Shown: positions 1-64,000 of the stretch, one piece after another
Numbering within the stretch: the stretch's first letter is position 1
Layout: each line of letters begins with the position of its first letter
NCBI GenBank assembly: GCA_028823235.1
Contig: JAPKBW010000003.1
Location: 1-64,000 of the forward strand
Reading direction: 5' to 3'
Length of the DNA: 64,000 nt
DNA from: Longimicrobiales bacterium
GTDB lineage: Bacteria > Gemmatimonadota > Gemmatimonadetes > Longimicrobiales > Gaopeijiaceae
Made by a program: the position numbers and the translations under genes
Notes under the pieces: generated by a model
What the model was told of the DNA's origin: nothing
Seen by the model: the letters and a program-made list of their open reading frames with translations, nothing else
Database searches by the model: none

Positions 1-13
1 GCGACTGGTCGGC

Positions 14-1690
14 TCAGGCCGCTCCGTGGCCGGCAGCCTCGAGTAGCTCCCGAGCGTGATCTCGTGACGCTCTGGATTCCGGATCCCCGCCCAACATCCG
101 AGCTACCTCCTCGACCCGGTCGTCACCGCACAGAGTGCGCACCATCGTAGTGGTGACACCTTGGCCCGCCTCCTTTTCTACGAGCAAATGTGAGTGCGCC
201 CGTGAGGCTACCTGCGGAAGGTGGGTCACGACGAAAACCTGATGCCGGCCCGCCACCTCGGCGAGCTTCGCCGCAACAGAGGTAGCTACGACACCGCCCA
301 CACCGGAGTCGATCTCATCGAAGATCAACACCGGCACGCGGTCGACCGTCGCAAGAATCGACTTGAGCGCGAGCATGATACGTGAGAGCTCACCACCGCT
401 CGCGATCCGGGATAATGGCATCGGATCGAATCCCTCATTGGGCGCGACCCGAAACTCGACGCTCTCCGCCCCGCCGGCTGAAACGGACTCATGCGACGAC
501 AGTCCTACAACAAAGGCGGCGCCACTGAGACCGAGTTCAGGTAACACCGTAGCCATAGCTTCTCCGAGCCGCTCCGCAGCAGCTCTACGCGCCGCGCTCA
601 GCTCCGCCGCCACCCGGCCTAGTTCGAACGCAGCGGACTCCATCTGTGCCCGTATACGACCGAGGTCATGGTCCGCGTCATCAAGGTCCGCCAGCTCCGT
701 GCGAACACGCTGTGCATTCGCAAGTATATCGGCGAGTTCCGGACCGTACTTCCGTTTCAATCGGAAGATGTAATCCAGCCGGGATCGGATCTCGTCCAAG
801 CGTTCGGGATCATGGTCAACCGACGTCGAGTAATCTCCCATCCTCTGGCCGACGTCATCGACGATGACCGCGGCCTCAGTCAAGCGCTCGACCTCCTCCC
901 GCAACCCAAGGTCGAACTCCGACAGCCGCTCGAGTTGCTGCCGCACCTCCGCCAGATGATCGGAGATCGCTTTCTCGCCATCGTACAACTTGCTGTGAAC
1001 GGACCGGGCCCCCCTCGCGAGCTCTTCGCTGTGCTGGTGACGACCGGCTTCATTCTCCAACCGTTGGTCCTCGCCCGGCCCGAGTCCGGCCTCGTCGATC
1101 TCATCCAGCTGAAAACGGAGAAAATCAGCTCGACTTTCAATCTCCCTGCGCCGCTCCTCACGGGCCTCGAGCGCCGTCCGGAGGGCCTGAAGACCTGTGT
1201 AGCCTTGAGACACTGCACGTGCCAGTTCATAAGAGCCACCGTAGGCATCAAGGATGGCTCGCTGGTCTCGGGAACGCAGCAGCGTCTGATGCTCATGCTG
1301 CCCGTGGAGGTCAACCAGCGCAGTGCCTAAAGCACCGACCACACCTGCGGTGGCCGGGGATCCGCAGACCCAAGCCCGGTTCCTGCCTTCCGACGCGACC
1401 TCGCGCCGGAGAATGAGGAGGTCATCCTCGAGCCGAAAGCCATGGTCATCGACCAATCGCTTCACTGTGGGTAGCTCGCCGACTTCGAAGACTGCTTCCA
1501 CCGTGGCCCGCTCAGCACCGACCCGGACCACATCGGAGGAGGCGCGTTCACCGAGCAACAGAGACAACGCACCAACAATGATCGATTTGCCCGCCCCGGT
1601 CTCTCCAGTCAAAGCATTGAGGCCCGGCCCTAGTTGGAGGGTGAGGTCCTCGACCACGGCGTAGTCACGGATGCGGAGTTCAACGAGCAT
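14..1690 (-). CDS. recN: DNA repair protein RecN
   Basis: SMC-like ATPase that acts in recombinational repair of double-strand breaks in the cytoplasm. The 558 residues match the usual family length. The N-terminal P-loop TGETGAGKS is at residues 28-36. A long coiled-coil middle follows, then the ABC signature region SGGELSR near residue 435 and a Walker B stretch IFDEIDSGVGG near residue 458. The start ATG gives the typical RecN opening with an immediate beta strand. It is the last gene of the minus-strand run and lies 63 bases after nadK, so it is probably co-transcribed with nadK. No terminator is visible before the window edge. Confidence 0.97.
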   Translation of the reverse strand: MLVELRIRDYAVVEDLTLQLGPGLNALTGETGAGKSIIVGALSLLLGERASSDVVRVGAERATVEAVFEVGELPTVKRLVDDHGFRLEDDLLILRREVASEGRNRAWVCGSPATAGVVGALGTALVDLHGQHEHQTLLRSRDQRAILDAYGGSYELARAVSQGYTGLQALRTALEAREERRREIESRADFLRFQLDEIDEAGLGPGEDQRLENEAGRHQHSEELARGARSVHSKLYDGEKAISDHLAEVRQQLERLSEFDLGLREEVERLTEAAVIVDDVGQRMGDYSTSVDHDPERLDEIRSRLDYIFRLKRKYGPELADILANAQRVRTELADLDDADHDLGRIRAQMESAAFELGRVAAELSAARRAAAERLGEAMATVLPELGLSGAAFVVGLSSHESVSAGGAESVEFRVAPNEGFDPMPLSRIASGGELSRIMLALKSILATVDRVPVLIFDEIDSGVGGVVATSVAAKLAEVAGRHQVFVVTHLPQVASRAHSHLLVEKEAGQGVTTTMVRTLCGDDRVEEVARMLGGDPESRASRDHARELLEAAGHGAA

Positions 1691-1753
1691 GGAGCAGAAC
1701 CTACGTCGCGAGGCCAGGGTGGCTCAATGGGCGATCGGGACGAATCCGTCGAA

Positions 1754-2719
1754 CTAGGTCCGCTCAGGTGGGCGTGCAGCCCAATTGAGCTTGCGCCGCA
1801 TCGTATTGAAGAACGTCTGTTCGGGCAGACGCACCAACGACATCGGTCGAGATTCGCGACTCACGATGACCTGCTGCCCGGGATCCAGCTTGTACACGAC
1901 CCGTCCGTCGACGGTGACCTGATGATCGCCACCGGGGTCGAGCGACCCCACGCGGAGCGTTGCGTGAGCCGGCACCACCAGCGGCCGGACGGCCAGCGAG
2001 TGCGGACAGATCGGAGTGACAACGATTGCCTCGACCTCAGGGACGATGATCGGTCCCCCAGCGGACATGGAGTAGGCGGTAGAGCCTGTCGGGGTTGATA
2101 TGATCACGCCGTCTGCAGCGAAACTCCCAACATCTTCCATGCCATCGAGGTCGTACTCGTCCTCGTCCACGCGAGACGCAGCGGCACCAATAGACAAAGT
2201 GAGTGGCGTCACACGGGCTGCGCCCGTGGTATGCACGACGACGTCGTTGAGTGCGTAGAATTTCTCGCCTGTGATTACACCTTCCATCTCGATCCGAGCA
2301 TGAAGACGGAATCGATGCTCGATGACCGCATCTCCGGAAACGACCTTTTCCAGTCCCTCTTCGAGATGGACGTCGGGAATCGCGGTGAGGAAGCCCAGAC
2401 GACCCAGATTCACCCCGACGACTGGGATATCCGTCCCGACGGCCAGTCGGCTGGCCCGCAGGAACGTGCCGTCGCCACCCAATGCTACGACCAGGTCGAC
2501 GGGGTTCTCGATCAGATCGAGTGTCGTCCCCAGTCCGTGCCCAGCCTCCGTCTCTACGTCGACCGAAATGTCTCGAGCGGCCGCCCAGACCTTGAGGCGA
2601 TCGACGATTCCCAGGACGTCCGGAGTGTGCTCACGGTAGACGACACCCAGACGTCGCACCGACCCAGAAAATCTGCCGGGCCGAGACTCGCCTGGTGGGT
2701 GGCTGCCTCCTTTCGTCAT
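1754..2719 (-). CDS. nadK: NAD kinase
   Basis: Phosphorylates NAD+ to NADP+ in the cytoplasm. The family hallmark GGDGTFLRA is at residues 81-89. The conserved ND motif (LNDVVVH) and the GSTAYSMSAGGP nucleotide-binding loop follow. Length is 321 residues, slightly long because of a basic, Gly/Pro-rich stretch of about 20 residues before the first conserved strand. The ATG overlaps the dxs stop in an ATGA arrangement (2716-2719), which suggests translational coupling. A later start inside the first 20 codons cannot be excluded. Confidence 0.96.
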   Translation of the reverse strand: MTKGGSHPPGESRPGRFSGSVRRLGVVYREHTPDVLGIVDRLKVWAAARDISVDVETEAGHGLGTTLDLIENPVDLVVALGGDGTFLRASRLAVGTDIPVVGVNLGRLGFLTAIPDVHLEEGLEKVVSGDAVIEHRFRLHARIEMEGVITGEKFYALNDVVVHTTGAARVTPLTLSIGAAASRVDEDEYDLDGMEDVGSFAADGVIISTPTGSTAYSMSAGGPIIVPEVEAIVVTPICPHSLAVRPLVVPAHATLRVGSLDPGGDHQVTVDGRVVYKLDPGQQVIVSRESRPMSLVRLPEQTFFNTMRRKLNWAARPPERT

Positions 2720-4623
2720 GCCGGCTCCAGTGTCGCGCCACGTGCGACGATATTCTTTACCTGGGCCGCGATTCCGGCTACATCGAGGCCGATTTCCACG
2801 AGAAGTTCTTCCCGCCCGCCATGCTGGATGAACCTGTCCGGCACGCCCAGCGTTCCAATCCGGGGAGAGACCTCTAATTCGAGGTCTGCAATCTCACGAG
2901 CCATATAGGCACCGAACCCGTTGGAAACCTGACCTTCCTCCAGAGTGATGACGGTCGGGTGGCTACGCACCATCTCCTCGAAAACGGCACGATCGTAGGG
3001 CTTGAGGAAGCGACAATTCACTACGGTGCAGTGAATCCCCTCTACGTCGAGCTCTTCAGCCGCGGCCATCGAACTAAGGACCATCGTCCCCGTCGCAAGT
3101 AGCACGCAATCGCCGCCGTTTCGGAGGACTTCCCACGTGTGAGGAGAGATCTCCGGAACTTGACTCAGATGGGGGACCTTCTCCGGAACAGCCGCTCGCG
3201 GCCAGCGCACACTCCACGGGCCATCATCGGCCTCGGTCGCCAATCTCAATAGCCCCAGCATTTCGGCACCATCCTTAGGAGCGGTAACCGTCATTCCAGG
3301 AATCATGAGCATATAGGCGATATCCAGCACCCCATGGTGCGTCGGCCCATCTTCCCCTGCGATACCGGCCCGGTCCATACCAAAGACGACAGATAGCCCC
3401 TGAAGCGCCACGTCGTGGACGATATTGTCGAAGCCCCTCTGCAGGAAGGTCGAGTAGATGGCCACAATCGGCTTCACGCCCTGGGTCGCGAGGCCTGCTG
3501 AGAAGGTGACTCCGTGCCCCTCGGCGATGCCGACGTCGAAGTAGCGATCGGGATGCGCCTTCTGGAACATGTCTGTCGAGGTTCCGTCGGGCATGGCAGC
3601 CGTGATCGCCACAACGCGAGGATCCGCGTCGGCCATCTCGATGAGGCCCTTTCCGAAGACCGCCTGATACCGAGGCAGCCCTGCGGACTTGGGACCACCC
3701 TGCCCCGTGACTTTGTCGAACGGCCCCTGCGCGTGCCATTTCCACGGGTCGTCTTCTGCGTGCGTAAAGCCCTTCCCCTTCTGCGTCAGGGTATGGACCA
3801 ACACCGGGCCCTTCATTTCCTTGACCCGCTGGAAGGTGTCCACGAGCTCCTCGACGTCATGGCCGTCGATCGGACCGACGTATTTGAACCCTAGTTCTTC
3901 GAAGATGAGACCGGGGGTGAAGAGGTGCTTGAGACTCTCCTCCATGCGCCCAGCCAATTCTTCCATCACATCGCCGACGGCGGTTGGAGTCCGGTGCAGC
4001 GCTTCCTTCACGAGTCCGCGGACCTTGTTGTAGGCAGGATTCGTGATCATTCCCGTCAGGTACTTGTTCATCGCACCGACAGCGGGCGCGATCGACATGT
4101 CGTTGTCATTCAGCACGACGATGAAGTCTCGACCGGTGTGTCCGGCGTTGTTCAACGCCTCATAGGCCAGTCCGCAGCCCATCGCACCATCCCCGATGAT
4201 CGCTACGACATCGAAGTCTTCATCGGTGAGGTCGCGCCCGACGGCAATGCCCCACGCAGCCGAGATCGAGGTCGCTGCGTGACCCGCACCGAAGGCATCG
4301 TACTCGGATTCATCGCGGCGGCAGAACGGCGCGAGGCCATCCTTGGTGCGAATTGTTGGGAGATCTTGGTTGCGACCGGTCAGAATCTTGTGGATGTACG
4401 CCTGGTGGCCGGTGTCCCAGATCAGCTGGTCACGCGGGGTTTCAAAAGCGTAGTGCAGAGCCACGGTGAGCTCCGCCACGCCGAGGGAGGCGCCAAAATG
4501 CCCCCCCTTCTGGGAAACCACGTCGATGTGCCGCTCGCGGACGGCATCCACGACCTTGGGTAGGTCAGATTTCTTGAGCCGACGAAGGTCGGCCGGATAT
4601 TTGATCTGATCCAGTAGAGACAC
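2716..4623 (-). CDS. dxs: 1-deoxy-D-xylulose-5-phosphate synthase
   Basis: Thiamine-diphosphate enzyme that condenses pyruvate and glyceraldehyde 3-phosphate, the first step of the MEP isoprenoid pathway. At 635 residues it has the full family length. The N-terminal domain shows the substrate-site HxxxxGGHFGASLG pattern and the TPP motif GDGAMGCGLAYEALNN. The central transketolase pyrimidine domain has the EGHG and DRAG motifs, and a C-terminal transketolase domain follows. It lies 130 bases downstream of ispA and overlaps nadK by four bases. The ispA-dxs pairing is a common arrangement and implies that prenyl chain synthesis and precursor supply are expressed together. Confidence 0.97.
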   Translation of the reverse strand: MSLLDQIKYPADLRRLKKSDLPKVVDAVRERHIDVVSQKGGHFGASLGVAELTVALHYAFETPRDQLIWDTGHQAYIHKILTGRNQDLPTIRTKDGLAPFCRRDESEYDAFGAGHAATSISAAWGIAVGRDLTDEDFDVVAIIGDGAMGCGLAYEALNNAGHTGRDFIVVLNDNDMSIAPAVGAMNKYLTGMITNPAYNKVRGLVKEALHRTPTAVGDVMEELAGRMEESLKHLFTPGLIFEELGFKYVGPIDGHDVEELVDTFQRVKEMKGPVLVHTLTQKGKGFTHAEDDPWKWHAQGPFDKVTGQGGPKSAGLPRYQAVFGKGLIEMADADPRVVAITAAMPDGTSTDMFQKAHPDRYFDVGIAEGHGVTFSAGLATQGVKPIVAIYSTFLQRGFDNIVHDVALQGLSVVFGMDRAGIAGEDGPTHHGVLDIAYMLMIPGMTVTAPKDGAEMLGLLRLATEADDGPWSVRWPRAAVPEKVPHLSQVPEISPHTWEVLRNGGDCVLLATGTMVLSSMAAAEELDVEGIHCTVVNCRFLKPYDRAVFEEMVRSHPTVITLEEGQVSNGFGAYMAREIADLELEVSPRIGTLGVPDRFIQHGGREELLVEIGLDVAGIAAQVKNIVARGATLEPA

Positions 4624-4753
4624 CCGGATCTCCTTTACTCAGCAGTGCGGGGTGACGGGCGGGTCACCGTTGTGGAAAGATAGAGGCATGGACCGTGCCG
4701 CACATCCCGGAGCTATGTGTGATTGAAACCTCCAAGCGGTCCAGCCTGGTCCG

Positions 4754-5674
4754 CTATTTACTTCGTTCCACCACGTATCTGCTAAGCGCCAGGAGTGCGG
4801 GCGAGTCGATTCCCGCCACATTTAGCGCCGAGACCGCAATGTCGACCTGGTCGCGCGCCCGCCGACGCGCCTCTTCGAGGCCATACAACGCGACGTAGGT
4901 CGACTTGTCCAGGTCCGCATCGCTCGGGTTCTTTCCAAGCGTCTCGGGGGAGGCAGTGGCGTCGAGCACATCGTCGGCGATCTGAAACGCAAGCCCGGTC
5001 GCCTGACCGTACATGCGAAGTGCATCCCGGGTGTCCTTGTCCGCATCCGCTGCCAGAGCGCCCATCTCTAGGGATGCCGTGAGGAGAGCGCCGGTCTTCA
5101 TCCGATGCAGTGCATCCAGATCTTCCGTCCCGAGAGCGAGGCCCTCTCCAAGCAGGTCCATCCACTGCCCACCCACCATGCCGCCGGCGCCGGCGGCGGC
5201 CATCAGCGTGCGCACGAGGATCAGACATTGCACTCGCTCACATCCGAGCCGCCCGCTGGCGTCGAGAGCCTGAAGAGCGGCGGCTGGAATCAGTGCAGCG
5301 CCGGCTCGGATCGTGACCTCCTCGCCGTGCACCCGATGCGTGGTCGCCCGCCCACGACGCAGGGCGGCGTCGTCCATGCACGGCAGGTCATCATGCATGA
5401 GGGAGTACGCGTGGATCATTTCCAAGGATGCCGCGAGGTCGTAGGACGCCTCTTTCGCCTCTCCCCCACACGCCTCGTATGCCGACGCGAACAGGATCGG
5501 ACGCAGTCGCTTCCCGCCACCCATCACACCATGGCGAATTGCACCGAGGACCTCGGGTTCAAGTGGGGCCTCGCATTGCTCAAGAGTGACGACCGCACGC
5601 TCAAGCGCTCGCTCCACCGGGCCGCCCTCGCTGTCCAGGTAAGCGTCCAGGCCTGGGAACGTCGAGTTAGTCAC
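4754..5674 (-). CDS. ispA: Polyprenyl (farnesyl/geranylgeranyl) diphosphate synthase
   Basis: Head-to-tail trans-prenyltransferase that builds short-chain isoprenoid diphosphates. The first Asp-rich motif DDLPCMDD is at residues 95-102 and the second, DDVLD, at 234-238, both intact. I start it at the GTG overlapping the xseB stop (GTGA, 5671-5674), which gives 306 residues. The longer reading frame reaching 5776 adds a basic, non-conserved extension lying inside xseB. The chain-length residues cannot be assigned from memory, so the product could be FPP or GGPP. xseB-ispA-dxs is a widely conserved neighbourhood. Confidence 0.95.
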   Translation of the reverse strand: MTNSTFPGLDAYLDSEGGPVERALERAVVTLEQCEAPLEPEVLGAIRHGVMGGGKRLRPILFASAYEACGGEAKEASYDLAASLEMIHAYSLMHDDLPCMDDAALRRGRATTHRVHGEEVTIRAGAALIPAAALQALDASGRLGCERVQCLILVRTLMAAAGAGGMVGGQWMDLLGEGLALGTEDLDALHRMKTGALLTASLEMGALAADADKDTRDALRMYGQATGLAFQIADDVLDATASPETLGKNPSDADLDKSTYVALYGLEEARRRARDQVDIAVSALNVAGIDSPALLALSRYVVERSK

Positions 5675-5901
5675 TCGGCGTCGACGGGGATATCTCGCGT
5701 TTCGCCCGACGCGAGCAGTTCCTCGACCTTCAACTCTGTCTCGGACAGGACCTTCTCTGCTGCACGCACATGACACACGCCCTCTTCAAACAGCTTGAGA
5801 GCCTCCTCGAGCTCGACCTCGTCGGACTCCATTCGAGCGAGAATCTCTTCCAAGCGGCTCAATCGCTCCTCGAGCGTAGGGTCTATCGCTTCGTCGATCA
5901 T
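5671..5901 (-). CDS. xseB: Exodeoxyribonuclease VII small subunit
   Basis: Small helical subunit that packs along the XseA large subunit to form the bidirectional single-strand exonuclease VII. The 76 residues have the family pattern LEERLSRLEEILARME followed by LEEALKLFEEG. It overlaps xseA by four bases (ATGA) and ispA by four (GTGA), so three genes are translationally linked. No unusual residues are seen. Confidence 0.96.
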   Translation of the reverse strand: MIDEAIDPTLEERLSRLEEILARMESDEVELEEALKLFEEGVCHVRAAEKVLSETELKVEELLASGETRDIPVDAE

Positions 5902-7226
5902 GCTTGTGCGTCGTCGTTGTTGTGAGTGCTCAGCGTTTCAGCGTCGATCGTGCCGCCACTGACGCGTAATTGAAAGGGTGCGCCGGGTGAAAAGTCTTCC
6001 AGTGTTCGCAGCACCCGACCATCGGCAGTCCTTGCGACTGAATACCCGCGTGCCAGAGTGGACAGGGGCGAAAGAGCTTCGAGTCGCCCAGCGAGGCCCC
6101 GAAGAGTGATCGTCCGCACTTGGATCAGATCGTTCGTCTCCCGTTCCAGCCGGTCAGCTCCAAGATCGAGTGACTGGCGTGCCGGAACGAGTCTTCGCTC
6201 TATCGCGTGGTGTAGTCGTCCCATGCGCTCGGCGACCTCAACGCCGGGGCGAGCGGCGGTCCGTCGGAGTGCACGACCGAGGCGCTCTGGACTCCGCCGG
6301 AGGTGTCCAAGCAGTGCGGGCCCGTCGGGGACGACGGTCTCCGCAGCGGCGCTCGGTGTGGGGGCCCGGACGTCCGCGACCAGATCGGAGATCGTGACGT
6401 CGACCTCGTGGCCCACCGCAGAGATGACAGGGACAGGACACTCGGCGATGGCACGGGCCACCGGCTCTTCGTTGAAGGCCCAGAGGTCCTCCAGTGATCC
6501 TCCTCCACGCCCGACGATGATCACATCGGCGAGGCCCGTAGCTGCAAGACGTCGCAAAGCGGCCGCGACGTCGGTGGAGGCACCTTCGCCCTGTACCCGA
6601 CTGCCCGAGAGCAGGACCCGTGTCCACGGAGCGCGTCGTCGTAAAACCGACGTGATGTCGTGGAGGGCCGCACCGGTCGGCGATGTTACGACACCGATAC
6701 ATCCCGGGTAAGCCGGCAGCGGTCGCTTTCTCTCGATCCCGAGGAGACCCTCCAGTTCGAGCTTCTGCTTGAGCGCCTCGAAGGCTTTGCTCCAGAGTCC
6801 GTCCGCGCCCTCGGCCTCGAGTTTCTGCGCGATGACCTGAAACTGCCCTCGCTGCTCGTAGATCGTTAGGTCGCCATAGACCCGGACCTTGGTCCCGACA
6901 TCCGGGTCTGCCGGCAGCTTGGCCGAGTCACCGGCAAACATCACTCCACCGATCTGAGCGCGATCGTCCTTCAGGGTGAAGTAGCAGTGACCTGGGCGAG
7001 ACCGTGTCCAGCTGCCGATCTCTCCACCTACCCAGAGTGGTTCGACGCTGCTGTCGAGAAGGCCCTTCACCGCTTTGTTCACCTGGTAGACCGACCAGAC
7101 CTTTGGGGCCCGGTCGATAGACTCGGGCTCTGGGTCGAGGTCCTCTACCTCATCCGTGTCATCCCAGCCGGCATCGGTTCCACCAACCTCATCATCATCA
7201 AACAGGTCGAACGTGTCGTCGCTCAT
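5898..7226 (-). CDS. xseA: Exodeoxyribonuclease VII large subunit
   Basis: Catalytic subunit of exonuclease VII, which degrades single-stranded DNA into oligonucleotides. The 442 residues include an acidic N-terminal tail of about 40 residues. An OB-fold domain comes next (VYQVNKAVKGLLD, then the WVGGEIGSWTRSRPGHCYFTLKD region). The catalytic core carries GCIGVVTSPTGAALHDI and the VGRGGGSLEDLWAFNEE and SAVGHEVDVTISDLVADVRA motifs. The C-terminal YSVARTADGRVLRTLED stretch is also typical. The acidic Asp/Glu-rich N-terminus is unusual but in frame with no better internal start. Confidence 0.96.
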   Translation of the reverse strand: MSDDTFDLFDDDEVGGTDAGWDDTDEVEDLDPEPESIDRAPKVWSVYQVNKAVKGLLDSSVEPLWVGGEIGSWTRSRPGHCYFTLKDDRAQIGGVMFAGDSAKLPADPDVGTKVRVYGDLTIYEQRGQFQVIAQKLEAEGADGLWSKAFEALKQKLELEGLLGIERKRPLPAYPGCIGVVTSPTGAALHDITSVLRRRAPWTRVLLSGSRVQGEGASTDVAAALRRLAATGLADVIIVGRGGGSLEDLWAFNEEPVARAIAECPVPVISAVGHEVDVTISDLVADVRAPTPSAAAETVVPDGPALLGHLRRSPERLGRALRRTAARPGVEVAERMGRLHHAIERRLVPARQSLDLGADRLERETNDLIQVRTITLRGLAGRLEALSPLSTLARGYSVARTADGRVLRTLEDFSPGAPFQLRVSGGTIDAETLSTHNNDDAQA

Positions 7227-7265
7227 TGGTCGGACCCTCGCGCCGCGCCGCCTATGCGGACCGTC

Positions 7266-8156
7266 TTACTGACCGGCGGCAATCCGAGCCGACTTGACCG
7301 TATTCGCCAGGAGCATGGTGATCGTCATCGGGCCCACACCTCCGGGCACTGGGGAGATCGCCGCTGCCTTTTCGCTGACCTCGTCGTACAGCACGTCACC
7401 ACAGACGCGGTAGCCCTTCTCTTTGGTGTCGTCATCGACCCGGTTGGTGCCCACATCGATGACCACAGTGCCTTCGGCTACCATGTCCGCGGTGACCATT
7501 TCCGGACGACCCATGGCCACGACCAGGATCTCCGCCGTGCGTGTCACCGCGCCGAGGTCGGGTGTTCGCGAATGTGCGACTGTCACCGTCGCGTTTCCGC
7601 CCGGAGCCTTCCGCATCAGGAGCGAGGCGAGCGGCTTTCCGACGATGTTGGAGCGACCCACGATCACCACGTGCTTTCCATTGGGGTCGTGACCGCTGCG
7701 GACGAGCATTTCCACGACCCCAGCTGGAGTGCACGGAGCAAAGAAGTCACCCGAGCCCGTGGCGAGCCTGCCCACGCTAACCGGGTGAAATCCATCGACG
7801 TCTTTTGAAGGATCGATGGCCTCGATGACCTTTCCTTCATCGATATGGTCCGGGAGCGGGAGCTGGACCAGGATGCCGTGGATCGACGGATCGGCGTTCA
7901 GCCCTTCGACAACGCCCAGCAACTCGTCTTCGGAGGTGTCCGCGTCTAACGTGATCTGCTGGGAATGGATTCCCATCGCAGCGGCGGCCTTGTTCTTCAT
8001 GCCCACGTACATCTGGGAGGCCGGGTCGGCGCCAACCAGCACCGTCGCGAGTCCAGGCACGATGCCTGACCCGACGGTCAGTGAGGAGACTTCGTCTTTC
8101 AGCTCCCCGCGGATCTCGTTGGAGATATCGCGGCCAGAGATGATCTGTGTGCTCAT
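7266..8156 (-). CDS. folD: Bifunctional methylenetetrahydrofolate dehydrogenase/cyclohydrolase
   Basis: Interconverts 5,10-methylene-THF, 5,10-methenyl-THF and 10-formyl-THF with NADP+ in one-carbon metabolism. Conserved stretches include the YVGMKNKAA catalytic-lysine region, VQLPLPDHID, the VGRSNIVGKP nucleotide-binding loop and the C-terminal PVPGGVGPMTITMLLANT. I start at the ATG preceded by a GGGGG ribosome-binding stretch, giving 296 residues. The open frame continues to 8225, but that extension is not conserved in character. It lies between rny and xseA on the same strand. Confidence 0.95.
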   Translation of the reverse strand: MSTQIISGRDISNEIRGELKDEVSSLTVGSGIVPGLATVLVGADPASQMYVGMKNKAAAAMGIHSQQITLDADTSEDELLGVVEGLNADPSIHGILVQLPLPDHIDEGKVIEAIDPSKDVDGFHPVSVGRLATGSGDFFAPCTPAGVVEMLVRSGHDPNGKHVVIVGRSNIVGKPLASLLMRKAPGGNATVTVAHSRTPDLGAVTRTAEILVVAMGRPEMVTADMVAEGTVVIDVGTNRVDDDTKEKGYRVCGDVLYDEVSEKAAAISPVPGGVGPMTITMLLANTVKSARIAAGQ

Positions 8157-8288
8157 CGGTCCCCCGGAATTGGGATGCTTTCTACGCTCGACTAGGATCG
8201 TGCCGAGGCTGGGAAATCCGGCCAAGGCGACCCCGAAACGGAGAATCTAACAGAGTACTAAGAGGTGCCTAGATGTGGGAAAATCCAA

Positions 8289-9863
8289 CTATCGAGCGAA
8301 GTCCACTGTCCTCGTCTCCCTCACGACGACAACCTTGATCTGCCCCGGATACTGAAGCTCTGCCTCGATGCGCCGCGCGACAGTATCGGAAATCTGAGCC
8401 ATCTCTCCGTCCGTGACCTTTTCTGGCTCCACCATCACCCGGAGCTCGCGGCCTGCCTGGATCGCAAAACAGCGAGCGACTCCCTCCTGCTCCATGGCCA
8501 GTTCTTCGAGCCGCTCCAGTCGCTTCACATACCCATCGAACATCTCACGGCGGGCACCTGGCCGAGATCCGCTGATGGCATCGCCCGCTGTGACCAGGAA
8601 GGTCTCGGCGAAGAAGTGCGGCTCTGCGTCGTGATGCGCCTTGATGGCGTTGAGCACGAGCGGGGTCTCGTCGTGCTTCTTGCACAGACGATAGCCGAGC
8701 TCGACGTGGGTCCCCTCGTGTTCGTGTGTCATCCCCTTACCGACGTCGTGCATAATCGCCGCTCGCTTGGTCCCCTGAACGTCGAGTCCCATTTCGGCTG
8801 CCATCGAGCCAGCCAGGAGCGCCACCTCTCGGGAGTGCTGCAGCTGATTCTGACCGTATGAGGTACGATACTTCAGCCGGCCGAGCGTGCGCACGATCTC
8901 CGGATGGATGTTGTGAAGCCCGAGTTCATAGAGGACCTCCTCCGCGGCCTCGACCATTCCCTTCTCGACCTCTTCCCCGGCCTTCTCCACGATCTCTTCG
9001 ATTCGTCCAGGGTGAATCCGGCCGTCTTCCACAAGCTTCTCAAGAGCGATGCGGGCGGTCTCGCGTCGAACGGGGTCGAACGCGCTTAGCACAACGGCTT
9101 CCGGCGTATCATCGATGATGACATCGACTCCAGTGGCCTGCTCGAAAGAGCGGATATTGCGCCCCTCTCGGCCGATGATGCGACCTTTCATGTCATCCGA
9201 GGGCAACTGAACCACGGAGACGGTCGTCTCAGCCGTCAGATCAGCGGCCATTCGCTGAATCGCGAGAGCAACAATCTTGCTGCCCTCCTTCTCGGCCTCG
9301 CGCTGTGCCTGCTCCTTGATTTCACGAAGAGAATTGGCGGCCTCAGCCCGCGCGATGTCCTCGAGGTCCGCCATGAGCTCCGTCTTGGCCTCTTCCTGAC
9401 TCATGCCCGCGAGTTTTTCGAGCCGACCCCTGGCTTGGGCACTTTGGGTTGCGACTTCTTTCGCTTCACTCTCCAGACCCTGCTCGCGCGTGTGCAGCGA
9501 CGCCGTCCGGGCGTCCTGCTCCAGCTCACGAGAATTCAGGCGATCGGCTTGTCGATCAAAGGCGTCCGAGCGTTCCTCTGCCCGGCGTTCGGCCCGTTCG
9601 ACCTCTTCCCTGCGACGGTTCTCCTCGATTTTCCACGATTCACGGAAGCGAAAACCATCTTCTCGCCCCGCGATTTCACCAGCTTTCCGGGCATTCTCTG
9701 CTTCGCTTTCAGCCCGCTTGAGGATGCGAGAGGCTTCGTCCTGTCCTGCCTGCTTTTCCAGCTCCTGCCGTGTTCTTTCACGATTCCGTGAGACAATAAA
9801 ACCGAGCAGTGCTCCGAGAACGAGTCCGACCGCCGCCGCCACCATAGTAGGCGGGGTGATCAT
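8289..9863 (-). CDS. rny: Ribonuclease Y
   Basis: Membrane-anchored endoribonuclease that initiates mRNA decay. The 524 residues have one N-terminal membrane segment (about residues 5-23). A long charged coiled coil runs to about residue 190. A KH RNA-binding domain follows with the GRIIGREGRNIRSFEQATG pattern, then an HD phosphohydrolase domain with metal ligands in HDVGKG and HHD (KAHHDAEP). It lies directly downstream of zapA and upstream of folD on the same strand. Confidence 0.97.
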   Translation of the reverse strand: MITPPTMVAAAVGLVLGALLGFIVSRNRERTRQELEKQAGQDEASRILKRAESEAENARKAGEIAGREDGFRFRESWKIEENRRREEVERAERRAEERSDAFDRQADRLNSRELEQDARTASLHTREQGLESEAKEVATQSAQARGRLEKLAGMSQEEAKTELMADLEDIARAEAANSLREIKEQAQREAEKEGSKIVALAIQRMAADLTAETTVSVVQLPSDDMKGRIIGREGRNIRSFEQATGVDVIIDDTPEAVVLSAFDPVRRETARIALEKLVEDGRIHPGRIEEIVEKAGEEVEKGMVEAAEEVLYELGLHNIHPEIVRTLGRLKYRTSYGQNQLQHSREVALLAGSMAAEMGLDVQGTKRAAIMHDVGKGMTHEHEGTHVELGYRLCKKHDETPLVLNAIKAHHDAEPHFFAETFLVTAGDAISGSRPGARREMFDGYVKRLERLEELAMEQEGVARCFAIQAGRELRVMVEPEKVTDGEMAQISDTVARRIEAELQYPGQIKVVVVRETRTVDFAR

Positions 9864-9956
9864 ATATGTAACTCCAAAATCGACCGGGTATGGCCGAGGT
9901 GAGCGTAGATTTCAATTTGAGGATAGGGTACGGGTAAACCCGCACGCAAGCCGACG

Positions 9957-10247
9957 TCAGGACGGAATCGACCGCTCCACCTGCTCGGCAAGCGCGTCAA
10001 CCTGACGTGCGAGGTCGGCTCGCAGCTTTTCGAGGTCATCCCTCGCCTGGAAGCATTCGTCCGCAATAGACAACGCCGCCAGGATCGCCGCCTTGTGCCC
10101 CTCGATCAGGCCCGCCGCCATTCGAATCTCGTGAATCCGGTCATCGACCATCGTGGCACACCTTCGGGTGTACTCTGGCTCGGCGCTCGCACGAATGGTG
10201 TGTTCTTCCCCGGCGATACGCACGGTGACCGACGTCTTCGGGCTCAT
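9957..10247 (-). CDS. zapA: Cell division protein ZapA
   Basis: Small cytoplasmic protein that bundles FtsZ filaments. The 96 residues begin with a beta hairpin (SVTVRIAGEEHTIRA) and the YTRRCATMVDDRI helix characteristic of ZapA, followed by a C-terminal coiled coil. Its start overlaps the stop of the upstream coiled-coil gene by four bases, so the two are probably made together. Confidence 0.9.
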   Translation of the reverse strand: MSPKTSVTVRIAGEEHTIRASAEPEYTRRCATMVDDRIHEIRMAAGLIEGHKAAILAALSIADECFQARDDLEKLRADLARQVDALAEQVERSIPS

Positions 10248-10555
10248 CCTTGGTTCTCCAGGAACTTGATACGCGCGATCATTCGATCGACGCCGGCCCG
10301 GGCCGCCTCGAGGCGACCCCTCAGCTCGACGTTCTCGGTTTCGAGGCCCTTCAGACGGTTCATGAGTTCACCCGCCTCAGCCTCGTTACCGGTAAACCTG
10401 CGCACCAGCTCCGCCAGTTCCACGGTCTTGGCTTCGGCCGCCTTGGTGCGCTGCCGAGCCTCAGAGAGCTTGTCGAAGAGCTGACCCACGGCCCCTTCGA
10501 GTCTCTTGAACGCGGCCTTGTCGGCGGCCACTCCGTTATCCTCGGGCTCTGACAC
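10244..10555 (-). CDS. ZapB-like coiled-coil protein
   Basis: A 103-residue soluble, almost entirely helical protein. It has heptad-like leucines in LEGAVGQLFDKLSEARQR and in LKGLETENVELRGRLEAA. Position and composition fit a ZapB-type partner of ZapA at the division site, but sequence alone cannot prove it. It overlaps the pheT 3' end by about 20 bases and the zapA start by four. The placement of zapB/zapA directly after pheT recurs in several phyla as far as I recall. Confidence 0.8.
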   Translation of the reverse strand: MSEPEDNGVAADKAAFKRLEGAVGQLFDKLSEARQRTKAAEAKTVELAELVRRFTGNEAEAGELMNRLKGLETENVELRGRLEAARAGVDRMIARIKFLENQG

Positions 10556-12974
10556 CGAGATCCTCCTCGAGGCGTTTGAGAACGGCCTTCACGCTCTTGT
10601 CGACGTCCTTGTCCTTCAGGGTTCGTTTTGGAGAGCGGAAGCGCAAGCGGAATGCTACGGAGCGGACACCGGCCTGCACGCCCTCCCCGGTGTAAACGTC
10701 GAACAGATCTACTGCCTCGAGATCCTTGCCCCCGACCTCTTTGATCCGTGCGGTGACATCGCCTGCAGCCAGAGTCTGCGGCACCAGCAGCGCGAGATCG
10801 CGCTCAGAAGCCGGGAACTGGGGCAGAGGCACGTCCGTGGGAGCGTTCGCCGGAGCGGGCTCCGCGGGAAGCACGATTTCGAGCCCCCACACTTCGCCGG
10901 CCCAAACGGGAAGATCCACGGCACCTGCCAGAACCCTTCCGCCATGCCCGACCACCTGACCTCCCCCTGTGCGCACCACCAACGTCTGTGCTCCGTCGAG
11001 CTGCGGTGGAGCCACCATTGCCGTGGGGCCCGGTGCTTGAAGGGTCGAGGCGGGGGCGACCTCAGGCCCCTCCTGGTAGGCGATCGCTGCCGTGTCCTCG
11101 ACCAGCACCTTGAGGTCCCAGATCGCGAGCGGTTCGTCTTCTCGTGACCAGTGGGACGGTTCCCGGAGTCCGGTCAGCACCGCAGCGATGTGAGTCGCTT
11201 CCCCAGGTGGGTTCCCCTTCCCGGCGCTGCGAAATGTCGTCCCGATCTCGAAGAGCCGAACGTCCCGATTCCCGTGCGCAAGGTTGTATTCGAGGCGTCG
11301 CAGCAGCGCGGGAAGCATTCTGGAGCGCATGAAGGGCTCCGTGGTGGCCAAGGGGTTCGCAACCTCGACATCACCCTCTCCCGGCGGTGCAAACGCGGGC
11401 GTGTGCGCCTCGAAGAGGCCGGCCGCCGCGAGCGAAGCGCGAAGCTGGTCTTCCAGGAGAAACAAGGGATGGTCGGGGACGTTCCCTGGCCTCTGTGGAC
11501 CGAGTGTCTCCGGAAAGCGATCGAACCCGTGCGTTCGGGCAACCTCTTCGATGAGGTCGACCTCCCTGGTCACGTCGTAGCTACGGAATCCGGGCACGCG
11601 CACGTGCAGAACGCCATCGAGTTCTCCTTCGACCACGAATCCCAGCGGCTCGATGAGTTCGCGCACATACGCACTCTCGAACGGAATACCAAGCAGGTGC
11701 TGGATCCGAGAGAGCCGCAGGTCGACGAGTTGGGTCTCAAAGGGGCTCGGACAACAATCGAGAATCGGCCCGTCCACTTCCCCACCAGCCGTCGCGAGCA
11801 CGACTGCGATACAACGCTCCATCGCCTTCCGCATCCCGTCCGGATCGACGCCACGCTCGTATCGATACGAAGCATCCGTCGACATGACGAGCGCCTTTCG
11901 CGTTTTCCGGATGGATTTGGGGTCGAAGAGCGCACATTCGAGCAGCAAATCGGTGGTTTCATCCTCCACTTCGGAGTTCTGTCCGCCCATCACGCCTCCG
12001 ATTGCGACCGGCTGCTCAGCATCGCAGATCAGCAGCATATCGGACGTGAGCGTCCGCGACTCACCGTCGAGAGTGGTGAGTGCCGCCTCCGAGGCGGAAG
12101 CCCGGCGCACGTTGATGGCAGATCCACCCAGGCGATTCATGTCGAATGCGTGCATCGGCTGCCCGAGTTCGAGCAGGACGTAGTTCGTGGCGTCGACCAC
12201 ATTGTTGATCGGACGGGCACCCGCGCCCCGCAGACGCTCCTGTAACCACGCCGGCGACGAACCGATCTTCACCCCGCGAATAACAGCACCGAGATACCGA
12301 GAGCAAAGGTCCGGGTCCTCGATTCGGATCGTGACGCCCGACCCTGTGACCTCGGCTGGATCACTCAAGTAGGCGAATTCGGATTCGTCCGCACCAGGCA
12401 CGTCCACGAGTCGAACCTCGCCCGCCCCCTCAGAGGCCAACTCACGGGCGATCCCGGCATGTGAAAGGAGATCGCCCCGGTTCGATGTGATCTCGACGTC
12501 GAGTGTCGCATCATCCAGGCCGAGGGCCGGCACGAATGCCTCACCCGGAGTGAAGGATCCACTCAATTCTAGAATCCCATCATGCTCCACCCCGAGACCT
12601 AACTCCTTGGCAGAGCATAGCATACCTTGAGACAGCTCACCTCGAATCTTCGCTTTCTTGATCTTGAAGTCGCCGGGGAGCAGCGAGCCAATGGGAGCGA
12701 ACGGATAGTATGTGTCTGCGGTCACATTGGGGGCTCCACAGACGACCTGAACGATGCCGTCGCCGCCATCGACCTCACAAACCTTGAGTCGATCCGCGTT
12801 GGGGTGCTGCTCAGCCTTGAGCACCTTCCCTATCACAATGTCCCCTAATCCATCTCCGGGGCTCGAGATCTCCTCGACCGGTGCGCCTCGGAGTGCCAGA
12901 TGGACTGAGAGCTCCTCCGGTGTTCCGGCGAGCCCGGGAACCATGTCCTTCAGCCATCGTGTGGACACGTTCAA
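10536..12974 (-). CDS. pheT: Phenylalanine--tRNA ligase beta subunit
   Basis: Large subunit of the (alpha-beta)2 enzyme. It binds tRNA-Phe and edits mischarged Tyr-tRNA. At 812 residues it is full length. Visible parts are the N-terminal tRNA-binding EMAP/OB domain (residues about 40-150), the B3/B4 editing region with GQPMHAFDMNRL, the B5 domain, a catalytic-like core, and the ferredoxin-fold anticodon-binding domain at the C-terminus (FPASERDLALLVP). It follows pheS with a four-base ATGA overlap. Confidence 0.97.
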   Translation of the reverse strand: MNVSTRWLKDMVPGLAGTPEELSVHLALRGAPVEEISSPGDGLGDIVIGKVLKAEQHPNADRLKVCEVDGGDGIVQVVCGAPNVTADTYYPFAPIGSLLPGDFKIKKAKIRGELSQGMLCSAKELGLGVEHDGILELSGSFTPGEAFVPALGLDDATLDVEITSNRGDLLSHAGIARELASEGAGEVRLVDVPGADESEFAYLSDPAEVTGSGVTIRIEDPDLCSRYLGAVIRGVKIGSSPAWLQERLRGAGARPINNVVDATNYVLLELGQPMHAFDMNRLGGSAINVRRASASEAALTTLDGESRTLTSDMLLICDAEQPVAIGGVMGGQNSEVEDETTDLLLECALFDPKSIRKTRKALVMSTDASYRYERGVDPDGMRKAMERCIAVVLATAGGEVDGPILDCCPSPFETQLVDLRLSRIQHLLGIPFESAYVRELIEPLGFVVEGELDGVLHVRVPGFRSYDVTREVDLIEEVARTHGFDRFPETLGPQRPGNVPDHPLFLLEDQLRASLAAAGLFEAHTPAFAPPGEGDVEVANPLATTEPFMRSRMLPALLRRLEYNLAHGNRDVRLFEIGTTFRSAGKGNPPGEATHIAAVLTGLREPSHWSREDEPLAIWDLKVLVEDTAAIAYQEGPEVAPASTLQAPGPTAMVAPPQLDGAQTLVVRTGGGQVVGHGGRVLAGAVDLPVWAGEVWGLEIVLPAEPAPANAPTDVPLPQFPASERDLALLVPQTLAAGDVTARIKEVGGKDLEAVDLFDVYTGEGVQAGVRSVAFRLRFRSPKRTLKDKDVDKSVKAVLKRLEEDLGVRARG

Positions 12975-13990
12975 GAGAACTGCTCCAGGAATCGCACATC
13001 GTTCTCGAAGAAGGTCCTCAGGTCACTCACTCCATGCTTCAACAGGGCGATTCGTGCCGGCCCCATGCCAAACGCCCATCCCGTGTATCGCTCTGGATCA
13101 TAGCCAGCGTTCGCGAGCACATTGGGATCGACCATCCCTGCGCCCATGATCTCCAGCCAGTCGGTCTCTTCCCTGGTGCCGTCAGGCCGAGTAATGACGC
13201 GTTTCACGTCCACCTCAGCGCTCGGCTCGGTAAACGGGAAAAACGACGGACGGAAACGGACCTGAGTGTCCGGACCCCAGTAACGACGAGCGAATTCAGC
13301 CAGGGTAGCCTTGAAGTCGACGAAAGTGACTCCCTCGTCCACTACGAGTCCTTCGATCTGCATGAAGGCGGGCGTATGCGTCGCGTCGTAAGTATCGCGT
13401 CGATAGACCCAACCTGGCGCAAGAATGCGAATCGGCGGCTCGAATTTCTCCATGGTCCGCATCTGGACCGGAGACGTGTGGCTGCGTAGCAGCACCGAGT
13501 CGACCAGATACAGGGTATCCTGCTCATCTGCCGCGGGGTGGTCGAGTGGGGTATTGAGCGCCTCGAAGTTATACCATTCGGTGTCTGCCTCCGGCCCCCG
13601 AGCTCGACTGAAGCCCAAATCGCGGAAAATGTGCCAAATTTCGTCCACCGCCTGGGTAATCGGGTGTAGCCCACCTTTCCACTTCGCACGCCCAGGCAGT
13701 GAAAGATCGAGACTGCCAGTGACCGCTGGGCCGGCGAGATCCGATGCCCGGGTGTCCAGTGCGGTGGTAACCGCCCCTTTCACTTGATTTGCCTTCTGGC
13801 CGACCCGTGGGCGATCCTCGGCCGACATATGGCCGACTCCCCTCAGGATTCCAGAGATTCGGCCCTCACTGCGCCCCAGATAGGTCACACGGGCGGCTTC
13901 AAGAGCTTCCGTGTCCGCCGCCGACGCGATCGCGTCGAGCGCCTCACGTTCGAGGGCCACAAGAGCCTCGATCGGATTTGAATCACTCAT
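12971..13990 (-). CDS. pheS: Phenylalanine--tRNA ligase alpha subunit
   Basis: Catalytic subunit that activates phenylalanine. The 339 residues start with a coiled coil. The class II core shows motif 2 around PIRILAPGWVYRRDTYDATH, FMQIEGLVVDEGV, and motif 3 at AFGMGPARIALLKHGVSDLR. It sits 78 bases after the thioesterase gene. No Phe-rich leader ORF like E. coli pheM is visible in that gap, so any attenuation of pheST must work differently or be absent. Confidence 0.97.
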   Translation of the reverse strand: MSDSNPIEALVALEREALDAIASAADTEALEAARVTYLGRSEGRISGILRGVGHMSAEDRPRVGQKANQVKGAVTTALDTRASDLAGPAVTGSLDLSLPGRAKWKGGLHPITQAVDEIWHIFRDLGFSRARGPEADTEWYNFEALNTPLDHPAADEQDTLYLVDSVLLRSHTSPVQMRTMEKFEPPIRILAPGWVYRRDTYDATHTPAFMQIEGLVVDEGVTFVDFKATLAEFARRYWGPDTQVRFRPSFFPFTEPSAEVDVKRVITRPDGTREETDWLEIMGAGMVDPNVLANAGYDPERYTGWAFGMGPARIALLKHGVSDLRTFFENDVRFLEQFS

Positions 13991-14068
13991 TCAGGTGAAT
14001 GGTCGTAAGTCGTTGGGGCCGGCCACCGGAGCCGAAGAGCGAAAACTACAACGCCGAACCGCTGTGGA

Positions 14069-14503
14069 CTACTGACGGTACGCGGGAATACCGGCTAACG
14101 CGACCTTGCTTCGGACGAAGACGCCACTGCCTCGGCCCACTTCCCGGTCTTCGGCATCATAGGCTATCGCCTCCGCGATGATCTGGGAGCGATTTTGGGT
14201 TACCACACACCCCACGGACCTCAAACGGCCCTCGGACACCGGGCGTGTCAGGTACGTGGTAAAGGATGTCGTCAGCACGAATACGTCCTCCACGATCGAT
14301 GAAGCCGCGAAAAAAGCCGCATCGTCGAGCATTTTGAAGGTGACGGAACCGTGGATGGCTCCCGCGGGATGGAAATATTTCGGATGGACCTCAATCTGGA
14401 TCGTGGCTGCTTCGTGTTCGACTCCGATAGTCGGTCGGTAGAACTCGTTGATGGGAGCCTGAAGGTACATATGCTCGAGGGCCCGGAAGTGGTCCCGGTT
14501 CAT
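14069..14503 (-). CDS. PaaI-type hotdog thioesterase
   Basis: A 144-residue single hotdog-fold protein, probably an acyl-CoA thioesterase acting in the cytoplasm. The fold's central helix is seen in HPAGAIHGSVTFKMLDDAAFFAAS. Strands after it include VLTTSFTTYLTRPVSEGRLRS. The HPAGAIHG segment aligns with the usual HGG/HGA active-site turn of PaaI proteins. It is inserted between rplT and pheS, where E. coli carries the pheM leader. Its ribosome-binding site lies inside a hairpin (see 14509-14531). The substrate is unknown. Confidence 0.82.
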   Translation of the reverse strand: MNRDHFRALEHMYLQAPINEFYRPTIGVEHEAATIQIEVHPKYFHPAGAIHGSVTFKMLDDAAFFAASSIVEDVFVLTTSFTTYLTRPVSEGRLRSVGCVVTQNRSQIIAEAIAYDAEDREVGRGSGVFVRSKVALAGIPAYRQ

Positions 14504-14508
14504 GAGTT

Positions 14509-14531
14509 CCTTTCGCGAGCTACGCGAAAGG
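14509..14531 (-). promoter_or_regulatory. Hairpin covering the thioesterase ribosome-binding site
   Basis: On the minus strand, a perfect nine-base stem (CCTTTCGCG paired with CGCGAAAGG) with a five-base loop lies immediately before the thioesterase ATG. The 3' arm contains the AAAGGA ribosome-binding sequence, so the folded hairpin would hide it. It could couple translation to upstream events or to temperature. This is inference from base pairing only. Confidence 0.5.
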
Positions 14532-14557
14532 GCCCCGCAGCATCAGCTACGGAGCCC
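14530..14557 (-). terminator. Probable terminator or attenuating hairpin after rplT
   Basis: Twelve-base stem (two G-U pairs) with a four-base loop, followed on the minus strand by only TTT before CGCG. It is strong as a hairpin but poor in its U-tract, so it may be a partial terminator between the ribosomal-protein block and the thioesterase-pheST block. Its last base is shared with the adjacent hairpin. Confidence 0.5.
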
Positions 14558-14597
14558 TTAAACGTCCGGTGCACCGATCGAGACCGACCGATCAGGC

Positions 14598-14966
14598 TCA
14601 GCCAGCCTTGGACGCCAATCCTGCGCGTGCTTGCTCAACGACGGCACCGAAGGCATCGGGGTTACGGACCGCGAGATCCGCCAGAGCCTTTCGATCCAGC
14701 TCAATCCCGGCGTGCTTCAGGCCGTTGATGAAGACCGAGTATGACATGTCGTGTTCACGGGTCGCGGCGTTGATACGGGCGATCCAGAGCCTGCGGAAGT
14801 TCCGCTTCTTGTTCTTGCGGTCCCGATACGCGTGCTCCCAGCCCTTCTCAACTGCGTCCTTCGCTGTCCGGTAGAGATTCTTCCGGCCGCCAAAATAACC
14901 CTTGGCAACCTTGAAGATCTTCTTCTTTCGATTATTCCGCGGGACGGCAGAGGTGGTTCTTGGCAT
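14598..14966 (-). CDS. rplT: 50S ribosomal protein L20
   Basis: Primary rRNA-binding protein of the large subunit, and in many bacteria a translational repressor of its own operon. The 122 residues show the family's basic N-terminus, the [20 protein letters not shown] stretch and the C-terminal globular part NRKALADLA. It lies 12 bases after rpmI, in the classic infC-rpmI-rplT order. Confidence 0.98.
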
Positions 14967-14978
14967 GGTACTGCCTCC

Positions 14979-15176
14979 TTAGGCGTAGGGGAGAAGTTTG
15001 TTCAGCTTCTTCGCATCAGCCTTAGACACGAGATCGGCCTTCCGAAGACGACGCTTACGCTTCGTAGTCATCTTCGTGAGGATGTGGCTCTTATAGGCCC
15101 TCATCCGCTTCAACTTTCCGGTTCCGGTCTTCTTGATCCGCTTCGCCGCACCACGGTGCGTCTTCATCTTCGGCAT
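14979..15176 (-). CDS. rpmI: 50S ribosomal protein L35
   Basis: Small, very basic large-subunit protein of 65 residues. It begins with the standard [20 protein letters not shown] pattern and ends in [14 protein letters not shown]. It is located between infC and rplT in the conserved operon order, 42 bases after infC. Confidence 0.98.
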
Positions 15177-15218
15177 TGTATCTGATACTCCGTTCTCCCC
15201 ACTGAGTCGGGGCGTTCG

Positions 15219-15731
15219 TCAGGCTTTTAGCGGAGCGAGGACCATCGACATGATCCTCCCCTCCATGTTCGGGTTTGATTCCACTTTTGCGATGTCCTGC
15301 AGTTCTTCCATCACTCTGGACAGAACCTCGAGACCGATCTCGGGATGTGTCACCTGACGACCCCGAAACATCATCGTCAGCTTTACCTTGTTACCCTCTT
15401 CGAGGAATCGCTTCGCATGACCGACCTTGAACTTGTAGTCGTGGTCTTCGATTCCAGGGCGGAACTTCACTTCCTTGACTCTGATCGTGTGTTGTTTCTT
15501 CCGCGCCTCACGACGAGCTCGATCCGCTTCATACCTCACCTTCCCGTAGTCCATCATCTTGACCACGGGGGGTCGAGCCTCTTCCGCTACTTCTACCAGA
15601 TCCATTCCTCGCACGGTAGCCCGTTCCCGGGCCTCGTCGATCGAGACGATACCGATCTGTTCACCATCGTCCTGGATGAGCCGTACTGGGCTGATCCGAA
15701 TCTGGTCGTTGACGCGAGTACGCTTGTCGAT
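15219..15731 (-). CDS. infC: Translation initiation factor IF-3, starting at ATC
   Basis: Binds the 30S subunit, prevents premature 50S joining and proofreads start codons. The usual ATG/GTG rule would start it at a GTG at 15614 and lose about 40 residues of the conserved N-terminal domain. In-frame translation upstream gives RTRVNDQIRISPVRLI, the typical IF-3 opening. Reading back from this, an in-frame TAG lies only two codons before an ATC codon at 15731. That ATC is preceded by GGAGGT eight bases upstream, so ATC is the only credible start, and it gives 170 residues, the normal length. Non-canonical infC starts are known elsewhere and allow IF-3 to repress its own translation. Confidence 0.95.
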   Translation of the reverse strand: MDKRTRVNDQIRISPVRLIQDDGEQIGIVSIDEARERATVRGMDLVEVAEEARPPVVKMMDYGKVRYEADRARREARKKQHTIRVKEVKFRPGIEDHDYKFKVGHAKRFLEEGNKVKLTMMFRGRQVTHPEIGLEVLSRVMEELQDIAKVESNPNMEGRIMSMVLAPLKA

Positions 15732-16010
15732 TTTTCGCTACCTCCGATGGAGTGTATGGCGAGCACCTTCCGGCACTCATCAATAAAAAAGCCCGAGACA
15801 AGTCTCGGGCCGCAACCGGGATAGACGGACGGAGTCATGCTCCGGGCGTCGACCCCTGCGACCCTCATGTCGGCCCCTGAGGAGCCCTGAAGGTGGAGCC
15901 GCCGGTCACTGCGACTCACTTCCTGATTTTCGCCCACCCGAGGGTGGTCTAAAAAGATGCTCCGAGAGGCGGCCCGGGTCAACGCCCAGACCATCTCTCG
16001 AACATTCTCT
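15732..16010 (-). promoter_or_regulatory. Long infC leader region
   Basis: 279 bases between thrS and infC without a recognisable protein. It contains a short hairpin (CCACC/GGTGG near 15935-15950), runs of GGGG and CCC that could pair in more than one way, an intrinsic terminator 54 bases before the infC start, and the infC ribosome-binding site GGAGGT. Such a layout is typical of attenuated ribosomal-protein leaders. No strong promoter could be assigned by eye. Confidence 0.5.
15785..15810 (-). terminator. Intrinsic terminator in the infC leader
   Basis: On the minus strand, a perfect nine-base stem (GCCCGAGAC with GTCTCGGGC) is followed directly by TTTTTT. It lies about 200 bases after the thrS stop and 54 bases before the infC ATC. 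It either ends thrS transcripts or acts as an attenuator for infC-rpmI-rplT. Confidence 0.85.
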
Positions 16011-17933
16011 TCAACCGAGCGCCTTCGTCCCGATCTCATCCGTGATAAGCGCAATGAAGTCCTCACGACTCATGACTTCCTGCTTCTTGCCCGCACCCCG
16101 TTTCCGCACCGCGACGGTGCCGTCTGCGGCTTCGCGCTCTCCGACGACCGCCATGTAGGGGATTTTCAGTGTTTCGGCCTCGCGAATCCGATATCCGAGA
16201 GTCTCGCGAGATTCGACTGTAACCCGGGCGCCAGCTGCGACGAGCGCGGCCCGTAGCTCCTGCGCACTGGCGTCCCACTGCTCACCTACTGGCATCACGC
16301 GAACCTGCTCAGGTGCAAGCCATGTTGGGAATGCGCCGCCATAGTGCTCGATTAGCCCGCCAACGAACCGCTCCATGGACCCGAGCAGCGTTCGATGTAT
16401 GACCACGGCGTTGTGACGCTCGTTGTCCGACCCAACGTACTGGAGCCCGAAACGCTCGGGCATAAGGAAGTCGAGCTGGAACGTGCCACCCTGCCACTCC
16501 CGCCCGATCGCGTCGACCACATTTACGTCGATCTTGGGTCCATAGAACGCTCCGCCACCCTCTTCCTCGACGTAGTCCATGCCGCGCCGCTCGAGCACAT
16601 CCCGGAGTGTCTCCGTCGCCGCGTCGTATACCACAGGGTCTCCGATCGCCTTCTCGGGCCTGGTACCCAACGACACGTTGTACTCGTAGCCGAAGATCTT
16701 CAGCAGGTAGTCTGCCAAGTCCAGAAGCTTGTCATACTCGACTCCGATCTGATCCGGACGCACGAAAATATGCGCGTCGTCCTGGGTGAAGCACCGGACA
16801 CGAAGCATTCCGTGGAGCGCGCCCGAGCGCTCGTAGCGATAGCAGGTCCCGAGTTCCGCGAAACGGAGCGGGAGATCACGATACGAACGGGTCTGTGTCT
16901 TATAGATCATGAAGTGATGAGGACAGTTCATGGGCTTCATGCGGAAGCGCGTGCCCTCATCCTCCATGACCGGGAACATGTTGTCTTCGAACACCTCAAG
17001 GTGGCCCGAAATCTTGTAAAGCTCTTCACTCGCGATCTGCGGAGAGTACACCAAATCATACCCATGGCTCAGGAGCGTATCCTTCAGGAACTCCTCGACC
17101 GTGTGGCGGATGATGGCGCCCCGCGGGTGCCAAAGAATGAAGCCCTGCCCGATCTCTTCCTGGATTGAGTAGAGGTCAAGCTCCTTTCCCAGCACGCGAT
17201 GGTCGCGTTTCTTGGCTTCCTCAAGACGATTCAGATGCTCTTCGAGCGCCCCCTTCTTGTGGAAGGCAGTCCCGTAGATGCGCTGCAGCATCTGCCGCTT
17301 CTCGTCGCCTCTCCAGTACGCGCCCGCGCCTGAGAGCAGCTTGAAGTGCTTCAGCTTCCCGGTACTCGGCACATGCGGCCCTTTACACAGGTCCAGGAAA
17401 GGGCCGTTTTCATACACCGTGATGACTTCGTCGTCATCGAACTCTTCGAGTCGCTCCAGCTTCAGCGGATCATCACTGAACAGTTCGCGCGCCTCGGCCT
17501 TGTCGACCTGTCGTCGCTCAAACGGCTGATCCGCCTTGATGACCTCGCCCATCTGCTTCTCGAAGGCGGCCAGATCCTCCGGGGTAAACGGTTCATCCAC
17601 CTCGAAGTCGTAATAAAAACCTTCGTCGATCGCCGGCCCGAAGCCGATCCCTGCGCCCGGTCGCAGTTCGCGCACCGCCGTCGCGAGGATATGGGCGGCC
17701 GAGTGACGGAGCACCTCGAGAGTTGCCGGATCCCTTTCGGTCAGAATCGAAATGGTCGCATCGCCCTCGATGGGCTCCATGAGGCCGATCGTCTCGCCGT
17801 TCACGACCGCCGCGACGGCAGCCTTTGCGAGGCCCGGTCCAATGGATGCAGCGACATCACCACCGGTCGAGCCATGAGGGAGCTCGAGGACGTCGCCGTT
17901 GGGGAGTGTGATGCGGATGTGTTCGCTGGACAT
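16011..17933 (-). CDS. thrS: Threonine--tRNA ligase
   Basis: Charges tRNA-Thr and clears Ser-tRNA-Thr. The 640 residues carry the N-terminal TGS domain (about 1-65). The editing domain follows, with HSAAHILATAVRE and a second-site FCxxGPHVPSTG-like segment (FLDLCKGPHVPSTG). The class II core has zinc ligands in MNCPHH, motif 2 RFAELGTCYRYERSG and motif 3. The C-terminal anticodon-binding domain starts near residue 540. The leader contains a threonine-codon attenuator with a terminator (18004-18134), so its expression probably responds to charged tRNA-Thr. Confidence 0.98.
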   Translation of the reverse strand: MSSEHIRITLPNGDVLELPHGSTGGDVAASIGPGLAKAAVAAVVNGETIGLMEPIEGDATISILTERDPATLEVLRHSAAHILATAVRELRPGAGIGFGPAIDEGFYYDFEVDEPFTPEDLAAFEKQMGEVIKADQPFERRQVDKAEARELFSDDPLKLERLEEFDDDEVITVYENGPFLDLCKGPHVPSTGKLKHFKLLSGAGAYWRGDEKRQMLQRIYGTAFHKKGALEEHLNRLEEAKKRDHRVLGKELDLYSIQEEIGQGFILWHPRGAIIRHTVEEFLKDTLLSHGYDLVYSPQIASEELYKISGHLEVFEDNMFPVMEDEGTRFRMKPMNCPHHFMIYKTQTRSYRDLPLRFAELGTCYRYERSGALHGMLRVRCFTQDDAHIFVRPDQIGVEYDKLLDLADYLLKIFGYEYNVSLGTRPEKAIGDPVVYDAATETLRDVLERRGMDYVEEEGGGAFYGPKIDVNVVDAIGREWQGGTFQLDFLMPERFGLQYVGSDNERHNAVVIHRTLLGSMERFVGGLIEHYGGAFPTWLAPEQVRVMPVGEQWDASAQELRAALVAAGARVTVESRETLGYRIREAETLKIPYMAVVGEREAADGTVAVRKRGAGKKQEVMSREDFIALITDEIGTKALG

Positions 17934-18002
17934 GGTTCTGGTCTGGTTAAAAGTCCGTGAGTCGTTTCACTGTAGACGTTCCGTCCACGTGCCCACTGGC
18001 AT

Positions 18003-18036
18003 AAAAAAACGCGGCGCCCGTGGTTCGGGGGCCGCG
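18003..18036 (-). terminator. Attenuator terminator upstream of thrS
   Basis: On the minus strand, a GC-rich stem (CGCGGC at 18010-18015 with GCCGCG at 18031-18036, then one mismatch and three more pairs) is followed by seven T residues. It lies 24 bases after the stop of the Thr-rich leader peptide and 70 bases before the thrS ATG. Its 5' arm overlaps sequence (18020-18032) that could instead pair with the G-rich segment inside the leader ORF, as expected for a transcription attenuator. Confidence 0.9.
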
Positions 18037-18059
18037 CCTCAGTCCGGTTTCAGCTCAAG

Positions 18060-18134
18060 CTAACCGACAAGCACAGCCCCCCACCCAGTCTCCCGGGTGG
18101 TGGTCGTCGTGGTCGTTCGGCAAGCGTTCACCAT
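18060..18134 (-). CDS. Threonine-rich leader peptide of thrS
   Basis: A 24-codon ORF. It starts MVNACR, continues with seven consecutive threonine codons (18096-18116, mixed ACG and ACC), then RETGW and a short tail to TAG. A GGAG lies just upstream; spacing is short for the ATG and better (five bases) for the adjacent GTG, so either may start it. Eight of 24 residues are Thr. The Thr codons form part of one arm of a hairpin with the following G-rich segment. This is the organisation of amino-acid attenuators such as thrL of E. coli, here placed before thrS. Function is inferred from layout. Confidence 0.88.
   Translation of the reverse strand: MVNACRTTTTTTTRETGWGAVLVG
18076..18104 (-). promoter_or_regulatory. 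Alternative hairpins of the thrS attenuator
   Basis: On the minus strand, ACCACC of the threonine codons continues into CCACCC (18095-18100), which can pair with GGGTGG (18081-18086) to make a pause hairpin. The G-rich arm (18076-18086) can instead pair with GCCCCC and CAC at 18020-18032, which would open the terminator. A ribosome stalled on Thr codons would favour the second state. The pairings were read by eye and energies were not computed. Confidence 0.8.
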
Positions 18135-18153
18135 TTCTCCATTGCTGGTGCGA

Positions 18154-18339
18154 TCACACGATGGGGAGAGCGACGGAGGCGGTCAATGGCGCTGACCGGA
18201 GTTCAGGCCGCGAGCACCCCCGTGGCGCCCAGCGATCAAGCGAAGGCCACAGCCCAAACACCAACCCGACCAGGAACACGATTACTGCGACCCACGTGAT
18301 CAGCCAGAGAAACAGAAAGGGTTCCACTAGGAACGTCAT
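18154..18339 (-). CDS. Possible small membrane protein
   Basis: A 61-residue ORF beginning 21 bases after the stop of the Asp-box protein gene, with GGGGGG about ten bases before the ATG. Residues 8-31 form one clear hydrophobic segment (FLFLWLITWVAVIVFLVGLV). The remaining half is basic and without character. I recognise no family. It overlaps the region where the thrS leader transcript might start, so either it is a real cotranscribed gene or the hydrophobic frame is chance. Confidence 0.4.
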   Translation of the reverse strand: MTFLVEPFLFLWLITWVAVIVFLVGLVFGLWPSLDRWAPRGCSRPELRSAPLTASVALPIV

Positions 18340-18360
18340 CTACGCAGCGCCCCCCGACGA

Positions 18361-21300
18361 TCATCCTCCGCGCTGAGGGGGCGCGACAGGATCCGGCAGT
18401 TTCGGCATCGCGGCGGCCGTGTAGCCCAGAAGAAGAAGGGTCGGCACGGTGCCGGTCAGCGACTGGTTGATGCGGCCGATGACGGCCGGCGCGGTATCCC
18501 ACGAGTGTTCGATCATCCAGAGTTGGTCTGCAGACGCCGGGCCCGTGACAGATTGGATCGCTCCCCAGATTCCCGCCCCGAGTGAAGCCGCGTCGAGATC
18601 GTCGGCCAAAACGTCGAGTTCTTCCCGTACTGTGGCGATCTGACCATTAATGGCCTCGTCATCTGCCGAGACGAGAGCCTCCAGCTCATCGACTGCATCG
18701 CGCATCGCATCGACGGCCTCCTCAGCATCTGACACTGGACCGGACATTCGGTACGACTCCAGCATCGCCAGATAGCGTGTCCGCATGGGACGACGTGCCA
18801 GTTCGACGCGCGGATCGAGTCGTACCACGACCTCCGTCTGCACTACATCTGTCCCCGTCGCCAACTCCACGAGATACGTGCCCGGCATCACCCGGGGGCC
18901 CGGATCCATCGCATTGCCATTGGCATCGTCCTCAACCAGGCGGAGGTCCCAGATGACCTCGTTGAGGCCCGAGCTACCCGGTGCGTCGAGTTCCCGAATC
19001 GCCCCGCCGGTCGCACTTTTGACCCGTAAAGTGAGGTCGTCCACCGAAGTAGCGAGGTGATAGCGAATTCTGGCTCCCGCGCGTGGGTTCGGCGCGGCGT
19101 AAATACCGGGGGTCCAGCCCTGTGGATTATAGGAGTTGTACGATGTGGCCCTGCGGATCGGAAACAGAAACGCGTTGGCGGCAACCGCGCCCGCATCCAG
19201 ACGCTCGAGCGGGGTAATGTCCTCCATGATCCAAACACCGCGCCCATGCGTACCGAGGACGAGGTCGTTTTCTCTGGGGTGAATCTTTATGTCATCAATC
19301 GGGACCGTCGGAAGATTGTTCTTCATCCTGACCCAATTCTGACCGGCATCCGCGGAGACGTAGACACCCATTTCATTTCCGGCGAACAGCAGGTTCGCCT
19401 TGTCGGGGTGTTCCGTCAGGGCGCTTATGGGGGACATGGGGAGGCCCGAAGTCATCGGCTCCCAATCCTGGCCGGAATTCTCGCTGGAGTAGATGTATGG
19501 ATTGAAGTCATCGTTGCGGTGTCCATCAAAAACGATGTGCACACGGCCCGCGGCCTCCCCTGACACAACGATTCGAGTCACGTAGGTGAACGCCGGGAGG
19601 TCTTCAAACCGATCCGTGATATCCGTCCACGTGGCTCCACCGTCGCGGGTCACGTGTACGCGCCCGTCGTCAGAACCCGTGTAGATCAGGGCGGCATCTC
19701 GTGGCGACTCACCGATTGCAGTGAGGTTGCCGTAGGACGACTGTCCGTCGTTGCGGGACATCTGAGGCGTGCCGCCGACGATGCCCATGATCGGGAGTGT
19801 GTCTCGGTCGATCGCCCACGTGAGATCAGGACTGATCGGCTCGAACGAATCACCCAAGTCAGTCGACTTGTAGAGCACGTTCGACCCGATATACACGGTG
19901 TTGTCGTCGTGCGCAGAGATCAGGACCGGTGTGTCCCAGTTCCAACGAGGATCCTGGCGTTCGCCGTCCGGATCGAATCGAGCGGTCGGGCGACGACGAG
20001 CACGCTCCATGGAGATGAGATCGACCCGGCTCAGATTGCCGCCCTGCGACTCCGCGAGCATGACGTCGGGGTTGGTCGGGTGCATGACCGTAAAGAAGCC
20101 GTCCCCACTGCCTACGTTGTACCAGTCGCGCGCGCGAATCCCCTGGTTTGACCAGGTGTCCGACGGGGCACACCAAGACCCGTTGTCCTGCAGCCCTCCG
20201 CAAACGTGATACGGGTCGCGCATATCGATGCCGACCTCGTAGAGCTGAGCAAGTGGGAGATTCCTGAACTGATACCAGTTGTCGGAGCGATCCCAGCTTA
20301 TCGAGACCCCGCCGTCGCTCCCGAGAATCAGGTGGTCCGAGTTCCCAGGGTTGATCCACAACGCATGGTGGTCGAGATGGACGCCCTCGGCCGCGTCATT
20401 GGTGAACGACCGCCCCCCATCGCTTGTCCGAAACAGGTCGGAACCACCCAGATACATACGCTCCGGGTCGTTGGGGTCGATACGAATCTGGGAGTAGTAC
20501 ATGGGTCGATTGTTCGTCGTGGACCTCTGTTCCCAGCTCTCGCCACGATCCGTCGAACAGTACACGCCGTTTTGCACCTGATCACCCTGAGGCGCGGCGC
20601 CGCGACCACCCGGACCCCGAGCATCCGCCTCTACGAGGGCGCAGACTAGGTTCCCGTCACGGCGATAGATGTCGAGCCCGATCCTTCCCATATCACCGTC
20701 CGGCAGCCCGTTCGACATCTCAATCCAGGAGGCTCCGCCGTCCGTCGTCCGGTAGATGCCACTCCCGGGCCCGCCACCGTTGTACCCCCATGCCTTCCGC
20801 TGGCGCTGATACATGCCGACGAAGAGGGTCTGTGGGTCATTCGGGTCCATCGCCATATCGATGGCACCGGTGTTGTCATCAATGTAGAAGACGTGCTCCC
20901 AGGTCACACCTCCGTCGGTCGTCTTGTAAACGCCGCGCTCCGGATTTGAGCCCCAGAGGTGCCCCATCGCCGCGACATAGGCGACGTCGGGGTTTCTGGG
21001 GTGCACCGCAATCCGGGAGATATGGTGGGTGTTCTCAAGCCCAAGGTGCGTCCAGGTGCGCCCTGCGTCCGTAGTTCGGTAGACACCGTTTCCCCATGGC
21101 GAACTCTGCCGGTTCTGAGGCTCTCCTGTACCCACCCACACGACGTTCGCGTTCGAGGGGGCTACCGTGACATCCCCCACGGACGAGGTGACTTCATTGT
21201 CGAAAATCGAGGCGAAGGTGATGCCGGCATTTTCCGTCTTCCAGATTCCACCCGTTGCCGTCCCTACGTAGAAGACAGAGGGGTCACTCTCCACCACGGC

Positions 21301-21459
21301 CAGATCGGAGATCCGACCCCCGACGATGGTCGGGCCGACTTCGCGCCACTCAAGGGCGTTCGCGACCGAAGCGACCTGGTCCGGGGTCTGAGCGAAAAGG
21401 GCGGGTGCAGCCGCCAAGAGCGCGACTGCGGCGCCAGCGAAGGAAGTATTAGTGCGCAT
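18361..21459 (-). CDS. Secreted Asp-box (sortilin/BNR-type) beta-propeller protein
   Basis: A large exported protein of 1032 residues. I start at the ATG giving a clean signal peptide (MRTNTSFAGAAVALLAAAPA, cleavage after FAQ). An AGGATT ribosome-binding site precedes it. The upstream in-frame ATG at 21486 adds nine residues and breaks the signal. About ten Asp-box repeats of the TTDGGVTW, STDRGESW and SADAGQNW type indicate multi-bladed propellers as in sortilin/VPS10 and exo-sialidase-like proteins. The last 250 residues form a separate domain with a beta segment (YHLATSVDDLTLRV) and a helical tail. Substrate is unknown; such proteins are often annotated glycosyl hydrolase without proof. 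Confidence 0.88.
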   Translation of the reverse strand: MRTNTSFAGAAVALLAAAPALFAQTPDQVASVANALEWREVGPTIVGGRISDLAVVESDPSVFYVGTATGGIWKTENAGITFASIFDNEVTSSVGDVTVAPSNANVVWVGTGEPQNRQSSPWGNGVYRTTDAGRTWTHLGLENTHHISRIAVHPRNPDVAYVAAMGHLWGSNPERGVYKTTDGGVTWEHVFYIDDNTGAIDMAMDPNDPQTLFVGMYQRQRKAWGYNGGGPGSGIYRTTDGGASWIEMSNGLPDGDMGRIGLDIYRRDGNLVCALVEADARGPGGRGAAPQGDQVQNGVYCSTDRGESWEQRSTTNNRPMYYSQIRIDPNDPERMYLGGSDLFRTSDGGRSFTNDAAEGVHLDHHALWINPGNSDHLILGSDGGVSISWDRSDNWYQFRNLPLAQLYEVGIDMRDPYHVCGGLQDNGSWCAPSDTWSNQGIRARDWYNVGSGDGFFTVMHPTNPDVMLAESQGGNLSRVDLISMERARRRPTARFDPDGERQDPRWNWDTPVLISAHDDNTVYIGSNVLYKSTDLGDSFEPISPDLTWAIDRDTLPIMGIVGGTPQMSRNDGQSSYGNLTAIGESPRDAALIYTGSDDGRVHVTRDGGATWTDITDRFEDLPAFTYVTRIVVSGEAAGRVHIVFDGHRNDDFNPYIYSSENSGQDWEPMTSGLPMSPISALTEHPDKANLLFAGNEMGVYVSADAGQNWVRMKNNLPTVPIDDIKIHPRENDLVLGTHGRGVWIMEDITPLERLDAGAVAANAFLFPIRRATSYNSYNPQGWTPGIYAAPNPRAGARIRYHLATSVDDLTLRVKSATGGAIRELDAPGSSGLNEVIWDLRLVEDDANGNAMDPGPRVMPGTYLVELATGTDVVQTEVVVRLDPRVELARRPMRTRYLAMLESYRMSGPVSDAEEAVDAMRDAVDELEALVSADDEAINGQIATVREELDVLADDLDAASLGAGIWGAIQSVTGPASADQLWMIEHSWDTAPAVIGRINQSLTGTVPTLLLLGYTAAAMPKLPDPVAPPQRGG

Positions 21460-21772
21460 GAAGAATCCTGTGGGGCTTCGTATCAATCCGAGGAGGCAAT
21501 CCTAGGGCCCGGCGCGACGCAGCGCACGGTCCGGACATACCTTCTGTTGCCCATCGCAGGTCGCATGAGCGCCGGAATTACGGATACACGACCCGCAGCT
21601 GAATCACACCGGCTGGCGACACGGCATCGCCGCCATGGCAGAACAACTCGGAATGCTCTTCGTAATCGCCAGTCTGGTTCAGGTCGATGCACACCAAGGC
21701 ACGGTGCCTTGGTCGTGGTTCCGCACGTAGAAGCGTGCAACGGGTGGGCCGGACTGTTGCTCCGGGTTGAAC
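21460..21772. other. Intergenic stretch without recognised gene
   Basis: About 310 bases between two minus-strand genes. Frames open here do not resemble proteins, and no terminator with a T-tract is evident. The leader of the Asp-box gene with its AGGATT ribosome-binding site is at the low-coordinate end. Confidence 0.5.
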
Positions 21773-22297
21773 TCACATCTTTTCGTGCGTGGGATTAGCG
21801 TTGTAGGCAGCCGTGCCACCCGGACGAATCGAGAGATAGTCCCAGCCCTCCCCGGTCAGCATCTTCCCGAGAAACGTGATTTGTCCGACGTGGTAGGCCG
21901 TGTGGCCGAGTGAACGCTCGAGGGCCTCGACCACCGTCAACTCCACTCCGCGGACCAGCACCACCCTGGAGAGCTTCTCGTCCGTGAGCCCGCCAAGCGT
22001 CTCCACAAGGATATCCCATCCCTCATCCCAACGAGCGATCACCTCGTCCCCTGTGACGGTGCGGACGGAGAACTCGTCGTCACGCTCTCTCCACGCCTTC
22101 TCACCATCAGTTGTGAGAAAGTCGGTGAAGCGTGACTTGAAATTTCCGCTGAGGTGCCAGACGATCATCGCGACCGAAAGGCTCTCCGCGGACACGCGCG
22201 TGCACAGTTGCCCGCCACTGAGCTGACCCATCGCACCTCGCCCCAGTGTCCGATAGCGTCGGTATTCCCCTTCGATCGCCGAGATGACGTCCCGCAT
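21773..22297 (-). CDS. DinB-superfamily DUF1572-type protein
   Basis: A 174-residue four-helix-bundle protein of the DinB/YfiT group. Likely metal-ligand histidines occur at the expected places: MIVWHLSGNFKSRF near residue 45 and LGHTAYHVGQITFLGK near residue 134. Function is unknown; relatives are thiol- or metal-linked transferases. It is transcribed divergently from the acylase gene, with 150 bases between them. Confidence 0.8.
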   Translation of the reverse strand: MRDVISAIEGEYRRYRTLGRGAMGQLSGGQLCTRVSAESLSVAMIVWHLSGNFKSRFTDFLTTDGEKAWRERDDEFSVRTVTGDEVIARWDEGWDILVETLGGLTDEKLSRVVLVRGVELTVVEALERSLGHTAYHVGQITFLGKMLTGEGWDYLSIRPGGTAAYNANPTHEKM

Positions 22298-22447
22298 TCA
22301 TGGCTCCGGTTGCAGATCCTCGAAGAGACCCGGTCTACTTGTCGGCCTAGACATGGTCCGGGCCTCTTCTTCGGCCTAGAATGCCGCCTACCCGTCAACG
22401 CCTAAGCGTCCGTGTCACAGCGACGTCATCACCAACCCGATCACACC

Positions 22448-24694
22448 ATGCATAAGCTCTTTTCGCTCTTGGCCCTAGCCCTCATCGCATGTGCACCACA
22501 GACCCCTGAGGTCGCGAGGTGGGAGGCTATGGCGGACGATGTCACGATTACAAGGGATGACTGGGGCATCGCTCACATCCACGGACCGACGGATGCGCAC
22601 GCGGTCTTCGGCATGATCTACGCCCAGGCGGAGGACGACTTCAATCGAATTGAGGTCAATTTTCTCAATTCACAGGGCCGGCTGGCAGAGGCCGAGGGAG
22701 AAGCTGAGATCTGGCGCGACCTCCGCATGCAACTGTTCATAGATCCTGTCGAAATGCAGGACTTGTATGTGCAGAGTCCGGAATGGCTGAAATCGCTCAT
22801 GAACGCCTGGGCCGATGGCCTCAACTACTATCTACATACGCATCCGGAAGTGACCCCGCGCGTGCTGGACCAATTCGAGCCGTGGATGGCGCTCACCTTC
22901 AGCGAGGGGAGCATCGGAGGCGACATCGAGCGAGTGAACATGGGTCAGCTGGAAGCGTTTTATGGGGCCCTTCCCCAAGCTCTCAAGATGGCCGGCGTGG
23001 CCGCCGACGCGAATGTCTCGCCCATCGTGGCAGCGTTGGACCCGGCGGTGTTGCGGGATGCTGAGATCGTCATCCAAGAACCGCTTGTGGACTGGAGTGA
23101 GCCCCAGGGCTCGAACGGCTTCGCCGTCGCGCCACAGAACACGGAGAACGGGAACGCTCTTCTCCTTATCAATCCCCACACGTCGTTCTTCTTCCGCTCT
23201 GAACTGCACATGTCGAGTGACGAGGGCCTGAATGCCTATGGCGCCTCGACGTGGGGCCAATTCTTCGTGTACCAGGGCTTCAACGAGGATGCCGGGTGGA
23301 TGCACACATCGAGTGGCGTCGACAACATCGACGAATATCTCCTGGAGCCGCAGGTCGGGGAGGGTCGTGTAAGCTACGCACACGACGGAGAGAGCCGCCC
23401 GATGGAAACAAGGGAGGTCACGATCCGCTACAGAACCGACTCGGGAATGGAGGAGCGGACCTTCACCGTCTATCGGACGCATCACGGCCCGGTCGTTCGG
23501 AGCCTCGATGGTCAGTGGGTCGCAACCGCGCTCATGGAGGAGCCGCTATCCGCCCTGCAGCAGTCGTGGGGTCGCACCAAGGCACGCACCCTTGATGACT
23601 ACCACGAGAACATGGCGATGCACACCAACTCGTCGAACAACACCCTCTACGCGGACTCGGACGGCAATATCGCCTACTGGCATTCCAATTTCGTGCCGGA
23701 ACGCGACGCCAGCTTCGACTGGTCCCGGCCCGTGGATGGAAGCTCGAGCGCGACGAACTGGGGGCAGCCACACTCCGTCGAAGAGACACCAAACGTCTTC
23801 AACCCGGACATCGGCTGGCTCCAGAACACGAACAACTGGCCCTTCAGTGCCGCTGGCCCAGACAGCCCGGAGCAGTCGGATTACGCGTCATACTTCCAGC
23901 GCGGGGGCGAGAACGCCCGAGGCATTCATGCTCAGCGAGTGCTTCAGAGTCGGAACAATTTCACGATCGAAACATTGATCGAAGCCGCCTACGACACTCA
24001 GATGCCCGGCTTCGAGCCCATAGTCCCCGCTCTGATCGAGGCCTATGCTGGGACGTCTGCCTCGCACCCGCTGAAGAGCGAACTCGCGGAGCAGATGGCG
24101 CTGATCAACGGCTGGGACTACCGCTGGGGGCTTGAGTCCGTCGCAACCTCCGTCGCCACCTACTGGGCCGAGGACATGATGCAGCGTGTCGCAGCCTCTG
24201 CCCGGTCAGCGGGAATGTCGACGAATGATTACATCGCTCGTGGCGCGTCCGCAGAACAGCACCTGCAGTCGCTCAAGGCGGCTTCAGATCAGCTCGCGGC
24301 GGAGTTTGGAGACTGGCGGACACCGTGGGGCGAGATCAATCGGTATCAGCGCCTGAACGGTGATATGGTCCAGCCCTTCAATGACAGCGAGCCGAGCCTC
24401 CCCGTGGGGTTCCATTCCGGTCGTTGGGGATCGCTGGCGTCCTTCGGAGCGCGTCCTTACCCGGGAACCGTGCGACGCTACGGGACGAGCGGAAACAGCT
24501 TCGTCGCGGTCGTCGAGTTCGGGGAGCGCGTCCGAGCCATGGCCATTACGGCGGGAGGAGAAAGTGGCGACCCGGCCTCGCCTCACTTCAACGATCAGGC
24601 ACAGCGGTACGCGGATGGAGATCTGCGGCCGGTGTACTACTACCCGGAAGACATCGAGGCGCACGCCCAGCGGGTGTACAAGCCAGGGAGATAG
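22448..24694 (+). CDS. Penicillin acylase family lipoprotein
   Basis: N-terminal-nucleophile hydrolase of the penicillin/acyl-homoserine-lactone acylase family. It is made as a precursor that cleaves itself into alpha and beta chains. I start at ATG 22448, giving MHKLFSLLALALIAC with a lipobox (LIAC, Cys15), so it is probably membrane-anchored outside the cytoplasm. The nucleophile Ser222 sits in QGSNGFAVAP, the new N-terminus of the beta chain. NPHTSFFF and later HTNSSNNTLYADSDGNIAYWH match the substrate pocket and oxyanion regions. 748 residues is the normal precursor size. Substrate is uncertain; acyl amides, including quorum signals, are possible. Confidence 0.92.
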   Translation: MHKLFSLLALALIACAPQTPEVARWEAMADDVTITRDDWGIAHIHGPTDAHAVFGMIYAQAEDDFNRIEVNFLNSQGRLAEAEGEAEIWRDLRMQLFIDPVEMQDLYVQSPEWLKSLMNAWADGLNYYLHTHPEVTPRVLDQFEPWMALTFSEGSIGGDIERVNMGQLEAFYGALPQALKMAGVAADANVSPIVAALDPAVLRDAEIVIQEPLVDWSEPQGSNGFAVAPQNTENGNALLLINPHTSFFFRSELHMSSDEGLNAYGASTWGQFFVYQGFNEDAGWMHTSSGVDNIDEYLLEPQVGEGRVSYAHDGESRPMETREVTIRYRTDSGMEERTFTVYRTHHGPVVRSLDGQWVATALMEEPLSALQQSWGRTKARTLDDYHENMAMHTNSSNNTLYADSDGNIAYWHSNFVPERDASFDWSRPVDGSSSATNWGQPHSVEETPNVFNPDIGWLQNTNNWPFSAAGPDSPEQSDYASYFQRGGENARGIHAQRVLQSRNNFTIETLIEAAYDTQMPGFEPIVPALIEAYAGTSASHPLKSELAEQMALINGWDYRWGLESVATSVATYWAEDMMQRVAASARSAGMSTNDYIARGASAEQHLQSLKAASDQLAAEFGDWRTPWGEINRYQRLNGDMVQPFNDSEPSLPVGFHSGRWGSLASFGARPYPGTVRRYGTSGNSFVAVVEFGERVRAMAITAGGESGDPASPHFNDQAQRYADGDLRPVYYYPEDIEAHAQRVYKPGR

Positions 24695-25312
24695 CACGCT
24701 TCCTGGGATTTAGCCTGACATGTCGCACCGTGATTCCTTGACGGCGCAGTACTGTCGATCCCGGAGTATGTGGGGGTAGCCAGGGACGCCATGTTCTCTG
24801 GTGGCGCCTCAAGCTGGAGCCTCGCACAATCCGGGCGTTCGCCACCCTCCACCTCGCCTTTGCGGTCGCTGCAGTCCTCACCGGCTGCTCGCCTCGACCG
24901 ACCCAGTGTTGGGAAGTACGCCAAGCCGCTCTCCCCACAACATCACATGGCGCTGTCCGCCACTAGCGGGAACACCGGAGCGACTCATCTCCGGACTCGC
25001 ATGGGGGTTGCGGTTGCTATGGGACGGTCTGGTCGGAGTGTAGATAGCTCACCAGAGTTGAGGGGCTGACCGAGCTTTGTGTATTGCCGAGGAGCTAGCG
25101 CCGGAAGAGTTCTCGCGGAGCCACATAGCGGGCGCGGGGGCTCGATTCTGGGCCCTCGGGACCGACGCAACCTAGGCCCCACGGTGTCACGGACCGAATC
25201 GAACTGTTCGGAGACATCCGGACCACGTGCGAAGGGTGTCACCCTGCACGGAGTCAGAGCCCCTGATGTAGGTCCGTGCGTCCGACCCAAACAAGAGACC
25301 GTCCGAATAGAA
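24695..25312. other. Intergenic stretch with a possible lipoprotein-gene remnant
   Basis: About 620 bases between convergent genes. One plus-strand frame (about 24802-24966) reads as a lipoprotein signal (FAVAAVLTGCSPRPT) but lacks any ATG, GTG or TTG before it after the last in-frame stop. It ends after about 55 codons. I treat it as a possible decayed gene. Nothing else is recognised. Confidence 0.4.
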
Positions 25313-25345
25313 GACGGCCCGGCCACCGTAATGGTGACCGGGCCG
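25304..25345 (-). terminator. Terminator after groEL
   Basis: On the minus strand, an eight-base GC stem (CGGCCCGG with CCGGGCCG), one mismatch and four more pairs, followed by TCTTCTATT. It lies 26 bases past the groEL stop. Confidence 0.8.
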
Positions 25346-25370
25346 CTTCATACCACCGAAGTGGTCTGGA

Positions 25371-27044
<1,674 letters not shown>

Positions 27045-27341
27045 TTACGGTACGATCGCGAGAATGTCAGACTCACGAAGGATGAGGTACTCTTCACTTT
27101 CCAGCGTGACATCGGTACCGCTGTACTTGCCGTAGAGGACCTTGTCGCCCACGGACACGTCCATGTCGAGACGAGTGCCGTCGTCAGACAGCTTCCCGGG
27201 ACCGACGGCGACGATCTCACCCTGAGACGGCTTTTCTTTGGCCGTGTCTGGAATATAGAGACCACCGCGCATCTGCTCGTCCTCGTCTAGCGGCTTCACC
27301 ACGACACGGTCTGAAAGCGGTTTAACCTTTTTTGCACCCAT
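27045..27341 (-). CDS. groS: Co-chaperonin GroES
   Basis: Lid of the GroEL chamber. The 98 residues have [20 protein letters not shown], including the mobile-loop region [21 protein letters not shown] strong AGGAGG lies five bases before the ATG. It is the first gene of the groESL operon, 48 bases downstream of the CIRCE element. Confidence 0.99.
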
Positions 27342-27388
27342 CGGACCTCCTCTGGCATACTGGGGCCAGTCTTAATTTGGAATAGCGA

Positions 27389-27415
27389 TTAGCACTCAAC
27401 ATACACGAGTGCTAA
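27389..27415 (-). promoter_or_regulatory. CIRCE operator (HrcA site)
   Basis: A perfect TTAGCACTC, nine-base spacer, GAGTGCTAA inverted repeat 48 bases upstream of the groES start. This is the known binding site of the heat-shock repressor HrcA. A TTGACC about 35 bases upstream (27448-27453) could be the promoter -35, but the -10 is unclear. hrcA itself is not in the window. Confidence 0.97.
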
Positions 27416-27470
27416 TGAGCCATAAATCTGTACCCGGCCACGGGGCAGGTCAACCATCCGAATCACCTGA

Positions 27471-28547
27471 TCAGAGCCCTTCGGTGAGGATATCCATGCG
27501 GGCCACGCCGTCCAATCCAACGATGGCGTGAACCACCTCCTCGGACAGCCTTGGATCAAACCAGTGACCGAGCTCAGAGAGGTTCTCAAACGCACCACGA
27601 GCTTCGGAATACGCACGCTCAAGCACGGCTCGAGCCGAGGCGCCGAACGCCTCCTCAACCACCCCTTTCGGAACAGGCGCACCATTCCAGAGCGGATCGA
27701 GGACGGCGCGTTCGTCCTCGGTACCAAGGTGATGCACCTGCGCCACGAGTAAATTGTGCGTGCGACGACCCACATCGAACTCGAAGTCGATCAGATCATC
27801 GACCATCTGAAAGGCCGTGCCTAGGCGCGCGATGGCTGCCTCCGCACGGGTCACACGCTCGGCCATCTCGCCGGATTCGAGCACCGCTGGGGCGGCGAAC
27901 GCGAGCGCGAACAGCGCACCTCCCCTGACCCGGTGGACAGCCTCGACCATTACTTCCGGATGAGGAATCGAGTCGACCCCGCCTTCTTCAGAGCCCTCCA
28001 GAACTCCAATGGAAGCCATTCGGTTCAAGAGCGAGCGCTGCACGCCCACGCGATCTTCCGCACTCAGAAGGCTCTCATCCACTCCACGATCAAGGACCGC
28101 ACGGAGGAGCCGCTCGAACGACATCAACTGCAGGATCGACATGAATCTGGCGCCGGAATGATCGGCGAGCGGCAACAGGCTCTTTGCCTGATCATCGAAG
28201 AGATTGTCCGCCGCGGTAATCGTGCCCTTTATGCAGAAATTGAGTTCTGTGTATAACTGAAGCCGCTCACTTGGCACGCCCAATGAACCGAAGATCGATC
28301 GGAACAAGATCAGGAAGAAATATTCCTGCAAAAAATGAAGCCCGTCAGTCGTCGCGACCTCGTCGGAGCTGGGGACGTGAGGGGACTCGGTACGGAAGCT
28401 CTCGTCTATGAGGGACTCGAAGTCCGCGTAGACCCGGCGCACCCCGTCGGCCTGTGCCTCCATATCTGGCGCCAGGCGGTCCCAGACGCCTTCATCCGCG
28501 AGAAGCTGGACGGCGCGCTGTGAACGAAAGACGGGCGACAGGGTCAT
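27471..28547 (-). CDS. Divergent trans-isoprenyl diphosphate synthase-like protein
   Basis: An all-helical class I isoprenoid-synthase fold protein of 358 residues from ATG 28547 (a TTG at 28589 would add 14). The second Asp-rich motif is intact in FQMVDDLIDFEFD. The first motif is altered: AADNLFDDQAKSLLP lacks the usual DDxxD and the following RRG. Either it uses an unusual substrate or it has lost prenyl elongation. It is distinct from ispA at 4754-5674 and lies next to coaX on the same strand. Product unknown. Confidence 0.75.
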   Translation of the reverse strand: MTLSPVFRSQRAVQLLADEGVWDRLAPDMEAQADGVRRVYADFESLIDESFRTESPHVPSSDEVATTDGLHFLQEYFFLILFRSIFGSLGVPSERLQLYTELNFCIKGTITAADNLFDDQAKSLLPLADHSGARFMSILQLMSFERLLRAVLDRGVDESLLSAEDRVGVQRSLLNRMASIGVLEGSEEGGVDSIPHPEVMVEAVHRVRGGALFALAFAAPAVLESGEMAERVTRAEAAIARLGTAFQMVDDLIDFEFDVGRRTHNLLVAQVHHLGTEDERAVLDPLWNGAPVPKGVVEEAFGASARAVLERAYSEARGAFENLSELGHWFDPRLSEEVVHAIVGLDGVARMDILTEGL

Positions 28548-28638
28548 GGGCTCAGGGTCAAGGCTGGAGTAACGCAGTGCGGTCCCCAAGGGGACGCACG
28601 CTCAAGCCGGTCAATCTAGTGAAGTTCCGGCCATTGCG

Positions 28639-29415
28639 TCACGACTTCCCGACATGCTCGCCGGCCATTGCCAGGCCATAGAGCGTCAGGAACGGCTCGA
28701 CGACATCCACGGTCGTCAAATACGGGCCAATGGTGTTCGCAAAGCCGCCTGTAGCGACGACGAGCGCATCCGGGCGCTCCCATTCGGCCTTGATCCGCCG
28801 AACGATGCCGTCGACCGCATCAATAGCCTGATAAAAGACCCCGCTCTGAATACAGGTCTCGGTACGACGGCCGATCACTCTCTTCGGGGGTTGAAGTTCG
28901 ACCCTTGGGAGCTTGGCAGTCCGCGACGAAAGCCAGTCCAGTCCGGCGCGGAGACCAGGTGAAATGACGCCACCTTGGAACGCCCCATCGGCCGTGATGC
29001 AGTCGAACGTCGTTGCCGTGCCCAAGTCCACCGCAATCGTATCGCGATGGTACATCTCGCGAGCAGCAAGTGTGTTCACGATACGATCCGCGCCGACGGA
29101 CATTGGCTCCTCGACCTCCAGTCGGATCCCGAGATCCGTCGCGGGCCCGACCGAAACAACATCGGCACCCGTGATCGTCTTGATCGTCTTCGACCAGACG
29201 TAATTGACCGATGGTACGACAGAGCCCACAACACCCCGCACGATGCGGTTCTCGTCAACACCACTCCCGGTGAGAAGAGCTCGAATCAATGCCGTCATCT
29301 CGTCCGCGGTCCTCGGCACGCTGGAACTCACCCGCCAGTCCGCGACAAGCTCGGTCGGTCCCGATGCCAGTCCAATCACGGTCTCTGTATTTCCGACATC
29401 CACAACGAGTTGCAT
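28639..29415 (-). CDS. coaX: Type III pantothenate kinase
   Basis: Phosphorylates pantothenate, the first step of coenzyme A synthesis, in the cytoplasm. The 258 residues have the ASKHA-fold phosphate loop DVGNTETVIG at the N-terminus, the GADRIVNTLAA and DLGTATTFD motifs in the middle and a C-terminal VATGGFANTI. It follows birA with one base between the genes, a frequent pair in bacteria. Confidence 0.97.
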   Translation of the reverse strand: MQLVVDVGNTETVIGLASGPTELVADWRVSSSVPRTADEMTALIRALLTGSGVDENRIVRGVVGSVVPSVNYVWSKTIKTITGADVVSVGPATDLGIRLEVEEPMSVGADRIVNTLAAREMYHRDTIAVDLGTATTFDCITADGAFQGGVISPGLRAGLDWLSSRTAKLPRVELQPPKRVIGRRTETCIQSGVFYQAIDAVDGIVRRIKAEWERPDALVVATGGFANTIGPYLTTVDVVEPFLTLYGLAMAGEHVGKS

Positions 29416-29416
29416 C

Positions 29417-30193
29417 TCAGGCCCTCATTCTTGGATCAGGCACGATCTCCACTCCCCCAGCGATCACTTCTACCCGGGTGCCGTCCGGCCGCTCCAACAA
29501 CAGCGCGCCAGACGCAGTCACCCCTGCTGCGATGCCCTTCCCCTCAGCCTCGGTCACCACCAGACGCCCGCATAGTGCGTCTCGCTTCTGGAAGCGTTCA
29601 ACGGTGGACGCCCAAGGCTCAGCCTCAGCGAGGGCGACTCTAAGTTTCGACAGAACCGCTCCCGCCAACACTTCTCTCGAACATACTTCACGGGTGCACT
29701 CCCCGAGAGAAATCGCGACCGAGTCGAGAGCAACACCCCACCCTTCAGACGGCCGTCTGAGATTGACCCCCAGCCCGATCACGGTGCGTCCACTGCGGTG
29801 CTCACAGAGGATCCCGCCGACCTTGCGATCACCCACGAAGAGATCGTTAGGCCACTTCACCGCCACACCTACACCGGAGGTAACCGACTCAATGGCTTCG
29901 GCCACCGCCACGCCCACGATGAGCGGCAATTGAGCCACGGGATGGTCTTCACCGAGCCACGACATCCAGAGTCCAGCTCCTGTTGAGGACTGCCACACCG
30001 CACCCCTTCTTCCGCGTCCGGCCGTCTGTGCGTCGGCTACGACCACCGTCCACGCTGGCGCACCCTCTCCCGCCAATTCCGCCGCACGATCGCTCGTCGA
30101 GCCGATCGTCACGTGCGTTTCCACCAGCGGCACTCCCCAGGACCGCGACAGATCGCCGGGGTCAAGCGCCCGCCACGTCTCCACGTGGTTCAT
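29417..30193 (-). CDS. birA: Biotin--[acetyl-CoA-carboxylase] ligase
   Basis: Attaches biotin to the carboxyl carrier protein. I start at the ATG overlapping the uppP stop (ATGA, 30190-30193), giving 258 residues; the longer frame to 30238 lies inside uppP. Catalytic-domain signatures are GSTSDRAAELAG, the biotin loop GRGRRGAVWQSSTGAGLW, and VKWPNDLFVGDRKVGGIL. There is no N-terminal DNA-binding domain, so it is a monofunctional ligase and probably not a biotin repressor. Confidence 0.95.
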   Translation of the reverse strand: MNHVETWRALDPGDLSRSWGVPLVETHVTIGSTSDRAAELAGEGAPAWTVVVADAQTAGRGRRGAVWQSSTGAGLWMSWLGEDHPVAQLPLIVGVAVAEAIESVTSGVGVAVKWPNDLFVGDRKVGGILCEHRSGRTVIGLGVNLRRPSEGWGVALDSVAISLGECTREVCSREVLAGAVLSKLRVALAEAEPWASTVERFQKRDALCGRLVVTEAEGKGIAAGVTASGALLLERPDGTRVEVIAGGVEIVPDPRMRA

Positions 30194-30978
30194 CTCAGGG
30201 CGAGCGTCGCCAGGTAGGCCAAGCCGGCGACCCAGCAATACGGGGCGAAGTAGTGGAAGGAACGCCGGGCGAGTATCACGACAAACGTCCGGATCGCCAG
30301 AACGCCCGTGATCCCGGCCATGACGCTACCGCCAACCAGAATCGAAACAGGCAAGCCAGCCGCAACCGCTGTCTCCAGATCGAGAAGTTGAAGGACGGCC
30401 GCGCCCCCCACCGCGGGAATCGCCATGAGGAACGAGAATGTCGCCGCCTCTCTTGCATTGAGTCCGAGCCACATCGCGGCAACGACGGTGGAGCCTGAGC
30501 GAGAGATCCCTGGTATGAGCGCGAACGCCTGTGCGATTCCAATCAGGCCGGCAGCTGCCCAGGTAGGACGTTTTTTATTCCCCCGGTCGAGGGCCCATCG
30601 ACTGCTCCAGAGAATGCCGCCGGTCACGAGGAGAGCGACCCCCGGCGCGTAGGGATTATCGAAGAGTGCCTCGATTCGATCCTTGGCAAGCACTCCGAGC
30701 AACCCGGCCGGCACGGTCGCTACCACTATCAGACTTATGTATTGGAGCGCATCCCGATCGCCCTTCACCGCACCCCGAATCAACTCGAGAACACGACTGC
30801 GATAAACGATCAAGATGGATACGAGCGTCGCGACATGTGCTGCGATCTCGAAGGTCAGGCCCGGGATCGTGATCCCAAGCAGCGCTTGTGTCATGACTAG
30901 GTGGCCGGAGCTCGAAACCGGGAGAAACTCGGTGGCGCCCTGAACGAACCCTAATACGATTGATTCCCAAAGACTCAC
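30190..30978 (-). CDS. uppP: Undecaprenyl-diphosphatase (bacitracin resistance protein)
   Basis: Integral membrane enzyme that recycles the undecaprenyl carrier for peptidoglycan and other envelope polymers. The 262 residues have about eight membrane segments. The family active-site stretches GFVQGATEFLPVSSSGHLV near the N-terminus and IPGISRSGSTVVAAMW in the middle are both present. It overlaps bshA and birA by four bases each. Confidence 0.96.
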   Translation of the reverse strand: MSLWESIVLGFVQGATEFLPVSSSGHLVMTQALLGITIPGLTFEIAAHVATLVSILIVYRSRVLELIRGAVKGDRDALQYISLIVVATVPAGLLGVLAKDRIEALFDNPYAPGVALLVTGGILWSSRWALDRGNKKRPTWAAAGLIGIAQAFALIPGISRSGSTVVAAMWLGLNAREAATFSFLMAIPAVGGAAVLQLLDLETAVAAGLPVSILVGGSVMAGITGVLAIRTFVVILARRSFHYFAPYCWVAGLAYLATLALR

Positions 30979-32111
30979 GCCTGTTCTCCCGCCAGAATCC
31001 GCTCGTAAAACTCCTCATATCGGGACACCACTGCAGATGTCGAGAAGCTTTCTGCCGCGACTCTTCGACCTGCCGCCGAGAGTGAGCGATGCAGCTCGTC
31101 ATCCGTCAGAATGCGGCCCCCCGCCGCAGCCATGTCGTCGATCGCCCCCACCGGGAAAAGGAATCCTGTCTCACCGTCACCGACGACCTCGGGAATCCCC
31201 CCAATATCGGAGGCAACGACCGGTGTTCCACACGCCATGGCTTCCAGAGCGGCGAGACCAAAGGACTCCGTCTCCGATGGCAGCAAGAAGAGATCTGCAC
31301 AGGACAATAGTTCCTCCACAGACTGATGCTTACCGAGGAACACCACCTTCTCCGAGAGACCGAGTTCCGCAGCTCGCTGGGCGGCGCGAGGCCTATCCGG
31401 GCCATCCCCGACCATGATCAGGCGGGCATCGACCGAATTCTGCATGCGTGCAAAAATGTTGACGACATCTTCGGTTCGTTTCACCGATCGGAAATTCGAG
31501 ATATGCATCACGATTTTCTCCCCCCCCGGAGCGAGCTTAGCCCGGTGCCCGGGTTCGCGCCCCGAACCCCAAAGCTCGGTGTCGACAAAATTCGGGATGA
31601 CTTCAATCCGTTCCGACGGCACAGAGAAGTCCCGCACAGTTTCGTCTCTCAGGTACCCGGACACGGCGGTGATTCCGTCCGACTCGAGGATGGTGAAACG
31701 CGTAATCGCGTGGAACGAAGGATGAAGGCCGACGAGCGTGATGTCGGTGCCGTGAAGTGTCGTGACAATCTTCAGTGGCCGTTCGTGGGCGAGCATCTGT
31801 CTCGCCAGATACGCCGACGTGGCGTGTGGAATCGCGTAGTGCATGTGGACGAGATCGAGCTCATGCTTCCGCGCGGTGTCATGCAATGCGACCGCGAGCG
31901 CGAGGGCGTAGGGAGGATGCTCGAAAAGCGGGTAGTCCCCCATTTCCACTTCGTGGAAGAAAACTCGCTCGCGGAACCCACCAAGCCGAAACGGCTGGTC
32001 ATACGAGACGAAATGGACCTCGTGTCCCCGATCGGCGAGTGCGAGTCCCAGTTCTGTGGCGACCGCGCCGGAGCCACCGTAGGTCGGATAGCAGGTGATG
32101 CCAATCTTCAA
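30975..32111 (-). CDS. bshA: N-acetyl-alpha-D-glucosaminyl L-malate synthase
   Basis: GT-B glycosyltransferase that makes GlcNAc-malate, the first step of bacillithiol synthesis. The 378 residues begin MKIGITCYPTYGGSGAVATE and include DLVHMHYAIPHATSAYLA and the nucleotide-sugar site PSETESFGLAALEAMACGTP, all as in BshA. Other group 4 glycosyltransferases share the C-terminal motif, but the N-terminal match is specific. bshB and bshC are not in the window. It overlaps miaA and uppP by four bases. Confidence 0.92.
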   Translation of the reverse strand: MKIGITCYPTYGGSGAVATELGLALADRGHEVHFVSYDQPFRLGGFRERVFFHEVEMGDYPLFEHPPYALALAVALHDTARKHELDLVHMHYAIPHATSAYLARQMLAHERPLKIVTTLHGTDITLVGLHPSFHAITRFTILESDGITAVSGYLRDETVRDFSVPSERIEVIPNFVDTELWGSGREPGHRAKLAPGGEKIVMHISNFRSVKRTEDVVNIFARMQNSVDARLIMVGDGPDRPRAAQRAAELGLSEKVVFLGKHQSVEELLSCADLFLLPSETESFGLAALEAMACGTPVVASDIGGIPEVVGDGETGFLFPVGAIDDMAAAGGRILTDDELHRSLSAAGRRVAAESFSTSAVVSRYEEFYERILAGEQA

Positions 32112-33112
32112 GTGAACTCAGGCTCCTTATCGGAGCTCTCCATTTCGGGTTGAGCGGAGTCTGGGAGGGTGAACCCCCCAACCGCCATCGCGTTCAGCGC
32201 GATCGCCACCTGATCTTCGAGGGGCGCCGTCGCGTCAATGGTCACGGTGTGGTCAGGTAGCTGGTGGCGATACCACGTGCGTTGTCGCCGGGCATAGCGG
32301 CGCGTACTGCCACGGATGTCCTCCATCGCACCCTCTAGCGTGGTTTCTCCTCTCAGGTACGCCGTCATCTCCCGATAGCCAGTCCCGGTCATGCCAGGGT
32401 CGGAATCGACAAACCCTGCAGCCAGAAGCGCCCGGACTTCCTTCACCAGGCCACGGTCCACCATTCGGGCCACACGATTGTTGATACTCTGGTTCGTCAC
32501 ATCGACAGGCATACCCAGTAGAAGCACCACCCCGGGCACCCCGTCCCCGTCGGCGGGCGCCAGCTGGTGCCAACGGGAAAGCGGGGTGCCGGACAGCAGA
32601 GCGACTTCGATCGCGCGAGCCATGCGTTGAGGTCCGCCCTCAATTGCAAGCGGGGCCCGGGCGGGGTCGACTGCGGATACGAATCGCTCGAGCACCTCAC
32701 GGGGTTGTTCAGCCAGCCAGTTGCGCAGCCTCTTCAGGCGGACAGCGTCCAGCTTCGGTTCAGAAAAAATCGGCTCCATGACGGCACGAAGAAAGAAGCC
32801 CGTGCCACCCACAAGAAGTGGAATCCGGCCTCGGGCCTCGATCTCGGCAATCCACCCCCGTACGTCCCGTGCGAACTGGCCGGCCGAATAGCGTTGGTCT
32901 GGCGGGACCAGGTCGAGTCCATGATGCGGCACCCCGGCCTGCTCGTCGGTCCCGACCTTGTCTGTGCCAATGTCCATGCCCTGATACACCTGCCGCGAGT
33001 CCATCGAGATGATCTCCACCGGAAGGCGATGTGATAACGCAATGGAAAGATCAGTCTTGCCGGATGCCGTGGTCCCTGTGATCGCGACGAAGCGCGGAGG
33101 CTCACCACTCAT
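32108..33112 (-). CDS. miaA: tRNA dimethylallyltransferase
   Basis: Transfers a dimethylallyl group to A37 of tRNAs reading UNN codons. The P-loop is GTTASGKTDLSIAL at residues 13-26. DSRQVYQGMDIGTDK and VGGTGFFLRAVMEP are typical. The C-terminal RRYARRQRTWYRH stretch binds tRNA. At 334 residues it is slightly longer than usual because of the C-terminal tail. It lies ten bases after mutL, and mutL-miaA is a common pair. Confidence 0.97.
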   Translation of the reverse strand: MSGEPPRFVAITGTTASGKTDLSIALSHRLPVEIISMDSRQVYQGMDIGTDKVGTDEQAGVPHHGLDLVPPDQRYSAGQFARDVRGWIAEIEARGRIPLLVGGTGFFLRAVMEPIFSEPKLDAVRLKRLRNWLAEQPREVLERFVSAVDPARAPLAIEGGPQRMARAIEVALLSGTPLSRWHQLAPADGDGVPGVVLLLGMPVDVTNQSINNRVARMVDRGLVKEVRALLAAGFVDSDPGMTGTGYREMTAYLRGETTLEGAMEDIRGSTRRYARRQRTWYRHQLPDHTVTIDATAPLEDQVAIALNAMAVGGFTLPDSAQPEMESSDKEPEFT

Positions 33113-33122
33113 CCGCAGCGAA

Positions 33123-34916
33123 TCACGACCGGCCGAATTTCCGCTCGAGTTCCGAACCGGTCAATCGAACGATCGTCGGACGACCGTGCACGTCGTGATG
33201 GGGGAGTTCCGTCGAGAAGAGCTGATCGAACAACTCCTGCATCTCAGCTTCGGAGAGTTTCTGCCCCGCCTTGATCGCGCTCTTGCATGCGAACGTCATG
33301 GCGATGCGTTCATGCTGATTGCGCGCAGCCCGTACCAAGTCAGACCCTTGGGTCAGCTCATGGATCATTTCGCGAAAAGCGCGCTCGGCGTCGAAATACC
33401 GATGAGGATTGGGGACCGAGTGGACGATCACGGTGTCGCCCCCAAAACCCTCGACCTCAAACCCTGAACGACTCAGCAGGCTCCGCAGGTCCTCTACCAT
33501 GGCGACCTCCGGAGCGGTGAGTTTCATCGTCATCGGGAACAAGAGTCGCTGGCTCTCCTGCCCTCCGGCCTCGAATCCGTCCATTATTCGCTGGAAGAGG
33601 ATTCGCTCATGCGCTGAATGCTGGTCGACGATCAGGATTCCGTCGCGGGTCTCGACAAGCACATAGGTGTCGAGCACCTGCCAGAGCCGCGGGCGCCGAG
33701 CCCCAGGATCTGGAAGGGGCGCTACCGTCGGAGCTGCAACCTTGTCCGAGTCAGCGCTCACGTCGGCCCCAGACATGAAGAGCGCCATCTGGACATCCGA
33801 CGCAGTAGACGCGTCGACAGGTGCCGCGTTGTTGTCCAAATGGTCCTGCGACCGCCCCGGTGTTGGAGGTTCCCGCACAGCCAGAGGTCCCGTATCTACT
33901 GGTCGATCAAAGGTGGCCGAACTCGCCTCCCCGTCCAGCGCATCGCGGACAGTCCGTTCAATGAGGTCTGCGACTCTGTTCTCATCCCGGAAGCGGACCT
34001 CCAACTTTGCAGGATGAACATTGACATCGACCTGAACACCCGGAAGGTCCAAGTAGAGAAAGAGCCATGGGCGAGCCCCCTGCGGGAGGGTGGTTCGATA
34101 TCCTCGCTCTACCGCTCGCACCAGTGCCGGCGAACGAAACGGGCGTCCGTTCACAAACAGATGGCTTCTACGGACTCCAGGGCGGGCAGCGTCGGGACGC
34201 TGGACCAGCCCTCGCACCTCCCACCCGTCGCGGCTCCCATGAGCTCCGATCAATGTCGCCCCGTGTTCGTGCCCCCATACCTGCGTGATGCGCTCCGCTA
34301 CCCCGCCAGCACCAGACAAATCAAGGAGTGTCCGCTCATCCGAAGTCAACACGAAAGCGACTTCCGGATTCACTAAGGCGAGCGCGGTCACGACTTCACT
34401 GATCGCCCGAACCTCGGCACTCACTGACTTCAGAAAGCGAGCCCGAACAGGGGCGTTGTAGAACAGATTTCTTACTTCAAATGTCGTTCCACCACGGCGT
34501 GCGAAGTCGGACACGTCGTTGATCTGCCCGCCGGAAATTTGGACACGAGTGCCCACCTCACCATCTCCGTCGAAAGTCTCAAGGGTGAGGCGCGACACGG
34601 CGGCAATGGAGGGAATCGCCTCTCCTCTGAATCCAAAGGTCTCAACGCCGGCCAAGTCAGTCGCGACTTCGATTTTGCTGGTCGCGTGACGGTCGAAGCA
34701 CAGCAGCGCGTCTTCGCGGCCCATGCCAAAACCATCGTCGCTCACACGAATGCTTCGCTTCCCACCCCGTTCGACGGCCACATCGACCCGGGTCGCACCG
34801 GCGTCCAGAGCGTTCTCGACCAATTCCTTCACAACCGACGACGGCCGCTCCACAGCCTCACCTGCCGCGACCTGATTCGCAACCGCGTCCGGAAGGATCT
34901 GAATGCGACGAGTCAT
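33123..34916 (-). CDS. mutL: DNA mismatch repair protein MutL
   Basis: GHKL-family ATPase linking MutS to downstream repair. N-terminal motifs are ELVENALDAGATRVDV, DDGFGMGREDA, FGFRGEAIPSIAAVSRL and the GGTTFEVRNLFYNAPVR strip. A proline- and serine-rich linker spans about residues 335-410. The C-terminal dimerisation domain contains QHSAHERILFQ and ACKSAIKAGQKLS, as in MutL proteins. The DQHAxHERxxxE endonuclease motif appears here as DQHSAHERILFQ, lacking the final Glu. Confidence 0.96.
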   Translation of the reverse strand: MTRRIQILPDAVANQVAAGEAVERPSSVVKELVENALDAGATRVDVAVERGGKRSIRVSDDGFGMGREDALLCFDRHATSKIEVATDLAGVETFGFRGEAIPSIAAVSRLTLETFDGDGEVGTRVQISGGQINDVSDFARRGGTTFEVRNLFYNAPVRARFLKSVSAEVRAISEVVTALALVNPEVAFVLTSDERTLLDLSGAGGVAERITQVWGHEHGATLIGAHGSRDGWEVRGLVQRPDAARPGVRRSHLFVNGRPFRSPALVRAVERGYRTTLPQGARPWLFLYLDLPGVQVDVNVHPAKLEVRFRDENRVADLIERTVRDALDGEASSATFDRPVDTGPLAVREPPTPGRSQDHLDNNAAPVDASTASDVQMALFMSGADVSADSDKVAAPTVAPLPDPGARRPRLWQVLDTYVLVETRDGILIVDQHSAHERILFQRIMDGFEAGGQESQRLLFPMTMKLTAPEVAMVEDLRSLLSRSGFEVEGFGGDTVIVHSVPNPHRYFDAERAFREMIHELTQGSDLVRAARNQHERIAMTFACKSAIKAGQKLSEAEMQELFDQLFSTELPHHDVHGRPTIVRLTGSELERKFGRS

Positions 34917-34921
34917 GATGA

Positions 34922-35704
34922 CTACGCTACCCGGTAGAATCGGCGGGCGTTCTCCATCGTCCGACGTGCGATCTCAGCAGGCTCTTCGCCCAAGTGACGG
35001 GCTATCGCTTCGGCAACGTGGGCGACCAAGGCCGGTTCGTTCCGTCGACCACGTTTCGGCACAGGTGCCAGATACGGGGAGTCGGTCTCGATCAACAGCC
35101 GATCTTCAGGCACCTCTCGAAGTAGATCTACCGGGCCGAACGACTTGAACGACGCGATACCCGAGAACGACATATACCAACCGACAGACATCGCCTCCTC
35201 GAACGCCAGCGCTCCGCCGGTGAAGCAATGAAGCACACCGGACGTCCCGGACGGCATCGACTGGAGTGCGGCCGCTACATCGTCGTCCGCTTCCCGTGCG
35301 TGCACGACCACGGGCAAGCCGAGGTCATGGCCGAGCGAGAGGTGGGCTTCGAAGGATTCCCGCTGCGCTGCCCGCGGTGCGGTGTCGTAGAAGTAGTCGA
35401 GGCCAGTTTCTCCAATCGCAACGACCTCTGCATGTTCTCCGGCCAGAGCCCTGATTTCGGCGATGTCGCCGGGATCCGCTTCACCTACCGCATGAGGGTG
35501 CACCCCCGCGGTACTCCAGACCGCAGGGCCATCATCCGGCGGATCTTGAGCGAGACGAAGTGCGGCTCGTGCGTCCTCGAGATTCGACGCGATGGATACG
35601 AGGCGTGTGACGCCGGCCTCGCGGGCCCTACGAAACACCGCCTCTCGGTCATCCCGGAAGGCGGCGTCTGTCAGATGGCAGTGACTATCGAAGTACTCGA
35701 TCAC
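34922..35704 (-). CDS. tatD: TatD-family metal-dependent hydrolase
   Basis: TIM-barrel deoxyribonuclease-like hydrolase. Metal ligands are visible in DSHCHLTD (residues 5-12), GETGLDYFYD, VVHAREAD, VLHCFTGG and IETDSPYLAP. Its 260 residues are the normal length. The ATG overlaps the secF stop. Family members have 3'-exonuclease activity; the biological role here is not shown. Confidence 0.95.
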   Translation of the reverse strand: MIEYFDSHCHLTDAAFRDDREAVFRRAREAGVTRLVSIASNLEDARAALRLAQDPPDDGPAVWSTAGVHPHAVGEADPGDIAEIRALAGEHAEVVAIGETGLDYFYDTAPRAAQRESFEAHLSLGHDLGLPVVVHAREADDDVAAALQSMPSGTSGVLHCFTGGALAFEEAMSVGWYMSFSGIASFKSFGPVDLLREVPEDRLLIETDSPYLAPVPKRGRRNEPALVAHVAEAIARHLGEEPAEIARRTMENARRFYRVA

Positions 35705-36660
35705 ACCGTCGCAGGCTGAGGCCGCTCTTTCTTCTCGGTGCTGGCCACTCCGAACTTTTTCTGAATTTCGATCAGTGCAGGAGCGGCAACAAAGATCGAA
35801 GAGTATGTACCAATCACGACCCCAAGAATCAGCACTACGGTGAAGTCACGGATGACCGGACCCCCCAGGCCTAGCAGGGCGAGCAGCACCGCCAACGTCG
35901 TTCCTGAGGTCATTATCGTCCGCGGCAGGGTCTCATTGATCGACTGGTTCACGAGCTCGACCGGGTCGCGTTTACGGGCGCCCTTCGCGCGCATGTTCTC
36001 ACGCACACGGTCGAACACCACGATCGTGTCATTCAACGAATAACCAAGGATCGTCAGGATGGCCGCCACAGTCGGGAGTGCGATCTCGACCCGAAAGAGT
36101 GCCAAGAATCCAAGTGTGATGAGAATATCGTGCGCAGTCGCGATTACTGCCGCCATTCCAAAGCGAAGCTCGAAACGGATCGCCAAGTAAGACAGCGTCA
36201 GCAGGAAGGAGAACAGGACGGCCATAAGGGCCTTGGTCTGTAGCTCACTACCAACCTTCGCACCCACCAACTCAGTGCGGACGACCTCAAACGTCCGCCC
36301 TGGCAGGCTCGCCGTCACCATCGACTCGATCCCGTCCCCGACCTCCTCTATCGACGCGTTCGGGTCGATAGAGGCGCGGATCACGAACTCGTTGGTATCG
36401 TCTCCGCCGAACTGAGTGATCGACGGCCCGTTCGCACCACCGAGGGCTTCACGAAGCTCCGCAGTCATGATCGGCTGATCGAATTGCACTTGTACCAGCG
36501 ATCCGCCCAAGAAGTCGACGCCGTAGTTCTGCCAACTCCCCAGTGAATAGAGGTTGCGCCCCATGGCGCCGATACCAATCGCCAGGACCACCGCCGAGAC
36601 GACATAGGCCGCACGGCGCTTCTCGATGAAGGCGTAGGCGGCATTCTGAAAGAATTTCAT
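35701..36660 (-). CDS. secF: Protein translocase subunit SecF
   Basis: Inner-membrane partner of SecD that uses the proton gradient to pull exported proteins through SecYEG. The 319 residues have an N-terminal membrane segment, a periplasmic loop and five further membrane segments with LGYSLNDTIVVFDRVRENMR and SINETLPRTIMTSGTTLLAV-like sequence. It lies seven bases after secD and overlaps tatD by four. Confidence 0.97.
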   Translation of the reverse strand: MKFFQNAAYAFIEKRRAAYVVSAVVLAIGIGAMGRNLYSLGSWQNYGVDFLGGSLVQVQFDQPIMTAELREALGGANGPSITQFGGDDTNEFVIRASIDPNASIEEVGDGIESMVTASLPGRTFEVVRTELVGAKVGSELQTKALMAVLFSFLLTLSYLAIRFELRFGMAAVIATAHDILITLGFLALFRVEIALPTVAAILTILGYSLNDTIVVFDRVRENMRAKGARKRDPVELVNQSINETLPRTIMTSGTTLAVLLALLGLGGPVIRDFTVVLILGVVIGTYSSIFVAAPALIEIQKKFGVASTEKKERPQPATV

Positions 36661-36667
36661 ATCAGGC

Positions 36668-38323
36668 TCAGATGCTGATCGGATCCGACGGCTTCTTCGT
36701 TGACAAGTATGCCAAGAAGAAGGATCGGGTCACGAAGAGAGCGGAGAAGAAGGACGCTACGATCCCAATGCCGAGCGTTACGGCAAAGCCCTGAACCGGC
36801 CCAGTTCCGAATGTGTAGAGAATCAACGCCGTAATCAGCGTCGTGATGTTGGCATCGACGATCGCCGAAAGTGCGTGCTGGAACCCTTCGTCTACCGCCG
36901 TCCGATTCGCTCGTCCAAGTGCGAGTTCTTCTCGTATTCGTTCGAAAATCAGCACGTTCGCGTCGACGGCCATTCCAATCGACAGAATCAGGCCCGCGAT
37001 GCCAGGGACGGTCAAAACCGCGTTCAAACTCGCGAGCCCGCCGAGTACCAGAATCAGATATACACCCAGAGCACCGACTGCGAGCATCCCGGCAATGCCG
37101 TAGTACCCGATCATGACCAAGATGACAAACGCGATTCCGACCATGCCGGCGATACGACCTTGGTCGATCGAGTCCTGGCCGAGGGACGGGCCCACGGTCC
37201 GCTCCTCGATGATGCTGACGCGAGCTGGCAACGCACCCGCACGAAGCACCAGCGCGAGGTCGCGCGCCTCTTCGAGTGGCGTGCCCTGGCCCATGTCGAT
37301 CTGACCTCTGGCACCAATTCGGTCACGAATGACCGGCGCACTCATCACTTCGTTGTCGAGCACGATGGCGAGGTAGTTTCCGACGTTCGCGCCGCTGAAG
37401 CGAGAGAACTGTCGGCCACCTGCACGCGAGAACTGAAACTGTACCTGCGACTGATTGAACTGTTGATCCCGTCCAGCCGTTGCGTCTTCCAGATCTTCGC
37501 CCGTCAGAAAAGAGTCTTCCTGAAGAACGTAGAGACGGTAGTAGTTGGTGGCCGCGAAGGCCTCGAGGTCACTCCCCCAACGTACGATCTGATCACGTGG
37601 GAAGGCCCGCTGAACCTCTGACATGTCCAGAAAGTGCTCAGCAATCGGGCGGTCCACCGCCGACACGAGGAAGGTGCCTTCGATGTCGCCGATCAAAAGC
37701 AGCGACGAAAACGGTCGCAGCGCATTCGCCGCCGACTCGACCGAGTCCGCGACAGCCGCAGCCGCACTGTCCGCCGCGGCTGAGGCACTGTCAGGCCCGA
37801 CATTGTCCACCGCGTCGCTAAACAAGAGGTCCGTGAGGTCATTGTTATCGTCCACGACATCACGACCAAGCGCGCGGATCGAGTCGATGCCGAGCGTGGT
37901 CACGATTGCACGATCCATCCGCGACAGCGCGTTCTCGAAGTCGGCCGAAGGAAGAACCAAACTGAACTCGAGGAAAGCCTCGCTCTGAATGATGCCCTTG
38001 GCCTGTTCTTCGTCCTGAACCCCGGCCAGTTCGACGATCAACCGCTCTCGACCCTGCTTCTGGATGAGAGGCTCCGACACGCCGAACTCGTCGATGCGGT
38101 TGCGGATGATCCGCTCCACACGATCGATCATGTCCGACTTGGCGTCGGTCGTCATGGTGCCATCAGGGTCATCCACCTCGAGGACGAGGTGCATTCCACC
38201 CTGAAGGTCCAATCCGAGCTTCAGCCAGTCGCCGGTCTCGGTTTTGTGCGCGTAGAGTTGCCACCCAGCCACCGCGATCACGAATGCGACGGTAATGAGG
38301 CGACCCCGGAGAGTCTTGAACAT
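36668..38323 (-). CDS. secD: Protein translocase subunit SecD
   Basis: Large subunit of the SecDF complex in the inner membrane. The 551 residues have one N-terminal membrane segment, a large periplasmic region with LDLQGGMHLVLEVD at its start, and five C-terminal membrane segments including GMAVDANVLIFERIREEL. The periplasmic part has an Ala/Ser-rich insertion (about residues 170-200, SASAAADSAAAAVADS). A terminator hairpin lies just before the gene. Confidence 0.97.
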   Translation of the reverse strand: MFKTLRGRLITVAFVIAVAGWQLYAHKTETGDWLKLGLDLQGGMHLVLEVDDPDGTMTTDAKSDMIDRVERIIRNRIDEFGVSEPLIQKQGRERLIVELAGVQDEEQAKGIIQSEAFLEFSLVLPSADFENALSRMDRAIVTTLGIDSIRALGRDVVDDNNDLTDLLFSDAVDNVGPDSASAAADSAAAAVADSVESAANALRPFSSLLLIGDIEGTFLVSAVDRPIAEHFLDMSEVQRAFPRDQIVRWGSDLEAFAATNYYRLYVLQEDSFLTGEDLEDATAGRDQQFNQSQVQFQFSRAGGRQFSRFSGANVGNYLAIVLDNEVMSAPVIRDRIGARGQIDMGQGTPLEEARDLALVLRAGALPARVSIIEERTVGPSLGQDSIDQGRIAGMVGIAFVILVMIGYYGIAGMLAVGALGVYLILVLGGLASLNAVLTVPGIAGLILSIGMAVDANVLIFERIREELALGRANRTAVDEGFQHALSAIVDANITTLITALILYTFGTGPVQGFAVTLGIGIVASFFSALFVTRSFFLAYLSTKKPSDPISI

Positions 38324-38343
38324 ATGTACCGTGGGTTCAACGA

Positions 38344-38366
38344 AAAAACGGCCCCACGGGGGGCCA
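38344..38366 (-). terminator. Intrinsic terminator just upstream of secD
   Basis: On the minus strand, GGCCCC with GGGGCC around a CCGT loop, followed by six T. It ends only about 20 bases before the secD ATG, so it is either the terminator of the porin gene 220 bases upstream or an attenuator in the secD leader. A TTGACA at about 38426-38431 could serve a promoter for that leader, but the matching -10 is poor. Confidence 0.75.
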
Positions 38367-38588
38367 GAGGAGCGGCTTCACCGCCCAGAGTTTGACAGCC
38401 TGTAAAGCTGCCTCACCCCCCGTAGCGTGTCAATCGGAACCGTGCCCCGATCCAGGAGCCCAAAAACCGATTGCCGAGGTGATATGCACCGGGTAGTGGC
38501 GGTTGTTCCCTGTCCGGAAAACAGAAGGCCGGCGCACGCCGAAAGATGCATCGGTCCATCAGACGATGAATCGCCATAATGCGACCGG

Positions 38589-39662
38589 TCAAAAGTACAG
38601 TAAGGTCGCGAGGCGGAAGGTGGAAACCGCGTCCCCGATGGCCGGGTCGTAGTAGTCATAATTGAACCCGATTTTGTTCTTCCCAAGGAAGTAGAACATC
38701 ATGCCAGGCGTGAGCAGCAGCCCGCCGTCCTGGTCGATCATCTTGGCAGGGTCAGTGGCGCTGATCCGGCCAATGGGCTCAATGCCGACGATCCGTTCGT
38801 TGGAGAGCGGGAAGTAGTAGGAAGCGGAGATTTGACTGGTGACGAAATCATTCGCGATGTATTCGCCGGGGGTCGTGACCGCATCGAGGGACTCCCAGTT
38901 GTCACCCGCCACGAACGACCCTTGGAGTAGCCAGCCGTCACGCCAAGTCCCTACCTGAACGTCGGCGCCCCACGCGTAAGCGAATGCGGTCTCGTCGTCC
39001 GGGTCGAGGTAGTCCTTGGCCGTTGCGTTCGCGCCGACTTGGATGTTGTCCGTCGCCATATAGGTGACCCGACCGGCGTAGGACTTGGCATCGTTCACGT
39101 CCGTGACCGCCGGGAGCGTTCCGTTGGTAATCGTGGCGAGGTAGCCGAACCGACCGAACGAGCCATCGAACTTGATGCCCGTGTCGCGGTTCGAGTAGAG
39201 GAGGCGCTCCGTCATCCGGCTGTATGAGCATAGGCGCCCTACCCCGGTGCAGGTGTCGTACCCGACGACGGTTCCGGTGCGTTCAACCAGCGAGAGGTCC
39301 GTCGAGCTGGAAAGCTCAAAGAGGTCGAATGCGCGTTTGAACTGACCGAACGACAGTCGGAAGCCATCACTGAAGTTCAGTCGAACGTAGGCGTCGAGCA
39401 GCGTAGCTCGACTGGATGCGAAGTCCGTCTGGACTCGGGCCGTAACGAAGTCGGTGAAGTCCGCATCGACAATGAGCCTCGCCCGACGGAGGAAGAAGTC
39501 GGAGTCCGAACCGTCCACAGAGGATGACCAGTATTGGGTATGGAGACGACCACCTAGTCGGAGGTTCGCACCGCGCGCAGAAATCTCCGTCTGGGCCTCA
39601 ACCAAGGTCGGGACCCCAAGCGTGAGAATTAAGAGTGCAATCGCCAACCGAGAGCGTCGCAT
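38589..39662 (-). CDS. OprO/OprP-type outer-membrane porin
   Basis: Exported beta-barrel protein of the phosphate-selective porin family. I start at the seventh codon of the open frame, giving MRRSRLAIALLILTLGVPTL with cleavage after VEAQ, 357 residues. Alternating strand sequence such as LRLGGRLHTQYWSS and FFLRRARLIVDADFTDF is typical. The last residues LATLLYF end in phenylalanine, as outer-membrane proteins do. Ion preference is not predictable from this sequence. Confidence 0.88.
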   Translation of the reverse strand: MRRSRLAIALLILTLGVPTLVEAQTEISARGANLRLGGRLHTQYWSSSVDGSDSDFFLRRARLIVDADFTDFVTARVQTDFASSRATLLDAYVRLNFSDGFRLSFGQFKRAFDLFELSSSTDLSLVERTGTVVGYDTCTGVGRLCSYSRMTERLLYSNRDTGIKFDGSFGRFGYLATITNGTLPAVTDVNDAKSYAGRVTYMATDNIQVGANATAKDYLDPDDETAFAYAWGADVQVGTWRDGWLLQGSFVAGDNWESLDAVTTPGEYIANDFVTSQISASYYFPLSNERIVGIEPIGRISATDPAKMIDQDGGLLLTPGMMFYFLGKNKIGFNYDYYDPAIGDAVSTFRLATLLYF

Positions 39663-40236
39663 GTCCGGTCTACCCTTCATTCGTGAGAAAATGCTTCACC
39701 GCAAAGGTGCGGTGCTGAAGAAATGTCACGGTCTTGGTGCCACGGCTCAACACTAGAAACGCCAAACAACCGCTCCGTTACGGCGCCGTTACTGGCGAGT
39801 CTGCGCGAGCGGTCCGCTTTTGTCGGCCACCTCGACGGCTCCTGGTGTCGACATTCGGCCGATACCGATCGCCCACACCCGGATCTGTCAGGAAAACAGC
39901 TCACTTGATCGCCGGGTCCTTTCTTCCGAACTGGTCGACACAACGGGCCTCGGAACAGTTGCGGAGGATAGGAGGTGCCTCAGTCTTCCTGATCGATCGG
40001 GATTATCATGCGCGCACGCGCGCCCTGTTCTTCCCCACGGTTCTCCAGTTCCAGTGTGCCTGGATTGCCTCACGTATTCTCTTAAATTTACCAGAGGCCG
40101 CATTCGGGACGAGCCGCCCCGATATCGAACAGTTGCCGCATAGACAAGAACTGGACGAGCCGGCCGTAATCACGTAGCTCGTCGGGCAGAGTCCGGTCGT
40201 CCCGTACCACCTCAGCACAACCCCGTCGGAGATCCT
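39663..40236. other. Intergenic stretch between divergent genes
   Basis: About 570 bases between the porin and the D-aminoacylase fusion, which point away from each other. It must hold both promoters. I see no convincing conserved protein, operator or hairpin with a T-tract. The frames open in it have no protein-like character. Confidence 0.5.
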
Positions 40237-42303
40237 ATGGCACGCTCACACGAGTGGACCCTTCCCACCGTTGCCGTTCTCGCGATCATCCTGAGCGCCC
40301 TGTCTTACTCGCCCGAGCTCTCCGCCCAAAACGCTACAGCACCGTGCTCGGCCGAGGCGAACCGGCACTTCGATTTCTGGGAGGGGCGGTGGATGGTCAG
40401 AGCTGGGAACGGTACACTCGCCGGCCACAACACCATCTCGATGATCCTAGGCGAGTGTGTGCTCCGTGAGCACTACACCACGCCATCGGGCCATGAGGGA
40501 CAGTCGTTCAACGCCTGGGACGCTTCCCGCGCCGTCTGGCACCAGACCTGGATGGACAACGGAGGTGCCCTTCTCATCCTCGAGGGAGGGTATGAGGGCG
40601 ACACTATGATCATGCAGGGCGAGACGGTCGGGCCGAACGGCACCGTGACGCTCAACCGGGTCTCGTGGTCCAAAATAGACGGAGATCCAGACCAGGTACG
40701 TCAGTTTTGGGAGGCGTCAAAGGATGCCGGCAGGACGTGGCGTGTCGCGTTCGACCGCCGATACATCCGCCAATCTAGTTCCGCTGACTGGGACGTGCTG
40801 ATCCAGGGCGGCACTGTAATAAACGGGACCGGTGAACCGGGCTTCTCGGCCGACGTCGCCATTGTGGGAGACCGAGTTGAGAGAGTGTCCCGCACCTCGC
40901 TCGATCCACAGCGAGCTTCTCGCGTCATTGATGCGACGGGGATGGTAGTCAGTCCGGGCTTCGTGGACATCCACACCCATCTGGACCCATTGATGCGCCT
41001 TCCCGGTGCGGAAAGTCATGTGCGACAGGGGGTGACGTCCGCCCTCGGCGGGCCAGACGGAAGTTCCCCGTGGCCCCTGAGCGACTACATGGAAGAGGCG
41101 CAGGCGATCGGGGTCGGCCTGAACGTCGGGTATATGATCGGGCACAACACAGTGCGCCGAGCCGTCTTAGGACTCGAGAATCGCGCCCCGTCGCCGGCAG
41201 AGCTCGAGGAAATGAAGTCGATGATCGCTCGAGGAATGGATGACGGAGCGTATGGGATCTCGACCGGACTCAAGTATCTGCCCGGTGCCTTCTCAGGGGT
41301 TGATGAGGTAATCGAGCTATCACGCGTGGCCTCGGACCGGGGCGGCTTCTACACGTCGCACCTGCGCGAGGAAGGCCTGGGCCTCCTGGAGAGCGTTTCT
41401 GAAGCGTTGGAGATTGGGAAGATGGCCGATATCCCGATCGTTCTGACCCACCACAAGGTGGTTGGCCAGCCCATGTGGGGCTCGTCAGCCAGCACGCTCG
41501 CGATGGTGGATTCCGCTCGAGCGGCAGGTACGGACGCAATGATCGACCAGTACCCCTACACGGCGAGTTACTCGGGAATCACGATTCTCGTGCCGGCGTG
41601 GGCCATGGAAGGTGGCACCGACGCACTGCTCGCCCGTGCAGACGATCCCGCCACCTCGGACAGCGTTCTGGCCGGCATCGAATTCAACATTATCAACGAC
41701 CGCGGAGGAAATGACCTCAGGCGGGTGCAGTTCGGCCTTGTCCCCTGGGATCGGTCCCTTGAAGGGCAGACCCTCTACGACTGGGCGGTGCGTGACGGCC
41801 TCGACCCAACGCCTGCCACCGGGGCCCACTTGGTCATCGAGGCAGTGAGACGGGGCGGGGCAAGCGGCATATACCACGCTATGTCCGAGGACGACGTCGC
41901 GGCGATCATGGCCCACCCACAAACGATGATCGCCTCCGATGGTCGGCTCGTCGAGAATGGAGACGGGCATCCGCATCCACGCTGGTATGGCACCTTCCCT
42001 CGTGTGCTCGGCCGCTATGCCCGCGAACAGGGCGTACTGACACTCGAGCAGGCCGTGCGCAAGATGACCACGATGCCTGCCGAGCGGATCGGGCTACGAC
42101 AGCGGGGCCAGCTCCGCGAAGGCTGGTTCGCCGACGTGGTCGTGTTCAATCCGGAAACGGTGAATGACCGCGCAACGTTCCAAGCCCCGCATCAATACCC
42201 GATCGGAATCGACTGGGTCTTGGTGAACGGCGAGATCGCGGTGGAAGACGGTGAATATCACGATGTACGAAGTGGCAGGGTGCTTATGCGCGGGCGGAAC
42301 TGA
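40237..42303 (+). CDS. Secreted fusion of a DUF1579-like domain with a D-aminoacylase-type amidohydrolase
   Basis: A 688-residue exported protein. A signal peptide (MARSHEWTLPTVAVLAIILS, cleavage near SAQ) is followed by a domain of about 150 residues with HFDFWEGRWMV, REHYTT and WMDNGG, resembling DUF1579-type lipocalin-like proteins. From about residue 185 it is an N-acyl-D-amino-acid deacylase-like amidohydrolase: GFVDIHTHLDP (His ligands near 244), ISTGLKYLPGAFS, FYTSHLRE, IVLTHHKVVG and MIASDGRL. The position where D-aminoacylases carry the metal-binding Cys (usually GNCG) reads GGPDGSS. Specificity is therefore uncertain; N-acyl-D-amino acids or D-peptides are possible substrates. Confidence 0.88.
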   Translation: MARSHEWTLPTVAVLAIILSALSYSPELSAQNATAPCSAEANRHFDFWEGRWMVRAGNGTLAGHNTISMILGECVLREHYTTPSGHEGQSFNAWDASRAVWHQTWMDNGGALLILEGGYEGDTMIMQGETVGPNGTVTLNRVSWSKIDGDPDQVRQFWEASKDAGRTWRVAFDRRYIRQSSSADWDVLIQGGTVINGTGEPGFSADVAIVGDRVERVSRTSLDPQRASRVIDATGMVVSPGFVDIHTHLDPLMRLPGAESHVRQGVTSALGGPDGSSPWPLSDYMEEAQAIGVGLNVGYMIGHNTVRRAVLGLENRAPSPAELEEMKSMIARGMDDGAYGISTGLKYLPGAFSGVDEVIELSRVASDRGGFYTSHLREEGLGLLESVSEALEIGKMADIPIVLTHHKVVGQPMWGSSASTLAMVDSARAAGTDAMIDQYPYTASYSGITILVPAWAMEGGTDALLARADDPATSDSVLAGIEFNIINDRGGNDLRRVQFGLVPWDRSLEGQTLYDWAVRDGLDPTPATGAHLVIEAVRRGGASGIYHAMSEDDVAAIMAHPQTMIASDGRLVENGDGHPHPRWYGTFPRVLGRYAREQGVLTLEQAVRKMTTMPAERIGLRQRGQLREGWFADVVVFNPETVNDRATFQAPHQYPIGIDWVLVNGEIAVEDGEYHDVRSGRVLMRGRN

Positions 42304-42643
42304 CCGCCTGCGCATAAATTGCCCTTACCGCATCCCGAGCCACCACGCGGTTCGCATCTCACTCTGGGAGGCGCTCGCGGCTCCCTCTGGAAGCCAGCGG
42401 CCAGAAAGCGTCTGGTCTTGACTAAGTTGAACGGACTCCGTGTGCGTCGATCCCCTGCTCTCAAACACGATCTCTACTCGAGCGCCCGGTGACATGCCGG
42501 AGAGTAGGGTCAGAGCAGTCAGAGAGAGCGACAGCACGCATGGTAAAGCCTCACAACGAGCGAGAGACGGGGGCTAGGTCGCTTCTGACGGGCCTGTCCA
42601 CCGGAAGCTAGGACCGCTCCTAGCCCCCGACTATCTTCCGAGC
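42304..42643. other. Intergenic stretch before murB
   Basis: About 340 bases. A minus-strand frame (42325-42537, 70 residues, GTG start) begins with a weakly hydrophobic stretch, LSLSLTALTLLSG. It has only a distant GAGG before it and no recognisable family. I do not call it a gene. Confidence 0.4.
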
Positions 42644-43594
42644 ATGACCACTGACGCAGCCGGAATCGGGGACAAACTGAAAGCGGCCCTAGGCCCGCTT
42701 GTCGTGCGACGCGATGTGCCACTCGCGCCTCTCACCACGTTCCGTATTGGCGGGCCGGCAGATTTTTTCGTCAGCACTCGGACACCGGATGAACTGGCCT
42801 CCGTGGTATCCACTGCAAGAAGTCTTGGAATTCCGTGGTTCCTGCTCGGCCGTGGCGCGAACATTCTGGTTAGCGATCGTGGCTTCCGCGGCCTGGTGGT
42901 TCACAACCAAGTCCAGGGCATCGACTTCCTTGACGACACGAGTGTCCGTGCCGGGGCCGGAGTGGAGACCTTCCCCGATCTGATCGATCAGACCGTCGCG
43001 CGCGGGTTAGGCGGCCTGCATCACTTCGTCGGCATCCCCAGCACAGTAGGCGGCGCACTGTGGCAGAATCTGCACTTCCTGTCACCGGGGCCTGCCCGCG
43101 AGCGGACCGTATTTATCGAGGAGGTCCTCGAGTCCGCCGACATCCTGACTGAAGAGGGAGATCGCACCACGGTTGGGGTCGACTACTTCGAGTTTGGCTA
43201 CGATGAGAGCATCCTGCACCACCGTGACGACATCGTGCTCAGTGCGACATTCCGGCTGACGGAGGCTCCGATCGATGAACTCCGGCGGGTGATGCGCGAG
43301 AATCTCAAATGGCGAGATGACCGGCATCCGGATCTGTGGCTGTATCCTTGCGCCGGATCGATTTTCCAAAAAATCGAAGGCATCGGGGCCGGGCGACTAA
43401 TCGACGAGTGCGGACTCAAGGGACACGTGTCAGGGGGCGCGGGGATCTTCCACAATCACGCCAACATCATCGTGAATCTCGGAGGTGCCACGGCCGCCGA
43501 GGTGCGGGGTCTCATCGACCTCGCCCAAACGACGGTTAAGCGGGAAACAGGGCACACACTCGAAACCGAGATCGCCTTCGTCGGGGAATTTTGA
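42644..43594 (+). CDS. murB: UDP-N-acetylmuramate dehydrogenase
   Basis: FAD enzyme that reduces UDP-GlcNAc-enolpyruvate to UDP-MurNAc in peptidoglycan synthesis. The 316 residues show TTFRIGGPADFFV, LGRGANILVSDRGF, the FAD loop GIPSTVGGALWQN, and YPCAGSIFQK with the catalytic Ser. The C-terminal HANIIVNLGGATAAEV follows. It sits away from other cell-wall genes, which is not unusual. It ends two bases from the convergent esterase gene. Confidence 0.96.
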   Translation: MTTDAAGIGDKLKAALGPLVVRRDVPLAPLTTFRIGGPADFFVSTRTPDELASVVSTARSLGIPWFLLGRGANILVSDRGFRGLVVHNQVQGIDFLDDTSVRAGAGVETFPDLIDQTVARGLGGLHHFVGIPSTVGGALWQNLHFLSPGPARERTVFIEEVLESADILTEEGDRTTVGVDYFEFGYDESILHHRDDIVLSATFRLTEAPIDELRRVMRENLKWRDDRHPDLWLYPCAGSIFQKIEGIGAGRLIDECGLKGHVSGGAGIFHNHANIIVNLGGATAAEVRGLIDLAQTTVKRETGHTLETEIAFVGEF

Positions 43595-43595
43595 A

Positions 43596-44279
43596 TTAGG
43601 GCGTGATTTTGCCCGCGACCAACGACCGAAGGGCTTCGGCGTCGATGTCGTGACGGCCCGCATAGGTGACCGTCCGATAGGCAATCTCCGCTTCAGCCAG
43701 TCGGGCCTTCTCCGCTTTTCCTAGCAGGGGGTCAAGAGCGTGGTCTTCGGTGCCTCGAATCATGACCACGTCGGCACTCGAAAAGGCCTCACGCGCCCTC
43801 GGAAGATCTAGGTCCGGTGGAGTGAAATCTCCCCAGAAGTAGAGATTCTTCGGGCGAGCGCTCCCCTGCGTAACCCAGCGCGCGGCGGTCGCCACCCCCT
43901 GCGAGAACCCGAGCACGGTCAGAGGAAGGTCACGGCCACCCGCGAGTCGGACTTCTTCCCGTACAGAGTCCGCGAGACGGTCGAGGTATCCCACATAGTC
44001 TGCGATCTCAGCCAGACGGTCCTCACGGGTCATCCAGGTCGCGCCGACGAGAGCCGCTGATCCGTGTCGCCCGGGCTCGTGCGCTACGTAGAAACGCGAC
44101 AGCGCGTCCGGGGCCACGATGAGCCGGCGGCCATCATTGATCGGCTCGAATCGGCGAAGGAATCGTCGTCCCAGTTGGTTGTAACCATGAAGTACGACCC
44201 ACACTTCCTCGGCAACGGCAGGATCTCCGAGGGTCCAGTATCTCGCCGTGCGCTGGACCTGGATCTGATGCTCCTTCAA
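43596..44279 (-). CDS. Phospholipase/carboxylesterase-type alpha/beta hydrolase
   Basis: A 227-residue cytoplasmic serine hydrolase of the YpfH/carboxylesterase group. Visible are the oxyanion LHGYNQLGRRF near residue 31, nucleophile elbow LGFSQGVATAA near residue 121, an acid in RGTEDHALDP and the catalytic His in YAGRHDID. The only start before the conserved part is TTG, which overlaps the rfbC stop (TTGA, 44276-44279). So its translation probably depends on ribosomes finishing rfbC. Substrate unknown. Confidence 0.85.
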   Translation of the reverse strand: MKEHQIQVQRTARYWTLGDPAVAEEVWVVLHGYNQLGRRFLRRFEPINDGRRLIVAPDALSRFYVAHEPGRHGSAALVGATWMTREDRLAEIADYVGYLDRLADSVREEVRLAGGRDLPLTVLGFSQGVATAARWVTQGSARPKNLYFWGDFTPPDLDLPRAREAFSSADVVMIRGTEDHALDPLLGKAEKARLAEAEIAYRTVTYAGRHDIDAEALRSLVAGKITP

Positions 44280-44838
44280 GGATCAGTGATCCGGAAGGAG
44301 TTGTCGCAACCGTCGAGCGTTGGCTGACGCTGGTCGGCATCGGAGAGAATCGGATCCGTGACCGGCCACTGGATCCCGAGCGCAGGGTCGTTCCAACGGA
44401 GCCCTCGGCTCAACTCTGGTTCGTAGGGCGCCGTCACCTTGTACAGCACATCGGCTGTCTCGGACAGGATACAGTATCCGTGAGCGAAGCCGGGTGGGAC
44501 CCAGAGCATGTCTCCGGTATCGACGTCGAGGGCCTGCCCGACCCAACGCCCGTAGGTCCCCCCCCCATGCGCAGGTCGACTGCGACATCGTAGATCGCGC
44601 CGCTGACGACGGTGATGAGCTTCCCCTGTGCCTGAGGCGGCAGCTGATAATGAAGACCCCGGAGCACCCCCCGCATGGATCGTGTCAGGTTGTCCTGAAC
44701 GAACGGGGCGTCGATCCCCGCAGCCGTGAAAGCCTCTGCCTGAAAGATCTCCTTGAAGTACCCACGATCGTCGAGATGTCGTTCCGGGCGAACCAGAACC
44801 ACGTCCCGAATCTGAAGAGGGTGAAAGGAGAAGCCCAT
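44276..44838 (-). pseudogene. rfbC: dTDP-4-dehydrorhamnose 3,5-epimerase, frameshifted at a poly-G tract
   Basis: The first frame (44838 down to about 44558) gives MGFSFHPLQIRDVVLVRPER and LDDRGYFKE, then NLTRSMRGVLRGLHYQLPP and IYDVAVDLRM, the RmlC N-terminus. It then runs into nonsense. The second frame, 44276-44557, gives TYGRWVGQALDVDTGDMLWV, PPGFAHGY and the C-terminus. The frames meet at nine consecutive G on the minus strand (44558-44566). Ten G would restore a 187-residue enzyme with the normal spacing. It is either a phase-variable switch, a true mutation or a sequencing error in a homopolymer. The enzyme normally makes dTDP-L-rhamnose precursors for surface polysaccharide. Confidence 0.88.
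44558..44566. repeat. C9 homopolymer inside rfbC
   Basis: Nine C on the plus strand at the exact point where the rfbC frame breaks. Long G/C tracts of this kind are typical contingency loci and are also typical places of sequencing error. Confidence 0.9.
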
Positions 44839-44935
44839 GTCACCTAGTAAAAGCGTTATACGAACCGGTCTCGCTAAATCAACCGGTAGACAAATCTCGC
44901 TAGCGGGGGAAGCACGGGCAACGACTCGATCAGGT

Positions 44936-46330
44936 CTAGTCGTCGTCCATTAAGAGGCGGCGCAACTCGCGCCCGAACCGCCGTCGAATCCGCGCCAACA
45001 GCAGCACCGAGACAACGCCGATACCGACGGCGAGTCCCCACCAGACACCACGGGGTCCCAACTCCGTACGGAATCCAAGCCAGGCACTCACCGGAAGACC
45101 AATGAACCAGAATCCGACGAGATTCATGATCATCGGTACTCGCGTGTCACCGACACCCCGCAGGGCACCCGCCCCAGCAACCTGCAATCCATCGAAGATC
45201 TGAAAGACGCCGGCGATCGGGAGAAGAAGCGCAGCCGCCGTGATCACTCGGGGATCCGAGCTAAAAATTCGGGCAAGCAGCCCGGGCGCTGTCAGAAACA
45301 TTGCCGCAGTGACAGCCATGAACAGGGTTGACGTGATCAGGCCCGCCCCGACCGCTCGACGGGCGCCGGGGGGATCACCACGGCCTACGGCCTGCCCCAC
45401 CACTACGCTGGTAGCTTGGGCGACCCCGACCGGGATCATGAAGGTGAGTGCCGCCAACTGCAGCGCGACTTGATGACTGGCGATAGCGATCGTCCCCATG
45501 AGGCCCATCAAGAGTCCGGCCGCTCCAAAAACACCATATTCCAGCCACTGCTGCGCACCGATCGGGGCACCGACCCTGATGAATCTCTTGAGCGGGGCCA
45601 GCGCGAGCGCCTCTCGCCTCAGTGGAATAAGCGCCGGACGCAGGTCCCCCCACGCGATGACCGTGAGAAGGATGACCATGAACCAACGACTCACGCTGGT
45701 CGTCCACGCGGACCCCGCCGCCCCAAAGCTGGGGGCGCCGAGGTTGCCGAAGATCAGCACCCAGTTGAGGAAGAAATTGACCAGGTTGGCGGCCACGACC
45801 GTGAAGACGATGGGCCGGACCCGAGTCATTGCCTGCAGACTCTGTCTCAGCACGCCGAACGCGTAGAAGGGGAAAATCCCCAGGATCAAACCGTGCGCGT
45901 ACTGAGCCGCAACGGGAACGACGTCCACCGGCTGGCGCGCGAGGGTGAGTAGCGGCCCAGCCGGCACAAGAAGGATCATGGCGATGACGCTGAGCCCCAG
46001 GGCCAGCACGCCGCCACGCTGCACGCCTCGCGCAACCCCTACGGAATCATTCGCACCCACCGCCTGTGCGATGACCGGATCGAGAGCGAACAGCACCCCC
46101 ATCCCGAAGACGGCCATGCCGAAGAAGTAAAGATTTCCGATCGCGACCGCCGCGAGATCGGTGGCGGAGACCCGCCCAACCATGATGGTGTCCACGGCAC
46201 CCATGGACATCAGGCCGATCTGAACGAGAGCGACCGGCGCCGCGAGCGCAACGAGAGTACGCACATCGGCCCGGCTCGGACGATAGGCCGGCAGGCGCAC
46301 CCGCAGTGCCCTGGTCGCCGGATCGCTCAC
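44936..46330 (-). CDS. MATE family efflux transporter
   Basis: Twelve-segment inner-membrane antiporter of the NorM/DinF type that exports drugs or metabolites using Na+ or H+. The 464 residues show MSMGAVDTIMVGRVSATDLAAVA in segment 1-2, FALDPVIAQAVGANDSVGVARG, and the symmetrical VGQAVGRGDPPGARRAV in the second half. It starts at a GTG. Substrate is unknown. Confidence 0.93.
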   Translation of the reverse strand: MSDPATRALRVRLPAYRPSRADVRTLVALAAPVALVQIGLMSMGAVDTIMVGRVSATDLAAVAIGNLYFFGMAVFGMGVLFALDPVIAQAVGANDSVGVARGVQRGGVLALGLSVIAMILLVPAGPLLTLARQPVDVVPVAAQYAHGLILGIFPFYAFGVLRQSLQAMTRVRPIVFTVVAANLVNFFLNWVLIFGNLGAPSFGAAGSAWTTSVSRWFMVILLTVIAWGDLRPALIPLRREALALAPLKRFIRVGAPIGAQQWLEYGVFGAAGLLMGLMGTIAIASHQVALQLAALTFMIPVGVAQATSVVVGQAVGRGDPPGARRAVGAGLITSTLFMAVTAAMFLTAPGLLARIFSSDPRVITAAALLLPIAGVFQIFDGLQVAGAGALRGVGDTRVPMIMNLVGFWFIGLPVSAWLGFRTELGPRGVWWGLAVGIGVVSVLLLARIRRRFGRELRRLLMDDD

Positions 46331-46369
46331 ACCAGGGCCCCGGCCAGCCTCGACATCAGGCCGGAGGAA

Positions 46370-46651
46370 CTACTCGTTTGCCCTTTCTGGAGCAGGCCTA
46401 TGGTCCCAGCGATCGTCGCGATCAGGATCGTCGTCATCCCGAAGGCTCTCCTCGGGAGCGGGACGCAGGTCAGGCATGATGTCGCCCCCCCGTAGCGCAC
46501 GATCCCTCCGAACTTCGGCCAACAACAGGGCGTCTTCATCGTCCGGCGGTGGGGCAAAGGTGGGGGTGTCGCCCTCATGAATCGCAAAGAGGGGAATCCA
46601 GGTCGTCGGCGTCCGTACCCAGAAGGCTGCGAAACGTGTAGGGCCACGCAC
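46370..46651 (-). CDS. Hypothetical acidic small protein
   Basis: A 93-residue frame with a GTG start 40 bases upstream of the MATE gene. The first part (FAAFWVRTPTTWIPLFAIHE) is neutral; the rest is strongly acidic and proline-rich (FAPPPDDEDALLLAEVRRD). Codon choice looks protein-like, but AAGGA lies directly against the start, leaving no spacer. I recognise no family. An overlapping frame to 46327 is less protein-like. Confidence 0.35.
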   Translation of the reverse strand: MRGPTRFAAFWVRTPTTWIPLFAIHEGDTPTFAPPPDDEDALLLAEVRRDRALRGGDIMPDLRPAPEESLRDDDDPDRDDRWDHRPAPERANE

Positions 46652-46872
46652 TCCTTACCGCTTCAGATCAATGTAGACCACGTCCGCGACTAACCAGACG
46701 ATCGCCGCGACGACGGTCTCCAGGAAGGGGATCATGGGACGGCATCCTCCGGGATGCGGATCGGTACGAGGTAACCTTCCCTACGCTCGAGGTGGCTGGT
46801 TTGTTCTTCGGCGTTGCCGACCGACCCACGCATGCCGATGATACCGCGCGAATCCTTCAGGACACGAACTCC

Positions 46873-47361
46873 ATGGCTCGACCGAACGAATCTCCAGGTA
46901 CTCGGCTCCGCTCAGCGTGGCTTCGGCTCTCGCCCCTGCCGGGCGGTCGCTGGCTTTTCTCCCGGCTCTTGGGCCATATGGTCCCCTACAGCGGAACGAT
47001 CGGAGCACACGTCGAGCTGTTCGAGCCCGGGGAGGTAAGAATCACACTGGCCGATCGCAGGAAGGTCCGGAACCATCTTCGCTCATTTCATGCGATCGCT
47101 CTGGCCAATCTTGGAGAGCTTTCGACCGGCCTGGCACTACTCGGAGCCATGGGGGAAGACATCCGCGGAATTCTTACCGGACTCGATGTGACATACCGAA
47201 AAAAAGCCAGAGGGCCTCTGGAGGCTCACGTAGAAATCGAGATCCCCGAGGTTACGGAAAGCATCGAGCACACGGTCGTCGCGGATATCCGTGACGCCGC
47301 AGGCGACGTGGTCGCCACAGTTGCTGCTCGCTGGCGCCTCTCACCGGTTCCAACACGCTGA
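46873..47361 (+). CDS. DUF4442-family hotdog protein
   Basis: A 162-residue protein resembling the PaaI-like DUF4442 group, thought to be acyl-CoA thioesterases. RNHLRSFHAIALANLGELSTG matches the hotdog central helix with the NHxxS-type motif. ATG 46873 is chosen over the frame start at 46792, which adds 27 uncharacteristic residues. The stop overlaps the ATG of the next gene (TGATG), so the two are probably coupled. Confidence 0.78.
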   Translation: MARPNESPGTRLRSAWLRLSPLPGGRWLFSRLLGHMVPYSGTIGAHVELFEPGEVRITLADRRKVRNHLRSFHAIALANLGELSTGLALLGAMGEDIRGILTGLDVTYRKKARGPLEAHVEIEIPEVTESIEHTVVADIRDAAGDVVATVAARWRLSPVPTR

Positions 47362-48359
47362 TGGCCGCCATCGACACTCCACTTACCCGGGACGCCGGTA
47401 CGGACGTCCCGCTCATCTGTGGTCCCATGTACCCGTGCTCGAACTCCGAGCTCGTGGCGGCCGCCTCTCACGCAGGCGCACTAGGTGTGCTTCAGCCCGT
47501 CACGCTTACGTACGTATTCGGTCAGGACTTCCGCGAAGGGATCCAGAAGATCCGTTCACTCACGGATCGTCCGATCGGAATGAACGCACTCATCGAAGCC
47601 TCTTCGGAGACGTACCTGAAGCGGATGAGCGCATGGATCGACATCGCGCTCGAAGAGGGGGTGAGGTTCTTCATCACATCGCTCGGCAAGCCACAATGGG
47701 TAGTGGACCGGGTTTCTCAAGTCGGGGGCGTCGTCTACCACGACGTCACGGAACGGAAGTGGGCGCAAAAAGCAGTGGACTCCGGCGTTCAGGGTTTGAT
47801 CGCAGTGAACAAACGGGCGGGCGGCCATGCCGGCCCTCTCTCGGCCGAAGCGGTCCTCGACGACGTCGGCGATTTGGGTCTCCCTGTGGTGTGTGCCGGC
47901 GGCATCGCGACTGGCACAGAGTTCGCCGAGGTTCTCCGCATGGGCTACGCTGGCGTCCAGATGGGGACGCGCTTCATTGCGACCAAAGAATGCCAAGCGT
48001 CATCTCCCTACAAGCAGGCCATCGTAGACTCGAAGGAACGGGACATCGTACTGACCGAGCGGCTCACAGGTGTTCCGGTCGCGGTGATCAACACCCCCTA
48101 CGTTCAGCGGCTCGGTCTCCACGCGGGCCCCATCGCCCGACGCATGCTCAAAGGCCGGAAGACGAAGCATCTCATGCGGAGTCTCTTCTGGCTTAGCTCA
48201 GCCCGCACACTCAAGCGCACCGCGCTCGACTCCACGGGCTCCACGGAATACTGGCAGGCCGGTCGATCGGTAGCCCGAATCGACTCGATTGTATCAGCCG
48301 CATCAATCGTTCAGGAATGTGCAGATGCGGTTCGCGCCGACCAAGCTGCTCCCGAATAA
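47361..48359 (+). CDS. Nitronate monooxygenase-like flavoprotein
   Basis: FMN TIM-barrel protein of the 2-nitropropane dioxygenase family, 332 residues. GPMYPCSNSELVAAASHAGA and LGVLQPVT form the N-terminal FMN site. NKRAGGHAGPLSAEAVLDDV matches the AGGHxG phosphate-binding motif, and PVVCAGGIATGTEFAEVL and GVQMGTRFIATKEC complete the barrel. Actual substrate is uncertain; relatives include enoyl reductases and nitronate oxidases. It is coupled to the DUF4442 gene by a TGATG overlap. Confidence 0.87.
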   Translation: MAAIDTPLTRDAGTDVPLICGPMYPCSNSELVAAASHAGALGVLQPVTLTYVFGQDFREGIQKIRSLTDRPIGMNALIEASSETYLKRMSAWIDIALEEGVRFFITSLGKPQWVVDRVSQVGGVVYHDVTERKWAQKAVDSGVQGLIAVNKRAGGHAGPLSAEAVLDDVGDLGLPVVCAGGIATGTEFAEVLRMGYAGVQMGTRFIATKECQASSPYKQAIVDSKERDIVLTERLTGVPVAVINTPYVQRLGLHAGPIARRMLKGRKTKHLMRSLFWLSSARTLKRTALDSTGSTEYWQAGRSVARIDSIVSAASIVQECADAVRADQAAPE

Positions 48360-48393
48360 CTCCCCACGCTTTCCCCGACTTCGGAGAACCACG

Positions 48394-49290
48394 ATGACCC
48401 GATCCTCTCTCTTCGCTGCTGCACTGGCTTTCACATGTGCGACATCGGCCCAGGGCCAGGACGGCTTGAAGGTCTACATCTCGGCTGACATGGAAGGCGT
48501 GGTCGGTGCGGTCACGGGTGATCAGCTCGGACCTACCGGTTTCGAGTACCAGCGCTTTCGCAGATTCATGACGAATGAAGTCAACGCTGCAATCGCTGCG
48601 GCAAGAGAGATGGGTGCCACCGAGATCCTCGTGTCCGACTCACACGGGAACGGCGAGAATCTGCTAATCGAGGAACTCCCCCAGGACATACAGCTCATCC
48701 GCTCGTGGCCTCGCCCCCTCATGATGATGGAGGGGATCGACGAGAGCTTCGATGCCGCGTTCCTCATTGGATACCATGCGAGCACGACGAACATGCGGGG
48801 CGTCCGCGCCCACACGTTCTCAAGTGCGAACCTGACAGCCGTGCGACTGAATGGTATCGAGATGATGGAGGCCAGCGTCAGCGCGGCGATCGCTGGGGAC
48901 TTCGGCGTCCCCATTGTTATGATTTCCGGGGATGACGCAGTGGTCGAGGAGGCGCAGGGACTGATCGGCGACATGGAGGGAGCGGTCACGAAATGGAATC
49001 TCGGATTCCACTCCGCGCGGACGATCATGCCCGAGGCTTCGTATGCCCTAATCGGTGAGCGGGTTCGCGCCGCACTCGGTCGACTGGACGACTTCGAGCC
49101 TTATACCATGAACGGCCCACTCGAACTCGAGATCTCCTTCAAGAACTATATGCCTGCGGAGTTGATGGCGTACCTGCCCAACGTCGACCGAGTCGACGCT
49201 CACACGATTCGCTTTGTGGGCCAGGACATGACCGAGATCTCGAAGTTCATCGAATTCACCACGAGCTACTCCGTCAGTATCACGCCCTGA
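48394..49290 (+). CDS. Secreted M55-family D-aminopeptidase
   Basis: Zinc peptidase of the DppA family, here with a signal peptide (MTRSSLFAAALAFTCATSAQ) absent from the cytoplasmic Bacillus enzyme. GGAG seven bases upstream supports ATG 48394; length 298. Metal-ligand motifs are YISADMEGVVG near residue 30, VSDSHGNGENL, LIGYHAS and MISGDDAVVEEA. It probably releases D-amino acids from short peptides outside the cytoplasm. It fits with the D-aminoacylase-type gene at 40237 as part of a D-amino-acid scavenging theme. Confidence 0.92.
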   Translation: MTRSSLFAAALAFTCATSAQGQDGLKVYISADMEGVVGAVTGDQLGPTGFEYQRFRRFMTNEVNAAIAAAREMGATEILVSDSHGNGENLLIEELPQDIQLIRSWPRPLMMMEGIDESFDAAFLIGYHASTTNMRGVRAHTFSSANLTAVRLNGIEMMEASVSAAIAGDFGVPIVMISGDDAVVEEAQGLIGDMEGAVTKWNLGFHSARTIMPEASYALIGERVRAALGRLDDFEPYTMNGPLELEISFKNYMPAELMAYLPNVDRVDAHTIRFVGQDMTEISKFIEFTTSYSVSITP

Positions 49291-49335
49291 GTGCGGTGGC
49301 CGGTGGGTCTCCGCCGTCTCTCGACCTGAGCAGCA

Positions 49336-49839
49336 CTAAGAAGTGCCCACGGAATCGCTGCGCCGCTCCAGGATGACGGTGTCGCGCCATCGGCCGTCGT
49401 GGAAACGCGCAATCCGATCTCTTCTGCCGAGCACGCGAAAACCGGCCTGCTCGTGGGCTCGGAGGGAGGCGACGTTATCGGGGAAGATGCTCGCCTGAAG
49501 CGTCCAGATCCCGGCAGTCTCGGTTTGGGTAACCAGCTCGGACATGAGGGCCTTGCCCACCCCCTGTCCACGAAAGGCTCCGGCGACATAGACGATGACC
49601 TCGCAGACGCCGGCGTATACCGGGCGCTTTGAGACCGGGCTGACCGCGGCGAACCCTACGACATGTTCACGTCGGGTCGCCACGATACGGCAGGACGGAA
49701 GCCTCGAAGAGTTCCACACGTCCCATTCCGGGACCTCCGTCTCGAAGGTGGCGTCACCTGAGGCGATCCCTTCGCGGTAGATTTCGCGCACGGCCGGCCA
49801 GTCGGCGGCGATGAGGGGCCGGAATTCGAGGTTACTCAC
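49336..49839 (-). CDS. GNAT acetyltransferase, phosphinothricin/methionine-sulfoximine type
   Basis: Acetyl-CoA-dependent N-acetyltransferase of the Pat/Bar/MnaT group. I use the GTG giving VSNLEFRPLIAADWPAVREI, 167 residues; the frame extends 15 codons upstream into the preceding gene. FETEVPEWDVW, EVIVYVAGAFRGQGVGKALM (acetyl-CoA loop) and ASIFPDNVASLRAHEQAGF are typical. Natural substrates of relatives include methionine derivatives. Its start overlaps the end of the small membrane protein gene. Confidence 0.88.
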   Translation of the reverse strand: MSNLEFRPLIAADWPAVREIYREGIASGDATFETEVPEWDVWNSSRLPSCRIVATRREHVVGFAAVSPVSKRPVYAGVCEVIVYVAGAFRGQGVGKALMSELVTQTETAGIWTLQASIFPDNVASLRAHEQAGFRVLGRRDRIARFHDGRWRDTVILERRSDSVGTS

Positions 49840-50098
49840 CGCTCGACTCAGTGACGCCCTCGCGTTCCTCCCCACCCGCCCCATCTGTCGCCCCGCTCTG
49901 ACCGAGTGTCGGGTACTTCCATGCCAAGCGTGCCGCCAGTGGGATCCCTAAAAACATGCCACCTCTCAGCAGCGTCTCGAACTGACCGGGGAGTACCAGT
50001 ACCCGACGAGCCCACTCGGCGACTCCGAGAACCACCCACCCCACGATGAGGTAGACCGTGAGGACCATCACGACCCGGCGGAGCGGTGAGTCTTTCAA
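49832..50098 (-). CDS. Small membrane protein
   Basis: An 88-residue protein from a TTG that overlaps the stop of the alpha/beta hydrolase gene (TTGA, 50095-50098). It has a first membrane segment VLTVYLIVGWVVLGVAEWA and a second around LLRGGMFLGIPLAARLAW, then a short acidic tail. The pattern resembles the two-segment module seen before sensor or TPR domains in related phyla, but here it stands alone. A GTG or ATG ten codons later could also start it. Function unknown. Confidence 0.6.
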   Translation of the reverse strand: MKDSPLRRVVMVLTVYLIVGWVVLGVAEWARRVLVLPGQFETLLRGGMFLGIPLAARLAWKYPTLGQSGATDGAGGEEREGVTESSGE

Positions 50099-51039
50099 CG
50101 AAGTGTGGCGAAGCAGCAGGCGATCGCCTGCTGCAGTGCCTCGCGATCTTCGAGGTACGGAAAGTGACCGGTGTTCAACGACTCGAACGACCCGACCGGG
50201 AGCGCTTCGGCCAACTCCCGACTCATGTCGAGCGGCGGCGCGTCGTGTCGACCATGCAGGACGAGCGTCGGAGTTCGAACACCAGCCAGGCGATCCCACC
50301 AGTCTATCGGTGGCGCGAGGCTGGCCCCCAGAAGTGCCGCGACGTCCTGTCCATTGCGGGCTGTGGCGCCAGCAAGATCCAGGTTCAGCTCGTCGATCTT
50401 ATCGCGGTCGCGCAGTACCTGTCTGAACGCGACGCGATAGACCTGCCCAAGGGTCGCAGGGTCGCGAGCCTGAAACGCCTCGCTTCCGGTGAGATCGGCC
50501 ATCTCTGTTCGGTCTTCTGCTCGCGAACGTGATCGCTGCCGTTCTGCGGTCTGGTCCTGAAGCCGCTGTCCTGGTTCAACCGGGTTCATGAGGATGAGCG
50601 CGTGCAGGTTGTCCGGAAACCGTATGACGTACTCGAGTCCGATCAACGCTCCAAACCAGTGAGCAAGGACCGTGACCTGATCGTAGCCGAGCGTGAGCCG
50701 AAGCTGCTTGATGTCGCCCACGAAGGCGTCGAGGTTGATCGCGTCTGCGGTCACATCCGCCGTCGACCGACCGGTGCCCCGCTGGTCGTAGTAGACGAGT
50801 GAGTTCTGGTTCGCGAGTACGTCCAGGCCGGGTCGAGGATAGTTGTGATCAAGCCCGGGACCCCCGTGCACCAGAATAATCGGGGCGCCAGTGCCTACGA
50901 CCTCGTAGAAAATCCGGGCATCGTCCAGGCTGAACATGCCCTGTGCCGAGCGTTGTGCCTCTGCCGCATCGGGTCGCGGGAGGACGGCGCAGGCGCAGAT
51001 CACGGGGATCAGCACCCAGGTGCGAAAAAAACTTCTCAA
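50095..51039 (-). CDS. Secreted proline-iminopeptidase-like alpha/beta hydrolase lacking the nucleophile
   Basis: Exported alpha/beta-hydrolase-fold protein of 314 residues with signal peptide FRTWVLIPVICACAVLPRPD and cleavage near AEAQ. The oxyanion motif VHGGPGLDHN and YYDQRGTGRS match proline iminopeptidases. The acid (VLHGRHDAPP) and His (NTGHFPYLED) are present. The nucleophile elbow reads VLAHWFGALIG, where HSxG is expected: the serine is replaced by tryptophan (TGG). If correct, the protein cannot act as a serine hydrolase and may bind ligands instead. Confidence 0.87.
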   Translation of the reverse strand: MRSFFRTWVLIPVICACAVLPRPDAAEAQRSAQGMFSLDDARIFYEVVGTGAPIILVHGGPGLDHNYPRPGLDVLANQNSLVYYDQRGTGRSTADVTADAINLDAFVGDIKQLRLTLGYDQVTVLAHWFGALIGLEYVIRFPDNLHALILMNPVEPGQRLQDQTAERQRSRSRAEDRTEMADLTGSEAFQARDPATLGQVYRVAFRQVLRDRDKIDELNLDLAGATARNGQDVAALLGASLAPPIDWWDRLAGVRTPTLVLHGRHDAPPLDMSRELAEALPVGSFESLNTGHFPYLEDREALQQAIACCFATLR

Positions 51040-51116
51040 ACGGGCCCTCCCTCTCCATCAAGGTTGAACGTCATGAACGGACAAAGTAGCCCTTCCGACC
51101 GCCCTGACCGCAAACC

Positions 51117-51281
51117 CTACTCAAGCCCGAGACGCGCGAGCGGGTTGGTGCGAGCCGCATCGGCGGGGAACAGCACGCCGGCGAGAAGGGCCGCAGCACA
51201 TGCGCCAACCCCTGCGTTAAGTAACGTACCTGGGTCCCCGCCGGTGACCTCGAACACGAGCGAGCGGATGAGGTTCGCCGC
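51117..51281 (-). pseudogene. C-terminal fragment of an ADOP/MacB-type ABC transporter permease
   Basis: A minus-strand frame of about 54 codons without a start, bounded upstream by an in-frame TAG. It encodes NLIRSLVFEVTGGDPGTLL, a hydrophobic segment CAAALLAGVLFP and a final AARTNPLARLGLE. This is the characteristic end of FtsX-like permeases (usually ARRATRVDPMVALRYE). The rest of the gene is gone. It lies between the dead hydrolase and the efflux operon. Confidence 0.7.
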
Positions 51282-51376
51282 CTAGAGGTTAGCGATCACT
51301 CCAAACCCGCTGGCTCACGAAACGCACTACGCCGAGCCAGGCCGCACCGAATAGAGGCTCTCTAGCCCGGGAACGG

Positions 51377-54300
51377 TTAACTCGCCTCAGGCTGCGGCAC
51401 GGACGCCAGAGGCAGAGCTGGCCGACCCCGGACGGGCGCGTCCGCCCGGACCACCAACTCGGCGGCGGACTCGGTCGATTCGCCCTTGTCGTAGACGAAG
51501 TACTTTTTGAACAGGTCGGAGAAGTCATCGACCAGCGAGTACATCACCGGCACCAGAATCAACGTCAGGAAGGTCGCAAACAGGATTCCGGCGATGATCG
51601 CGACCGCCATCGGTCCCCACCACGCGGCCTGCTGACCACCCCAGTAGACATCCGGGTTGAGTGTGCTGTAGAGCCCGAAGAAGTCAAAATTCAGACCAAT
51701 CGCCAGTGGGACCATGCCGAGTGCCGTCGTCAGCGCGGTCAATACGACAGGCCGCAGACGGGTCTTCCCGCCCACAACCAGCGCCTCACGCCGATTCATG
51801 CCGTCACGATTTCTCAGAATGTCGATGTAGTCGATCAAGATGATCGCGTTGTTCACCACAATCCCAGCGAGGGAGATGATGCCAACACCGGTGTTGATGA
51901 TTCCGAACGGCATCCGGAAAATCATAAGACCGATCAGAACGCCTGCCGTCGACATGATGACCGACGTCAGGATGATGATCGGCTTGATGACCGAGTTGAA
52001 CTGACTGATCAAGATGAAGCCGATGAGCATGAGGGCAGTCAGGAAGGCTCCACTGAGGAACGCAGTGGCCTCGTCCTGGTCCTGCGACTGCCCTGAATAG
52101 CGCATGGTGTAGCCAGGTGGCAGCGTTTCACCATAGCCGGCAAGTGTCGACTGAACCTCAGCCAATACATCGTTGTTCGCGTACCCGGCCGCCACGTTGG
52201 ACGTGATGGTGGCCATCCGAGTCTGATCTTTCCGACGGATTGAGCCGGCGCCTTCCTCGACATCCCATGATGCCACGGCCACGAGCGGCACTTGAACACC
52301 GCCCTCGGCCATGACCGTCAGTTCTCGCAACCCTTCGAGCTCATCTCGGTACTCCGGAGCCAGTCGCACGATGATGTCGTACTCGTCGTTTCCGGTCCGA
52401 TACTTGGCCGCCTCCATGCCGTTGATGGCTCCTCGGATGGCCATTCCGATCTTCTGAGAATTCAGGTCATACAGCGCGGCCTTCTCGCGATCGACCTCAA
52501 CCGACAACTCCGGACGAGCCGCGTCCATATCGCTATCGAGACCCGCCAACTTCGGATAGACCGGCGCACCTTCGAGGATCGACATGACATCATCGGACAT
52601 CTGCTTCAACTGATCGCCATCCTCACCGATAAGCTCGATACTGACCGGGGCACCCTGGACAGGGCCGTCCTCGACCTTACCCACCGTGATCGTAGCACCG
52701 GCTATTTGAGTCCCGATCGTCGCCTGCATATTCGCAAGCGTCTCGAAGGCGTTCTGTTCTCTGTCTTGGAAGTCGATGAGTGAGATCGTCACTCGCCCGC
52801 CCTCTGGGCCGGAGGGCCCGCCGCCCATGGGATTGCCGCCGCCGCCGCCGCCGCCGGCGACTGCAACGATTGATTCCCAGTCACTCCGGCCAGCAACTTG
52901 AGAAAGCTCCGCCTCGATGCGGCGCACGATTGAGTCCGTCACGGCTGCTCGGGTGCCTACGGGTGTCTCTACGTCCACCAGGAGCTGCGGCGGAGGCATG
53001 TCTTCTGGGAAGTACTCCAATCCATTCCCCAGAGGTGTCGCCAGATAGATCGCGAACGTCGCGATGAACGCGACGACCGTCATCCCGATCAAAGCTGCTC
53101 GATGCCCGAGCGACCATCGAATGCTCACCTCGTACCCGTCCATCAGGCGAGGAAGGAAACGATCCTGGAACCACCGTCCTGCTCGCGCCAGCACGAAGTG
53201 GTGCAGGAGCCACAACCCCACGATGGTGGCCGCCAGCATCCCTCCCGTCACCGGGTTGGCGTTAGTCGTGGTCATGAAAAAGATCACCGCCCCGACCAGC
53301 AGGGTCACACGTGCGGGCTTCGTCAGCGGTTCAGGCGGGGTGCCGTCGACCCGCATCAGCATGCCGCACAGTGTTGGTACGATGACGAGTGCCACGAAGA
53401 GTGAACTCGTCAGCGTGACCATAAGCGTCTTGGGCATGAAGCCCATGAACTCGCCGACTTGTCCCGGCCAGAACAGAAGCGGTGCAAACGCCGCCAGTGT
53501 AGTCGCGGTAGCCGCGATAATCGGGAGGGCGACTTCACCCGTCGCCTTCTTCGCAGCGGTCTTTCGATCCCACCCTTCTTCCAGATACCTGTAGATGTTC
53601 TCGACCACTACAATCGCGTTATCGACCAGCATGCCCAGCGCGAGAATCAAGCTGAACAGCACGATCATGTTCATCGACAAACCCATCACCTTCAACACTA
53701 TGAAGGAGAGGAACATCGACGCCGGAATCGAGACCGCTACGAACATCGAAGTGCTCGCACCCAAGAAGAAGAACAACACCCCGACGATCAAAATCAGACC
53801 ACTGATGATATTGTTCTCCAGGCTCGAAACCATCTCCTCGATCTGTTCGGACTGATCGGATGTGATCTCGATTCTCGTCGTTGGCGGCAGTACCGCCCCC
53901 ATCGCCTCGACTTCCGCCCGAATCGCAGCTGACGTCTCGATGATGTTCTCACCACCGCGCTTTATCACGTCGAGCGTCACGACGGAGCGACCACCCATCC
54001 GTGCAAAATTCTCGCGCTCGGCAAAGCCGAAGTCGACACTCGCCACGTCACGCACGTAGATCGGACGTCCGTCCTGGGTCGTGACGACGAGCTCTTCGAT
54101 GAGCGATGGATCCTCGAACTCCCCGTCGACTCGGACGAGGTATTTCGTGTCGCCCACGTCGATGGATCCACCGGGGATGTTCACGTTCTCGTTTCGGATC
54201 GCGTCGATCACGTCCTGTAGAGCGACGCCATAGTAGTTCATCTTCGACAGATCGACGTCGACCTTCACTTCACGCTCCAGTCCCCCGCGAAGATCTGCGC

Positions 54301-54877
54301 GCAAGACTGCTGGGAGCGTCTCCAGTCGATCCTGCAGGTCCTCGGCAAGTTCCTTGAGTCGGACCAGTCCGTACTCACCGGACAGGTTCACCTGAAGGAC
54401 CGGAATCTCCGAGAAATTGAACTCCACGATGCTCGGTTCTTCCGAGTCCTGCGGGAGGTCGGATTTCGCCAGGTCGACCTTCTCACGAACCTTGGCCAGC
54501 GCCTCGTCGAGATTCACAGTCGCCTCGAACTCCGCGACCACGCTCGAGTAGCCTTCGACCGAAGTAGACGTCAGTTCCTTGATCTCACTGATCGTCGACA
54601 GGTCTTCCTCGATCACGCGCGTGACCTGGCTCTCCACGTCGGCGGGCGATACGCCGGGATAGACCGTGTTGACCGCGATGATCGGAATCGCGAGTTCAGG
54701 AAACGACTCTTTCGGGGTGGACCGGTACGCGAAGCTCCCCATGAGTACGATGATGAAAAGGAGCACGACGATCGAGGTCCTGTGATCGACGGCAAAGCTC
54801 GTCAGTCGGAATTCCTTGAAGTCCTCGAGAACTCCACGTTCGACATGGTCGCGGGAGCCATTCTCATCGTTGGTCAT
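51377..54877 (-). CDS. RND-family efflux permease (AcrB/HAE1-like)
   Basis: Inner-membrane proton-driven pump of a tripartite efflux system. The 1166 residues show an N-terminal membrane segment and YPGVSPADVESQVTRVIE with paired porter domains. Two six-segment membrane blocks follow, with LGMLVDNAIVVVENIYRYLE (the first Asp of the usual DD pair is kept, the second is Asn) and LAGIVVNNAIILIDY in the second half. A seven-glycine run with NPMGGGPSGPEGG lies in the second porter half. It ends in an extra cytoplasmic tail of about 40 residues. It follows its adaptor gene with one base between. Confidence 0.95.
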   Translation of the reverse strand: MTNDENGSRDHVERGVLEDFKEFRLTSFAVDHRTSIVVLLFIIVLMGSFAYRSTPKESFPELAIPIIAVNTVYPGVSPADVESQVTRVIEEDLSTISEIKELTSTSVEGYSSVVAEFEATVNLDEALAKVREKVDLAKSDLPQDSEEPSIVEFNFSEIPVLQVNLSGEYGLVRLKELAEDLQDRLETLPAVLRADLRGGLEREVKVDVDLSKMNYYGVALQDVIDAIRNENVNIPGGSIDVGDTKYLVRVDGEFEDPSLIEELVVTTQDGRPIYVRDVASVDFGFAERENFARMGGRSVVTLDVIKRGGENIIETSAAIRAEVEAMGAVLPPTTRIEITSDQSEQIEEMVSSLENNIISGLILIVGVLFFFLGASTSMFVAVSIPASMFLSFIVLKVMGLSMNMIVLFSLILALGMLVDNAIVVVENIYRYLEEGWDRKTAAKKATGEVALPIIAATATTLAAFAPLLFWPGQVGEFMGFMPKTLMVTLTSSLFVALVIVPTLCGMLMRVDGTPPEPLTKPARVTLLVGAVIFFMTTTNANPVTGGMLAATIVGLWLLHHFVLARAGRWFQDRFLPRLMDGYEVSIRWSLGHRAALIGMTVVAFIATFAIYLATPLGNGLEYFPEDMPPPQLLVDVETPVGTRAAVTDSIVRRIEAELSQVAGRSDWESIVAVAGGGGGGGNPMGGGPSGPEGGRVTISLIDFQDREQNAFETLANMQATIGTQIAGATITVGKVEDGPVQGAPVSIELIGEDGDQLKQMSDDVMSILEGAPVYPKLAGLDSDMDAARPELSVEVDREKAALYDLNSQKIGMAIRGAINGMEAAKYRTGNDEYDIIVRLAPEYRDELEGLRELTVMAEGGVQVPLVAVASWDVEEGAGSIRRKDQTRMATITSNVAAGYANNDVLAEVQSTLAGYGETLPPGYTMRYSGQSQDQDEATAFLSGAFLTALMLIGFILISQFNSVIKPIIILTSVIMSTAGVLIGLMIFRMPFGIINTGVGIISLAGIVVNNAIILIDYIDILRNRDGMNRREALVVGGKTRLRPVVLTALTTALGMVPLAIGLNFDFFGLYSTLNPDVYWGGQQAAWWGPMAVAIIAGILFATFLTLILVPVMYSLVDDFSDLFKKYFVYDKGESTESAAELVVRADAPVRGRPALPLASVPQPEAS
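52835..52856. repeat. GCC trinucleotide repeat in the RND gene
   Basis: Seven near-perfect GCC units on the plus strand encode the poly-glycine run in the periplasmic part of the pump. Slippage here would change glycine number without shifting frame. Confidence 0.85.
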
Positions 54878-54878
54878 G

Positions 54879-55958
54879 TCAGCCCCCCTGGTTCGCGACG
54901 ACGTTCACGCGATCTCCGTTCGCTACCGACTTCTGACCGACTACCACGAGTTGCTCCCCAGCCACAAGACCGTCCTCAACCACGACCAGGTTCCGGCGCG
55001 TAGGCCCCAGGATGACGCCGCGGACCTCGGCGACCATGTGGCCACCCTGCTCAATCGCGACATACACCACGTATCCGTCTTCGACGCGCAATAATGCGTC
55101 CTGCGGTACGACGATGGCCTCAGCGACCTCCTGGCGGGTAATCGCCATGTTGCCGACCATCTGTGGCTTGATCGAATGGTCCTGGTTCGGCACCTCAATC
55201 TCGATTGGGAATGTCCGGCTGCGCGGATCGATCGATGCGCCGACATAGCGAATTGGCGCGGCATATACCTCCGTACCCACCGCTTCGAAGACCAGTTGAG
55301 CCCGGGCCCCCACGTGCACGTCCGTCGCGTAGCGCTCGGGCACGCCAGCGAAGACCTTGATCGGGTCGAGGTCCACAAGACGACCCACCGTTTTCCCTGG
55401 ACCCACCATCGTGCCCACATCGACATGCCGCTCGTCAAGGATGCCCGCAAAGGGTGCTCGGACGACCGTCCGGGCGAGCCGCTCTTCCAACCCCTGAAGC
55501 GTGGCGGCCGCCTGTTCCGCCCCGAACTTCTCTTCGAGATAGGCGATCTCAGATCCGACTTGCTCTTCCTCGAACAGACGCTTTCGACGCTCCCATGTCT
55601 GCTGGGCCAGCTGCGCCGCGGAGGAGGCCTGATTTACTTGGGCCTGGAGCACTCGATTGTCGATTTTTGCGATGCGATCCCCTGCACCGACGCGATCCCC
55701 TCGGTCCACATAAATGCGGACGATACGGCCGGTCTCTTCTGCCTCAAGCATGACGTCCTGATTGGCCATCGCGACCGAGGTGAGGCGAATTTCCTCCACG
55801 AACGTCTCGGTCGCGATCAGTGCGACTTCGACGTTGATCACTCGGACGAACTCCTCGCTCGCAGCAACGTCGTCCGCCGAGTCAGCCTGCGCTGACCCGC
55901 AACCCGCCAGAACCAAGAGGGCCCCGACCACCAGCACATTTATCGCTCTGCTTCTCAT
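54879..55958 (-). CDS. RND efflux periplasmic adaptor lipoprotein
   Basis: Membrane-fusion protein that links the RND pump to TolC. I start at the ATG giving MRSRAINVLVVGALLVLAGC, a lipobox with Cys20; GGAG nine bases upstream supports it. The frame to 56030 adds 24 residues without signal character. The 359 residues contain a barrel-sandwich half GRIVRIYVDRGDRVGAGDRI, a helical hairpin, and VRAPFAGILDERHVDVGTMV closing the lipoyl-like domain. It is the third gene of tetR-tolC-MFP-RND. Confidence 0.94.
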   Translation of the reverse strand: MRSRAINVLVVGALLVLAGCGSAQADSADDVAASEEFVRVINVEVALIATETFVEEIRLTSVAMANQDVMLEAEETGRIVRIYVDRGDRVGAGDRIAKIDNRVLQAQVNQASSAAQLAQQTWERRKRLFEEEQVGSEIAYLEEKFGAEQAAATLQGLEERLARTVVRAPFAGILDERHVDVGTMVGPGKTVGRLVDLDPIKVFAGVPERYATDVHVGARAQLVFEAVGTEVYAAPIRYVGASIDPRSRTFPIEIEVPNQDHSIKPQMVGNMAITRQEVAEAIVVPQDALLRVEDGYVVYVAIEQGGHMVAEVRGVILGPTRRNLVVVEDGLVAGEQLVVVGQKSVANGDRVNVVANQGG

Positions 55959-56026
55959 GTCGAACATCTCCGCGTTCATCCCCATCACAGTCCACATCGC
56001 CACACGTTGGTCGTCGTTGGTATTCA

Positions 56027-57550
56027 TCATTGCCCCCTCTCATACAGGCGTACATCTACGAGGGGTACCTGCCCCGTGGCCTCGTCGAACTGGGCCCGGG
56101 AAACGAGGTAGTCGAAAACTGCCTGCGCGTAGTTGAATTCACTCTGGCGGAGAGCGCCCTCGGCATCGGCCAGCTCCAGCTGACTCGAAAGTCCCTCCGC
56201 ATACTGCGCGCTCGCGATCTCGAAGCCACGCTGCGCCTGCTGAACCGCAAGTCCCTGCCCGTTAGCTCTGAGGTACGCTTCTTCTACGGCCTCCATAACG
56301 GTGCGAATCTGGCTCTCCGCGACCTGGACTCCCTGCTGAGCATTGGCCTGAGCCTGACGCATACCGGCCCGCTTCTGGTCAATTCGCGCATCCCGACGGA
56401 ACCCCTGAAAGATCGGAAGGCTCACCCGGAGTCCGACAAATTTCGAATCGGCTCGCTGCCCGTCACTACCGCCGAAGAAGCTTGGCGATCCATTACTCTG
56501 GGCGCTGATCACGTAGTTCCCGAAGAGACTAATTTCAGGAAGATAAGTCGCCTGCTCTGCCTTCATCTCGGTGCGACGCAACTCTTCGGTCAGTGCGAGC
56601 TGTCGAAGATCAGACCGCATCTCGACACCGCGTGCCAAGCCTTTCTCCAGAGCGGCCTCAACACCCTCGAGTCCATCGATCGGCGCTCCGTTAAACCGCA
56701 GAATCGAAAGATTCTGTGGTGAGTTCGCCTCGATGTCATTCAAGTCCATCTCCGCGAGTGAGCCCTCCACGACTAGGGCCTCGTGATCGTCGAAATTCAC
56801 GAGGACGGCGAGCTCACGCTGGGCCTGCAGCACGGCGTTCTGTGCACGGCGAAGGTTCGGCACCAGGTTGGCGAGTTCCACTTCAAGGCGGAGCACATCG
56901 TAGTCGTCCGCGAGCCCTGCTCGGTTCAGCGCCTGGGTCTCAGCCAGAGACTCGCGCACTCGCCGTAACGAGTTGTCGGTCAGGCGCGCCTGCTCCTGGG
57001 CGAGAAGCACGGTGTAATAGGAGGTCCGCACCTGTGTCACGACGGACTGCTCCTGCCCGCGGACCGTTTCGCTCTGGAGGTCCTCAAAGCGCTTGGCCGC
57101 GCCGAGCGCCACGATGACGTTCGGCCGAAAGATCGGCTGCTCGAGCACGATCGTCGAATTCCAGACGTTGTCCGCTCCGAACTGGACCGGGATGAAATCG
57201 TCCGGTCCCGCGCTCGGATCAAAAATGATGGCCGGGAGAAAGTTCACCGCAGCAGCGATGTTCCGCTGATAGGACGCGTTGAAGTCGATCGACGGCATCA
57301 CGCTGCTCCACGCTTCGGAGACCTGCTCCTGGGCAGTCTCGTAGGCCTCTCGAGCGCCGATCAGCTGGTAGTTCGTCCCGAGCGCCGAGCGAACGAGACC
57401 TGTCAGCCCGACGGGTACCGGAGCTTCCTGCGCTTCCGGCGACGGAGCGTATTGCCCCGCAACCTGCCCCGCGGCCATAAGGCTCATCGTCACCGCCACG
57501 CCGATGCCAGATATCAAAGTCCGCCGAGGGCGGATCAAATCGCTATTCAT
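56027..57550 (-). CDS. TolC-family outer-membrane efflux protein
   Basis: Outer-membrane channel of the tripartite pump. I use the ATG giving MNSDLIRPRRTLISGIGVAV, followed by MSLMAAGQVAGQ signal cleavage, preceded by GAGGAAGG; 507 residues. The open frame reaches 57613 and overlaps the tetR end. Repeated long helices (YETAQEQVSEAWSSVMPSID and YNRAGLADDYDVLRLEVEL-like repeats) are typical of the two internal OEP repeats. The adaptor gene starts 69 bases downstream. Confidence 0.92.
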   Translation of the reverse strand: MNSDLIRPRRTLISGIGVAVTMSLMAAGQVAGQYAPSPEAQEAPVPVGLTGLVRSALGTNYQLIGAREAYETAQEQVSEAWSSVMPSIDFNASYQRNIAAAVNFLPAIIFDPSAGPDDFIPVQFGADNVWNSTIVLEQPIFRPNVIVALGAAKRFEDLQSETVRGQEQSVVTQVRTSYYTVLLAQEQARLTDNSLRRVRESLAETQALNRAGLADDYDVLRLEVELANLVPNLRRAQNAVLQAQRELAVLVNFDDHEALVVEGSLAEMDLNDIEANSPQNLSILRFNGAPIDGLEGVEAALEKGLARGVEMRSDLRQLALTEELRRTEMKAEQATYLPEISLFGNYVISAQSNGSPSFFGGSDGQRADSKFVGLRVSLPIFQGFRRDARIDQKRAGMRQAQANAQQGVQVAESQIRTVMEAVEEAYLRANGQGLAVQQAQRGFEIASAQYAEGLSSQLELADAEGALRQSEFNYAQAVFDYLVSRAQFDEATGQVPLVDVRLYERGQ

Positions 57551-57584
57551 CCCTTCCTCATTCCACTTCCTCATGTATCGAATC

Positions 57585-58223
57585 TCAATCTTGGAGTTGG
57601 GTTGCTTCGTCAAAGACGATTTGGGTTAGCTGAACTGCAAAGTCGTCCGTCGCCACCCCTACCATCATCCGGGTGCCGGATTGCTTGAACAGCAGCCGAA
57701 ACTCGGCCTCTGTCCCCGGGAAGCACCCTTCGTGATAGAGCTGCACCATGCCGTGCGCGTGGGCCGACATCGTGACGGATATGAGTTCGGGGTCCCCGTC
57801 CTTGAGGATGCCCGCCTGGATGCACTCCCGGACTCGGTCCATCCAGAACTGGTGGATCCCGGCCTGCATCCCTTCGATGTCGGCGGGCAGAGCGTCCATA
57901 CCCAAATGGTCGATCCCGGTGTGCATGATGCTGTACCAGCGCGGATGCTCGACCACGAAGTTCAGATATCCCTCTCCCGCACCGATGAAACGGTCGAGCG
58001 GCGTAGGCTCGTTCAGCGCAGCGTAGAGGTACCCGGAGAACGTCCTGTGAGCTTCCCTGAGCACTTCGCCCAAGACCTCCTCACGGCCTTCAAAGTGTCG
58101 ATAGATCGACGGTGCCGTAACGCCAAGGTCCCTTGCCAGCTTTCGCATGGAAAACCCGTCCAGCCCGACCTTGAGATACAATTCGCAAGCGCAGGCGAGA
58201 ATCCGTTCACGTTGACCATTCAT
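57585..58223 (-). CDS. TetR/AcrR-family transcriptional regulator
   Basis: Probable local repressor of the efflux operon that it heads. I start at MNGQRERILACACELY (58223), giving 212 residues; upstream frame sequence is not protein-like. The helix-turn-helix is FSMRKLARDLGVTAPSIYRH followed by FEGREEVLGEVL. The C-terminal ligand-binding half begins near residue 70 and includes YSIMHTGIDHLGMDALP. tolC starts 35 bases downstream. Repeated AACACTGT motifs upstream could be its operator. Confidence 0.9.
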   Translation of the reverse strand: MNGQRERILACACELYLKVGLDGFSMRKLARDLGVTAPSIYRHFEGREEVLGEVLREAHRTFSGYLYAALNEPTPLDRFIGAGEGYLNFVVEHPRWYSIMHTGIDHLGMDALPADIEGMQAGIHQFWMDRVRECIQAGILKDGDPELISVTMSAHAHGMVQLYHEGCFPGTEAEFRLLFKQSGTRMMVGVATDDFAVQLTQIVFDEATQLQD

Positions 58224-58226
58224 GTG

Positions 58227-58288
58227 AACACTGTAAACAAGGCGCCAGCACAGGTCAACGGCGAACGGCCCTATGGAGATAACACTGT
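58227..58288. promoter_or_regulatory. Repeated AACACTGT motifs upstream of tetR
   Basis: The octamer AACACTGT occurs at 58227-58234, just before the tetR start, and at 58281-58288. It is followed by AAACA in the first copy and TTAGTG in the second. They may be regulator binding sites. They are not clean palindromes, so this is only a candidate. Confidence 0.35.
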
Positions 58289-59013
58289 TTAGTGCCAAAA
58301 GGTGCGAACCGGATACCGCAACGGTCGCTGACGTGCCACATATTTCTCGCCGCACACGACTACGTATCCGTGGCCCTGCCCTCCCCCCCCCCGGTCAGCG
58401 TGATCTGAATCCATCCCATTCCAGACCCAGGGTCACCTGGCTCTCAATGAAGGTGTTTCCCTAGGGGCACGTTCGAAGCAGCCCGTCCCCCGCTCCGGCT
58501 AGGCCCAACGCAAGTGTGTCAGAGGATGGCGTCTAGATAGAAATCCAGGCGGAAGCCCTTGGGATCCCTCAGGCCGTATCCCCCCATCGATCCGGAAGGG
58601 GCCATCCAGCAACTAGGCGTTGGCGCCGACCGAGTAAAAGCCATTGTCAAACTCGAACGTCTCAGAATTGCCCGCCCAACCGTAACCCGAAAACGGGAAA
58701 GCGGACCCGAAGATGGCGGTCAGAGCGACCGCTGCTCGAACACGCAGGTGATCCTCGCCGGTAAGTGCACGACCGCAGAGGCCCGCAAGACCGGAGTCCT
58801 GTCTCCCTCGCCCGCCACGGTCAGCGCCTACAATACGCCGAGCGTGGTGAGTCCCATCAATTCCCTTTAACCTCATGGACAACCTCGTCAGCGGGCCCTG
58901 CGTGCCCGCCGACGAAAGCGTTTCAGGATCCGTGGCGACGCAAACGGGTAGCCCTGCACAGTACCGGATCGTCACATACGACCCGTAGTACGAACCCTGC
59001 CGATCAGTGATCC
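58289..59013. other. Intergenic region with a C10 tract and no recognised gene
   Basis: About 725 bases between the divergent tetR and tag genes. C10 occurs at 58383-58392. A minus-strand frame (58613-59026, 137 codons) shows some protein-like pieces at its ends (YVTIRYCAGLPVCVA and AIFGSAFPFSGYGWAGNSET) with an uncharacteristic middle. It could be a decayed gene. No family is recognised. Confidence 0.4.
58383..58392. repeat. C10 homopolymer upstream of the efflux operon
   Basis: Ten consecutive C about 160 bases upstream of the tetR start. It could alter promoter spacing by slippage if a promoter lies here, or simply be an error-prone tract. Confidence 0.85.
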
Positions 59014-59577
59014 ATGGGAGCCGCACCGGTGAGTGAGTTTCCCAAGAACAGTTACTGCTACATCGCCCAGGGGCATGATTTTCATGGCCCCTATCACGAT
59101 CGCGAGTACGGTTTCCCCATCTACGATGACGATGCCCTCTTCGGTCGGATGCTCCTGGAGATCAATCAGGCGGGGTTAAGCTGGATCACGATCCTGAGAA
59201 AAAAGGAAGGATTTCGAGCCGCCTACAGCGGCTTCTCCGTCGACGCCGTGGCCGAATACGGCGAGGTCGACCGGGCGCGCCTCCTCGCCGACACTGGAAT
59301 TATCAGGAACAGACTGAAGGTCGATGCGGCGATCTCGAACGCTCAGCGCATTCTGGAACTGCGCGCGTCGCATGGTTCGTTCGCTGAGTGGCTGGACGTA
59401 CATCACCCGCTCGAAAAGGCAGACTGGGTAGGCCTCTTCAAGAAGACGTTCCGCTTTACGGGTGGCGAGATCACGGGTGAATTCTTGATGAGTCTCGGAT
59501 ACCTCCCGGGGGCTCACGTCGAGGGGTGCCCCGTCTTCGACGAGGTCGCAGCCCTCAAGCCACGATGGATGGACTGA
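59014..59577 (+). CDS. tag: DNA-3-methyladenine glycosylase I
   Basis: Base-excision enzyme that removes 3-methyladenine. The 187 residues show PIYDDDALFGRMLLEINQAG, LSWITILRKKEGFRAAYSGF and the helix-hairpin-helix region. The zinc-ligand pair near the C-terminus is in GAHVEGCPVF. The first-half ligands correspond to the CY and H of NSYCYIAQGHDFHG. Length and order fit the Tag family well. Confidence 0.93.
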   Translation: MGAAPVSEFPKNSYCYIAQGHDFHGPYHDREYGFPIYDDDALFGRMLLEINQAGLSWITILRKKEGFRAAYSGFSVDAVAEYGEVDRARLLADTGIIRNRLKVDAAISNAQRILELRASHGSFAEWLDVHHPLEKADWVGLFKKTFRFTGGEITGEFLMSLGYLPGAHVEGCPVFDEVAALKPRWMD

Positions 59578-59615
59578 CGTTGCCCAATACGACCAGGGCG
59601 CGGACTTTGAAACCG

Positions 59616-60584
59616 ATGGAGCCCTTCCTGGCACCATGGTGGGCTCGTGGGCCGCACGCTCAGACACTGCTCGCCCGGTGGTTGCGATCCGAAGACGGCC
59701 CGGACTTCGAACGGGAGCGACTCGAAACATCCGACGACGATTTCATCGATCTCGACTGGACGTTTGACCCCCGAGAGGGAGCGCCGATCGTCCTACTGCT
59801 GCACGGGCTCGAGGGGTCCTCCGACCGCCGATATATGCGCAACGTGGCGCGCGAACTTCTCCAGCGTGGTGTCAGGGCTGTCGCCATGAACTTCAGAGGA
59901 TGTAGTGGAGAGCCTAATCGGCAACTGCGCTTCTATCACTCGGGAGAGACCTCTGACCCCGGGCTCGTACTGAAAACGATTCGCGAGCGTTTCCCTGACC
60001 GCAGACTCGGCGCGATGGGCTTCTCTCTCGGTGGCAACATGATCCTGAAAGCGATGGGCGAGCGAGACGACGGTGGGACCGGGATGCTGGATGCATGCGT
60101 TGCCATGTCGGTGCCATACGATCTGTCTGCGGGATGCTCCCTGCTTGAGCGATCTGTCATGGGACGCGTCTACAGCGACTATTTTATGCGGTCATTACGG
60201 CAGAAGGTGTCCACCAAGCGCGACCGCCTCGCCGAGGTACTCGACATGGATCAGGTCGACGGTGCTCGTACCATTCGGGCGTTCGACGAGGCCGTTACGG
60301 CACCCCTGAACGGCTTCGACGACGCGGACGATTACTATCGGCGCTGTTCGAGCGCCGCTTTCCTGCCCGAGGTTCGGGTACCGACCCTGCTCCTTCACGC
60401 GCGCAATGACCCGTTCCTTCCCGCGGACTCGATCCCGGAAGCGAGAGCAGCAGCGAATCCCGACATTCGTATGGTGACGACCGACTACGGCGGGCACGTC
60501 GGATTCATCCAGGGATCTCTCCGGAAGCCAGACTTCTGGGGCGACAGAGCCGGCGCGGCATTCCTCGCGGATGCGTTGGTTTGA
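59616..60584 (+). CDS. YheT-family alpha/beta hydrolase
   Basis: Predicted serine hydrolase of the YheT/ABHD1-3 group. I start at MEPFLAPWWARGPHAQTLL (322 residues), matching the family opening (PWW..NPHLQT). The open frame continues back into tag, and an ATG at 59565 would also be possible. Oxyanion LLHGLEGSSDRRYMR, NFRGCSGEPNR, nucleophile GFSLGGNMILKAMGE, acid LLHARNDPFLP and His in YGGHVGFIQG are all present. Substrate unknown, probably an ester. Confidence 0.9.
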   Translation: MEPFLAPWWARGPHAQTLLARWLRSEDGPDFERERLETSDDDFIDLDWTFDPREGAPIVLLLHGLEGSSDRRYMRNVARELLQRGVRAVAMNFRGCSGEPNRQLRFYHSGETSDPGLVLKTIRERFPDRRLGAMGFSLGGNMILKAMGERDDGGTGMLDACVAMSVPYDLSAGCSLLERSVMGRVYSDYFMRSLRQKVSTKRDRLAEVLDMDQVDGARTIRAFDEAVTAPLNGFDDADDYYRRCSSAAFLPEVRVPTLLLHARNDPFLPADSIPEARAAANPDIRMVTTDYGGHVGFIQGSLRKPDFWGDRAGAAFLADALV

Positions 60585-60642
60585 GGCACTGACAGCACCC
60601 GACAGACAGGAGGCCCCGACAACGCGAGGTGTGGGCCCAAGG

Positions 60643-61152
60643 TCAGGCCGGCAGTGTGTTCTTGAAGAAGGCGCGTCCATGCCAGGTGGCGGCGGCCTCA
60701 CGCTCCAGATTACCCGCACGGTACTGATCCACACGAGTCAGACTGGTGTCGAAGACGTGGGTTCGTGAATCCACGTCGCCGGCCTTCGCCAGCTCCCTGA
60801 AAACACCTCGGGTCGCTGTCCTTACTTCACCATTTTTCCGGTACCAAACTGAAGAATGATCGATAAACGCAATGTCAATCTTCTGCCCCATCGCTCTGAG
60901 CTGATTCACGAGCGCGTCAATCGAGCAACCAGACGGCGCTTCTGCATCGACATCGACACCGATCAGCAGGAATTGATCGTCGAGTAGTGCACGCGCGGAC
61001 CGAAGCGGCATGCCGTGGGCCGCCCATCGCTCGAGGAACAAGTCCACTACGCTCAGGCACGCTTCGCCTTCTGTCGCCTCAAGGGTCCGACTCAGGGGAA
61101 ACACCCAGAGACGTCCGTGATCAGGAAGTTCCGAAAAAGGGACTTGTGGCAT
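60643..61152 (-). CDS. Conserved protein of a family often labelled ABC transporter ATPase
   Basis: A 169-residue protein with no P-loop, so it is not an ATPase. The pattern FSELPDHGRLWVFPLSRTL, FLERWAAHGMPL, DDQFLLIGVDVDAEAPSGCS and IDALVNQL resembles a small family common in Bacteroidota and often given that label in error, as I recall. Function unknown. It lies two bases upstream of nothing obvious and immediately follows the AI-2E-type gene on the same strand. Confidence 0.7.
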   Translation of the reverse strand: MPQVPFSELPDHGRLWVFPLSRTLEATEGEACLSVVDLFLERWAAHGMPLRSARALLDDQFLLIGVDVDAEAPSGCSIDALVNQLRAMGQKIDIAFIDHSSVWYRKNGEVRTATRGVFRELAKAGDVDSRTHVFDTSLTRVDQYRAGNLEREAAATWHGRAFFKNTLPA

Positions 61153-61153
61153 A

Positions 61154-62230
61154 TCAGTCTCCCGCGTCCGCAGTCACATCTGCGACCGGCGGAGGATTTT
61201 TGTCGAGAAGGATCGCGACCCATCGAAGGTCTGGAGTGTTCTCGAGCCAGATCTTGAGGACTACGGTCAGCGGAACGGACAGCAGTGCACCCAGCGGGCC
61301 CCATATGAATCCCCAGAACAACAGAGACAGGATCACAACCAGCGTGGACAGCCCGAGCCGGCGACCCAGAAGGTTGGGTTCGATGATGTTTCCGAAGACC
61401 AAATTCACGACTACATAACCAGCAGCGACGAGAAACGCGTGACCCACGGAGCCGTAGAGAATGACGCTCAGAAGAACAGCGGGAATCGCGGCGATAATCG
61501 ATCCAACCGTCGGCACATAGTTGAGCAGGAAAGCCGCTAGGCCCAGCAGGACCGGGAAGTCGAGCCCCATCACATACGCCCAGCTGCCAAGGATCAGGCC
61601 TGTCGTAAGCGAGATCACCGTCTTGATGCCGAGGTAGCTCTGAACCTCCGTAACAACCTTGGAGAGGCGATCCTCTTCGAGACCGTTACGGCCGGTCAGG
61701 TATTGGAACTTGGCCGGGAACACCAAAGCCTCACTCAGCATGAACGCCATGATGAGGAAGACCAAGAACGTCATCGACAGGAGGCGTGTGACCCACCCAA
61801 CCGCGCCCCCTGCAAAGCCGAGGATCGCACCTGGATTGAAGAGCAGGTCGGTATCGACCCAGTCACTCATGATGATGTCAGTTCGAGCCTCGAACGACTC
61901 AATCCACACGACCTGAAGCTGCTGCAGCGTGTTGATGTAGGTCGGCAGTTCCCGTTGAAGTTCGGACACCGAGCTGCTCGCCACGAGAATCAGCAGGAAG
62001 ACTACAGCCACATTGACGATGAGCGGCAGAATGATGGCGCTAGCCTTCGGTAGCCCGTGTTTCCGAAGCCAGACCATCATCGGCAGGCTCAACACCGCGA
62101 GGAACAGAGCCAGGGCGGAGGGCAGCAGAATCGGAGCTGCGAACTGGAGACCGAACACGATCACGACTAAACAGGCGAGACTGAAGAGAACCTTCGCGCC
62201 TGGGTTCTGGTCCGTCTGATCTATTATCAT
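61154..62230 (-). CDS. AI-2E family transporter
   Basis: Integral membrane protein of 358 residues with about seven or eight membrane segments in the family arrangement: a hydrophobic N-terminal pair, a central amphipathic region (LQRELPTYINTLQQLQVVWI), and a C-terminal block with FLLNYVPTVGSIIAAIPAVL and NIIEPNLLGRRLGLSTLVVI. Members have been linked to AI-2 export or Na+/H+ exchange; the substrate here is unknown. The next gene on the strand starts one base after its stop. Confidence 0.92.
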   Translation of the reverse strand: MIIDQTDQNPGAKVLFSLACLVVIVFGLQFAAPILLPSALALFLAVLSLPMMVWLRKHGLPKASAIILPLIVNVAVVFLLILVASSSVSELQRELPTYINTLQQLQVVWIESFEARTDIIMSDWVDTDLLFNPGAILGFAGGAVGWVTRLLSMTFLVFLIMAFMLSEALVFPAKFQYLTGRNGLEEDRLSKVVTEVQSYLGIKTVISLTTGLILGSWAYVMGLDFPVLLGLAAFLLNYVPTVGSIIAAIPAVLLSVILYGSVGHAFLVAAGYVVVNLVFGNIIEPNLLGRRLGLSTLVVILSLLFWGFIWGPLGALLSVPLTVVLKIWLENTPDLRWVAILLDKNPPPVADVTADAGD

Positions 62231-62331
62231 GAAGGGTTGTTGGAGCAGTTCGATGCCGTCGAGGCCGTACAGTAGCTCCTTGGCTCGGGTTCTTCCATAG
62301 GATGTCCAGTCAACGATCTGGTCGTGAAGCC

Positions 62332-62700
62332 ATGACCGACGAACGTCTCACAGTCTCGATTCCGGACGACGACGAAGCACTGCTCGGACAGTGTCGCGTC
62401 GACACCTTCCGTGCGGGTGGCCCTGGTGGTCAACACCAGAACGCCACCGAGAGCGGCGTGCGGCTCGTTCACATGCCCACTGGTGTGCGCGCGATCGCCA
62501 GAGATGAACGCAGCCAATTCCGAAACCGATCGCTGGCGCTGAAGCGGCTCCGGGCACGTCTCGAGGAGTTGAATCGAGTGGTGAAGCCCCGCAAGCCTGC
62601 GAAGAAGCCCTCCCGGGCGACCAAGCGAAAGCGCCTTGAAGCGAAACGAAAACGCGGCGATACGAAGCGGCTTCGGAAGCCTCCACAACCGGAGGAGTGA
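62332..62700 (+). CDS. GGQ-domain release-factor-like protein
   Basis: A 122-residue protein with a single RF-1 catalytic domain. The peptidyl-tRNA hydrolysis motif lies in FRAGGPGGQHQNATESGVRL, followed by a very basic tail (KRKRLEAKRKRGDTKRLRK) that could sit in the mRNA channel as in ArfB. It is probably a ribosome-rescue or release-factor-homologue protein. ATG 62332 is chosen; an ATG at 62302 would add ten residues. Confidence 0.85.
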   Translation: MTDERLTVSIPDDDEALLGQCRVDTFRAGGPGGQHQNATESGVRLVHMPTGVRAIARDERSQFRNRSLALKRLRARLEELNRVVKPRKPAKKPSRATKRKRLEAKRKRGDTKRLRKPPQPEE

Positions 62701-62760
62701 CCCTTCGACATCTAGAAATGTCTAGCGAGAACGCAAGGTGGATCATCTCGCTTTCCCGCT

Positions 62761-63243
62761 CTACATCGCGTCGGCCGCCTGCGTCACCAGATGTGGCGAA
62801 CCGACGAAGCTGCCTTCACCTGGCCTCTTCTCGCCGTCCAGGCCGCGGGTCACGATCATGACAAGGAATCTCTCCGCGAGTCCCTTGACGATGCTCCTCG
62901 CGTGGCTGCTGGCCGACGCACCAGGCTCCACCTCCCATGCCGTGAACACCTCGCCGAACATCGGTTCAGGCTGGTAGTCGAAGATCACGCCGCAGGCGTC
63001 CGGGCGCATTTCTGTGTCGATGGCTCCATCGACCTCAAGCACTCCGCGCAACCACTGGCATTCGAACGTCTGGCACGATCCCGGGCGTTCCGCGTAGATC
63101 CCGCAGCCCGCCTCGCAGAGGTGCTCGCAGGTCTGGTACGTGCCCTTCTTGATCTCATGAACGCCCAGCACGGTGCAGCAGGCAGAGCAGGAACCGCACT
63201 CGCGTATCGAATCACTCAGGATAGGCCCCTCAACGCCGCTCAC
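62761..63243 (-). CDS. YkgJ-type cysteine-cluster protein
   Basis: A 160-residue protein with the CGSCSACC cluster near the N-terminus, then CEHLCEAGCGIYAERPGSC and QTFECQW, the zinc- or iron-sulfur-binding pattern of the YkgJ (UPF0153) family. Function unknown. I use GTG 63243. A perfect AAGGAGG ribosome-binding site, however, precedes ATG 63260-63262 in another frame, which runs only ten codons before TGA. Removing one G from the GGGGG between them would join that ATG to this gene, so a frameshift is possible. Confidence 0.82.
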   Translation of the reverse strand: MSGVEGPILSDSIRECGSCSACCTVLGVHEIKKGTYQTCEHLCEAGCGIYAERPGSCQTFECQWLRGVLEVDGAIDTEMRPDACGVIFDYQPEPMFGEVFTAWEVEPGASASSHARSIVKGLAERFLVMIVTRGLDGEKRPGEGSFVGSPHLVTQAADAM

Positions 63244-63380
63244 AGAAACCCCCGCCCGACATATGTCCTCCTTGTGGATGATACTCAGAGGCTGGGGAGC
63301 GGGAGGTGAGGAGGCAATGAAGGCCTGCCTCCCAGGCAGCCGGCGGAACCCCACTGACTGCAGATGATTATTCGCCCGCT

Positions 63381-63566
63381 TCAGCCACGATGCGCTCGAC
63401 CTTTGCCCTGAAGTGTGTCAGCCGTGAGATGCCATCCGCCGTGGTCCGCATACGCATAAAGTCGCGTGCCATGATCGTGCTGGAGGCGATAGGCCGCTTC
63501 CTCTGCCTTCGCCTTGCTAGCGAAGGTCAGTTTTCCGCATTTACCACAGACCGGTGGCGGCTTCAT
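63381..63566 (-). CDS. Small CxxC protein
   Basis: A 61-residue protein beginning MKPPPVCGKCGKLTF, with an alanine-rich helix FASKAKAEEAAYRLQ and then RLYAYADHGGWHLT. The Lys/Tyr/Trp-His arrangement resembles small zinc-ribbon-like proteins that occur in mobile elements and chromosomes. Only one CxxC is present; His residues could complete the site. The ribosome-binding site is weak. Function unknown. Confidence 0.5.
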   Translation of the reverse strand: MKPPPVCGKCGKLTFASKAKAEEAAYRLQHDHGTRLYAYADHGGWHLTADTLQGKGRAHRG

Positions 63567-63814
63567 GAGGGTCTGTGGAAGTGATCGACAAAACCGAGCC
63601 TACGATCATTCACGCCTTCCATGCCGACTCGGAAACCCACGAGCTTGTTGAACGCAAATCGCACTAGGACCGCGACAGCCAACACGCGCCACCGAGCCCC
63701 GATCCAGGCTCCCTGCGCCTCCCCCCGTCTCGTGAGTTCTGACCTGAGACTGTGATGATTTTGGTTTCACTCTCAGATGAAATGCAACGAATCCGAATGC
63801 TGAAGAACAGAACG

Positions 63815-63847
63815 CCGAGACCCCTTCCGATCGAAGGGGCCTCGGCC
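63815..63847 (-). terminator. Terminator after the tRNA gene
   Basis: On the minus strand, GCCGAG plus CCCCTTC pairs with GAAGGGG plus CTCGGC (one mismatch), followed by GTTCTGTTCTT. It begins three bases after the tRNA 3' end. Confidence 0.85.
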
Positions 63848-63849
63848 AG

Positions 63850-63923
63850 TGGGCCCGCCAGGACTTGAACCTGGGACCTACCGATTATGAGTCGGCTGCT
63901 CTAACCAACTGAGCTACGGGCCC
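63850..63923 (-). tRNA. tRNA-Met (anticodon CAT)
   Basis: A complete 74-base cloverleaf on the minus strand. The acceptor stem is GGGCCCG with CGGGCCC, D arm GTAGCTCAGTTGGTTAGAGC, anticodon loop CTCATAA, T arm CCAGG-TTCAAGT-CCTGG and discriminator A. CCA is not encoded. Anticodon CAT is shared by elongator Met and by Ile2 (lysidine-modified). The D and anticodon arms look more like elongator Met, but Ile2 is not excluded. Confidence 0.9.
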
Positions 63924-64000
63924 GAGCCTGTGAAGATAGCGCACGACCCGAGGTGCTGTCAGGCGGCACCGGCGAGCGTAGTGGCACTATTGGCGGTGCC

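Follow-up and report, generated by a model that had tools for sequence, protein, structure and literature searches.

A close described counterpart of the leader reported here is thrL of E. coli (Rfam RF00506, Thr_leader), in which a Thr-rich leader peptide senses charged tRNA-Thr and a choice is made between a terminator and an antiterminator. It controls thrABC and not thrS, and belongs to the Pseudomonadota, whereas the present leader lies in the Gemmatimonadota. Short ORFs with cognate codons and a terminator, as found here, also precede aminoacyl-tRNA synthetase genes, and pheST of E. coli is controlled by a leader attenuator. Attenuation of amino acid and aminoacyl-tRNA operons was reportedly treated by Lopatovskaya et al. 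in 2010, who may already list a thrS or a Gemmatimonas case. Leader-peptide attenuators have been predicted for trpS and leuS of Streptomyces (PMC1262725), and hisS of Bacillus has a leader attenuator (PMC2965389). These systems concern other amino acids and other phyla, and the present leader is likened to them by arrangement, not by similarity of leader sequence. A survey of 2010 stated that, until its own case of hisS in Bacillus, leader attenuators had been shown in no group but the Pseudomonadota and Actinomycetota (PMC2965389). A candidate leader need not work as predicted: in ilvB of Streptomyces coelicolor, mutation of the leader codons was without effect (PMC1262725).

According to a preliminary description of this DNA, no Thr-leader-peptide attenuator was known to be described for a thrS in this kind of organism. 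This was nearly right, except that in Streptomyces lividans a thrL located before thrS has been proposed as a Thr attenuator (PMC8079986). That leader has 2 Thr codons among 18, a leaderless start and no U-rich terminator, whereas the leader described below combines 7–8 Thr codons with a strong terminator and an antiterminator and is supported by comparison with relatives. Among the papers found, none combined a Gemmatimonad with a leader peptide and attenuation. The mechanism is classical ribosome-mediated attenuation and is not new; what appear to be new are a strong thrS case and a class-wide set of such switches in the Gemmatimonadota.

The leader of thrS in the window (the whole stretch of 64,000 nucleotides that was analysed) is very probably a ribosome-mediated (leader-peptide) transcription attenuator sensing the supply of charged tRNA-Thr. 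Its parts are given in Table 1. The 24-codon ORF with seven consecutive Thr codons and one more, ending 24 nt before a hairpin with seven T residues, was recovered on the minus strand as first described; the eighth Thr codon is at 18089–18087. The thrS start, placed about 70 bases past the terminator, lies 69 nt downstream of the U-tract (ATG at 17933). Its product contains TGS, tRNA_SAD, catalytic and anticodon domains. The pairing that had been drawn at the Thr codons exists as the core of hairpin 1:2. An alternative pairing that breaks the terminator also exists as claimed, but its extent had to be corrected: it is longer, with 18081–18069 pairing with 18039–18027 over 13 contiguous pairs (–27.8 kcal/mol). 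Two features were added to the preliminary description, a possible GTG start at 18131 and a conserved promoter just upstream of the leader ORF. The in-frame GTG may be used rather than the ATG because GGAG is only 2 nt from the latter; the match of a covariance model built from relatives also begins at 18131. The promoter-like motif is TTGACC-N17-CATCGT (18186–18158, minus strand). A simple sigma-70 scan of the window leader returned no promoter, and the conserved motif emerged only from the comparison of relatives.

Table 1. Parts of the thrS leader and their coordinates in the window
Feature	Position	Strand	Support or remark
Promoter –35 element TTGACC	18181–18186	–	TTGAC(C/G/T) recurs 5' of nearly all 22 thrS leaders
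Promoter –10 element CATCGT	18158–18163	–	CATCGT, CATCCT or TAGCCT equally spaced in relatives; RNA start expected near 18151
Shine-Dalgarno-like GGAGA	18136–18140	–	Sequence; GGAG to ATG 2 nt, GGAG to in-frame GTG (18131) 5 nt
Leader ORF MVNACRTTTTTTTRETGWGAVLVG, 24 codons	18060–18134	–	Thr-rich counterpart in 21/110 order-level thrS upstream regions
Seven consecutive Thr codons (sensing site, also part of segment 1)	18096–18116	–	Sequence; Thr enrichment
Hairpin 1:2 core, 18100–18095 with 18086–18081 (CCACCC/GGGTGG)	18081–18100	–	Folding; helix in 15 relatives
Segment 2, antiterminator 5' arm, in the 3' part of the leader ORF	18069–18081	–	13 pairs with 18039–18027
Segment 3, common to antiterminator and terminator	18027–18039	–	Pairing and comparison
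Intrinsic terminator hairpin 3:4, CGCGGCCCCCG-AACCA-CGGGCGCCGCG	18010–18036	–	Sequence; paired over 15 relatives
Terminator U-tract, T7	18003–18009	–	Sequence
thrS, threonyl-tRNA synthetase, 640 aa	16011–17933	–	TIGR00418 equivalog, 668.6 bits (cut-off 383.65)

The locus thus contains a run of cognate codons (7 + 1 Thr in 24) and a terminator between leader and gene. It also contains an antiterminator exclusive of that terminator, the 5' arm of which would lie under a ribosome that had reached the stop codon, and a protector hairpin 1:2 that overlaps the sensing codons. The gene that would be controlled, thrS (TIGR00418), matches the amino acid sensed. From an active promoter, transcription would begin some 17 nt upstream of the leader ORF, with a ribosome trailing the RNA polymerase. 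With plentiful Thr-tRNA, the ribosome would get to the stop codon and cover segment 2; hairpin 3:4 would then pair and transcription would stop in the U-tract after about 150 nt. With scarce Thr-tRNA, the ribosome would stall at the Thr run and mask segment 1. The pairing 2:3 would then form before segment 4 was made, no terminator would appear and thrS would be transcribed, which is the predicted response to threonine starvation. Coupled transcription and translation are predicted in the Gemmatimonadota.

In E. coli, ThrRS governs its own expression (PMC2965389). Autogenous control by ThrRS bound to its own leader, with an incidental short ORF, is conceivable here too, and a putative operator might lie in the 69 nt that separate the terminator from thrS; in an operator of the E. 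coli type, tRNA-Thr-like hairpins overlap the start region of thrS. Such control is nevertheless improbable, for it leaves the seven Thr codons, the terminator and the antiterminator unexplained, as well as the leaders with other codon runs found before hisG and DAHP synthase (see below).

The Thr run, the folding of the leader and the 2:3 pairing exceed chance. Runs of at least six consecutive ACN codons occur at 6 places only in the 3.14-Mb window genome. The other five are either out of frame in or against larger genes (three) or part of open frames 104 and 193 codons long (two). The window leader folded better than all 200 shuffles (z = –3.2). Pairing 2:3 reached –18.1 ± 2.7 kcal/mol in dinucleotide shuffles, and the window value was matched by 0 of 300. 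Since a gene ends at 18361 on the same strand, 5' of the leader, and Thr codons are GC-rich, the hairpin could be imagined as a mere 3' terminator of that gene, with a Thr run due to chance in GC-rich DNA. This is very hard to credit: the conserved promoter separates that gene from the leader, a row of six ACN codons is rare in the genome, and the Thr-rich ORF, a stop-to-hairpin distance of 21–32 nt in thrS leaders and the pairing of segments 2 and 3 are found again in three families. A chance Thr run was ruled out by the genome-wide ACN count and the per-residue controls given below.

The RF00506 model gave no match in the window leader up to E = 10, and no Rfam model matched these Gemmatimonadota leaders. 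In Firmicutes, thrS is under terminator-ending T-boxes. There the gene, the signal (tRNA-Thr charging) and the output (termination or read-through) are the same as those proposed here; the difference lies in a direct contact of uncharged tRNA-Thr with the leader RNA, by which the terminator is blocked. A T-box at this locus is very unlikely. The T-box model (RF00230) failed to hit the window at its gathering cut-off, and a search of the leader relaxed to E = 10 gave no T-box either. At about 150 nt, half of which are the ORF, the leader is also short, and like leaders with His, Tyr or Phe codon runs precede genes of those pathways.

The closest named relatives of the window genome are for the most part MAGs of the Gemmatimonadota. 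Upstream regions of thrS (n = 227) were then compared; the window's own order supplied 110 of them, the other orders of its class 40, and the remaining 77 were mostly from other phyla. A terminator-like hairpin was present in 104. Where a short ORF ended 0–60 nt before the hairpin, Thr residues were counted in 8 codons. At least 5 Thr in 8 codons were found in 20 of the 104 terminator-bearing regions, and 4 in one more. Other residues reached 5 of 8 in 0–6 of these regions each (Gly 6, Arg 4, the remainder 0–1). All 21 Thr-rich leaders belong to the window's order (21/110 regions, at least 13 genera, three families); outside the order, a Thr-rich leader was found before thrS in 0 of 117 regions (40 from other orders and 77 mostly from other phyla). 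Further thrS leaders comprise two weaker ones (G001, G004) and one found later (G046). The promoter spacer is 17 nt in 20 of 22 thrS leaders (range 16–18 nt), and the –10 sequence is CATCGT, CATCCT, TAGCCT or similar, with one clear exception (G016). Three thrS leaders start 6 nt past the –10 element and may be leaderless. The leader is absent from most sampled genera of the window's family. The promoter and a degenerate terminator persist in the genus mates G072 and G096, where the Thr ORF is lacking; G066, likewise devoid of a Thr ORF, has retained a promoter-like motif; and in genus g8 thrS directly follows the upstream gene. One record titled Gammaproteobacteria (VXNP01000141.1, L005) carries a thrS 71% identical to that of the window; its title is probably wrong.

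An antiterminator was found in 22 of 22 thrS leaders, at p ≤ 0.05 against shuffles in 14. The stretch that pairs best with the 5' arm of the terminator is located, in all 22, in the leader's 3' half or directly beyond it. The antiterminator arm starts at about nt 50–57 in most, with extremes at nt 37 and 74. Covariation was counted on 15 leaders of the window's family only, because MAFFT misaligned segment 2 in distant members. Hairpin 1:2 was 94.4% paired with a covariation score of 0.433, which 0 of 500 shuffles attained. For terminator 3:4, 95.9% of cells were paired, and the covariation was reached by 9 of 500 shuffles. The 2:3 helix was best in register (74.3% paired, against 36–59% when slid). 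In these 15 leaders it is conserved, yet without covariation beyond column shuffles, which may be expected because the segment is tied to the codon sequence and to two partners.

In the folding computations, the ribosome occluded the RNA as far as 13 nt downstream of the first base in its A-site codon. The terminator probability of the window RNA was 0.97 without ribosome and 0.98 once a ribosome had reached the stop codon. With a stalled ribosome it was 0.48 at Thr codon 1 and 0.02–0.00 at Thr codons 2–7. Leaders G099, G041, G082 and G137 gave a similar outcome for the majority of Thr codons. At equilibrium, 3:4 still prevails in about half of the relatives when the ribosome is stalled; those leaders must therefore depend on 2:3 forming before segment 4. 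When segment 4 had not yet been made, 2:3 was favoured in the stalled state in 21 of 21 leaders tested. It was favoured without ribosome too in most, so that no firm prediction follows for untranslated leaders. In the nascent-RNA folds, the hairpin 1:2 core was partly compatible with 2:3.

The preliminary description had proposed to look in relatives for a conserved Thr-rich ORF and for compensatory changes in both alternative hairpins, and to fold the two states. The thrS upstream regions of relatives indeed keep the Thr-rich ORF, an antiterminator in the same place and the terminator (21/110 at the order level). Compensatory changes were seen in hairpins 1:2 and 3:4; the 2:3 helix did not covary beyond shuffles. 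For the window RNA, the terminator probability flips with ribosome position as the mechanism demands. The anatomy, the relatives and the folding states support the four-segment attenuator logic that had been read in front of thrS.

A covariance model of the thrS leaders (R1) was run over the order. Beyond thrS, it matched Thr leaders before aspartokinase, His leaders before hisG, and Phe/Tyr leaders before DAHP synthase and prephenate dehydratase (pheA), the genes being assigned by Pfam. A second model (R2), built from 14 mixed leaders, retrieved about 100 elements in 69 of 142 genomes of the order and had matches in 88 of 395 genomes of the phylum. The leader residue was chosen without reference to the downstream gene. 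In counts that are not to be taken as probabilities, because leaders related by descent are not independent, this residue was His before hisG in 42 of 43 cases in the order and 6 of 6 in other families of the class, and Tyr or Phe before DAHP synthase in 17 of 17 (one more without ORF call) and 3 of 3, respectively. It was Thr before aspartokinase (5/5, one more without ORF call), Tyr before phenylalanine hydroxylase (4/5) and Phe before prephenate dehydratase (3/5, with Phe codons present in the remaining two). In other families of the class, the expected residue was on top in 18 of 20 elements; the remaining two have YY or YFY and precede phenylalanine hydroxylase. Over 84 elements, the antiterminator arm started at leader nt 46–64 (5–95%) with a mean z of –2.2.

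Leader ORFs are able to act in other ways (PMC4833913), and a real short ORF with a terminator might work through Rho control or translation re-initiation and not through codon-specific stalling. For the thrS leader, this has very little likelihood: the terminator has a strong U-tract, and in many leaders the codons agree with the pathway of the downstream gene. We lean slightly towards the broader view that the class regulates much of its amino acid metabolism by one shared attenuator module whose codon run was exchanged in evolution (Thr, His, Tyr, Phe, Asn). Its targets would include some without such control in the papers found, namely thrS with a long Thr run, phenylalanine hydroxylase with Tyr and asparagine synthase with Asn. 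Attenuation has so far been described mainly in Pseudomonadota, Actinomycetota and a few Bacillota, and appears here to be widespread in a little-studied phylum. Leader codons are a simple readout, from DNA, of the amino acid sensed and can help to assign gene function in uncultured bacteria. The way in which attenuators switch specificity becomes a testable question, since leaders that resemble one another but serve different amino acids occur within a single lineage.

Several individual leaders were recorded. His-rich leaders (HHHHH) precede hisG in many genera of the class (L276, L277, L294, L299, L300 and others). A leader with Thr and Ile codons (L271, G001:C3:111846-111995) precedes a homoserine-kinase-like GHMP kinase, in the manner of the E. 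coli thr operon. A single NRNRNRN leader before asparagine synthase (L377, G036:C617:9093-9236) is a possible Asn attenuator. The model hit L370 (G078:C57:4344-4486), in which a Met-rich ORF precedes ketopantoate hydroxymethyltransferase, is possibly a false match.

In the window genome, R2 found one more good element (L317, G000:C31:15590-15733, E = 3.5e-4). It consists of a Tyr-containing leader, MITMQCYAADFYYRAPRPMGSPGEISR, and a terminator before a biopterin-dependent aromatic amino acid hydroxylase (phenylalanine hydroxylase-like). hisG was not found in this genome (97% complete), which suggests that the usual route to histidine is closed to the organism; as a consequence, no His leader is expected there.

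Control of the whole thrS-infC-rpmI-rplT-pheST cluster by the thrS leader was considered and is unlikely, because infC has its own promoter-like motif and a strong terminator follows thrS. The interval between thrS and infC (window 15982–15785, minus strand) contains the promoter-like TTGACC-N17-CATCTT (15982–15954) and the strong terminator GCCCGAGACTTGTCTCGGGC followed by T6 (15810–15785, minus strand). It gave no Rfam match above gathering. The infC-rpmI-rplT genes seem to form a separate unit with its own leader, perhaps a ribosomal-protein attenuator. In window 15740–15614 (minus strand), infC seems to begin with a rare codon, perhaps ATC near 15732, that follows GGAGGTAGCGAAAA; a rare start codon is typical of infC.
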